From: Halorubrum tebenquichense DSM 14210
GTDB lineage: Archaea; Halobacteriota; Halobacteria; Halobacteriales; Haloferacaceae
Direction: 5' to 3'
Assembly: GCF_000337415.1 (NCBI RefSeq)
Contig: NZ_AOJD01000076.1
Span: forward strand, 27,190-62,222
DNA length: 35,033 nt
A model generated the notes under the pieces. It made no database searches, was not told the DNA's origin, and saw only the letters and a program-made list of their open reading frames with translations. Numbering within the stretch: the stretch's first letter is position 1; every line of letters starts with the position of its first letter. Below are positions 1 through 35,033 of this stretch, one piece after another. A program made the position numbers and the translations under genes.

Positions 1-139
1 CCTTCGATTCCCACCCCGCCCCGCACCTCACACCTCCCCAGCCTCCTCGGCGGTCCTCCGCTTCGCTTCGGACCGCCGACTCCCTCGCGCGGCGCTCCTC
101 GCGGCCGCCGAGGGCGGCCGCTCGGAGGCGCGCGCCACC
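1..139 (-). repeat. Dispersed two-hairpin intergenic repeat, copy A
   Basis: Read on the minus strand, this matches the elements at 10171 and 15012. It begins with ggtggcgcg (139-131). Next comes a 9-bp hairpin with a 3-base loop (arms 113-121 and 101-109), then a 10-bp hairpin (arms 70-79 and 47-56). It ends in a tail containing ctggggaggtgtgaggtg and a gggtgggaatcgaagg-type end that runs off the window at base 1. No coding sequence is supported here. The stems differ in sequence from the other copies but keep pairing. Confidence 0.8.
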
Positions 140-151
140 GCAGGGACTCGG

Positions 152-1240
152 TTATGCCATGCGTTCCCACGCGAAGTGGACGACGATGCCGGCGACGAAC
201 GCGACGCCGAGGTTCGTCGCTATCGCGAGCAGCCCGATCCCGACCGAGAGGGCGCGGTTCCCGGAGTCGGTGACGTTCCGGGCCAGCGAGACGGCGACGA
301 TGGCGAGCAGCGCGCCGAGCATCGCCAGCGGGAAGGCGGCGACCAGCGCGGGCGTGGCGAACAGGGCGGCGACGAGGTAGCCGACACCCAGCACGACGTT
401 CGCGCCGCCGGTGCGCGCGCCGAACGCGTACTTGCCGGCCACGCCGTCGCAGCCGTGACACATCGGGATCCCGCCCAGCGGCACGGCGATCAGGTTCGTG
501 ATCCCCATGCTCGTCGACAGCTCGTCCGGCGTCACCTCGGCGTCCAGCAGGTCGGCGAAGAGGAGCGAGGTCGCGAGCGCGGCGTTCCCGATGGTCATCG
601 CCAGCTGCGCGACCGCGCCGTCGAGGGTGGCGCGCGTGAGCGCCTCGCCGAACGCGGGCGTCGGGGGCGCGCCGGGCAGGCGGGGGGTCGGCACGCCGGC
701 GACGACGAGCGCGGTCGCGACGCCGACGAGCGCGACGGCCAGCGCGCTCGCCTTCCCGCGGCCCGCGAGCGCGAGCGCGGCGGCGACCGCGACGCCGACG
801 AGCGCCACCGCCGGGTCCTCGACCGCGAGTCCGATCCCCGTCTCCAGGAGGACGAGCCCGACCGCGAACTGGACCCCGCGGATCACCGGCTCGCCGATCC
901 ACCGCTCGACGTACGCGAGCGTCCCCGTGAGCCCGATCGCGAGCAGCAGGACCCCGAGGACCAGCCCCGCGAGCGCGAGTTCGGCGTAGGTCAGCGCGCC
1001 GGCGATGGCGAGCGCGGCCAGCGCCTTCATCGGCTCGACCGACACCGGCAGGCCGTACCGGACCCCCCAGACGACCTGGAAGACGCCGAACGCGACCAGC
1101 GCGTGCGGCAGCGACACGTCCGTCAGGAGCGCCAGCGCGACGACGAGCGGGATGACGGTAATCGAATCCCCTATCGCGCCGGTGACGGCCCCGGATCCGA
1201 ACGCGACGGACCGACGCGCCTTCGAAGCGGATGCTGTCAC
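152..1240 (-). CDS. MOT1-family molybdate (sulfate-type) transporter
   Basis: A 362-residue integral membrane protein with about ten hydrophobic segments that resembles the MOT1 branch of SulP-like anion transporters. Visible family features are the N-terminal GAIGDSITVIPLVVAL segment, the GLPVSVEPMKALAA segment, and a C-terminal PMCHGCDGVAGKYAFGARTG motif (about residues 258-277), which is the second conserved MOT1 motif. Family members import molybdate with high affinity, and substrate choice against sulfate or tungstate cannot be read here. The start is a GTG at 1240-1238, and the predicted first residues lead straight into the first conserved membrane region. It is separated from the upstream minus-strand gene by 105 bases, so it may be transcribed on its own. 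A mobA gene for molybdenum cofactor lies elsewhere in the window but is not linked to it. Confidence 0.85.
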   Translation of the reverse strand: MTASASKARRSVAFGSGAVTGAIGDSITVIPLVVALALLTDVSLPHALVAFGVFQVVWGVRYGLPVSVEPMKALAALAIAGALTYAELALAGLVLGVLLLAIGLTGTLAYVERWIGEPVIRGVQFAVGLVLLETGIGLAVEDPAVALVGVAVAAALALAGRGKASALAVALVGVATALVVAGVPTPRLPGAPPTPAFGEALTRATLDGAVAQLAMTIGNAALATSLLFADLLDAEVTPDELSTSMGITNLIAVPLGGIPMCHGCDGVAGKYAFGARTGGANVVLGVGYLVAALFATPALVAAFPLAMLGALLAIVAVSLARNVTDSGNRALSVGIGLLAIATNLGVAFVAGIVVHFAWERMA

Positions 1241-1345
1241 GTGATATCCGCTCTATCGGGCGGACGTGCTTGAACGTGTTCAGAAATCGGGCGGGGTCAC
1301 TCGGCGGTCTCGAAGAAACCGATTTAGATTACTCCGGCGCGCGGA

Positions 1346-1981
1346 CTACTCCCCGTCGAAGGCGGGGTCGTCCGCGTCGATCATCGGACAGTTCCGGACC
1401 CGGAACCGGGAGAAGTCGACCGACTCGACGATCTCGGTCCCCTCGTGGGTACACGCCGTCTCCGGCGGTTCGGAGAAGTGCGGACACTGCTGGCAGTAGC
1501 TCCGCTTGTCGATCACGCGCTCGTCGCCGGCCGCCGCGCCCCTCGGTCCCGGACCGCCGGACTGCGTCGCCGCGTCTCCGGCCTCGCCGCCGCCCGCGAC
1601 CCCGGCGTCGAACTCGGCTGCGCCGCCCCCGACCGAGGTCTCCTCGTCGAGCGCGTCCCACACGTCCTCCTCGCCGACGTCGCCGACGTCCATCGACTCG
1701 AAGGGATCCCCCTCGCCGGCCGCGTCCCCGGAGTCCGCGTCCAGTTCGGCGAACGGGTCGTCCGCCGGCGCACCCGGTTCCGGGTCCGCGTCCGAGTCTA
1801 CATTCGCGCGCGAGGACGCGTCGGATCCCCCGTCGTCGACGCCCTCGTCGCCGAGCGCCGCGAAGGGGTCGTCGGGGTCGTCGAGGTGCTCGTCGTCGAG
1901 GGAACCGTCCGCGAAGGGGTCGCGGTCGGAGCGGTCCCCGCCGTCGCCCTCGGAGTCGTCGTCCGAGCGGTCGCCGCTCAT
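1346..1981 (-). CDS. Acidic haloarchaeal protein with C-terminal Cys/His cluster
   Basis: A 211-residue protein of unknown function. Residues 1-150 are low-complexity, rich in Asp, Gly and Ser, with repeated DPFA/DPFE-type motifs (DDPFAALGD, DDPFAELDA, GDPFESMD). The last 50 residues are ordered and contain C163xxC166, C177xH179 and C198, a possible zinc-binding knuckle (CQQCPHFSEPPETACTH). It starts at an ATG that overlaps the stop of the upstream coiled-coil gene (ATGA), so the two are translationally coupled and probably act together. The sequence gives no enzymatic motif. The Cys cluster could bind zinc or, less likely, an Fe-S centre. Confidence 0.75.
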   Translation of the reverse strand: MSGDRSDDDSEGDGGDRSDRDPFADGSLDDEHLDDPDDPFAALGDEGVDDGGSDASSRANVDSDADPEPGAPADDPFAELDADSGDAAGEGDPFESMDVGDVGEEDVWDALDEETSVGGGAAEFDAGVAGGGEAGDAATQSGGPGPRGAAAGDERVIDKRSYCQQCPHFSEPPETACTHEGTEIVESVDFSRFRVRNCPMIDADDPAFDGE

Positions 1982-2952
1982 CGGCGGTCCCCGTCGGGTC
2001 CGCCGTCGCTCGCGGCGGCGTTCGTCCCGTCGGCCGATCGACTCGCCCCGTCGCGGTCGCCGTCCGCGACGTCGCCGTCGATGGCGGGCCGGTCACCGAC
2101 GAGGAGCCGCGACGTGCCGAGGAAGCCGGTGTTCGGCTCCAGGTCCTCGAACCGACGCCCGCAGTGGGGGCACTCCGGCGTCGACAGCAGACCGAGTTCC
2201 ACGCCCCCGCCACAGCGGTCGCAGTCGGCGGTCCGCACGCCGTGCCGGTTCGCCGTCCGCGTCAGCGCGTCCAGCCGCTCGCGGTCGGCGCGGTCGCGCT
2301 CGGCGGCGTCGAGCCGGCGTTTGACCTTGACGACCGCGTTCGCGACCCGGGAGAGCTTGTCGTCGATATCGGACAGGTCGTCGGCGGAGATGCCGGCCAC
2401 CTCGGACTCGATGCTCGCCACGCGCTCGTCGAGGTCGTCGGTGCGAGCGTCGACCCCGGTGATCCGTTCGTCGACGCGGTCGTCGAGGGCGTCGATCCGC
2501 TCGCGGAGGGCGTCCAGTTCGTCGAGCCGCTGGTCGAGGGCGTCGAGCCGGTCGGCGAGGTCGTCGACCCGCTCCGAGGAGGCGGAGTCGGCGATCGCCG
2601 CGTCGAAGCGATCCAGCCGGGCGGCGGTCGCCTCCAGTTCGTCGGCGAGTTCGTCGAGTCGGTCCGCGTCCGCCGCGTCCCCGTCTGCGTCGCCCTCCCC
2701 GGCTTCGAGCGACTCCACCTCCCGGTAGAGGTCGACGAACCGCTCGCGGAGGTCGGCGACCTTCTCGTCGAGGTCCGCGTCGAGGTCGTCGAGGCGCGCC
2801 TCCAGCGCCGCCACCTCCTCGGCGTCCGGGACGTCGATCCCCTCGGACTCCGCGAGGGCGACGAGCGCGCGCTTGAGGAGCTCCTCGCGGCTCACGCCGG
2901 CGTCCTCCGCAGCGGCGTCAAGGGCGGCGGCCGCCGTATCGGGGTCGCTCAT
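1978..2952 (-). CDS. Coiled-coil protein with C-terminal zinc ribbon
   Basis: A 324-residue soluble protein. The N-terminus (about residues 1-40) is a helical segment with ATLDAAAEDAGVSREEL-like spacing as in small helix-turn-helix or CopG-like domains. Residues 45-230 are almost continuous heptad-rich coiled coil (repeated LDDLDADLDEKV, LADRLDALDQRLDEL). Residues about 240-268 hold a CDRC...CPHC zinc ribbon, followed by an acidic tail. It is the first gene of a two-gene unit and overlaps the next gene by four bases. Upstream, a GGAGGA Shine-Dalgarno lies seven bases before the ATG and a TTAAGTA-type TATA box lies about 44 bases upstream, so this transcript has a short leader, unlike most genes here. 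No precise function is recognised; a structural or DNA-associated role is only a guess. Confidence 0.75.
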   Translation of the reverse strand: MSDPDTAAAALDAAAEDAGVSREELLKRALVALAESEGIDVPDAEEVAALEARLDDLDADLDEKVADLRERFVDLYREVESLEAGEGDADGDAADADRLDELADELEATAARLDRFDAAIADSASSERVDDLADRLDALDQRLDELDALRERIDALDDRVDERITGVDARTDDLDERVASIESEVAGISADDLSDIDDKLSRVANAVVKVKRRLDAAERDRADRERLDALTRTANRHGVRTADCDRCGGGVELGLLSTPECPHCGRRFEDLEPNTGFLGTSRLLVGDRPAIDGDVADGDRDGASRSADGTNAAASDGGPDGDRR

Positions 2953-3081
2953 CGCGGGTCCTCCGTCATCTACGTGCCGTTGCGCCGCGAGGCTTAAGTA
3001 ACCTGCCGCGGCGTTCTCCCGATCGATACTCGGCGTGGGGAGCGAGAGGACGGTTCGGATCGGCCGACGGAGCGGCGTTCG

Positions 3082-3918
3082 CTACCGGATCTTGCGCACG
3101 TCGCTGATGTCGAACCCGCCCTCGTGGATCTCGGTCTCGAAGCGGACGATGTTCTCGGCCTCCAGCCGGGAGAGCACGCCGCGGAACTCGCGGACGAACA
3201 TGGTCCGGGCGCGCTGGGAGCCGCCGCTCTCCCACGAGAACTGGAGGGTGCCGCCGGCGGCGTCCATCAGCGTGCCGAACTCGCGGTCGCGGAGCGCGTC
3301 GGTGTTCACCAACACGAGGACCAGGGCGTCCCACTCGTAGGCCGCCTTCTTCAGTCCCTTCATCACCATCGCCACGTCGCTCCAGTCGGTGTCGTCGGAG
3401 ACCATCGAGACGAGGTCCGTGACGGAGTCGATACAGACGAGGCTCCCCTGCCCGTGTTCGGAGAGGTAGTCGCCGAACGCGGTGAGCACGTCCTCGTACT
3501 CGCCGCGGTCGCCGAGTTCGGTGATCGACGCCGTCGCCGTCTCATACCAGTCTCGCGGCACCGGCGACAGCTGGAAGTACTCGGGCGAGAGGTCGCGGAA
3601 CTCGATCTCCGAGACCGCCGCGTCGACGATCTCGTCGGCCATCGTGTATCCCATCTCCCGGGTGATCGCGCCGGTGTCGGCCGTGAAGGAGATGTAGTGG
3701 ACGGACTCGGGGACGGACGCGTCCGCGTCGATGTCCCCGTAGTACAGGTCGAACAGCTCCTCGTCGGCGCGCGCTAAGGCGTTCATCGCCGCGCTGGTGT
3801 ACGCGAACTCCCGAGCGCCGGCCCCCGCTTCGCCCGCGAGCAGGACGACGCTCCCCGGGGGTGCGCCGCCGCCGAGGATGGAGTCGAGACGCGCGACCCC
3901 GAACGGAAGACGTGCCAT
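3082..3918 (-). CDS. HTR-like protein, RecA/KaiC-fold ATPase homologue
   Basis: A 278-residue protein with the RecA/KaiC layout: N-terminal FGVARLDSILGGGAPPGSVVLLAG, a P-loop position at residues 29-36 (GEAGAGAR), a Walker-B-like strand SLVCIDSVTDLVS and later VLVLVNTDAL. The P-loop lacks the usual Lys and Ser/Thr (Ala35-Arg36 instead), so ATP binding may be altered or lost. The C-terminal 50 residues (RTMFVREFRGVLSRLEAENIVRFE and after) match the form of haloarchaeal proteins called HTR-like. The start ATG lies three bases past the stop of the upstream beta-RFAP synthase gene, so it is co-transcribed. Its substrate or partner is unknown; a regulatory or sensory role is inferred from related KaiC-like proteins. 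Confidence 0.75.
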   Translation of the reverse strand: MARLPFGVARLDSILGGGAPPGSVVLLAGEAGAGAREFAYTSAAMNALARADEELFDLYYGDIDADASVPESVHYISFTADTGAITREMGYTMADEIVDAAVSEIEFRDLSPEYFQLSPVPRDWYETATASITELGDRGEYEDVLTAFGDYLSEHGQGSLVCIDSVTDLVSMVSDDTDWSDVAMVMKGLKKAAYEWDALVLVLVNTDALRDREFGTLMDAAGGTLQFSWESGGSQRARTMFVREFRGVLSRLEAENIVRFETEIHEGGFDISDVRKIR

Positions 3919-3921
3919 GGC

Positions 3922-5067
3922 TTACGCCCCGTCGCCGCGGGGCTTAGTGTTACCCCTCTCCGAGTCGGTCGATCGCGGATCCGCCCCGTTCCCGTCGGCG
4001 ATCCGTGCGCCGTCGTCGTCGGCCCTCGCGCCGTCCTCGGCGAGCCGCGCGCCCTCGTTCGTCGCTCGGACCACCGACACCGCTCCCCCGACGCCGGCCT
4101 CGCCGAGCGCGCGCTCGCCGGCTTCGGCCGCGGCGTCGGCGTGGGCCGCGTCGGTGACGCCGTACACCGTCGGTCCCCACGAGGACTGGCCCGCGCCGAA
4201 CACCGCCGAGGCTTCCGACAGCGACGCGACGACCTCGCCCACCGGCGGCCGGTAGACGCCGCCCTGCTCGTCGGCGTACCACGCGCCGTTGAGCCGGCCG
4301 ATCTCGGCGACCGCCGCGCCGAACGCCTCCGCGTTCCCCGTCGCGATCGACGGGAGGACGCGCCGGGTGACGATCCCGCCGATCCGGTCGGCGATCGCCG
4401 GCTCCGCGCGCTCGACCGCGGTCCGCATCGCGTCGTCCTCGACCGCCCCGCTCCGGCCGGCGTCCGCGTCCGGCTCGACGAGGAGGAACCGCCAGTCGTC
4501 GGGGACGGCGTGGCGGGCCGCCACCGGCGGGACGGTCCACTCGCCGTCCGCCGGGCGGTCGGTGGTGAAGCGCGCGGTCGGGTGGCCGGCGTCGAGAACG
4601 AACCCGCCCTCCTCGAACGTCGCGACGCCGACGCCGGAGCGCCCGCCGCGGCCGAACGCCGGAGCGCGCTCGCGCACCCGGGCCGGCTCGCCGTGGGCGG
4701 TCGCGACCGCCGCGAGCGTCGCCGCAGCCAGCCGCGTCCCGCTGCCGAGCCCGGCGTGTCGCGGGAGCGACTCGCGGACCGCGACCCGCGCGCCGGCGAC
4801 GCCGAGCAGGTCGGTCGCCGCGGTCGCGTACCCGCGGACGTCCTCGCGCACGGCGCTGGCGGACTCGCGCACGGGGCGGGGGGACTCGGGCGACTCCTCG
4901 GCCGTCGACGCTTCGACCGTCACGTCGACCCCCGAGCCGGGCTCCGCGTCGACGACGACCCGCGGCTCCGCGAGTCCGACGCCGAGCGCGCCGTACAGCC
5001 GCTCGTGCGAGAGGCTGAGGTTACAGAAGCCGAAGTGGAGCCGCGCCCCGACGCTCGCGCGTGCCAT
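3922..5067 (-). CDS. mptG: Beta-ribofuranosylaminobenzene 5'-phosphate synthase
   Basis: A 381-residue GHMP-kinase-fold protein. It contains the N-terminal GARLHFGFCNLS segment, the conserved glycine-rich LPRHAGLGSGTRLA motif at about residues 101-114, GRGGRSGVGVATFEEGGFVLDAG, and a late GAGQSSWGPTVYGV motif. These are typical of beta-RFAP synthase, which condenses p-aminobenzoate-type substrate with PRPP and releases CO2 and PPi in the pathway to tetrahydromethanopterin or related C1-carrier pterins. Haloarchaea carry it although they use folate-like carriers, so the exact product here is inferred. The last 45 residues are an acidic tail of low complexity. A TTTATC box 28 bases upstream of the ATG suggests a leaderless transcript; the HTR-like gene follows three bases after the stop. 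Confidence 0.8.
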   Translation of the reverse strand: MARASVGARLHFGFCNLSLSHERLYGALGVGLAEPRVVVDAEPGSGVDVTVEASTAEESPESPRPVRESASAVREDVRGYATAATDLLGVAGARVAVRESLPRHAGLGSGTRLAAATLAAVATAHGEPARVRERAPAFGRGGRSGVGVATFEEGGFVLDAGHPTARFTTDRPADGEWTVPPVAARHAVPDDWRFLLVEPDADAGRSGAVEDDAMRTAVERAEPAIADRIGGIVTRRVLPSIATGNAEAFGAAVAEIGRLNGAWYADEQGGVYRPPVGEVVASLSEASAVFGAGQSSWGPTVYGVTDAAHADAAAEAGERALGEAGVGGAVSVVRATNEGARLAEDGARADDDGARIADGNGADPRSTDSERGNTKPRGDGA

Positions 5068-5092
5068 CTCGTCCCGACGTTAGGGGCGGACT

Positions 5093-5098
5093 GATAAA
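5093..5098 (-). promoter_or_regulatory. TATA box of the beta-RFAP synthase unit
   Basis: Minus-strand TTTATC centred 28.5 bases before the ATG at 5067. This spacing puts the transcript start at or next to the start codon. Confidence 0.55.
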
Positions 5099-5200
5099 GG
5101 GGTCGTGACCGTGGCGGGAGTTGCCACGGAATTCCCGTGAGGCCGACACTGAGGCGGCCGAACTGGTGCGCTTTTGAACGCGGGGGACCTCACTTCGCGT

Positions 5201-6343
5201 ATGACCGAAACGCTCAGGCTCGCGACCCGCGGGTCGGATCTCGCCCTCCGACAGGCCGAGACCGTCCGCGAGGCGCTGTCGAGCCGTCGCCGCGACGTCG
5301 AACTCCGGCAGGTGGAGACGCGCGGCGACCAGATCCCCGACGAACTGATCCACCGCCTCGGGAAGACGGGGGCGTTCGTGCGCGCCCTCGACGAGGAGGT
5401 GCTCGCCGGCGACGCCGACCTCGCCGTCCACTCGCTGAAGGACCTTCCGACCGAGGAGATGGAGGACTTAGTCGTCGCGGCCGTCCCCGAGCGCGCCCCC
5501 TCGGGCGACGTGGTCGTCACCCCCGACGGACTCGGCATCGAGGACCTCCCCTCGGGGGCCGTCGTCGGCACCGGTTCGCTCCGCCGCGGCGCGCAGATCC
5601 GGGCGGCCCGGCCGGACCTCACCGTCGAACCGATCCGCGGCAACGTCGACACCCGACTGGAGAAACTGCTCGCGCCGGGCCTCCAGGCGGAACACGAGCG
5701 GCGACTGATCGCCGCCGGAGAGATCGCCGCGGAGACGGCGGAGGGCGAGGAGTCCGGGGGCGACGCGGACGAGGGCGACGGAGACGAGGACGGCGAGGAG
5801 TTCGACGAGAGCGTCGAGGAGTGGTTCGACTCGCTGTCGGACCTCGAACGCGCCGCGATGGAGCGGAAGGTCGAGACCGAGTACGACGCGCTCGTCCTCG
5901 CCGAGGCCGGCCTCCGTCGCTCGAATCTCTTCTACGAGGTCGAGACGACGCGGCTCCCGCGCGAGGAGTTCGTCCCCGCGGCGGGACAGGGCGCGATCGC
6001 GGTCACCGCGAGCGACCCCGACGTGATCGAGGCGGTCCGCGAGGCGGTCGATCACCCGCGGACCCGCGTGGCCGTGACCGTCGAGCGGACGATCCTCGGC
6101 GAACTCAACGGCGGCTGCGTCGCGCCGATCGGCGTCTCCGCGCTCGTCAAGGGCGAGCACGTCCACGTCCGGGCGCGGATCCTCTCGACGGACGGGACCG
6201 AGGAGGTGGTCGACACCCGCGACCTCCCGATCCGCTCGCACGCGGCGGCCGCCGCGGAGTTCGCCGCCGACCTCGCGGACCGCGGCGCGGACGACCTGAT
6301 CGCCGAGGCGCGCGAGGAGGCGGGGGCGGAGAGCGATGAGTGA
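5201..6343 (+). CDS. hemC: Hydroxymethylbilane synthase (porphobilinogen deaminase)
   Basis: HemC polymerises four porphobilinogens into hydroxymethylbilane, an early common step of heme, siroheme and cobalamin synthesis. The 380-residue protein shows LRLATRGSDLALRQAE at the N-terminus, HSLKDLPTE, GTGSLRRGAQIRA, PIRGNVDTRLEKL and the cofactor-binding Cys306 in LNGGCVAPIGV. Residues about 176-210 are an acidic insertion (rich in Asp, Glu and Gly) that bacterial enzymes lack and that looks like a haloarchaeal adaptation. The ATG at 5201 was chosen over a TTG 27 bases upstream because the conserved N-terminus starts just after it and a TTTTGAA box lies about 27 bases before it. The next gene starts inside its last codons (8-base overlap). 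Confidence 0.93.
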   Translation: MTETLRLATRGSDLALRQAETVREALSSRRRDVELRQVETRGDQIPDELIHRLGKTGAFVRALDEEVLAGDADLAVHSLKDLPTEEMEDLVVAAVPERAPSGDVVVTPDGLGIEDLPSGAVVGTGSLRRGAQIRAARPDLTVEPIRGNVDTRLEKLLAPGLQAEHERRLIAAGEIAAETAEGEESGGDADEGDGDEDGEEFDESVEEWFDSLSDLERAAMERKVETEYDALVLAEAGLRRSNLFYEVETTRLPREEFVPAAGQGAIAVTASDPDVIEAVREAVDHPRTRVAVTVERTILGELNGGCVAPIGVSALVKGEHVHVRARILSTDGTEEVVDTRDLPIRSHAAAAAEFAADLADRGADDLIAEAREEAGAESDE

Positions 6344-7271
6344 GGGCGACGACGGCACCGGGACCGGGCCGAGGGCCGGCGGCGACGAGCCGCCGACCCG
6401 CGGCCGCGAGGACGCGGTCGGCACAGTCTTCCTCGTCGGGTCCGGCCCGGGCGACCCGGACCTGCTGACGGTGAAGGCGAAGCGGCTGATCGAGTCGGCC
6501 GACGTGGTCCTCCACGACAAGCTCCCCGGCCCGGAGATCCTCGGCGAGATCCCCGAGGCGAAACGCGAGGACGTGGGGAAACGCGCCGGCGGCGAGTGGA
6601 CGCCCCAGGAGTACACGAACCGGCGCATGGTCGAACTGGCCGAGGCGGGGAACCGCGTCGTCCGGCTGAAGGGCGGCGACCCGTTCGTCTTCGGCCGCGG
6701 CGGCGAGGAGGCGGAGCACCTCGCCGAGGCCGGGATCCCCTTCGAGGTCGTCCCCGGCGTCACCTCCGCTATCGCCGGGCCGGCGGTCGCCGGGATCCCG
6801 GTGACCCACCGCGACCACGCCTCGTCGGTCTCGTTCGTCACGGGCCACGAGGACCCGACGAAAGAGGAGTCCGCCGTGGACTGGGACGCGCTCGCGGCGA
6901 CCGGCGGGACCATCGTCGTGCTGATGGGCGTCGGCAAGCTGCCGGCGTACACCGCCGAACTCCGCGACGCCGGCCTCGACGGCGACACGCCGGTCGCCCT
7001 CGTCGAGCGCGCCACCTGGCCCGACATGCGGGTCGCGGCCGGCACGCTCGACACCATCGTCGAGGCCCGAGACGAGGCGGGGATCGAGCCGCCCGCGATC
7101 ACCGTGATCGGCGACGTGGCCGCGACCCGCGACCGCGTCGTGACCTTCCTCGAAAACGCCGGCTCCGCGCCGGTCCGGTCGGCGAGCGAGGACGACGCCC
7201 CGGCGGAGGAAAGCGCTTCGACGGAGGGCGACGGAGACGACGCGCCGACCGGCGGAGGTGACGAGACGTGA
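6336..7271 (+). CDS. cobA: Uroporphyrinogen-III C-methyltransferase (SUMT)
   Basis: SAM-dependent enzyme that methylates uroporphyrinogen III at C2 and C7 to give precorrin-2, the branch toward siroheme, cobalamin and the archaeal heme route. The 311 residues hold the family motifs VGSGPGDPDLLTVKA (34-48), VRLKGGDPFVFGRGGEE (about 110-126), VPGVTSAIAGPAVAGIPVTHR and GTIVVLMGVGKL. The first 28 residues and the last 40 are acidic, low-complexity extensions. It starts at an ATG within the end of hemC and its TGA overlaps the GTG of hemD, so the three genes form one coupled operon. It could be named cobA or sumT; no siroheme synthase domain is fused to it. Confidence 0.92.
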   Translation: MSEGDDGTGTGPRAGGDEPPTRGREDAVGTVFLVGSGPGDPDLLTVKAKRLIESADVVLHDKLPGPEILGEIPEAKREDVGKRAGGEWTPQEYTNRRMVELAEAGNRVVRLKGGDPFVFGRGGEEAEHLAEAGIPFEVVPGVTSAIAGPAVAGIPVTHRDHASSVSFVTGHEDPTKEESAVDWDALAATGGTIVVLMGVGKLPAYTAELRDAGLDGDTPVALVERATWPDMRVAAGTLDTIVEARDEAGIEPPAITVIGDVAATRDRVVTFLENAGSAPVRSASEDDAPAEESASTEGDGDDAPTGGGDET

Positions 7272-8038
7272 GCGACGACGGGGACCGGGGGCCGCGTGTG
7301 GCGGTCTTCCGCCCGGACGACGAGCGGATCGAGACGGCGGTCGAACTGCTCCGGTCGCTCGGCGCGGACCCGGTCGCGGACCCGATGCTCGAAGTCGAGC
7401 CGACGGGGGCCGTCCCGGAGGGCGCGCCGCTCGTCGTCCTCACGAGCAAGACCGGCGTCGAACTGGCCGCCGAGGCGGGCTGGGAGCCGGGCGACGCCGA
7501 CCTCGCGGCCATCGGGCCGGCGACCGCGGCGGCCGCCCGCGAGGCGGGCTGGACCGTCGACGTGGTCCCCGAGGAGTACACCTCGGCCGGCCTCGTCGCG
7601 GCGCTCGAACCGCGCGTCGCGGGCGGGCGCGTCGTCGTCGCCCGCTCCGACCACGGGAGCGACGTGCTGCTCGACGGGCTCCGCGAGGCCGGCGCTGACG
7701 TGACCGAAACCGTGCTGTACCGGCTCTCTCGACCGGGGGACGCGGGCGACTCGGCGACGGCGGCGGCAGCTGGGGACCTCGACGCTGTCGCGTTCACCTC
7801 CTCGCTGACGGTCGAGAACTTCCTCGCGGCGGCCGCCGACCGCGGCGTCGGCGACGAGGCGCGCGCCGGGCTGGCGGACGCGGTCGTCGGCGCGATCGGT
7901 CCCCCGACCGCCGAGGCGGCCGCCGAGAACGGCGTCGAAGTCGACGTGGTCCCCGACGAGGCGTCCTTCGAGGCGCTCGCGACCGCGGTCGTCGACGCCC
8001 TCGACGGCCAGAGCGGGGGGGACGCCGACCGACGGTAG
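7268..8038 (+). CDS. hemD: Uroporphyrinogen-III synthase
   Basis: HemD closes and inverts ring D of hydroxymethylbilane to form uroporphyrinogen III, the substrate of the methyltransferase encoded just upstream. The 256-residue protein has the loose two-lobe pattern of the family: an N-terminal VAVFRPDDERIETAVELLRSLGADPVADPMLEVEP segment, LVVLTSKTGVELAAEA, VARSDHGSDVLLDGLREAGADVTETVLYRL, AFTSSLTVENFL, and AIGPPTAEAAAENGVEVDVVPDEASFEALATAVV near the end. HemD sequences diverge strongly, so operon position is part of the evidence. The GTG start overlaps the previous TGA by four bases (GTGA), and no better start lies downstream before the first beta strand. Confidence 0.9.
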   Translation: MSDDGDRGPRVAVFRPDDERIETAVELLRSLGADPVADPMLEVEPTGAVPEGAPLVVLTSKTGVELAAEAGWEPGDADLAAIGPATAAAAREAGWTVDVVPEEYTSAGLVAALEPRVAGGRVVVARSDHGSDVLLDGLREAGADVTETVLYRLSRPGDAGDSATAAAAGDLDAVAFTSSLTVENFLAAAADRGVGDEARAGLADAVVGAIGPPTAEAAAENGVEVDVVPDEASFEALATAVVDALDGQSGGDADRR

Positions 8039-8165
8039 CCCCGTTCGCCCGTCGGGGTCGGTCCGGTCGACGTACCGCGGAGGCGACACGTCTGCGAGCC
8101 GACCGTCGGTTCCGAATCTCTCGGGCGAAAACGTGACCCGGCGGGCTCGTGGACGGTCGCGGGAG

Positions 8166-8186
8166 AACCCGTATTAAGGGGGTTTT
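8166..8186 (+). terminator. Possible terminator after hemD
   Basis: Five-base arms AACCC and GGGTT around a nine-base loop, followed by a short T run (8183-8186). It lies about 130 bases past the hemD stop. The stem and T tract are both short, so this is a weak call. Confidence 0.25.
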
Positions 8187-8221
8187 CGGCGCAGTTCGCG
8201 GAGCCGACGTGTCCGCCTCGG

Positions 8222-8269
8222 TATCAGTAGTGATATTCTAAGCCGCAGTTTTATAATCAGGAGTGTGAT
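8222..8269 (+). promoter_or_regulatory. Promoter with two operator-like inverted repeats
   Basis: A TTTATA box (8250-8255) is centred 27.5 bases before the ATG at 8280. Two related inverted repeats flank it. TATCA-gtag-TGATA at 8222-8235 sits just upstream of the box, and ATCA-ggagtg-TGAT at 8256-8269 sits between the box and the start. Both share an ATCAGnAGTG core. The layout suits binding by a dimeric regulator at both sites, but no regulator is identified. Confidence 0.5.
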
Positions 8270-8279
8270 ATCGGAGGGC

Positions 8280-8684
8280 ATGGAACCGAGCGAGCGCTGG
8301 CTGCTGCGGGTCGAGGACGGCGTCCTCGTGGTCGAGTTCCCTCACGGGACTGGACTGAGCCCCGCGGACGGCGAGGCGCTGCTCGATCGGTGGCGAGACG
8401 TAGCGACTCCCAGCGCGGTCGAGGCCGTCGTGATCGTCGTGCGGACGAGCCGGGCGTGTTCGGACGCCGGGCGGCGGGCGCTCCGCGAGTCGGCGCAGAT
8501 CGCGGTCGCCCGCGGCGTCGACCGCTTCGCCGTCGTCGGCGAGCGCTCGAAGCGGCAGTTCCTCAAGCGGACGATAGACGTCGAGGACGTCGAGGTCGAG
8601 GCGTTCAACGACCCGTCGGCCGCGGCGACGTGGGCGTCGCCCCCCGACTCCGATTCGTCGCTGACCATCGAACCGACGCTGTGA
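8280..8684 (+). CDS. Small STAS-like haloarchaeal protein
   Basis: A 134-residue soluble protein with alternating strand and helix pattern: WLLRVEDGVLVVEFPHG, AVEAVVIVVRTSRACSDAGRRALRES, GVDRFAVVGERSKRQFLKRTI, VEVEAFNDPSAAATWA. This resembles STAS or SpoIIAA-type folds, but no phosphorylatable Ser motif is clear, so the name is tentative. The ATG at 8280 was preferred over GTG codons at 8263 and 8265 because the TATA box lies exactly 27.5 bases before it, which predicts a leaderless message. It stands alone, between the hemD operon and a convergent deaminase gene. The paired inverted repeats at its promoter suggest regulated expression. Confidence 0.65.
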   Translation: MEPSERWLLRVEDGVLVVEFPHGTGLSPADGEALLDRWRDVATPSAVEAVVIVVRTSRACSDAGRRALRESAQIAVARGVDRFAVVGERSKRQFLKRTIDVEDVEVEAFNDPSAAATWASPPDSDSSLTIEPTL

Positions 8685-8737
8685 ACGCGCCGCGTCCCGC
8701 CTTCACCCGCCGTCTTTGCCGATCCGACTGAGTCGAC

Positions 8738-10066
8738 TCAGACGGGTGCGTCCGTCTCGATCCCGGCCCTCTCGACGACGCGTTCCGCCTGCCGAGCGGC
8801 GCGCTCGCGGACCGCGGCGGCGTTGACGCCGACGTGCTCGCCGTCGGCGTAGCGGACCTCGCCGTCGACCATCGTGAAGACCACGTCGTCGCCGTGGGCG
8901 GCGTACACCAGATGCGAGAGCGGGTCGTGGAGCGGCGTCGCCCGGGTCAGATCGGTCGTGATCCCGATCAGGTCGGCGCGCTGGCCCTCCCGGAGAGTCC
9001 CGAGGCGGTCGAAGCCGGCCGCGCGAGCGCCGCCCGCCGTCGCCATCTCCAGCACGGTCGCGGCCGGGAGCCGCGTGGGGTCGCGGGCGTCGACCTTCCC
9101 GAGGAGGCTCGCCTGCCGCATCTCGGTGAAGGGGTCGAGCGTGTTGTTACACGGCGGGCCGTCGTTGCCGAGCGCGACCGTGATCTCCCGGTCGAGGTAG
9201 TCCTGGACCGGCGCGATCCCCGAGGCGAGCTTCATGTTCGAGGAGGGGCAGTGGGTGACGACCGTGTCCGTCTCGGCGAGCACCTCGCGCTCGCGCTCGT
9301 CCGTGTGGACGCAGTGCGCGAGCGTCACGTCCGGACCGGTCAGCCCGACCTCGTCGAGCCAGAGCACGTTCCGCTTCCCCGTGTCGGCCTCCACCGTCTC
9401 GATCTCGTCCTCGTTCTCGCTGGCGTGGGTGTGGATCGTCACGCCGTCGTACCGGTCGGCCAGTTCGCGGCAGCCGCGCAGGCACGCCTCCGTACAGGTG
9501 ACGGCGAACCGCGGCGTGACCGCGTACCGAACGCGGCCGTCCGCCGCGCCGTGGTACTCCCGGATGAGGGCCTCGCTCTCGGCGAGCGCCGCGTCGGTCT
9601 CCTCCAAGAGGCCGTCGGGCGAGTCGCGGTCCATCAGCACCTTCCCGAGCCGCGCCCGGATCCCGGTGTCGATCGCGGCCTCGAACGCCTCCGCGGCGTG
9701 GTTCACCGAGAGGTGGTCGACGACGGTCGTCGTCCCCGATTCGAGACACTCCAGGTAGCCCAGCTCCGCGGCGGCCCGCGTCGCCTCGGCGTCCATCGCG
9801 GCCTCCATCGGCAACACGGCGTCGAACAGCCAGTCCAGCAGCGCGGCGTCGTCGGCGATCCCGCGGCCCAGCGACTGGACGGAGTGGACGTGGCCGCCGA
9901 CCAGCCCCGGCGCGACGATGTCGAACTCGCGGCGCTCGTGGTCGGGGTAGCGCTCGCGGAGGGCGGTCTCGTCGCCGACCGCGGCGATCGTTTCCCCCTC
10001 GACGACGACAGCGCCGTCGGGGACGACGGTCTCCGAGTCGGCGACGACTGTTCCGGCTATCAGCAT
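8738..10066 (-). CDS. Amidohydrolase, 5'-deoxyadenosine / SAH-MTA deaminase type
   Basis: A 442-residue metal-dependent hydrolase of the TrzN/SsnA-like amidohydrolase family. Residues 59-61 give the metal-binding HxH (GGHVHSVQSLGRG), followed by ECLESGTTTVVDHL, VTIHTHASENEDE, VTLAHCVHTDE, VVTHCPSSNMKL and the late metal ligand in VALGNDGPPCNNTLDPF. Family members deaminate adenosine-type nucleosides such as S-adenosylhomocysteine, methylthioadenosine or 5'-deoxyadenosine; the sequence alone does not settle the substrate, and guanine or cytosine-type deamination is less likely. The ATG at 10066 was chosen because the first strand (MLIAGTVVAD) starts there and a CTTATA box is centred 28.5 bases upstream. 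Longer frames upstream run into the repeat region. Confidence 0.82.
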   Translation of the reverse strand: MLIAGTVVADSETVVPDGAVVVEGETIAAVGDETALRERYPDHERREFDIVAPGLVGGHVHSVQSLGRGIADDAALLDWLFDAVLPMEAAMDAEATRAAAELGYLECLESGTTTVVDHLSVNHAAEAFEAAIDTGIRARLGKVLMDRDSPDGLLEETDAALAESEALIREYHGAADGRVRYAVTPRFAVTCTEACLRGCRELADRYDGVTIHTHASENEDEIETVEADTGKRNVLWLDEVGLTGPDVTLAHCVHTDEREREVLAETDTVVTHCPSSNMKLASGIAPVQDYLDREITVALGNDGPPCNNTLDPFTEMRQASLLGKVDARDPTRLPAATVLEMATAGGARAAGFDRLGTLREGQRADLIGITTDLTRATPLHDPLSHLVYAAHGDDVVFTMVDGEVRYADGEHVGVNAAAVRERAARQAERVVERAGIETDAPV

Positions 10067-10091
10067 ATCCGTCCGTTCCTGTCGGTCGGTG

Positions 10092-10097
10092 TATAAG
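10092..10097 (-). promoter_or_regulatory. TATA box of the amidohydrolase gene
   Basis: Minus-strand CTTATA centred 28.5 bases before the ATG at 10066, predicting a leaderless or nearly leaderless transcript. Confidence 0.55.
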
Positions 10098-10170
10098 AGG
10101 CTGTCCGTTCGACGGCCGACCGCTGAACCGCGTCTCGACCACGGATCGGGACGAGATCCATACCGTGGGC

Positions 10171-10325
10171 GGTGGCGCGTGCCTGCGAGCGGTCGCCCTC
10201 GGCGACCGCGAGTCAGCACGCGCGAGGGAGTCGCTGGCCCCGGAGCGAAGCGGAGGGTGCCAGCGACGAGGCTGGGGAGGTGTGAGGTGCGGTCGCTGTG
10301 CGGTGCCGGGTGGGATTCGAAGGGG
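10171..10325 (+). repeat. Dispersed two-hairpin intergenic repeat, copy B
   Basis: Starts with ggtggcgcg. An inner 9-bp hairpin (10189-10197 with 10201-10209, loop ctc) sits inside an 8-bp outer stem (10175-10182 with 10216-10223). A second hairpin pairs TCGCTGG (10231-10237) with CCAGCGA (10260-10266). The tail shares ctggggaggtgtgaggtg and gggtgggattcgaagg with copy A at the window start. From 10326 to 10401 follows unclassified DNA containing a gcaaggagcgaacggag stretch. No gene is supported in this part of the intergenic region. Confidence 0.8.
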
Positions 10326-10401
10326 CAGTCGCGAGGACGAAGACGCGCGACGCAAGGACCGCAAGGAGCGAACGGAGTGAGCGACTGAGGACCACAGCGA
10401 G

Positions 10402-10645
10402 CGCATCGAGTCCTCGCGACTGGGGCTTCGGCGGTCGTGTTCCAGTCGATGACCGCGCATCGAGTCCTCGCGACTGGGGCTTCGGCGGTCGTGTTCCAGT
10501 CGATGACCGCGTATCGCCGAGCGACTGGGGCTTCGGCGGTATCCGTGCCGATCGGTCATTTATAAACAAGAACGCGATCGTATCGCCGAGCGACTGGGGC
10601 TTCGGAGGTGATCAGCACCGCTCCGCAGACATATATTTATAAATG
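10402..10645 (+). repeat. Four tandem units with a gactggggcttcgg core and TATA boxes
   Basis: Units begin at 10402, 10456, 10510 and 10579 (periods 54, 54 and 69). Each carries the core gactggggcttcgg, at 10418, 10472, 10523 and 10592. The first two units are near-identical. The third carries a TTTATAAAC box at 10559-10567, and the fourth is followed by an AT-rich segment with TTTATAAA near 10636. The box in unit 3 lies about 27 bases before the core of unit 4. No convincing open frame is present; the cluster lies upstream of the amidohydrolase promoter. Confidence 0.8.
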
Positions 10646-10714
10646 AGCGGCCGTAGTCGCCAGCGTCCCACAGTCGAACGCTTATAAAATCCTACCGTGA
10701 CAAACGGACTCCGT

Positions 10715-11215
10715 TTATTCCAGTCGCTTGTCGCGGAACGCGCGTATCACGTCCTGTCGCGCGATGATACCGACGATCCGTCCCTCGTCGTCGACCACGG
10801 GGACGCGGTTGATGTCGGGGTCGTCTCCGACGAGGAGGTCCAGCACGGCGTCGACGCTCGCGTCGGGCGTCACCGTCGCCACGTCCGCGCTCATCACCTC
10901 GGAGATCGGGCGGTCGGCGTTGCGGACCATGTCGACGCCCAGGTCGAGGTCGGCCCATGGCCGCTTCACCTGATACGAGAGGGTGTCCACGAACGGCGGG
11001 AGTCCGATGGGGATCCACAGCGTCTCGTCTTCGGGTTCGAACAGGTCCACGAGGTCGGACTCGGTGATCACGCCGACCACCCGCTCGTCGTCGTCGACGA
11101 CGGGGAACCCGCTGAACTCGTACCGGGCGAACCGCTTGAACACCTCGGCGACGTCGTCGTCCGGCGACACCGTCTTCACGTCCGATTCCATCAGGTCGCG
11201 GGCGGTCAGCGTCAT
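10715..11215 (-). CDS. Two-CBS-domain protein
   Basis: A 166-residue protein made almost only of a CBS pair (Bateman module). The first domain covers about residues 5-65 (ARDLMESDVKTVSPDDDVAEVF, SGFPVVDDDERVVGVITESDLV) and the second about 105-163 (ISEVMSADVATVTPDASVDAVL, RVPVVDDEGRIVGIIARQDVIRAF). CBS pairs bind adenosine nucleotides and report energy state; no catalytic domain is fused, so its target is unknown. Between the domains lies a 40-residue linker with IPIGLPPFVDTLSYQVKRPW, which is common in stand-alone archaeal members. It is monocistronic and faces away from the DUF457-type gene. Confidence 0.88.
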   Translation of the reverse strand: MTLTARDLMESDVKTVSPDDDVAEVFKRFARYEFSGFPVVDDDERVVGVITESDLVDLFEPEDETLWIPIGLPPFVDTLSYQVKRPWADLDLGVDMVRNADRPISEVMSADVATVTPDASVDAVLDLLVGDDPDINRVPVVDDEGRIVGIIARQDVIRAFRDKRLE

Positions 11216-11314
11216 AGCGGACGGTCACGGCGGGAGGCCGTAGGCGTTTCGCCCGGAGGGACACGACGGGAATCCGACGTAACGGACTTACGCAGCGGCA
11301 ACACAGTCGATCGT

Positions 11315-11809
11315 ATGTACCGAAACGGCCACATCGGGGCGTCGCTCGTCGTCTACGCGCCGTTCGGGTTCCTCGTCGCCGCGCTCGTCTCGATCGAGGC
11401 CGGGGCGGTCGGCGCGCTCGCCGTGGCGTCGACGGCGATGGTGCCCGACCTCGACGTGCGCGTCCCGTTCGTGAAACACCGGGGGATCACGCACACCGTC
11501 TGGTTCGCGCTGCTCGCCGGGGCCGCGTTCGGGCTCGTCGGGGGAGCGCTCGGGTTCCAGACCGGCGTCGCGACCGCCCTCCTGTTCGGCGGCGTCGGCT
11601 TCCTGTTCGGCGCGGGAACGATCGTCTCGCACCTCCTCGCCGACGCGCTCACGCCGATGGGGATCCGGCCGTACGCGCCCGTGCGAGACACCGAGTACAC
11701 GCTCGACCTGTTCACGGCCGCGAACCCGGTCGCGAACTACGCGCTCCTCGCGCTGGGCGGCGTCGCCGTCACGGTCGCGCTCGTCGCCGGCGACGCGGTT
11801 CCGGTGTGA
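11315..11809 (+). CDS. DUF457/YdjM-type membrane-bound metal-dependent hydrolase
   Basis: A 164-residue membrane protein with four or five hydrophobic helices. The conserved polar signature of this family is present: DLDVRVPFVKHRGITHTVWF near residues 47-66 (Asp pair and HRGxTH) and a later HLLADALTPMGIRPYAP with metal-ligand-type His and Asp. Family members are predicted zinc-dependent hydrolases in the membrane, but their substrate is unknown. The ATG at 11315 was chosen because MYRNGHIGASLVVYAPF is the usual beginning and a CTTACG element lies about 27 bases upstream. It is divergent from the CBS gene and convergent with tRNA-Met. Confidence 0.82.
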   Translation: MYRNGHIGASLVVYAPFGFLVAALVSIEAGAVGALAVASTAMVPDLDVRVPFVKHRGITHTVWFALLAGAAFGLVGGALGFQTGVATALLFGGVGFLFGAGTIVSHLLADALTPMGIRPYAPVRDTEYTLDLFTAANPVANYALLALGGVAVTVALVAGDAVPV

Positions 11810-11860
11810 GAGTCGTCGATGAAGAAGAGTCGTCGCTATCGGAGCAACGACCTCGAGGAG

Positions 11861-12014
11861 TGGCCGGGGTGGGCTCCGAACCCACGATCTCCGCATGTCC
11901 CAGGTCCGAGGCTCGGCGGAGCCACGGGAAGGACGCGGACGCTTCCAAGGCGTCACCGCACCGAATCTCTGAACCCTATGAGTGCGGCGCTATGTCCAGC
12001 TAAGCCACCCGGCC
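11861..12014 (-). tRNA. tRNA-Met(CAT), elongator type, with an 80-base intron
   Basis: Exon 1 is 12014-11977 and exon 2 is 11896-11861, giving a 74-base mature tRNA without encoded CCA. The acceptor stem pairs GGCCGGG (12014-12008) with CCCGGCC (11868-11862), with discriminator A at 11861. The D arm is 12005-11989. The anticodon stem pairs CCGCA with TGCGG, with loop CTCATA plus A38. The T arm is GTGGG-TTCGGAG-CCCAC. The intron (11976-11897) lies one base after the anticodon, the canonical archaeal place. GGTTC (11975-11971) can pair with GGACC (11907-11903) to form the central helix of a bulge-helix-bulge splice motif. The G1:C72 pair argues against the initiator; a CAT-reading Ile tRNA is unlikely given the intron. 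Confidence 0.9.
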
Positions 12015-12040
12015 TCACCCTTTCGTACCGCGATGAGACT

Positions 12041-12048
12041 CTTTAACC
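12041..12048 (-). promoter_or_regulatory. TATA box of tRNA-Met
   Basis: Minus-strand GGTTAAAG centred about 30 bases before the first base of the tRNA. Confidence 0.45.
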
Positions 12049-12185
12049 TTCCCATCCGTCGGAAGGTTGTGAACCGATCGCAGATCGCCGCGGGCGACGC
12101 GTCGGGCGGTCGGGGGCCGAATTTGACCCGTAGCCACGGACGGGATCCCGGCCACGTCCGTCGCGTTCGCCGCCGACCCAGCGGA

Positions 12186-12191
12186 TTTATG
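12186..12191 (+). promoter_or_regulatory. TATA box of the DUF7115-like gene
   Basis: TTTATG centred 27.5 bases before the ATG at 12216. This decides the start among several in-frame codons. Confidence 0.55.
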
Positions 12192-12215
12192 CCGGGCGCG
12201 GCGCATCCCGGGCGT

Positions 12216-13568
12216 ATGAGCCTTCCCGAACTGCTCGCGGGGACCGTCGGCGACGAGGACGTCGTCGCCGAGGTGCCGCTGGGCGGCGGCGATCGACTCG
12301 CGGTCACGCCCACGCGGACCCTCGTCTACCGCGGTGACGGGCTCCTGTCCGACGAGTCCGTCGACGAGTACGGCCACGACGTCGAGCGCATCGAGGTCTC
12401 GACGGGCCGCCGCAAGGCGAAGATCACCCTCGGGTACGGTCTCGACGGCGACGAGACCCTCTCGGTCCCCGCGAAGCGCGTCGACGACGTCCTCCATCCG
12501 ATCCTCGCCGGCGTCCTCTCGAAGAGCGGCGTCACGGGGACGGGCGAGACCGTCGTGCGCACCTTCCGCTTCTCCGAACTCACGCTGATCGTCACCAGCG
12601 AGCGACTGGTCAAACACGTCGGGTCGGCGGTCTGGGACTCCGAGTTCGAGGAGTTCCACTACGCGGACCTCACCGGCCTCGACTTCGAGGAGGGGACCGT
12701 CGCCACCGCGGTCGTCCTCGCGCACGGCGGGCGCTCGGAGCGGTTCAAGGCACCGAACGAGTCCGCCCGGGCGGTCCGGGAGACGCTCGCCGACGCGGTG
12801 TGTTCGTTCCACGGCGTCGACAGCCTCGAGGAGTTCCGCGTCGCGGCCGCCGAGGAAGAGGGGCCGGCGACGGACGCCGACCCGAGCGGCACGACCGACT
12901 TCGGCGAGGGACCGGACCCGCTCTCGGCGTCCCCCGTCGCCGACGCGGAGGCGGAGAGCGACGGACCGGCGGCGGACGCCGGCGAGGCGTCCGGGGCCGC
13001 CGACCCCGCGTCCCGGTCGGAGCCGGCCGTCGACGCGGGGGCGGACGCCGCGGAGGCCGACCCCGGCAAGGCGTCGGCCGCCGATCCGTCCGGGTCCGAC
13101 CCGTCCGCCGCCGACTCGACGACCACGGGTCCGTCCGGAGCGGGCGGCGACGACGACCCGCTCGACGGGGACCCGCTGGACGCGGACCCGCTCGCCGCGG
13201 ACGCGACCGTCGACGGCGCGGCCACCGGCGACGCCGCCGAACCGGACCCCGGCGACGCGGAGGCGACGACGGCCGCGTCCGTCGCCGAGGAACTCGAGCG
13301 GGAGCCGGGAGACGACGCCGCGTCGGCGGTCGACGACCCCGCGGCCGCCGACCCCGTCTCCGAGGCCGGAGCCGTCGGCGGCGGCGACGCGGTCCCGGAC
13401 GACGACGCGTTCGACGGGTCGCCGTTCGAGAGCGCCGGCGTCGAGGACGCGGACCTCGCGAGCGAGGTCGCCGCGCTGCGGCGCACCGTCGAGGCGCAGT
13501 CGGAGCGGCTCGACCGACAGTCGACCCTCATCGAACAGCTTATCGAGGAGCTTCGGCGGGGCCGGTGA
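12216..13568 (+). CDS. Haloarchaeal DUF7115-like protein with acidic linker and coiled coil
   Basis: A 450-residue protein. Residues 1-205 form an ordered domain with strand-rich segments (RLAVTPTRTLVYRGDGLLSD, VERIEVSTGRRKAKITLGYG, ETVVRTFRFSELTLIVTSER, FEEFHYADLTGLDFEEGTVA) that resembles PH-like membrane or lipid-binding folds. Residues 210-400 are a long disordered Asp/Ala/Gly linker with DPLDGDPLDADPLAAD repeats. Residues 408-450 form a coiled coil (EVAALRRTVEAQSERLDRQ). The DUF assignment is from memory and tentative; the function is unknown. The start was fixed by the TATA box 27.5 bases upstream; an earlier in-frame ATG would fall inside the tRNA. It is divergent from tRNA-Met. Confidence 0.72.
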   Translation: MSLPELLAGTVGDEDVVAEVPLGGGDRLAVTPTRTLVYRGDGLLSDESVDEYGHDVERIEVSTGRRKAKITLGYGLDGDETLSVPAKRVDDVLHPILAGVLSKSGVTGTGETVVRTFRFSELTLIVTSERLVKHVGSAVWDSEFEEFHYADLTGLDFEEGTVATAVVLAHGGRSERFKAPNESARAVRETLADAVCSFHGVDSLEEFRVAAAEEEGPATDADPSGTTDFGEGPDPLSASPVADAEAESDGPAADAGEASGAADPASRSEPAVDAGADAAEADPGKASAADPSGSDPSAADSTTTGPSGAGGDDDPLDGDPLDADPLAADATVDGAATGDAAEPDPGDAEATTAASVAEELEREPGDDAASAVDDPAAADPVSEAGAVGGGDAVPDDDAFDGSPFESAGVEDADLASEVAALRRTVEAQSERLDRQSTLIEQLIEELRRGR

Positions 13569-13674
13569 CCGGGAGAGTCCCCGCCGCACCGCGCCGCGCC
13601 GAAGGGTCCGGCACGATTCTCGTCGTTGAGACTCGCGTCGAACGCGTTATCCGGCCGGCGACGAACTCACGACC

Positions 13675-14910
13675 GTGATAGGCGGACTGGGCACGCGGGT
13701 CGGTGCGGTGTTGAGCGACATCTCGACCACGGAGGGACGAATAGCGGTCACCGCCGGCATCGCCCTCGTGACGCTCGCGGTCGGCTGGCTGCTGCTTCCC
13801 AGAGCCGTCCGCGCCGGAGAGCGGACCGTCTCGGGGTGGATCGAGCGGCTCCTCGACGGGCGGATGGACGGCTCCGCCGCCGGGGCGATCGAGACGCTCC
13901 GCGAGGGCGTTCCGGGGTCGTTCCTCCTGCGGATGGCGGTCGGCCTCTCGCAGCTCGGGCTGTTCGCGCTCGCCGGCGTCGCCGCCCTGACGGTGTGGGG
14001 GCGCTTCGACGTCGTGGTCGCGGCCCTGCCCGTCGCCGAGAACGCGGTCAGGGTCGGGGGACAGGTGCTCGTCTCGGCGCTGCTGCTCGGCGGGGCGTAC
14101 GTCGCCAGCGACGCGCTGGAGGCGTACGTCGCCGACATGTCGGCCGACAGCGACCGGATCACGGCGCATCAGGAACAGCTCCTCACCCGGCTCGCGCAGG
14201 TCGGCCTGCTGATCCTCGCCGCGATAACGGTGCTCGGCATCTGGGGCGTGAACCTCGGCGGACTCCTGGTCGGGGCCGGCTTCCTCGGGATCGTCCTCGG
14301 GATGGCGGCCCGGCAGACGCTGGGGTCGCTCATCGCCGGCTTCGTCCTGATGTTCGCCCGTCCCTTCGAGATCGGCGACTGGGTGGAGATCGGCAACGAG
14401 GAGGGGTTCGTCACGGACATCACGATCATGAACACCCACATGCGCAACTTCGACGGGGAGTACGTCGTGGTGCCCAACGACCTCGTCGCCAACCAGGCGA
14501 TCACGAACCGGAGCCGCGAGGGTCGCCTCCGGATCCACATGGAGGTCGGGATCGGCTACGACGACGACCCGGACGAGGCGGCGGAGATCGCCGAGGAGGT
14601 CCTCGACGGGATCGACGCGATCGCCAACAACCCCCAGCCGTACGCGATCCCCTCCGGGTTCGGCGACTCGGCGATCCTGCTCGACCTCCGCTTCTGGATC
14701 GATCCCCCGACGCCGCAGGCGCGGTGGCGGTCGAAAGCGATCGCGGTCGAGCGGATCCAGGACCGCTTCGCCGACGCCGGCATCTCGATCCCGTACCCGC
14801 AGCGGACGGTCTCGTACCCGCCCGAGACGGCGGAAGCTGAGGAAACGGTCGAGCGCGTCGAGCGGATCGACGAGGACGGAGACGGGCGGTCGAGCGACCG
14901 GCCGGCCTGA
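13675..14910 (+). CDS. MscS-family mechanosensitive channel
   Basis: A 411-residue membrane protein with four or five N-terminal hydrophobic helices and a typical MscS core. The pore helix is visible at about residues 195-235 (LGGLLVGAGFLGIVLGMAAR, then QTLGSLIAGFVLMFARPFEI), followed by the beta domain GDWVEIGNEEGFVTDITIMN and VVVPNDLVANQAITNRS, then the alpha/beta cage (RLRIHMEVGIGYDDDPDEAAEIAEEVL). It opens under membrane tension and releases solutes when osmotic pressure drops. The start is GTG at 13675, with a GTTAT element about 27 bases before it. The last 40 residues are charged. It is not linked in an operon. Confidence 0.9.
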   Translation: MIGGLGTRVGAVLSDISTTEGRIAVTAGIALVTLAVGWLLLPRAVRAGERTVSGWIERLLDGRMDGSAAGAIETLREGVPGSFLLRMAVGLSQLGLFALAGVAALTVWGRFDVVVAALPVAENAVRVGGQVLVSALLLGGAYVASDALEAYVADMSADSDRITAHQEQLLTRLAQVGLLILAAITVLGIWGVNLGGLLVGAGFLGIVLGMAARQTLGSLIAGFVLMFARPFEIGDWVEIGNEEGFVTDITIMNTHMRNFDGEYVVVPNDLVANQAITNRSREGRLRIHMEVGIGYDDDPDEAAEIAEEVLDGIDAIANNPQPYAIPSGFGDSAILLDLRFWIDPPTPQARWRSKAIAVERIQDRFADAGISIPYPQRTVSYPPETAEAEETVERVERIDEDGDGRSSDRPA

Positions 14911-15011
14911 GGCCGCTCGACAGGCTTCGTTAAACCACTCAGCAGTTGAGGAGTTCATCGCCTCGATCGCCCGGTTCATGTGATGTCGTGACTGCTCGGT
15001 CAGATCGGTAC

Positions 15012-15094
15012 GGTGGCGCGCCTGCGAGCGGCCGCCCTCGGCGGCCGCGAGCCAGCCCGCGAGGGAGTCGGCGGCGACCGCCGGGAGCCGCCGA
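15012..15094 (+). repeat. Dispersed two-hairpin intergenic repeat, copy C
   Basis: Starts with ggtggcgcg. The first hairpin is 9 bp with loop ctc (15028-15036 with 15040-15048). The second pairs TCGGCGGC (15068-15075) with GCCGCCGA (15087-15094). Copies A and B have different stem bases at the same places, but the pairing is kept. The shared A/B tail is absent; a core unit follows directly. Confidence 0.8.
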
Positions 15095-15215
15095 CGCGGC
15101 TGGGGCTTCGGTCGTGTCCGTGTCGATCGGTCGCTGATAAACGACACCAACAGCGTATCGCCGAGCGACTGTGGCTTCGGACGTGTTCACCGCACCAGCG
15201 TCGATCGCGTTTATA
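15095..15215 (+). repeat. Core units following copy C
   Basis: Two cores occur here: ggctggggcttcgg (15098-15111) and gactgtggcttcgg (15167-15180). Between them lies a TGATAAAC box near 15135, and a TTTATA box lies at 15210-15215. The stretch tcgatcgg before the first box and cgtatcgccgagcgact before the second core match the units at 10510-10600 and, in reverse, those at 34950-35033. The gap 14911-15011 and 15216-15333 shows no gene. Confidence 0.72.
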
Positions 15216-15333
15216 GCACTAACAGCAGCCACCAAACAACGGTCCTGTAAGCGCTTCTATCAGTCGGCCGTTTCAAACGAAACCGTATCCAAAGAACGGG
15301 TTTCCACAGATCCGCTCAACTCGAACCGCCTCG

Positions 15334-15852
15334 CTATCGGTCGGACGGCCCGGTGTAGCCGCTCGGAAGCTCCGCCCCGCGGCCGGTGAACAGCCGCTCG
15401 AACTGTTCGATGCGGTCCAAGACGTAGTTGAGCGCCGCGGTGAGCGAGTCCGCGCCGATGGACAGCAGGTGGCGCGCGCCCTTCGTCCGGTCGGCGTGAT
15501 AGAAGCTGATCTCCCCTTCCGGCCTGGTGTTGCGCTCGGGCATCACCACGAGGTCCTGTCTGGTCGGCCCGTGTCGGAAGACGAGCACGTCCGTGAGCGA
15601 GTCCGCGCCGTAGGTGACCACGTCGTGGAGGACGCTCCACTTCGCCGGCGTCTCCTCCGCGAGCGCCTCCGCGTCGACGACGTTCCGCATCGTCGTCGCC
15701 GTCGAGACGCCCTCCAGCGCCGCGCCGCGTCGCTCCCGAAGCCACGTGAGCAGTCGCTGGACGAGGTCTCGCAGCCCGTCAGGGGCCGAGAAGCGGCCCG
15801 CTGACCGCTCCCGCGGCAGCGACCCCCGCGTCACTTCGGTCCGCTCTCCCAT
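15334..15852 (-). CDS. Hypothetical haloarchaeal protein
   Basis: A 172-residue soluble protein that I do not recognise. The N-terminus (1-45) is basic and helical (DLVQRLLTWLRERRGAALEG). The rest reads as a compact mixed fold: TTMRNVVDAEALAEETPAKWSVLHDVVT, TDVLVFRHGPTRQDLVVMPE, GEISFYHADRTKGARHLLSIG, LTAALNYVLDRIEQFERLF. There is no signal peptide or membrane segment. The ATG at 15852 has a TATCTATTAA-like element about 29 bases upstream, suggesting a leaderless transcript. The neighbouring genes (MscS and a beta-helix protein) give no functional hint. Confidence 0.65.
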   Translation of the reverse strand: MGERTEVTRGSLPRERSAGRFSAPDGLRDLVQRLLTWLRERRGAALEGVSTATTMRNVVDAEALAEETPAKWSVLHDVVTYGADSLTDVLVFRHGPTRQDLVVMPERNTRPEGEISFYHADRTKGARHLLSIGADSLTAALNYVLDRIEQFERLFTGRGAELPSGYTGPSDR

Positions 15853-15941
15853 ACGAGTACCCCCGGTCTCATCGTGTTAATAGATACCGGTCGGGACCAC
15901 GTCCGAGCGCGACGGCGGGCCCGACGCCGGGAGTCGCCGTC

Positions 15942-17279
15942 TCACGCGTCGCGCGTGACGTTCAGATCCGTCCGCACGTTCTCCGCGAACGGCGACTCCC
16001 TGACGTCGATCTGCGTGTCGTTGGCGCGGAGCGTGTTCGTCGCGACGACGCCGTCCGCGCCCGACCGGACGAGGACTCCAGTGTCACAGTCGTTGATCGC
16101 GTTCCCGGTGACGGTGAAGCTGTACGGGCGCTTCGTCCGCCGGTACTCGTCCTCGTCGTCCTCGTCGACGGGGACCGTCCGGGAGATGAAGCCGACGCCG
16201 CAGTTCTCGACGTGGTTGTTCGCGACCGTGACGTCGAAGGAGGTCTCGTCGGCCGTCCCGGCCACGTCGTCGCTGAGATGCGTCTCCTTGTACTCGATCT
16301 CGAGGCCGGCCTCTCCGCCGGGGTCGGCCGCGATCGGCTCCAGTTCCAGGTCGCGGCAGACGTTCCCGACGATCGTCCCCTGCTGGGCCGGCGAGCAGGC
16401 GATGAGGCTGTGGCCGCCGCGGTAGCAGACGTTGCCGACGACGCCGAAGTTCGCGGCGCTGTACGGGGCGATGTTGTTGAACGTCACGTCGGTGACGCGG
16501 TTTCCCCGTATCAGCACGTCGCGCGAGCGCCGGAGGTCGAGGTCGTCGCGGGCCCCGCGAGTGGTGATCCCGTACCAGTTGGGGTCGATCACCTCGTTGT
16601 CGCGGACGACGACGTTCTCGCAGTCGGTGAACGACAGCGCCATCTGGAACCCGTTCACCGTCCGGTTGTCGGCGATCACCAGTCCGTCGCAGTCCTCCGC
16701 CTGTACCGCGTGGTTGTCGAGGCGGGTCCCCGCCGCGTCGAACTCGATGCCCGTCACCGCGGCGTTGTCGCCGCGAACCCGGAGCAGGTCGTGGCCGACG
16801 TCGAGTTCGCGCTCGGTGAACCCCACCCGCGACCCTGTTGCGGACGCGACGAACCGGGTGCCTGACCCCCCGGTCAACAGCGTCCCGTCGCCCATCTCCG
16901 CGGGGCCGCCGAACCGGAACTCGTCCGCGTCGGCGACGACCGTCCCGCCGTCCTCGGGGACCTCGTCGAAGGCGTACTGGAACGCCTCCTCGGCGTTGCG
17001 GTCCGCCGTGACGGTGAACTCCACGCCGCCCTTCCCGCCGCTCGCGACCCGGTACTTACCGTTCGACCGATACACGTGGTAGGTGGCACCCGACGGCGCG
17101 GGACCGCCGTTCCCCGGGGCGTCACTCCCGGGGCCGTCGCCCGCCCCGCCGTGGTGGCTCGCCAGTCGTTCGAAAACCGATCCCAGTCCGGTCGCCGCGC
17201 CGACGCCGCCGACGAAGGAGCGTCGGCTCGACGCGCCGACCGGCGTCGCGGCCGTCGATCGCGCGTTGTCAGTGTCCAT
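15942..17279 (-). CDS. Tat-exported right-handed beta-helix protein
   Basis: A 445-residue protein with a twin-arginine signal (SSRRSFVGGVGAATGLGSVF, Arg19-Arg20), a low-complexity Gly/Pro spacer to about residue 65, and then repeated short strands of the parallel beta-helix kind: DLLRVRGDNAAVTGIEFDAA, DGLVIADNRTVNGFQMALSF, ENVVVRDNEVID, RDVLIRGNRVTDVTFNNI, FNVTVANNHVENCGVGF-type, YSFTVTGNAINDCDTGVLVR. The Asn-rich ladder turns are typical of pectate-lyase-like folds that bind or cleave polysaccharides. No catalytic site can be assigned. Export is by the Tat route, the usual haloarchaeal path. It begins at ATG 17279; no clear TATA element was seen. Confidence 0.78.
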   Translation of the reverse strand: MDTDNARSTAATPVGASSRRSFVGGVGAATGLGSVFERLASHHGGAGDGPGSDAPGNGGPAPSGATYHVYRSNGKYRVASGGKGGVEFTVTADRNAEEAFQYAFDEVPEDGGTVVADADEFRFGGPAEMGDGTLLTGGSGTRFVASATGSRVGFTERELDVGHDLLRVRGDNAAVTGIEFDAAGTRLDNHAVQAEDCDGLVIADNRTVNGFQMALSFTDCENVVVRDNEVIDPNWYGITTRGARDDLDLRRSRDVLIRGNRVTDVTFNNIAPYSAANFGVVGNVCYRGGHSLIACSPAQQGTIVGNVCRDLELEPIAADPGGEAGLEIEYKETHLSDDVAGTADETSFDVTVANNHVENCGVGFISRTVPVDEDDEDEYRRTKRPYSFTVTGNAINDCDTGVLVRSGADGVVATNTLRANDTQIDVRESPFAENVRTDLNVTRDA

Positions 17280-17495
17280 CGTTTCGTGTGTCCGGTGGCG
17301 TTCGCTCGCGGGCTCCGCGGCCCGGTCCGTCCGTCTCGCGGGCGGTCGCCCACGGCGTTCCCCTCGATCAGGAGTGAAATGAACGCTGCTATGAGCGGAA
17401 CATATCCCTCAATAGCGGTCGGATCCGAGTGCGGCGGGGCCGGCCGAACCGACGACGGCGACGTTTATTCGGGCAACCATCGAGTCACCGCAGAC

Positions 17496-19235
17496 CTACC
17501 GATCCCGTCCGAAGCCGGCCGCGAACGTCTCCGCGTCGACGGAGAGAACGGTGGGGCGACCGTGCGGGCAGGCGTACGGCCGGTCGCACTCCCCGAGGCG
17601 ATCGAGGAGGTCCCGGAGGTCGGCGTCGTCGAGGTCGGCGAAGTCCCCCCGCTTCAGCGAGGGGTGACACGCGAGGTCGGCGAGCAGGGCGTCGCGGGCG
17701 TCCCCCGCCGCGCCTCGGCCGCCGTCAGACCCCGACAGTGCCGCCAGCGCGTCGCGGAAGGCGTCCGCGTCCGCGGTCCGGCCGAACGGCGCGGGGACCG
17801 TCCGCAGCCGGCGCGTGCCGCCGCCGAACGCCTCGGTCTCGAAGCCGAGCGCGGCGAGGTCGTCGGCGTAGGCCCGCGCGGCCGCCGCCTCGTCGGTCGA
17901 CAGCGAGACGGTCGCCGGCGGGTCGAGTGCGGCGGTCGGCACCGGCTCGCCGTCGAACGCGCGGGCGAGCCGCTCGTAGTTCACGCGCTCGTGGGCGGCG
18001 TGCCCGTCGATCACGAGCAGGTCGTCGCCGGACTCGACGAGGACGTACAGGTCGCGGAACGCGCCGATCGGCTCGGCGTCCGCGAACGCCCCGGCCCGCG
18101 AGCCGTCCTCGTCCCCGACCGGGTCGAGCGCCGATTCGAGGTCGGTGGCCACGTCCGCGGAGCGCCGGAGGTCAGCGCCGGTGAGCGCGTCCGCGACGAC
18201 CGACGCCACCGCGTCCGCGACCGCGTCGGCGTCGCGGAGCCCCACCTCCCGCTTCGCCGGGTGGACGTTCGGGTCGACGCGGTCGGGCGGGAGCGACACG
18301 TCGACCGCCGCGACCGGCTCGCGCCCGTCGGGGAGGAGGCGGCCGTACCCCTCCCGGACCGCGGCGGCGAGCCGGTCGTTCCGGACCGGCCGCCCGTTGA
18401 CCGAGACCCGGACGTGGTCCCGGGTGGCCCGGGTGACCGACGGGTACGCGAGCGCGCCCGAGACGCCGGCGTCGGAGTCCGGTCCCACGTCGACGCTCGC
18501 GGAGACGGTCGTCGACCGGCTCGCGGTGTCGCGGTCGTACACGCCGAGCAGGGCGTCGGTCCGGTCGGTCCCGGGCGTCGTCAGCCTCGTCGAGCCGCCG
18601 TGTTCGAGAGAGAACGCGACGGAGGGGGTCGCCAGCGCGTAGTCCGCGACCAGCGAGGAGATCCGCGCGAACTCGGCGTTCGCGCCCGCCAGCGACTCCC
18701 GGCGGGCCGGCCGCGTCGCGAACAGGTCCTCGACGACGACCGTGGTCCCTTGGGCGCGACCCGCCGGTTCGACCGCGGGCTCTGGCCCTTCCGCGTTCCC
18801 GCCGGTCTCCCCCGTTCCGTCGACGACGACCCGCGTGCCGACCCCGTCGCCCGGACTCGTCACGAGTTCGAGCCGAGCGGCCTCGGCGACGGCCGCGAGC
18901 GCCTCGCCGCGGAAGCCGAGCGACTCGACGCCGACCGGGTCGCCGTCGGGGGCTAGCTTGCTCGTCGCGTGGCGCTCGACGGCGCGGGTCGCGTCTGCCC
19001 GCGTCATCCCCCGGCCGTCGTCCGCGACGCGGATCCGGTCGGTGCCGTCGCCGTCGACGGCGATCTCGACCCGTGACGCGCCGGCGTCGAGCGCGTTGTC
19101 GACGAGTTCGCCGACGACCCGCGCGGGCCGCGTCACCACCTCGCCGGCGGCGATCCGGTCCACCGTCTCCCGGTCGAGCCGGCGGACGCGATCCCCCCCG
19201 GGAACGCCGCGCCCGGCGTCTCGCTCACGCGTCAT
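17496..19235 (-). CDS. mutL: DNA mismatch repair protein MutL
   Basis: A 579-residue MutL. The N-terminal GHKL ATPase is intact: [20 protein letters not shown] (Glu43, Asn47), [10 protein letters not shown] and [15 protein letters not shown], then transducer motifs [11 protein letters not shown] and [12 protein letters not shown]. The C-terminal dimerisation domain contains [12 protein letters not shown] (about residues 408-420), which fits the endonuclease pattern DQHAx2Ex4E with Gly for Gln, plus [10 protein letters not shown] and CPHGRP near the end, so nicking activity is plausible. The start codon lies 11 bases inside the end of mutS, giving a mutS-mutL coupled unit. A linker of about 60 residues is rich in Asp and Ala. 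The 216-base gap 17280-17495 downstream shows no gene. Confidence 0.93.
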
Positions 19236-22068
19236 CGTCGGCTCGCGACTGGAGGTCGTGGAGGGCGTTCAGCGCCTCTATCGGCGTCATCCGCGCGAGG
19301 TCGAGGCTCCGAAGCTCCGCGATGAGATCGGGCGGCGCGTCGGCCGCGGCGGCCCCGTCCGCGTGGTCGCCCCCCTCTCCGCCCCCCGCCGACGCCTCCT
19401 CGGCGAGGAACTCGCGGAGCGACGCGTCCTCGGGGTCGTCGGTTCCGTCCTCGGTCTCCGTGCTTCCCTCATTCCCGTCGTTGAGCGGTTCCCGACTCGA
19501 AGAACCCGAGCTCGAAGCCCCCTCGACGGCGGGGTCGTCGGCCGGGGTCTCGGCCGGTTCCGACTCACCTCGCCGGTCCCCTTCCTCGGCGACGAGGTCT
19601 CGGGCGCGGTCGACGACGGGGCCGGGGACGCCGGCGAGTTCCGCGACCTCGACGCCGTACGACGACGAGGAGGCCCCGGGGACGATCCGGTGGAGGAACG
19701 TCACGTCGCCGTCCTCGCGGGTGGCGGTGAAGTGGAGGTTGAAGACGCGCTCGCGTTCGTCAGCCAGGTCCGTGAGTTCGTGGTAATGCGTCGCGAACAG
19801 CGCGGTCGCGCCCAGTTCGTCGTGGAGGAACTCGGCGGCCGCGCGGGCGATGGCGCGGCCGTCGGTGGTGGCCGTTCCCCGCCCGACCTCGTCCAAGAGG
19901 ACGAGCGAGTCGGGCCCGGCGTCGTGGAGGATCTCCGTCAGCTCGCTCATCTCGCGCATGAACGTCGACTGGCCGCCGGCGATGTCGTCGGAGGCCCCGA
20001 CGCGGGTGAACACGCGGTCGAAGACGGGGAGCGAGGCGGCCTGCGCGGGAACGAACGACCCCGTCTGCGCCAGGACGACCGCGAGCGCGACCGACCGCAT
20101 GTACGTCGACTTCCCGCTCATGTTCGGCCCCGTGATCACGGCGACCGAGCCGCGGGGCAGGTCCGCGTCGTTCGGGACGAACGACGCCTCGGTCCGCTCG
20201 ACGACCGGGTGTCTGCCGCCCTCGATCGCGATCCCCGCGTCTGCGTCCGTCTCGGAGCTGTCCCGCAGTTCGGGACGGACGTAGTCGTGCTCGACCGCGA
20301 CCGTCGCCAGCGAGGCGAGCGCGTCGAGTTCGGCGAGCGCGTCCGCGAGCGCCTGAATCCGCTCGGTCTCGCTCGCGACGCGCTCGCGGACGTCGACGAA
20401 CAGCTCGTACTCCATGGCGTCCGCGCGCTCCGCGGCCCCGACGATCGCCTCCTCGCGCTCCTTCAGCTCCGGCGTGACGTACCGCTCGCTGTTCTTCAGG
20501 GTCTGTCGGCGGCGGTAGTCGTCGGGGACGCGGTCGGCGTTGGCGTCGGTCACCTCGATGTAGTAGCCGTGGACCTGGTTGTGCCCCACCGACAGCGAGT
20601 CGATCCCGGTGCGCTCGCGCTCGCTCGCTTCGAGGTCCGCGACCCACTGGCGACCCTCGCGCTCGGTCGCGCGGAGGTCGTCGAGGTCGTCGTCGAACCC
20701 CTCGCGGATCACGCCGCCCTCCGTGATCTCCTGCGGCGGATCGGTCGCGACCGCGGCGTCGATCAGCTCGCGGACCCCGGTCAGCTCGTCGAGGCGGTCG
20801 CGGAGGTCGCCGAGGTGGTCCGTTCGGGGGTACTCGGGGTCGCCGTCCCCCTCGGTCTCGGACTCGCCGTTTGCGCCCGCGAGCGTCGCCTTCAGCTCCG
20901 GCACGATCGCGAGGGTCCGACCGAGCGAGCGCAGGTCGCGGGCGTCGGCCCGCCCCCGTGAGACCCGGCTCACGAGGCGTTCGAGGTCGTAGGCGGTCGC
21001 GAGCGCGTCGGCGACCCCCTCCCGGGCGAGGCTCCGGTCGGCGAGTTCGCCGACCGCGTCGTGGCGGCTCCGGATCGCGTCGGCGTCGACGAGGGGACGC
21101 CGGAGCCACCGCTCCAGACAGCGCCGACCGAGCGCGCAGTTCGTCTCGTCGAGCGCGTCGAACAGGGTGTCGCTCGCCCCGAGCCCGCGGTTCTCGAACA
21201 GTTCGAGGCTCCGCTGGGCCGCCGCGTCCAGCCGGAGGCGGTCGCGGGGGTCGTACCGCCGAATCCGCGTCACGTACGAGAGCGGGCCGTCGTCGCCCTG
21301 CGTGTACTCGGCGTACGCGAGCACCGCGCCCGCCGCCCGAAGCTCCGCGTCCGCCTCGAAGCGGCGCTCGGGTGCCGGGAGGTACGGCTCCAGCCGCTCG
21401 GTCGCGGTCCGGCGGTCGAAGGCGTCCGCGTCGTACTCGTGGGTCTCCCAGCCGCGCTCCGCGTCGCTCGGTTCGAACGCCGGTGCGGCCGGTCCCGCGA
21501 TGAGCTCCGCCGGCGCGACCCGGTCGAGTTCGCCCGCGACCGCGTCCGCGTCGCCCGACGTGACGAGGCACTCCCCGGTCGAGACGTCGACGGCGGCGAG
21601 GCCGACGACGCCGTCGGATTCGGCCACGGCCGCGACGTAGTTCGTCGTCCCCGATTCGAGGAGGTCGTCCTCGACGACGGTCCCGGGCGTGATCACCTCG
21701 GTGACCGCGCGGTCGACGAGGCCGGACGCCTGCTCCGCGTCCTCGACCTGGTCGCCGAGCGCGACGCGGTAGCCCGCGTCGAGCAGCGATTCGAGGTAGG
21801 GGGCCGCGTTGTCGATGGGGATCCCGGCCATCGGGTAGTCGCCGGTGGAGTCGGACCGCTCCGTCAGCGTCACCTCGCAGACCCGCGCGACCGTCTCGGC
21901 CGCCTCGCAGAACGCCTCGTAGAAGTCGCCGACCTGAAACAAGACGAGGGCGTCCCCGTGGGCGGCACAGAGGTCGGCGTACTGCGAGAGCATCGGCGTG
22001 AGCGCCTCGCGGGCGGCCGCGATCCCGGGCGGCAGCCCCGTGGCCGTCTCTCGGTCCGCCGGTTCCAT
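19225..22068 (-). CDS. mutS: DNA mismatch repair protein MutS
   Basis: A 947-residue MutS1-type protein. Mismatch-contact motif VGDFYEAF is at residues 46-53 (Phe49, Glu51), followed by the connector, the clamp and lever region, and the ABC-type ATPase with [13 protein letters not shown] near residue 650, [16 protein letters not shown] and [10 protein letters not shown]. Between about 820 and 900 is an acidic low-complexity linker before a short C-terminal helix ([20 protein letters not shown]). The ATG at 22068 is preferred over one 27 bases upstream because the TTTATG box is centred 27.5 bases before it and itself contains that upstream ATG. It recognises mismatches and recruits MutL, encoded next. 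In Halobacterium, loss of these genes has been reported to have little effect on mutation rate, so the in vivo role may be minor. Confidence 0.95.
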
Positions 22069-22092
22069 ACCCCGTACCCGGGCGGCCGCGGG

Positions 22093-22098
22093 CATAAA
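22093..22098 (-). promoter_or_regulatory. TATA box of mutS-mutL
   Basis: Minus-strand TTTATG centred 27.5 bases before the ATG at 22068. It indicates a leaderless transcript and excludes the upstream ATG, which lies inside the box. Confidence 0.55.
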
Positions 22099-22174
22099 CG
22101 GTGCGGAGGCGACGCCGGCCCGCGGGAGAGTCCGTCGGCGAGAGCCTTACGGTCCTCCGACCCCGAATGCGGCC

Positions 22175-22738
22175 GTGACGAATCGAACGATCGTCGTGGG
22201 GCTCGCCGGGACGTTCGTCGGCATGACGGCGCTCCTCGTGATCGGCGGGATCGTGCTCCACCCGATCGCGTTGGCGCTCGCGGTGCCGTTCGGTGCCGTC
22301 TCGTACTTCCTCTGGTACCACGCCAGCGGACGCCTCCACGATCAGGCCCGGCGGTCCGCCGAGCAGGCGGGGCCGACGGAGCGCGAGCGCGCGAGACAGC
22401 GCGCCCGTGCCGAGGCCAACCGGGAGCGCGCGTACCGCGCCGCCGGCGCTGCCGACGGCGGTCGAGGTGCGGGGCCGGGCGGGAGTCGGCGCGGCGCTCG
22501 CGGTCCGGGCGGTCCCCGCGGGTCCGGGGCGAGGGACCCCCGAGATCGCGCGCCGTCAGCCGACCGGATGACGGAGCGCGAGGCGTACGAGACGCTCGGC
22601 CTCGACCGCACGGCCGACGGGGAGACGGTGCGCCGGACGTACCGCGAGCGCGCGAAGCGGCTCCACCCGGACGGCGAGGACGGCGACGAGGAGGAGTTCA
22701 AACGGCTCAACGAGGCGTACGAGACGCTGACCGACTGA
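22175..22738 (+). CDS. Membrane-anchored J-domain protein
   Basis: A 187-residue protein with two N-terminal transmembrane helices (about residues 5-25 and 28-46: IVVGLAGTFVGMTALLVIGG and ALALAVPFGAVSYFLWYHAS), a basic Arg/Gly/Ala linker, and a C-terminal DnaJ domain. The J domain includes EAYETLGLDRTADGETVRRT and the essential HPD motif at residues 164-166, then FKRLNEAYETL. It could recruit DnaK to the membrane and stimulate its ATPase; there is no zinc-finger or substrate-binding domain. The GTG at 22175 was chosen as the first start after the mutS promoter, with a CTTACG element about 28 bases upstream. It is divergent from mutS and convergent with mobA, 32 bases away. Confidence 0.85.
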   Translation: MTNRTIVVGLAGTFVGMTALLVIGGIVLHPIALALAVPFGAVSYFLWYHASGRLHDQARRSAEQAGPTERERARQRARAEANRERAYRAAGAADGGRGAGPGGSRRGARGPGGPRGSGARDPRDRAPSADRMTEREAYETLGLDRTADGETVRRTYRERAKRLHPDGEDGDEEEFKRLNEAYETLTD

Positions 22739-22770
22739 CGCCGCGGCCGGCGGACCCGCTTCTTTCCGAC

Positions 22771-23457
22771 TCAGGCCGCGTCGACCGCGGCGGCGACCGC
22801 CCGCTCCGCCTCGTCGAGTTCGGACCGCGTGTTGACGTTCGCGAACGTCTGTTCGGTCGTCAGCGACCGGATCGCCTCGTCGTCGACGACGACGGCGTCC
22901 ACCTGGTCCACCAGCGCGAGCACCTTGCGGTCGCCGCGGTCGAGCGCGCGCTGGCAGGCCTCCGCGGCCGGCTCGGTCGCGTACACCGCCTGGGTCGTCT
23001 GATACCAGCGGTCCTCGAGCCGCGGGACGGCCGCCTCGGCCCCCGACTCCGCGACCGCCTCGCGCATCGCCGCGAGGAAGGCGGGGTCGACGAACGGCAT
23101 GTCGCAGGCGACGACGACGGCGTACGGCTCGGTGGCGGCCCGGCAGGCGTTCCCGATCCCGGCCAGCGGCCCGAGGTCCGGTTCCTCGTCGATCGCCCAC
23201 CGGACGGGGAGCGGAACGCCGGACAGCGCCTCGGCGATCGCATCCCGCTGGTCGGGCCGGCAGTTGACGGCGAGTTCGTCGACGACCGCGTCGCCGCCGC
23301 TGGCGCGGTCGGCCCCGGGCGGAACGGGGCCGTCGGTCCCCGCGAGTCGGTCGGCGACCCGGCGGACCATCGGCACGCCGGCGATCGGTGCGACGGACTT
23401 GTCCGCGTCGCCGAAGCGCGTCGAGCGCCCGCCGGCGAGGATCGCTCCGGTAGTCAC
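22771..23457 (-). CDS. mobA: Molybdenum cofactor guanylyltransferase (MobA)
   Basis: A 228-residue nucleotidyltransferase. It has the N-terminal GTP-binding loop [20 protein letters not shown], later [29 protein letters not shown] and the metal-binding [14 protein letters not shown]. MobA attaches GMP to molybdopterin, making the guanine dinucleotide form of the cofactor needed by DMSO-reductase-type enzymes. Two GTG codons are possible, at 23457 and at 23466; the shorter protein was chosen because its first strand begins immediately, and this remains uncertain. It diverges from pdxS across a region with several perfect palindromes (23507-23548). Confidence 0.85.
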
Positions 23458-23506
23458 GGCCGTCACTCGGACGGGCGGGGACTTCGCCGTTGCGGTGGTT
23501 CCGAGC

Positions 23507-23548
23507 GAGCGGCGCTCCCCCGAACGGGTTCGGGCGCGAGCGGCGCTC
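23507..23548. promoter_or_regulatory. Palindrome cluster between mobA and pdxS
   Basis: GAGCGGCGCTC occurs twice as a direct repeat, at 23507-23517 and 23538-23548, and each copy is itself an inverted repeat (GAGC/GCTC). Between them lies a longer inverted repeat with 7-base arms and a 2-base gap, CCCGAAC-gg-GTTCGGG (23519-23534). The position between two divergent genes fits a shared operator, though a terminator or structural role is possible. Confidence 0.4.
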
Positions 23549-23608
23549 TCGACCCTCCCATCCTCCCGAAAGCGACCCGTTAAGTGGCCGGCGACCCAAC
23601 CGATATCC

Positions 23609-24517
23609 ATGCCAGAGGCCACGGACCTAGAGGAGCTGAAGCGCGGGACCGAGCTGGTCAAGCGCGGCTTCGCGCAGATGCAGAAGGGCGGCGTCATCAT
23701 GGACGTCGTCAACCGCGAACAGGCCCGGATCGCGGAGGACGCGGGCGCGGTCGCCGTGATGGTGCTCGAACACGTCCCGGCCGACATCCGCAAGCGCGGC
23801 GGCGTCGCGCGGATGCCCGACCCCGAGCGCGTCCCCGAGATCATCGACGAGGTCTCGATCCCGGTGATGGGGAAATCGCGGATCGGCCACCGGAAGGAGG
23901 CGGAGATCCTGGAGGCGCTCGGCGTCGACATGATCGACGAGTCCGAGGTGCTCACGCCCGCGGACGACGAGTACCACACCGACAAGCGCGACTTCACCTC
24001 GCCGTTCGTCTGCGGCGCGCGGAACCTCCCCGAGGCGCTCCGGCGCATCCACGAGGGCGCGGCGATGATCCGGACGAAGGGCGAGGCCGGCACGGGCGAC
24101 GTGAACCAGGCCGTCAAACACCAGCGCACGATCAAAAAGCAGATCCGGACGCTCACCGGCCTCAACTACGAGGAGCGCGAGAAGTGGGCCCGCGAACACG
24201 GCGCGCCCCGCGACCTCGTCCACGAGACCGCCGAGGCCGAGCGCCTCCCGGTCGTCAACTTCGCGGCCGGCGGCATCGCGACGCCCGCCGACGCCGCGCT
24301 GATGATGTACCACGGCTGTGACGGCATCTTCGTCGGCTCCGGCATCTTCGGCGCGGAGGACCCCGCGGCGATGGGCAACGCGGTCGTCGAGGCCGTCAAC
24401 AACTGGGACGACCCCGAGGAGCTCGCCCGCATCGCCAGCGGCACGGGCAAGGGGATGAAGGGCCAGTCCAACGAGGACATGAAGGAGGAAGAGCAGCTTC
24501 AGGGCCGCGGCGTCTGA
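23609..24517 (+). CDS. pdxS: Pyridoxal 5'-phosphate synthase subunit PdxS
   Basis: A 302-residue (beta/alpha)8-barrel subunit of the glutamine-dependent PLP synthase. It joins ribose 5-phosphate, glyceraldehyde 3-phosphate and ammonia supplied by PdxT. Strongly conserved stretches are visible: [18 protein letters not shown] (Asp32), the Schiff-base Lys89 in [46 protein letters not shown] and [12 protein letters not shown]. The acidic C-terminal tail is short. The ATG at 23609 has a TTAAG element 27 bases upstream. No pdxT is present in the window, so the glutaminase subunit must be encoded elsewhere. Confidence 0.97.
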
Positions 24518-24552
24518 GCGGTCGAACGGACACGCAGTCGGCACAAGACGTG

Positions 24553-24559
24553 TTTTTTT
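24553..24559 (+). terminator. T-tract terminator after pdxS
   Basis: A run of seven T at 24553-24559, 36 bases after the pdxS stop. T runs without a stem are the usual archaeal intrinsic terminators. Confidence 0.5.
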
Positions 24560-24580
24560 CGGGCATCGGGCCCACACCAC

Positions 24581-25288
24581 ATGACCCCTCCCGGTGACCC
24601 GCCCGATGGCGGTCGACTCGGCAGCGACAGTCCCGACCGCGACCCCGACAGCGATCGGCCGGGCGGCGGTCGGACCCGCCGACACGCCCTCGGCGACCGC
24701 CGGCAGCGCCGGCTCCTCCCCCTGTCGGTCGGCGTCCCGCTCGCGGTCGCGTCGGTCGCGTTTCTCGCGGGGGCGAGCGTCGGTCTCTACGCGTTTTCCG
24801 GCTGGATCGCGATCGTGCCCGCGATCGCCGTCGCCGGCGGACTCGCCGGGTCGGGCCTCGCGTCGACGGCCGGGTCGCTCGGGCTGATCGCCGTCTGAGG
24901 GTACGCCTTTCCCCCGCTGGTCGGCTCCCTCACCGGCGAGTGGACGGGTGGATCCCGGTACACCTACCCGCGGATGCTGGGGTTCGCGCACGGGTCGGCC
25001 CGGGCCGAGCTAATCGTCGGGCTGGTGTCGGTCATCGAATTCGGCCTGCCGCTCGCGGTCGTCCCCGGAACCGTCGGCTACGCGGTCGGCATCGCCGTCC
25101 GACCGGTGGCGCGTCGCGCGGCCGCGCGACGAGCGATGAATCGATATCCGCCCACCACAGACCACGCGGCTACCGAACGGACGATGCCGCCGATGATGTG
25201 CGTGCGTCGATACCGCGGCTTCCGACTCGTGTACGGGATATGCGATGACCCGCGGGCGAACGGATCTGGATTGTATCAAAACCGATAA
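24581..25288 (+). pseudogene. Membrane protein gene interrupted by an in-frame TGA
   Basis: From ATG 24581, 105 codons encode a basic N-terminus and two hydrophobic helices (RLLPLSVGVPLAVASVAFLA and SGWIAIVPAIAVAGGLAGSG), then a TGA at 24896-24898. The same frame stays open past the TGA to 25288 and still looks coding to about 25140: high third-position GC, and further hydrophobic segments (AELIVGLVSVIEFGLPLAVV, VPGTVGYAVGIAV). This suggests one four-helix protein of about 185 residues split by a stop. After about 25140 the composition shifts to lower GC and the reading loses coding character, so the original 3' end may also be lost. If not a pseudogene, 24581-24898 could be a functional 105-residue protein. 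The family is not recognised. Confidence 0.5.
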
Positions 25289-25331
25289 TTTTTCCAGAAG
25301 AGTTTTGAATTATATACGCGACAGTCACGTT

Positions 25332-26477
25332 ATGCCCTCTCGCTTCGATGATCGCGGGATCTCACCGGTCGTCGGAGTGGTTCTCATGTTCGCCATCGTC
25401 GTCGCGCTCGCGGCGACGACGACGGTACTGGTCCTCGGCTTCGGCGACACGCTAGAGTCGCCGCCGCCGTTTGTCGCGAGCGAACAGTCCATCGAAGTGG
25501 AGATCGGCGGAAACGAGACGCGACACACGCTAGAGTTCGTTCACCGGGGTGGCGAGTCCGTCGACATCGACGCGCTCTCTGTCGTAATCGGAGAGGGAGA
25601 CAGTCAGACTCGGGTCCCGTTGTCGGAGCTTGACGCCGGGGCGTTTGCGGACGGGACGTGGGCCGCCGGCGAGCAACTGGACGTGGAACTCGACGAGTCG
25701 ACGGTCTGTGACGCGGACACCGGCGAGGTGTCCGTGGATATAACCCATAACGGCGGCGGCGGGGGCTACATCCTCTCTTCGCGTACGATTCCGGTCGAGC
25801 GCGGTGGGTTCGTCATTGACGGCAGCCGGGTGGAGGCGACAACCGACTACACGGCGAACGTAAAGTTCGTTGGGACGGGGTGGTCGTCCGAGACGGCCGA
25901 CCCGCCGGTGAACGTCAGCGTCCATCTCGGCGGCGAGCGCGTCCATGCGTGGACGGCACAGAACGACACCGACGAGGTCGTCGGATCGTACGGCATCTCT
26001 AGACAGGATCCGGAGACGGATGTCGAGATCCAAGCGGCGGGCGCACAGCCCGAGTACGACTGTAACCTGTTGGGATTTGATTGCGAGTTCGTCGGGTACA
26101 CGTGGACGCACGTCTCCAGCACCGAGAACTCCGACAACGTCCGCGTCTACCGCGACGGCGACGAGGCACCGTCGTTCAGCAGCGGCGAGGGACAGCAGTC
26201 CGCGGCGGCGTACGTCGACCCGTACATCGATAACGGCGAGGTGACGCTCGACGACAACCAGGCGGTGTACCTCTTCGAGTTTAACGAGGGAGCGGATCGC
26301 GACTACCAAGACGCGGTCGTGCTGGTGTCCTTCTTCACCCAGCACGAGGAGGTAGGCGTCTACGAGTCGAAGGCCGAGGACGTTATCTTGTGCCCCACGG
26401 AGACGATGTCGGCGAACCCGAACGGGGCCGGCGACGGTGGCAACGATAGCGAGAACGGGAGCGACGGAAACGACTGA
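25332..26477 (+). CDS. Large type IV pilin-like protein
   Basis: A 381-residue protein with a class III (type IV pilin) signal: DDRGISPVVGVVLMFAIVVA at residues 6-25, of the archaeal pilin/archaellin N-terminal domain kind, to be cut by a prepilin peptidase before the hydrophobic stem. The rest is a beta-rich extracellular domain with several NxT/NxS sites (GNETRHT, NVSVHL, QNDTDE) and four or more Cys. The acidic tail (GNDSENGSDGND) is Asn-rich. It is much larger than normal pilins (about 130-170 residues), so it may be a minor or tip pilin or an adhesin. Third-position GC is clearly lower than in neighbours, and the upstream 200 bases are AT-rich with TTATATA near 25310, hinting at recent transfer. 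Confidence 0.75.
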   Translation: MPSRFDDRGISPVVGVVLMFAIVVALAATTTVLVLGFGDTLESPPPFVASEQSIEVEIGGNETRHTLEFVHRGGESVDIDALSVVIGEGDSQTRVPLSELDAGAFADGTWAAGEQLDVELDESTVCDADTGEVSVDITHNGGGGGYILSSRTIPVERGGFVIDGSRVEATTDYTANVKFVGTGWSSETADPPVNVSVHLGGERVHAWTAQNDTDEVVGSYGISRQDPETDVEIQAAGAQPEYDCNLLGFDCEFVGYTWTHVSSTENSDNVRVYRDGDEAPSFSSGEGQQSAAAYVDPYIDNGEVTLDDNQAVYLFEFNEGADRDYQDAVVLVSFFTQHEEVGVYESKAEDVILCPTETMSANPNGAGDGGNDSENGSDGND

Positions 26478-26707
26478 ATCGTCGCTACGGCCCTTCGACC
26501 GGCCGCCCCTGCTACCGCGTACCATCCCCCGCCGGGGCGGCGCGCATGGGAGACAGGCTCGATTGATTCGTCCGCTTCAGCGACCGGCCATTTCGTTCAA
26601 TCCCGCGTTCGCCCGAGAAGCGTTCGACGGGATCTCCCGTCGGGTCCTCTCACCGCCGACCCCTCGGCCTCGGTGAACGCCTCGGAGTCCCCCGGTTCCT
26701 CCCGCGT

Positions 26708-27889
26708 TCAATTCCGCAGCGCCTCGACCGGCCGCTCGTTGGCGGCCTTCCACGCGGGGTACGCGCCGCTGACGAGTCCCACGCCGACGCCGAAGACGAG
26801 CGCCAGGAGGAGGTAGTAGCCGTTCGTCGGGTCGAGCGCGAGCGCGACGTCGACCTCCTCGGCCGCGACCACGAGGCCCGCGACGAGCAGGACGGTGAGC
26901 AGCGTGCCCGCCGCGGCCCCGACCGCGCCGATCAGGCCGGCCTCGGCGAGGAGGACGCGCAGCACGTCGCGGCGGGCGACGCCGACCGCGCGCATCACGC
27001 CGATCTCCTGTCTGCGCTCGACGGTGCTCATCAGCATCACGTTGAGAATCGAGACGCCGGCGACGACGAGCGAGATGGCCCCGAGACCGAGCAGGAACGT
27101 CGAGAGGAGGCCGAAGAACTCGTTGATCTCGTCGACGAGCGCGGCCAACTCGAACAGCTCAACGCGCTCTTCGCGCGCGTTCACCTCCTCGCGGATCGCG
27201 TCGGCCGCGACGCGCGCCGCCTCGCCGGAGTCGGAGACGACGAGGGCCTGCGCGTACCCGTCGGCCGAAAACGCCGACTCCGGGAGGTAGACCGCGTCGT
27301 CGGGGGCCACCGGGCTGAACGTCTGGCTCTCGACCAACACCGCGATCACGCGAACCTGCGAGCCGGCGATCTCCACGGTGTCGCCCGCCCCGGCCCCGAG
27401 GTCCGCGGCGATACCCGCGCCGAGGATCGCGCCCTGTCGGTGGCGGTCGGGGAGTCTCCCCTCCGCGGCCTCGTACGCGAGCGCCGGCTCCTCGACCCCG
27501 TACACCGTCGCGAACGTCTGGTCGCCCTGCCGCGCGACGGTGGCGCTGTCGGAGTACAGCGGGACGACCGCCGCCCCGCCGCCGGCGGCCCCGTCGACCG
27601 CGCGCCGGATCGACGCGACGTCCGCGTTCGACAGCGACTCGACGCCGGCGTCCGCGTTCGGCGAGACGACGACCTGCGTCCCGATGTCGCCGATGGCGTC
27701 GTCGGCCCCGAGCGCCAGCACGTTCCCGAAGATGCCGAGCGCCGCGACCGCGAGGACGCCGATACAGACGCCCAGCACGGCCAGCGCGGTCCGCACCCGG
27801 TTCCGGCGGAGGTTCCGCGACGCCATCGACACCGCGGGGCCCCACCCGCGGAGCCAGCCGGCGAGTCCGTCGGCGCTTCGGTCGCTCAT
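26708..27889 (-). CDS. MacB/FtsX-type ABC transporter permease
   Basis: A 393-residue permease with the MacB-type plan: one N-terminal helix (RTALAVLGVCIGVLAVAALG), a periplasm-like extracellular domain of about 200 residues (VVVSPNADAGVESLSNADVA, AILGAGIAADLGAGAGDTVE), then three C-terminal helices with the FtsX signature LNVMLMSTVERRQEIGVMRAVG-like stretch near residue 285. It overlaps the ATPase gene by four bases (ATGA). Such pairs use ATP binding to drive mechanical work or export of lipoproteins, peptides or antibiotics; the cargo is unknown here. The 230 bases downstream (26478-26707), which separate it from the convergent pilin gene, show no gene or clear terminator. Confidence 0.88.
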   Translation of the reverse strand: MSDRSADGLAGWLRGWGPAVSMASRNLRRNRVRTALAVLGVCIGVLAVAALGIFGNVLALGADDAIGDIGTQVVVSPNADAGVESLSNADVASIRRAVDGAAGGGAAVVPLYSDSATVARQGDQTFATVYGVEEPALAYEAAEGRLPDRHRQGAILGAGIAADLGAGAGDTVEIAGSQVRVIAVLVESQTFSPVAPDDAVYLPESAFSADGYAQALVVSDSGEAARVAADAIREEVNAREERVELFELAALVDEINEFFGLLSTFLLGLGAISLVVAGVSILNVMLMSTVERRQEIGVMRAVGVARRDVLRVLLAEAGLIGAVGAAAGTLLTVLLVAGLVVAAEEVDVALALDPTNGYYLLLALVFGVGVGLVSGAYPAWKAANERPVEALRN

Positions 27890-28758
27890 CGGTCACCTCC
27901 GGCGGTCGCGGGGTCGTCCGCGGCCGCCGGGTCGTCGTCGGTCGCGGACTCACCGTCGTCGGGCACGGGCGCGCCTGCGTCGTCAGAATCAGATTCGCCG
28001 CCACCCGGCAGCCCGCCGGTCATCTCCCCGTCGGTGAGGTCGACGACGCGGTCGGCGTACTCCTCGACGAGCGGGTCGTGCGTGACGGCGACGACGGCGA
28101 CGCCCTCCCGTTTCACGCGCTCGAACTCGGCGAGGATCGCCTCGCCGGTCTCCGTGTCGAGGTTCCCCGTGGGCTCGTCGGCGAGCAGCACCGACGGCTC
28201 GTTGATGAGCGCGCGGGCGATGGCGACGCGCTGCTTCTGGCCGCCGGACAGCTCGCTCGGCTCGTGGTCGAGGCGGTCGCCGAGGCCGAACCGCGAGAGG
28301 AGGTCCGCGGCCCGGTCGCTCGCGTCGCCGGGATCGAACGCGGTCGGCATCGCGACGTTCTCGACGGCGGTCAGCGTCGGGAGGAGGTGGAAGTCCTGAA
28401 AGACGAACCCGATCGACTCCTTTCGCGCCCGGGTGCGCTCGGCCACCGAGAGGTCCGTCACGTCGGTGCCGTCGAGCAGGCGGCGGCCCGCGGTGGGGTC
28501 GTCGAGCAGCCCGAGGACGTTCAGAAGCGTCGACTTCCCGGACCCGCTGGGGCCGACCACCGCGACGAACTCGCCCGGCCGGACCGCGAAGTCGACCTCG
28601 TCGAGCGCGACCACCGGCCCGCCGCCGCCGCTCGGGTAGCGCTTGACGACGCCCCGGAGCGCGACGCCGTAGTCGTCGCGGACGGGTGGGTCGCCGACGG
28701 GGGTGTCACCGACAGCCGGGTCGTCGGCTCCGGCGTCGTCCGCGGCGTTCCCGCTCAC
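27886..28758 (-). CDS. MacB/LolD-type ABC transporter ATP-binding protein
   Basis: A 290-residue ATPase. Walker A GPSGSGKST is at residues 69-77, with Q-loop FQDFHLLPTLTAVENV, signature LSGGQKQRVAIARAL, Walker B VLLADEPTGNLD and the H-loop VAVTHD. This is the LolD/MacB/FtsE class that partners with FtsX-like permeases. Both ends carry acidic tails of about 30-45 residues, commonly seen in haloarchaeal versions. The GTG start overlaps the upstream stop (GTGA) and its own stop overlaps the permease start (ATGA), so the three genes are tightly coupled. Confidence 0.92.
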   Translation of the reverse strand: MSGNAADDAGADDPAVGDTPVGDPPVRDDYGVALRGVVKRYPSGGGGPVVALDEVDFAVRPGEFVAVVGPSGSGKSTLLNVLGLLDDPTAGRRLLDGTDVTDLSVAERTRARKESIGFVFQDFHLLPTLTAVENVAMPTAFDPGDASDRAADLLSRFGLGDRLDHEPSELSGGQKQRVAIARALINEPSVLLADEPTGNLDTETGEAILAEFERVKREGVAVVAVTHDPLVEEYADRVVDLTDGEMTGGLPGGGESDSDDAGAPVPDDGESATDDDPAAADDPATAGGDR

Positions 28759-30197
28759 GGTGCCGGCCCGTCGCGCCCCCGGTCGCTCGACCCGCCGACG
28801 CGCCCGCTCCTGACCGCGACGCCGACCGCGCCGGCGAGGCCGACGACCGCGAGCGCGCTCGCCAGCGCGCTCGCCGACCCGACGCCGCCGACGCCGATCC
28901 GGCCGAGCGTCCCGCCGCCGTCGCTCTCGTCGTCGGGCTCGGGGGCCGCCACCGTCAGCGTCTCCGTGTACCGGACGCCGCGCTCGGTGTAGGCGACGCG
29001 GATCGGGATCTCCTCCGCGACGGAGGCGTTCGCCGTCGCTTCGAGTTCGAAGCCGACGAAGTCGCTCCCGGAGAGCGACCCGACGAAGTACTCGCCGCCG
29101 GCGGGGGTCGGTTCGACGCCGGGCGCGTCGCCGACGGAGACGACCGCGCCCGTCATCTCCCCGGACCCGGCGTTGCCGAGGTTGGCGTCGACGACGACCG
29201 CGCCGTCAGCGCCCTCGCGGACCGTCGCGTCGGTCACGGTCGGCGTCGCCTCGCGGACCGGGTACGTCACCGTCGACTCCGCGGTCCGGTCCGCCCCGCG
29301 GTCGTTCCGCTGGTCCGTGTCGGCGCGGAACGCCGCGGAGACCGTCACCGCCGAGCGGCGGTCGAGCGGCCCGAGGTCGACGATCACCCGCCGCTCCTCG
29401 CCGGGCGCGACGTCCTCGACGACGAACGGACCGACGGCGACCGTCTCGTCGGCGTCGCCGTCCGCGTCGTCTCCGTCGCCGGCGTCGCCACCGGTCTCGA
29501 CCGCGGTCCCGACGGCGCGAAGGCTGACGCGGTCGGCCGTCGTCGTCCCGGTGTTGACCACGGTCACTTCGACGGGCGAGTCGGCGATCGGCGGCGACTC
29601 CTCGCCCTGCCCGCCGTCGTTCGCGTCGAGCCCGCCGCCGCCACCGCCGAAGATGCCCTGAATGCCGCCGACGCCGAGGTCGGCCGCCGGGCTCTCGCTC
29701 CCGTCGTCGGTCTGGAGGTCCTCGGGGTCGAGCGCGCGGGTCCGGAGGTCGAGCGACACCTCGGTCGGCCGCACCTCGATCACCGCGTCGCGGCTGACGG
29801 TGACGAACTCGCCGGTCGTCGACTGGTTCGCGACGGCCTCGACGGTGAGTCGCTTCTCGCCCGGCTCCTCGAAGGCCGTCCACAGCGTCGCGTCGAGCGA
29901 GTCGCCCGCCGAGAGCGCGCCGACGCCGGAGACGCTGTCGAGCACGTCGCCGTCGGCGTCGCGGACGCGGACCTCGGTCACGTTCGCCGCCGCGTCGCTG
30001 CCGCCGGAGTTCGAGACGGTGACGTTCAGCGCCGTCCGCTCGCCGACGGCCGGGTCGCTCGGGGCGACCCCGACCGTCCCGACGGTGATCCGCGCGTCCG
30101 GTACCGCCGCCGCGCCGCCGACCGCGAACGCCCCGCCGACGGCCGACAGAATCGTCAGCGCGGCCAGCAGCGCGGCTGAGGTTCGTGTGTGCGTCAA
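28755..30197 (-). CDS. Exported CARDB/COG1361-type protein with C-terminal anchor
   Basis: A 480-residue protein with a Sec signal (LLAALTILSAVGGAFAVGGA), two or three beta-sandwich domains of the CARDB/NEW3 type (VGERTALNVTVSNSGGSDAA, SPVEVTVVNTGTTTADRVSL, VVDANLGNAGSGEMTGAVVS) and one C-terminal transmembrane helix at about residues 445-465 followed by a short basic tail. It would sit on the outer face of the membrane. It is first in the unit and overlaps the ATPase start, so it probably works as the extracellular partner of the MacB-like transporter, as COG1361 proteins often do. The start is an unusual TTG at 30197; no ATG or GTG precedes the signal peptide. A TATATT box lies about 31 bases upstream. 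Confidence 0.8.
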   Translation of the reverse strand: MTHTRTSAALLAALTILSAVGGAFAVGGAAAVPDARITVGTVGVAPSDPAVGERTALNVTVSNSGGSDAAANVTEVRVRDADGDVLDSVSGVGALSAGDSLDATLWTAFEEPGEKRLTVEAVANQSTTGEFVTVSRDAVIEVRPTEVSLDLRTRALDPEDLQTDDGSESPAADLGVGGIQGIFGGGGGGLDANDGGQGEESPPIADSPVEVTVVNTGTTTADRVSLRAVGTAVETGGDAGDGDDADGDADETVAVGPFVVEDVAPGEERRVIVDLGPLDRRSAVTVSAAFRADTDQRNDRGADRTAESTVTYPVREATPTVTDATVREGADGAVVVDANLGNAGSGEMTGAVVSVGDAPGVEPTPAGGEYFVGSLSGSDFVGFELEATANASVAEEIPIRVAYTERGVRYTETLTVAAPEPDDESDGGGTLGRIGVGGVGSASALASALAVVGLAGAVGVAVRSGRVGGSSDRGRDGPAP

Positions 30198-30200
30198 TGT

Positions 30201-30232
30201 TAGACTGTCTAGGCGACCTGCGTGAATATATC
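30201..30232 (-). promoter_or_regulatory. Promoter of the ABC unit with a TAGAC-T-GTCTA palindrome
   Basis: A minus-strand TATATT box is centred near 30228. Between it and the TTG start at 30197 lies a perfect inverted repeat, TAGAC-t-GTCTA (30201-30211). Its position over the expected transcript start would suit repression by a small dimeric regulator. Confidence 0.45.
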
Positions 30233-30330
30233 CGTCGGCGGCCGAACCCCCGGTGTACTCGCGGTTTCGGCCGAGACCGAGACGTACCGGTTACGGACCC
30301 TTTTTCAACGGCGCGACGTAAGTAGGGGTA

Positions 30331-30372
30331 ATGAGCGAACGTGACACCGCGCGAGCGGGTGATCGGCGATGA
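30331..30372 (+). CDS. Possible 13-codon upstream reading frame before psmA2
   Basis: ATG at 30331 opens a frame reading MSERDTARAGDRR and stops with TGA at 30370-30372, overlapping the psmA2 start region (ATGATGG). A T-rich TTTTTCA element lies about 27 bases before the ATG, which would make this frame leaderless. Translation ending here could feed ribosomes to psmA2. It is too short to judge by composition. Confidence 0.3.
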   Translation: MSERDTARAGDRR

Positions 30373-31157
30373 TGGGCAACAACGATCAGCAGGCGTACGA
30401 CCGCGGTACGTCGCTGTTCTCGCCGGACGGTCGGATCTACCAGGTCGAGTACGCCCGCGAGGCGGTCTCTCGCGGCGCGCCGAGCGTCGGCGTCCGGACG
30501 ACGGACGGCGTCGTCTTCGTCGCGATGTCGCGGCCCTCCTCGTCGCTGATGGAGGCCGAGAGCATCGAGAAGCTCCACAAGCTCGACGACCACCTCGGCA
30601 CCGCGAGCGCGGGCCACGTCGCCGACGCCCGCCAGCTGATCGACCTCGCGCGCCGCCAGTCGCAGGGGAACCGCCTGCGCTACGGCGAGCCGGTCGGCGT
30701 CGAGACGCTGACGAAGTTCGTCACCGACCACATCCAGGAGAACACCCAGCGTGGCGGCACGCGGCCGTACGGCGCGGCCCTCCTCATCGGCGGCATCGAC
30801 GACGGCGAGCCGCGCCTGTTCGCGGCCGACCCCTCGGGGACGCCCAACGAGTGGAAGGCGACCGTCATCGGGGGCGGCCGGCAGGACATCCAGGGCCACC
30901 TCGAAGAGGAGTGGACGGACGACCTCTCCTTGGACGACGGCGTCGAACTCGCCGTCGCGGCGCTGGCCGCGCACGACGACGAGTTCGAGCCCTCGGACCT
31001 CGCCGTCGCGACCGTGACGGAGGCCGACGGCTTCCGCACGGTCCCGGTCGACGAGGTCGAGGCCGCCGGAGTCGGCGGTGACGAGGACGACGAAGAGACC
31101 GAGGCAGACGCCGAGGGCGACGCGGACGAAGAAGACGCGGACGAGAGCGGCGAGTAA
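30372..31157 (+). CDS. psmA2: Proteasome alpha subunit, divergent paralogue (alpha-2 type)
   Basis: A 261-residue 20S proteasome alpha-type subunit. The alpha-specific N-terminal helix is present (QAYDRGTSLFSPDGRIYQVE YAREAVSRGAPSVGVRT region), followed by SIEKLHKLDDHLGTASAGHV, ADARQLIDLARRQSQGNRLR, VETLTKFVTDHIQENTQ and RLFAADPSGTPNEWKATVIG. Some positions (VAMSRPSSSLMEAES) resemble the second alpha subunit of Haloferax more than the main one. Alpha rings gate the chamber and bind the PAN/Cdc48 ATPases; the beta subunit is not in the window. The last 35 residues are almost purely Asp and Glu. The ATG at 30372 was preferred to 30369 because GGTGATC (30358-30364) lies seven bases upstream and the length then matches relatives. 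Confidence 0.85.
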   Translation: MGNNDQQAYDRGTSLFSPDGRIYQVEYAREAVSRGAPSVGVRTTDGVVFVAMSRPSSSLMEAESIEKLHKLDDHLGTASAGHVADARQLIDLARRQSQGNRLRYGEPVGVETLTKFVTDHIQENTQRGGTRPYGAALLIGGIDDGEPRLFAADPSGTPNEWKATVIGGGRQDIQGHLEEEWTDDLSLDDGVELAVAALAAHDDEFEPSDLAVATVTEADGFRTVPVDEVEAAGVGGDEDDEETEADAEGDADEEDADESGE

Positions 31158-31176
31158 CGCTCTCACGGTCGCGGAA

Positions 31177-31276
31177 CGTTCCGTCGCCGCGACACGCTCC
31201 GTCGCCGCGACGCCCTCATCGGCGCGACGCCCTCCGTCGCCGCGACGCCCTCCGTCGCCGCGACGCCTCCGTCACG
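31177..31276 (+). repeat. Tandem 18-base repeat between psmA2 and the amidase
   Basis: Five units of 17-18 bases plus a partial sixth. Units start at 31177, 31195, 31213, 31230 and 31248, with consensus ccctccgtcgccgcgacg. Most contain the inverted repeat GTCGC-c-GCGAC. It fills most of the intergenic space before the amidase gene. Confidence 0.75.
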
Positions 31277-31325
31277 TCGAGTCCGCCGCCCGGATTTTTC
31301 ACGGTGCGGCGCGGATCCCGATCCG

Positions 31326-32336
31326 ATGCCACGCGAACGCGTCTCACACCGCGACGGACACGTCTACGAGTTCGGTCCGGAGATGGACCCGGTCTACGAG
31401 GCCGACGACGGCGAGTCGGTGACGATCGAGACGATCGACAGCCTGAACGGAGCGATCCAGCGCGACGACGACCGCCTCGACGCGATCCCCGAGGAGGTCA
31501 ACGCCGCGACCGGACCCATCGCGGTGGCGGGCGCGAGCCCCGGCGACGTACTCGCGGTCGACGTCGAGGCCGTCCGGGTCGCCGAGGACCGCGGCCGAGT
31601 GCTCACGGCACCCGGGTTCGGCCTCCGTCAGGACGACCCGGAGATCGATCACCCCGCGACGCGGATCACCGAGGTGGAGAGCGGCGACGGGGCGGACGGG
31701 AGAGACGGGAGCGACGGTGCGAGGGACGGGAGCGACGGTGCGAGAGACGGGAGCGACGGTGCGAGAGACGGGAGCGACGGCGCGGCGGAAGTCATCGAGT
31801 TCGAGGGGATCGACGTGCCGATTGAGCCGGTGATCGGGACCATCGGCGTCGCCACGGGCGGGGAGACGGTGTCGACGCTCACTCCCGACGACCACGGCGG
31901 CAACCTCGACACGACCGACGTGACGGGCGGGACGACGGTCTACTTCCCGGTCTTCCAGGAGGGCGCGATGCTGGCGCTGGGGGACGCGAAGGCCGCGATG
32001 GCCGACGGCGAGATGTGCGGGACCGGGGCGGAGATCGCGGTCGAGGTCGACGCGACGCTCTCCGTGATCGCGGACCCGGCCGTCCCGCTGGACCGGCCCG
32101 TCGTCGACACCGGCGACGCGGTGAAGACGCTCGCCAGCGCCGAGACGCTGGAGGAGGCCGTCGAACTGGCGAACGGCGACATGCTGGACCTGCTGGCGCA
32201 CCACCACGGCTTCTCGCGCACCGACGCGTACCTCTTTTCGAGCCTCGTCGGCGGACTGGAGGTTAGTCAGGTGGTCGACCCGCAGGTGACCGCGCGGAAC
32301 GCGGTGCCGAGCGAGTACCTCTCCCTGCCGTTCTGA
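31326..32336 (+). CDS. Acetamidase/formamidase family protein
   Basis: A 336-residue member of the FmdA/AmdA family, which hydrolyses short amides such as formamide or acetamide to ammonia and the acid. Visible motifs are GDVLAVDVEAVRV, PVIGTIGVA, TPDDHGGNLDTTDVTGGTTV, YFPVFQEGAMLALGDAKAAM, GDGEMCGTGAEIAVEV-like and HHGFSRTDAYLFSSLVGGLE. Residues about 126-153 are a fourfold RDGSDGA insertion from a 21-base tandem repeat (31701-31784), in a region between beta strands where relatives have a short loop. The ATG at 31326 is the first after the 18-base tandem repeats. It is alone on the plus strand and convergent with the HerA-type gene. Confidence 0.87.
   Translation: MPRERVSHRDGHVYEFGPEMDPVYEADDGESVTIETIDSLNGAIQRDDDRLDAIPEEVNAATGPIAVAGASPGDVLAVDVEAVRVAEDRGRVLTAPGFGLRQDDPEIDHPATRITEVESGDGADGRDGSDGARDGSDGARDGSDGARDGSDGAAEVIEFEGIDVPIEPVIGTIGVATGGETVSTLTPDDHGGNLDTTDVTGGTTVYFPVFQEGAMLALGDAKAAMADGEMCGTGAEIAVEVDATLSVIADPAVPLDRPVVDTGDAVKTLASAETLEEAVELANGDMLDLLAHHHGFSRTDAYLFSSLVGGLEVSQVVDPQVTARNAVPSEYLSLPF
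31701..31784 (+). repeat. In-frame 21-base tandem repeat in the amidase gene
   Basis: Four copies of agagacgggagcgacggtgcg-type units (31701, 31722, 31743 and 31764), differing at one or two bases. They encode RDGSDGA four times without changing the frame. Confidence 0.9.
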
Positions 32337-32387
32337 GCCGCCGAGCGGCTCGCCGCCGCCGACCTCGACCAGCGGCGGAAACGGGAG

Positions 32388-34412
32388 TCAGCGCTCCGAC
32401 CGCTCGGCGAAGCGCCGCGCGGCGTCGCTCAGCCGGGAGTCGGCGGGCGACTCGTCCCCGTCCGCGCCGGCCTCCGCGTCGGACGCGGCGCGCCGGTTCT
32501 CCGATGTCGGGTCGCCGTCCGCCGCGAGCGCGTCGCCGTCCTCGGCGACGGTCCGTCCGTCGCGGGCGCGCTCGCCGGACGGACGGAGGTCGTCCGCGGG
32601 TTCCGGGCCGGCGACGTCGTCCGGGCCGGCGTCCGACGGGTAGCTCAGCTCGGCGGGCGGGACGAAGGCGGTCTCGACCGCGCGGACGATCTCGTCGACC
32701 TGCGCCTCGTCGAGCCGGTCCGCGTACGCCTCGCGGACGAGGTCCGGGACCGCGTAGGCGTAGTGGCCGCGGCCGGCGTGGCGGATGAGGCCCGCGCGCC
32801 GGATCGGTCGGTGGCGGCTGTAGGCGTGGCCCGAGTCGCCGTCACCTCCCGCATCGATGTGGGCGGCCACGGGGTCGCTCGCGCCCTCGCGCCGGTAGTG
32901 GCGGAGCATCCCGCGGGAGAGCTCCGGGAGCGACTCGATCCGCGACCGGAGCTCCTCGATGACGGCCTCGCGGGTGCCGAGTTCGATCGCGTCGTCGAAC
33001 CGGAGCGCGCTCTCGGCCACGTCGTCGCGGGTGACGGGGTCGACGTCGTCCGGCGGGCCGGACTCGCCCTCGGCGGTCGGGTCGAGATCGGCCTCGTCCG
33101 CGTCGACCTCGGCACCGCCGTCGGCGGCCGAACCGGTCGATTTGGCCGCTTCGGTCGCGGTCTCGACGTCGTCCGTCGGGGTCGCGTCGGCCTCGGCGTC
33201 CTCCTCAGTCGCGGCGACCGCCTCGTCGTACGACTTGAGTACGGACTGGTCGCCGGCCTCGCCGCCCCCGCCGTCCTCGCCGCCCTCGTTCTCTCCTCCG
33301 ACGGTCCCGAGGCGGTCGGTGCCGGCCGGGGGTCGCCCGCCGCCGCCGCGGTACGGGGCCTCCGCCTTGCCGAGGAGGGCCTGCGCGAACTGGTCGGCCA
33401 TGTTGCTCAGGTCGCGCGCCTCCTCCAGTTCGCGTTCGAGGTCCTGGATGCGCTGGTCCTTCTTGTCGAGCTCCTGCCGGAGGTCGGCGAGCTCCGACTC
33501 GCGCCGCTCCTGCTCGTCGGAGATGGACTGGAGTTCGCCGACGAGGTCGCTGGAGACCGACTTCAGCTCCGGGCGCTCGAAGTCGTCGAGTCCGGGGGTC
33601 GCGCCCGCGTCGAACGTCTGCTTGCGGTGGAACTGGATCCGGCGGATCGACTCGTCCCAGTCGGTCATCAAGAAGGCCTCGCCGTCGCCGAGGTCCTCGA
33701 CCGCGCTGGCGTACTTCGAGCCGAGGATGCGCCCGACCACCTTCGTGTCGTTGTCCCACGTGAGCCGGTGCCAGCAGAGCCAGTCGCACTGGGTGATGAA
33801 GTCCTTTTTCACGTCGGCCGGGCGCTGGCTGATCCCGACGATGCCGAGGCCGTGCTTCCGGCCCCGCTTGCCGACCTTGATCAGCATCTTCCCCGTCTCG
33901 TCCATCCCGCCGCCCTCGGGGATGTACTCGTGGCACTCCTCGATGACGAGCAGGAACGGCTTTTTCATGCGCTTCTCCTTCGCGAACAGCTGTTTGACCA
34001 CTTCCAAGAGGAGTTCGTTCGCCGTGTCCTCTTCGAGGTAGCCGGAGACGTCCAAGATGATCGGGACGTTCTGCTCTAAGGCGAGGTTCGCCAGCTTCTC
34101 GGCGTGTTCCGGCGAGACGACGATGTCGCACTCGTCGTCGGCACCGGCGTGGAGGATCTCGTACTCCTCTTTCAGGCCGTAGTACTCCCCGTCCGTGTCG
34201 ACGATCATGACGGGGAACCCGTTGTCGAGGAGGTTCTCGATGACGACGCTCGCGGTGTTGCTCTTCCCGGACCCGCTTTTGCCGGTGATGAACGACCGGC
34301 CGGTGAGCACGTCGACGACCGGGAGTTCCACCGGAGCGCCCGGGTCCGCCGTCGCGTCGCCGCCGATCCCCTCGCTGACGTCCGCGACGTGGATGGCCTC
34401 CTCCTCGCTCAT
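32388..34412 (-). CDS. HerA-type ATPase (DUF87) with coiled coil
   Basis: A 674-residue protein. An FtsK/HerA-like ATPase fills residues 1-280: Walker A GKSGSGKSN (44-52), MIVDTDGEYYGL, Walker B FLLVIEECHEYIP (from 153), GKRGRKHGLGIVGISQRPADV with the sensor region, then VVGRILGSKYASAVEDLGDG. Residues 295-345 form a coiled coil (ADLRQELDKKDQRIQDLERE). After a long acidic linker (about 370-480), a helical C-terminal domain (EELRSRIESLPELSRGMLRH, DLVREAYADRLDEAQVDEIV) follows. HerA proteins move DNA, often with NurA in end resection; no nurA is adjacent, so a broader DNA-translocase role is possible. The ATG at 34412 has a TTTATG box centred 27.5 bases upstream. Confidence 0.85.
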   Translation of the reverse strand: MSEEEAIHVADVSEGIGGDATADPGAPVELPVVDVLTGRSFITGKSGSGKSNTASVVIENLLDNGFPVMIVDTDGEYYGLKEEYEILHAGADDECDIVVSPEHAEKLANLALEQNVPIILDVSGYLEEDTANELLLEVVKQLFAKEKRMKKPFLLVIEECHEYIPEGGGMDETGKMLIKVGKRGRKHGLGIVGISQRPADVKKDFITQCDWLCWHRLTWDNDTKVVGRILGSKYASAVEDLGDGEAFLMTDWDESIRRIQFHRKQTFDAGATPGLDDFERPELKSVSSDLVGELQSISDEQERRESELADLRQELDKKDQRIQDLERELEEARDLSNMADQFAQALLGKAEAPYRGGGGRPPAGTDRLGTVGGENEGGEDGGGGEAGDQSVLKSYDEAVAATEEDAEADATPTDDVETATEAAKSTGSAADGGAEVDADEADLDPTAEGESGPPDDVDPVTRDDVAESALRFDDAIELGTREAVIEELRSRIESLPELSRGMLRHYRREGASDPVAAHIDAGGDGDSGHAYSRHRPIRRAGLIRHAGRGHYAYAVPDLVREAYADRLDEAQVDEIVRAVETAFVPPAELSYPSDAGPDDVAGPEPADDLRPSGERARDGRTVAEDGDALAADGDPTSENRRAASDAEAGADGDESPADSRLSDAARRFAERSER

Positions 34413-34436
34413 ACCCGTGACAGGTACCGCCCGCCT

Positions 34437-34442
34437 CATAAA
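34437..34442 (-). promoter_or_regulatory. TATA box of the HerA-type gene
   Basis: Minus-strand TTTATG centred 27.5 bases before the ATG at 34412; it rules out an ATG nine codons upstream, which lies in the box. Confidence 0.55.
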
Positions 34443-34538
34443 CCATCGGCTCGGCGCGGTCGGTGGCGTCGCGCGTCGGCTCGTCTCGGTGCGGCGGCGG
34501 CCGCAAAGCGTATGCGGCCGCCGGGAGTCCGAGTCCGT

Positions 34539-34919
34539 ATGGACACCGAAAACACCCTCCTCAACGCGGTCGTCGGCGCGGTCGCGTCGGTCCTGCTATC
34601 GTTTACCGGTATCGGACCGCTTCTCGGCGGCGCGGTCGCCGGGTACTTAAATAGCGACGGTACCGCCGAAAGCGGTGACGGCCTTCGGGTCGGCGCGCTC
34701 TCCGGATTCATCGCGTCGATTCCGATCGTCGGCCTCCTGCTGGTCGGGCTGGTACTCCTCCCGTTTTTGGGAATCTTCGCGTTCCCGCTCGAAGTCGGTC
34801 TCACGGTCGGCGTAATCGCCGTCCTCACAGTGATCGCCGTGCTTGGTGGCGTCGGCTACTCCGTGGTGTTGAGCGCGCTCGGCGGCCTGCTCGGCGTGTA
34901 CCTGAAAGAGGAACTGTAG
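34539..34919 (+). CDS. DUF5518-like small membrane protein
   Basis: A 126-residue membrane protein with three or four helices: LLNAVVGAVASVLLSFTGIG, IGPLLGGAVAGYLNSDGTAE, GALSGFIASIPIVGLLLVGL, VGVIAVLTVIAVLGGVGYSV, ending in a charged KEEL. The GPLLGGAVAGYL motif and overall length fit the DUF5518 family of small archaeal membrane proteins, whose function is unknown. The ATG at 34539 was chosen as the first start before the hydrophobic core, with a weak GTATG element about 27 bases upstream. It is divergent from the HerA-type gene. Confidence 0.75.
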   Translation: MDTENTLLNAVVGAVASVLLSFTGIGPLLGGAVAGYLNSDGTAESGDGLRVGALSGFIASIPIVGLLLVGLVLLPFLGIFAFPLEVGLTVGVIAVLTVIAVLGGVGYSVVLSALGGLLGVYLKEEL

Positions 34920-34949
34920 TGTGAAACGGGGCGTGGCGGCGAATACATT

Positions 34950-35033
34950 GCCGAAGGCTCGGTTGCTCGGCGGTACGTGGTTGTTTATATACGGCCGATC
35001 GACACGGACACCGCCGAAGCCCCAGCCGCGAGG
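34950..35033 (-). repeat. Core-unit repeat, copy D (reaches the window end)
   Basis: On the minus strand this reads ggctggggcttcggcggtg, then gtccgtgtcgatcgg, a TATATAAAC box (35000-34984 region), and cgccgagcaaccgagccttcgg. It matches 15098-15180 in order and spacing, with a five-base shorter gap after the box. The end at 35033 (cctcgcggctgg) suggests that a hairpin portion follows outside the window. Confidence 0.72.

Follow-up and report, generated by a model that had tools for sequence, protein, structure and literature searches.

What kind of element is the dispersed repeat that recurs in the window, by which we mean the whole stretch of 35,033 nucleotides analysed here, and why do both arms of its hairpins change together? 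A preliminary description had noted three copies (A, B and C) with two hairpins each and proposed that pairing itself is selected, pointing to a structured RNA or to a mobile element dependent on its hairpins.

Architecture of the element

The complete element is represented by copy B, which sequence and folding place at 10171-10431 on the + strand and which consists of P1/P2, P3, a G-rich linker and P4. The hairpin arms quoted before for copies A, B and C were all found as given. Copy B does not end at 10325 as first described, however, but reaches 10431 and includes a larger hairpin, P4, that had been overlooked.

All parts listed here lie on the + strand. The 5' end of copy B is GGTGGCGCG, and a conserved 5' block, GGTGGCGCGTGCC (10171-10183), which is present in nearly all copies, contains the 5' arm of P1 (10175-10182). 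P1 pairs GCGCGTGC with GCACGCGC, its 3' arm (10216-10223). Nested inside P1 is P2 (10189-10209), with the sequence GCGGTCGCC-CTC-GGCGACCGC and a GA on either flank, which is hairpin 1 of the preliminary description. A conserved block GCGAGGGA (10222-10229) precedes P3 (10230-10267), the former hairpin 2, which carries the apical mini-hairpin GCGAAGC. A further conserved block, GAGGCTGGGGAGG (10268-10280), forms the core of the pattern used for copy counting and is followed by the G-rich linker (10281-10317), whose 3' end is the conserved GGTGGGAYT. P4 (10318-10430, arms 10318-10338 and 10410-10430) is the part found throughout the order. Its outer helix CGAAG/CTTCG is followed by a symmetric GGG/GGG internal loop and then by a helix of 13 bp and a rod of short steps with G.A tandems between them; P4 thus has a long variable helix and a conserved interior. 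Set against 200 dinucleotide shuffles, copy B folds better than 199 of them, whether computed as RNA (z -3.6) or as DNA (z -3.3). As a rule an element unit measures 215-275 nt and has several hairpins.

Downstream of copy B a tail (10432-10609, + strand) contains extra copies of the 3' end CTGGGGCTTCGG, 51-69 bp apart, with TTTATAA between the last two. Mini-units of this kind, which repeat the 3' end of the element in the window (10420-10609) and at other loci, are spaced by 51, 54, 57, 63, 66 or 69 bp, and 46 of the 48 distinct spacing values are multiples of 3. A coding tail was considered for this reason and rejected, as no reading frame is open in every unit. The lengths of the elements themselves are not multiples of 3 and the long ORFs in the region cross it mechanically, so that the earlier statement that the copies encode no protein holds.

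Two further resemblances were dropped: that of GGGATTCGAA to a tRNA T arm, because its flanks do not pair like a T arm, and that of GTGGGACTGAAAG to the ends of haloarchaeal CRISPR repeats, because its bases vary with their P4 partner. Five loci (L060, L066, L072, L184, L233) have extra near-perfect hairpin pairs (e.g. CACGAGAGCGAAGCTCTCGTG, AATCAGAACGCGAAGCGTTCTGATGACGACG) inserted within P4 or beside P3, with loops in both orientations (GAA, TTC).

The other two copies in the window are partial. Copy A (1-139, - strand) comprises the 5' part and runs on past the window edge, just outside of which a one-N assembly gap lies inside its P4. In copy C (15012-15110, + strand) P1/P2 and P3 are fused directly to GCGGCTGGGGCTTCGG, and the G-rich linker and the 5' half of P4 are missing. 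This arrangement is consistent with loss of the stretch between two GGCTGGGG repeats, so copy C is probably a deletion derivative.

Copy number, genomic context and distribution

Recurrence of the repeat is beyond chance: the central 20-base pattern has 109 matches with at most two mismatches in the 3.3-Mb Halorubrum genome, while the reversed control has 5. This puts the number of copies in the genome at 109 or more. From the source genome and related genomes 110 copies were extracted as a study set, 76 of them from the source genome. Nearly all copies are intergenic, in either orientation, and the few others may be gene-calling errors. The flanking genes occur in all four orientations, divergent pairs being the rarest setting in the source genome. 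Where the left gene points toward the element it ends at a median distance of 36 bp, and where it points away it starts about 95 bp from it. In two related genomes the main chromosome holds all exact motif copies; in a third all but one are chromosomal, and the exception is of a different sequence type. The Halorubrum plasmids yielded one partial match. A periodic or replication-oriented placement was also considered and rejected, the spacing being random and a strand walk giving p values of 0.07-0.40 in three genomes.

Five contigs of the source genome (C43, C56, C58, C64, C87) start inside a copy of the element, and gaps of a single N are located in or beside hairpins of copy A and of L010, L012, L014, L017 and L121. 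Therefore the assembly breaks at the repeat, the element accounts for these breaks, and some copies are unreliable at such points.

The element is carried by all 52 Halorubrum genomes searched, and at least a weak match is present in 23 of 28 genera of the family. Its architecture can be recognised in other genera, some of which have P4 alone. Within the order, the P4 signature 15-mer GGGACTSRAAGGGGC is present in 173 of 293 genomes, representing 53 of 87 genera; one genome has as many as 158 copies of it, and the control stays near zero. Some of the single matches may be due to chance. The paired structure was found in named Halorubrum, Haloarcula, Halobaculum and Natronococcus. Carriage by viruses was rejected: all 30 matches of a 17-mer in viral contigs look like chance and none has P4 behind it. 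No description of the repeat was found in the literature searched, subscription journals lying outside the search.

Selection on pairing

The stems of the element vary strongly and stay paired. Among 108 copies P3 has 86 distinct sequences, with clean stems in nearly all, and in the counted helices of P3 and P4 about 96% of the positions are Watson-Crick pairs, well over column shuffles. When 181 P4 units were picked by their flanks and conserved interior alone, complementarity not being required, 95% of the first nine pairs were Watson-Crick, compared to 68% after shuffling, and 56 different 9-nt 5' arms were present. In the outer P4 helix, whose partners are about 100 nt apart, one pair is G-C or A-T in 171 of 174 copies and the next is C-G or G-C in 173 of 174; this set had been selected for a paired inner helix, with no condition on the outer pairs themselves.

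For a formal count of covariation we used 61 distinct P4 ends from several genera with no pairing filter, and a null of shuffled and slid partners that is not tree-based, the slid-partner control retaining the relatedness of the copies. Here 96.6% of the cells are paired (64.8% when shuffled), and covariation is 0.770 compared to 0.188 for shuffled and 0.074-0.146 for slid partners. Of the 17 pairs, 13 show changes in both partners, with 330 cells so changed. The covariation among many copies that had been proposed as a check is thus present. What is fixed in the element are the unpaired junction motifs and the tandem G.A internal loops, whereas the helix sequences are almost free provided that they pair. 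One strand is favoured: with RNA and DNA parameters alike, each of the 72 copies folded gave a better structure for the + than for the - strand, and over distinct P4 arm pairs G.T exceeds A.C by 28:8 (p=0.001), although in P3 alone both are equal (5:5). Because the stem sequences change almost freely yet stay complementary, selection clearly acts on the fold of one strand. The proposal that pairing itself is selected, drawn from three copies, is strongly supported by these far larger sets.

DNA-level correction of palindromes is known in general, and template switching at hairpins is a mutational process that could keep the palindromes perfect and make the arms change together with no selection for pairing. 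Such a process should, however, also remove the tandem G.A mismatches and the GGG/GGG loop of P4 from their otherwise perfect helices, yet both are fixed across genera, and it gives no reason for one favoured strand. We regard it as a highly improbable source of the pattern.

Inherited sites and replaced hairpins

The insertion point of copy B is identical in the source genome (G000) and in two related genomes (G015 and G046), with flanks of 92-97% identity, while P2, P3 and P4 differ. Over nine ortholog pairs, three of which come from one site, identity is 0.79, compared to 0.81 for random copies between genomes and 0.80 within a genome. In almost every orthologous pair compared all three hairpins have been replaced, and the types of P2, P3 and P4 assort independently. 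The insertion points are inherited. The contents turn over, as we strongly infer, by exchange of hairpins as cassettes between copies, because orthologs are no more alike than random copies and the hairpin types are independent of each other. An outer P4 pair shows concerted change over dozens of loci: all copies on the G017 chromosome have CAAAG, nearly all in G015 have CGAAG, and G025 is mixed. Between the element at site B and an amidohydrolase gene, G046 additionally has an insertion-sequence transposase gene (L084, about 7100-7800), which is absent in G000 and G015.

The joint change of both arms in copies A, B and C is therefore real, although it is largely due to exchange of whole cassettes, and base-by-base compensation is not its sole cause. 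One could go further and attribute the paired changes to gene conversion of whole hairpins alone, with pairing unselected, in agreement with the exchange and independent assortment of whole hairpins. Since conversion relocates hairpins that are already there and creates no new complementary arms, the 56 different P4 arms with their 95% Watson-Crick pairs refute it as a sufficient cause. As a complete explanation it appears extremely improbable.

The high copy number and the dispersal would also be accounted for by a non-autonomous element (MITE, PATE or REP-like) that a transposase mobilises in trans and that needs its fold for transposition alone. At one orthologous intergenic position G046 carries the element and G000 lacks it, but this single comparison is too diverged to define an exact junction. 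Deletion derivatives like copy C resemble the 'terminal-only' PATEs of Haloquadratum, and two P4-only copies from another genus of the family (L167, L177) are flanked by MITE-like inverted repeats, TGTTTARTTA/TAACTAAACA. The Halorubrum copies, however, have no visible terminal inverted repeats or target duplication, and the element hardly occurs on secondary replicons or on Halorubrum plasmids. A Y1/TnpA-type transposase (IS200/TnpA, PF01797) occurs once in the source genome, and the ends of this one TnpA-bearing locus gave only short matches to the repeat, at chance level; none was detected in six genomes with 36-82 motif copies each (G015, G001, G029, G007, G066, G176). What stands of the mobile element first proposed is the dispersal, which is certain; current mobility is less certain in view of these observations and of the many sites common to several species, and we consider transposition as the purpose of the fold rather doubtful.

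DNA or RNA

If the + strand of each copy were transcribed, the folded RNA might act in trans or bind L7Ae or Lsm. Such a structured ncRNA family would agree with the strong covariation and with the better folding of the + strand, the advantage of which is greater with RNA parameters. The tandem G.A loops are compatible with RNA as much as with DNA. In addition, 27 of 110 copies have a TATA-like box a short distance upstream, for the most part at a single spacing: TTATAA begins 14-17 bp ahead of GGTGG (position about -16) in 20 of the 25 cases where the box was placed. A further TTTATAA follows the 3' end by about 23 bp in many copies and recurs in the tail units. However, about three quarters of the copies have no such box upstream, and since the archaeal spacing from TATA box to start is about 26 bp, transcription would begin inside P1 and lose its 5' arm. 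Nor would read-through yield one strand, because the flanking genes lie in four orientations. Rfam (4227 models) gave no match at the gathering threshold, nor at E<=5 on positions 10000-10700.

The loops point in the same direction. Of the 135 apical loops in P3 and P4, 107 have the form C(GNA)G or C(GNNA)G, and the GNNA loops of all hairpins have a pyrimidine at position 3 in 16 cases and the GNRA form in 4, so that the repertoire is one of C(GNA)G and GNYA and not of the GNRA or UUCG loops of an RNA family. P2 loops are more mixed and often not GNA, and DNA parameters miss some of the terminal loops of P4. The sequence cGNNAg is a preferred DNA tetraloop. Both d(GCGAAGC) and GNA loops form extraordinarily stable DNA mini-hairpins (PMC6582339, PMC6479982). 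The loop repertoire thus leans toward single-stranded DNA, which it would seem to fit better than RNA. Of the structured RNA of the preliminary description the covarying helices are confirmed, while the mixed gene orientation, the small share of copies with a TATA-like box and the DNA-fitting loops make an RNA unlikely.

We favour, with a probability of roughly 0.55, the reading that the repeat is an ancient, mainly chromosomal, non-coding element with a strand-specific fold, which probably acts as single-stranded DNA and would be shuffled by non-allelic recombination. The capacity of the + strand to form the three hairpins P1/P2, P3 and P4 is maintained, and on this reading the active form would be an array of single-stranded DNA hairpins, exposed while DNA is replicated, recombined or repaired. 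Exchange of cassettes with other copies, by gene conversion or single-strand annealing, may use the conserved junction motifs as short homologies. A putative trans-acting protein, reading shape and loops but not stem sequence, could have maintained or spread the family; no partner protein for the folded element was found. Going beyond this, one may tentatively picture order-wide folded single-stranded DNA elements at about 100 fixed intergenic sites per genome, whose cassettes would be continually exchanged and whose shape would be read by a putative archaeal recombination or replication protein. This picture, built on comparison of sequences, is possible but in its entirety somewhat doubtful.

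Comparison with known systems

Many haloarchaea have tens to more than 100 copies of the element per genome, with very clear covariation, yet it has no Rfam family. The turnover of its interior at fixed sites offers a natural assay of non-allelic recombination in polyploid archaea, and with stems that vary almost without limit while fold and loops stay constant, selection on DNA folding can be tested directly against selection on RNA folding.

The PATEs of Haloquadratum walsbyi (PMC3119063) are likewise haloarchaeal, non-coding, dispersed and palindromic and give deletion derivatives between internal repeats. Their palindromes, however, are near-terminal and correspond to IS605-type ends (PMC3119063), whereas here three internal hairpins with hypervariable stems fill an element whose family is order-wide. 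No match of the element to IS605-type ends was found in the comparison with the one TnpA-bearing locus of the source genome. REP/BIME sequences with RAYT transposases share the intergenic position, the high copy number and the palindromes, but REPs are 20-40 bp long with tagged ends (PMC3733652), in contrast to the 110-265 nt, several hairpins and free stem sequences found here. Haloarchaeal MITEs and SMRs are also short, non-coding and present in many copies, and are defined by terminal inverted repeats (PMC3119063). In the Halorubrum copies, in contrast, GGTGGCGCG at one end shows no complementarity to CTGGGGCTTCGG at the other.

With regard to mechanism alone, the element may be likened to the attC sites of integrons, single hairpins beside gene cassettes that are used by the IntI recombinase. 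There, too, the fold of one DNA strand sets the function and the stem sequence is variable, but the present elements are solitary, have several hairpins and have no known recombinase. Interspersed palindromic repeats are thus a known kind of sequence, and it is by its length, its free stems, its turnover at fixed sites and its order-wide spread that this element differs from all families compared.
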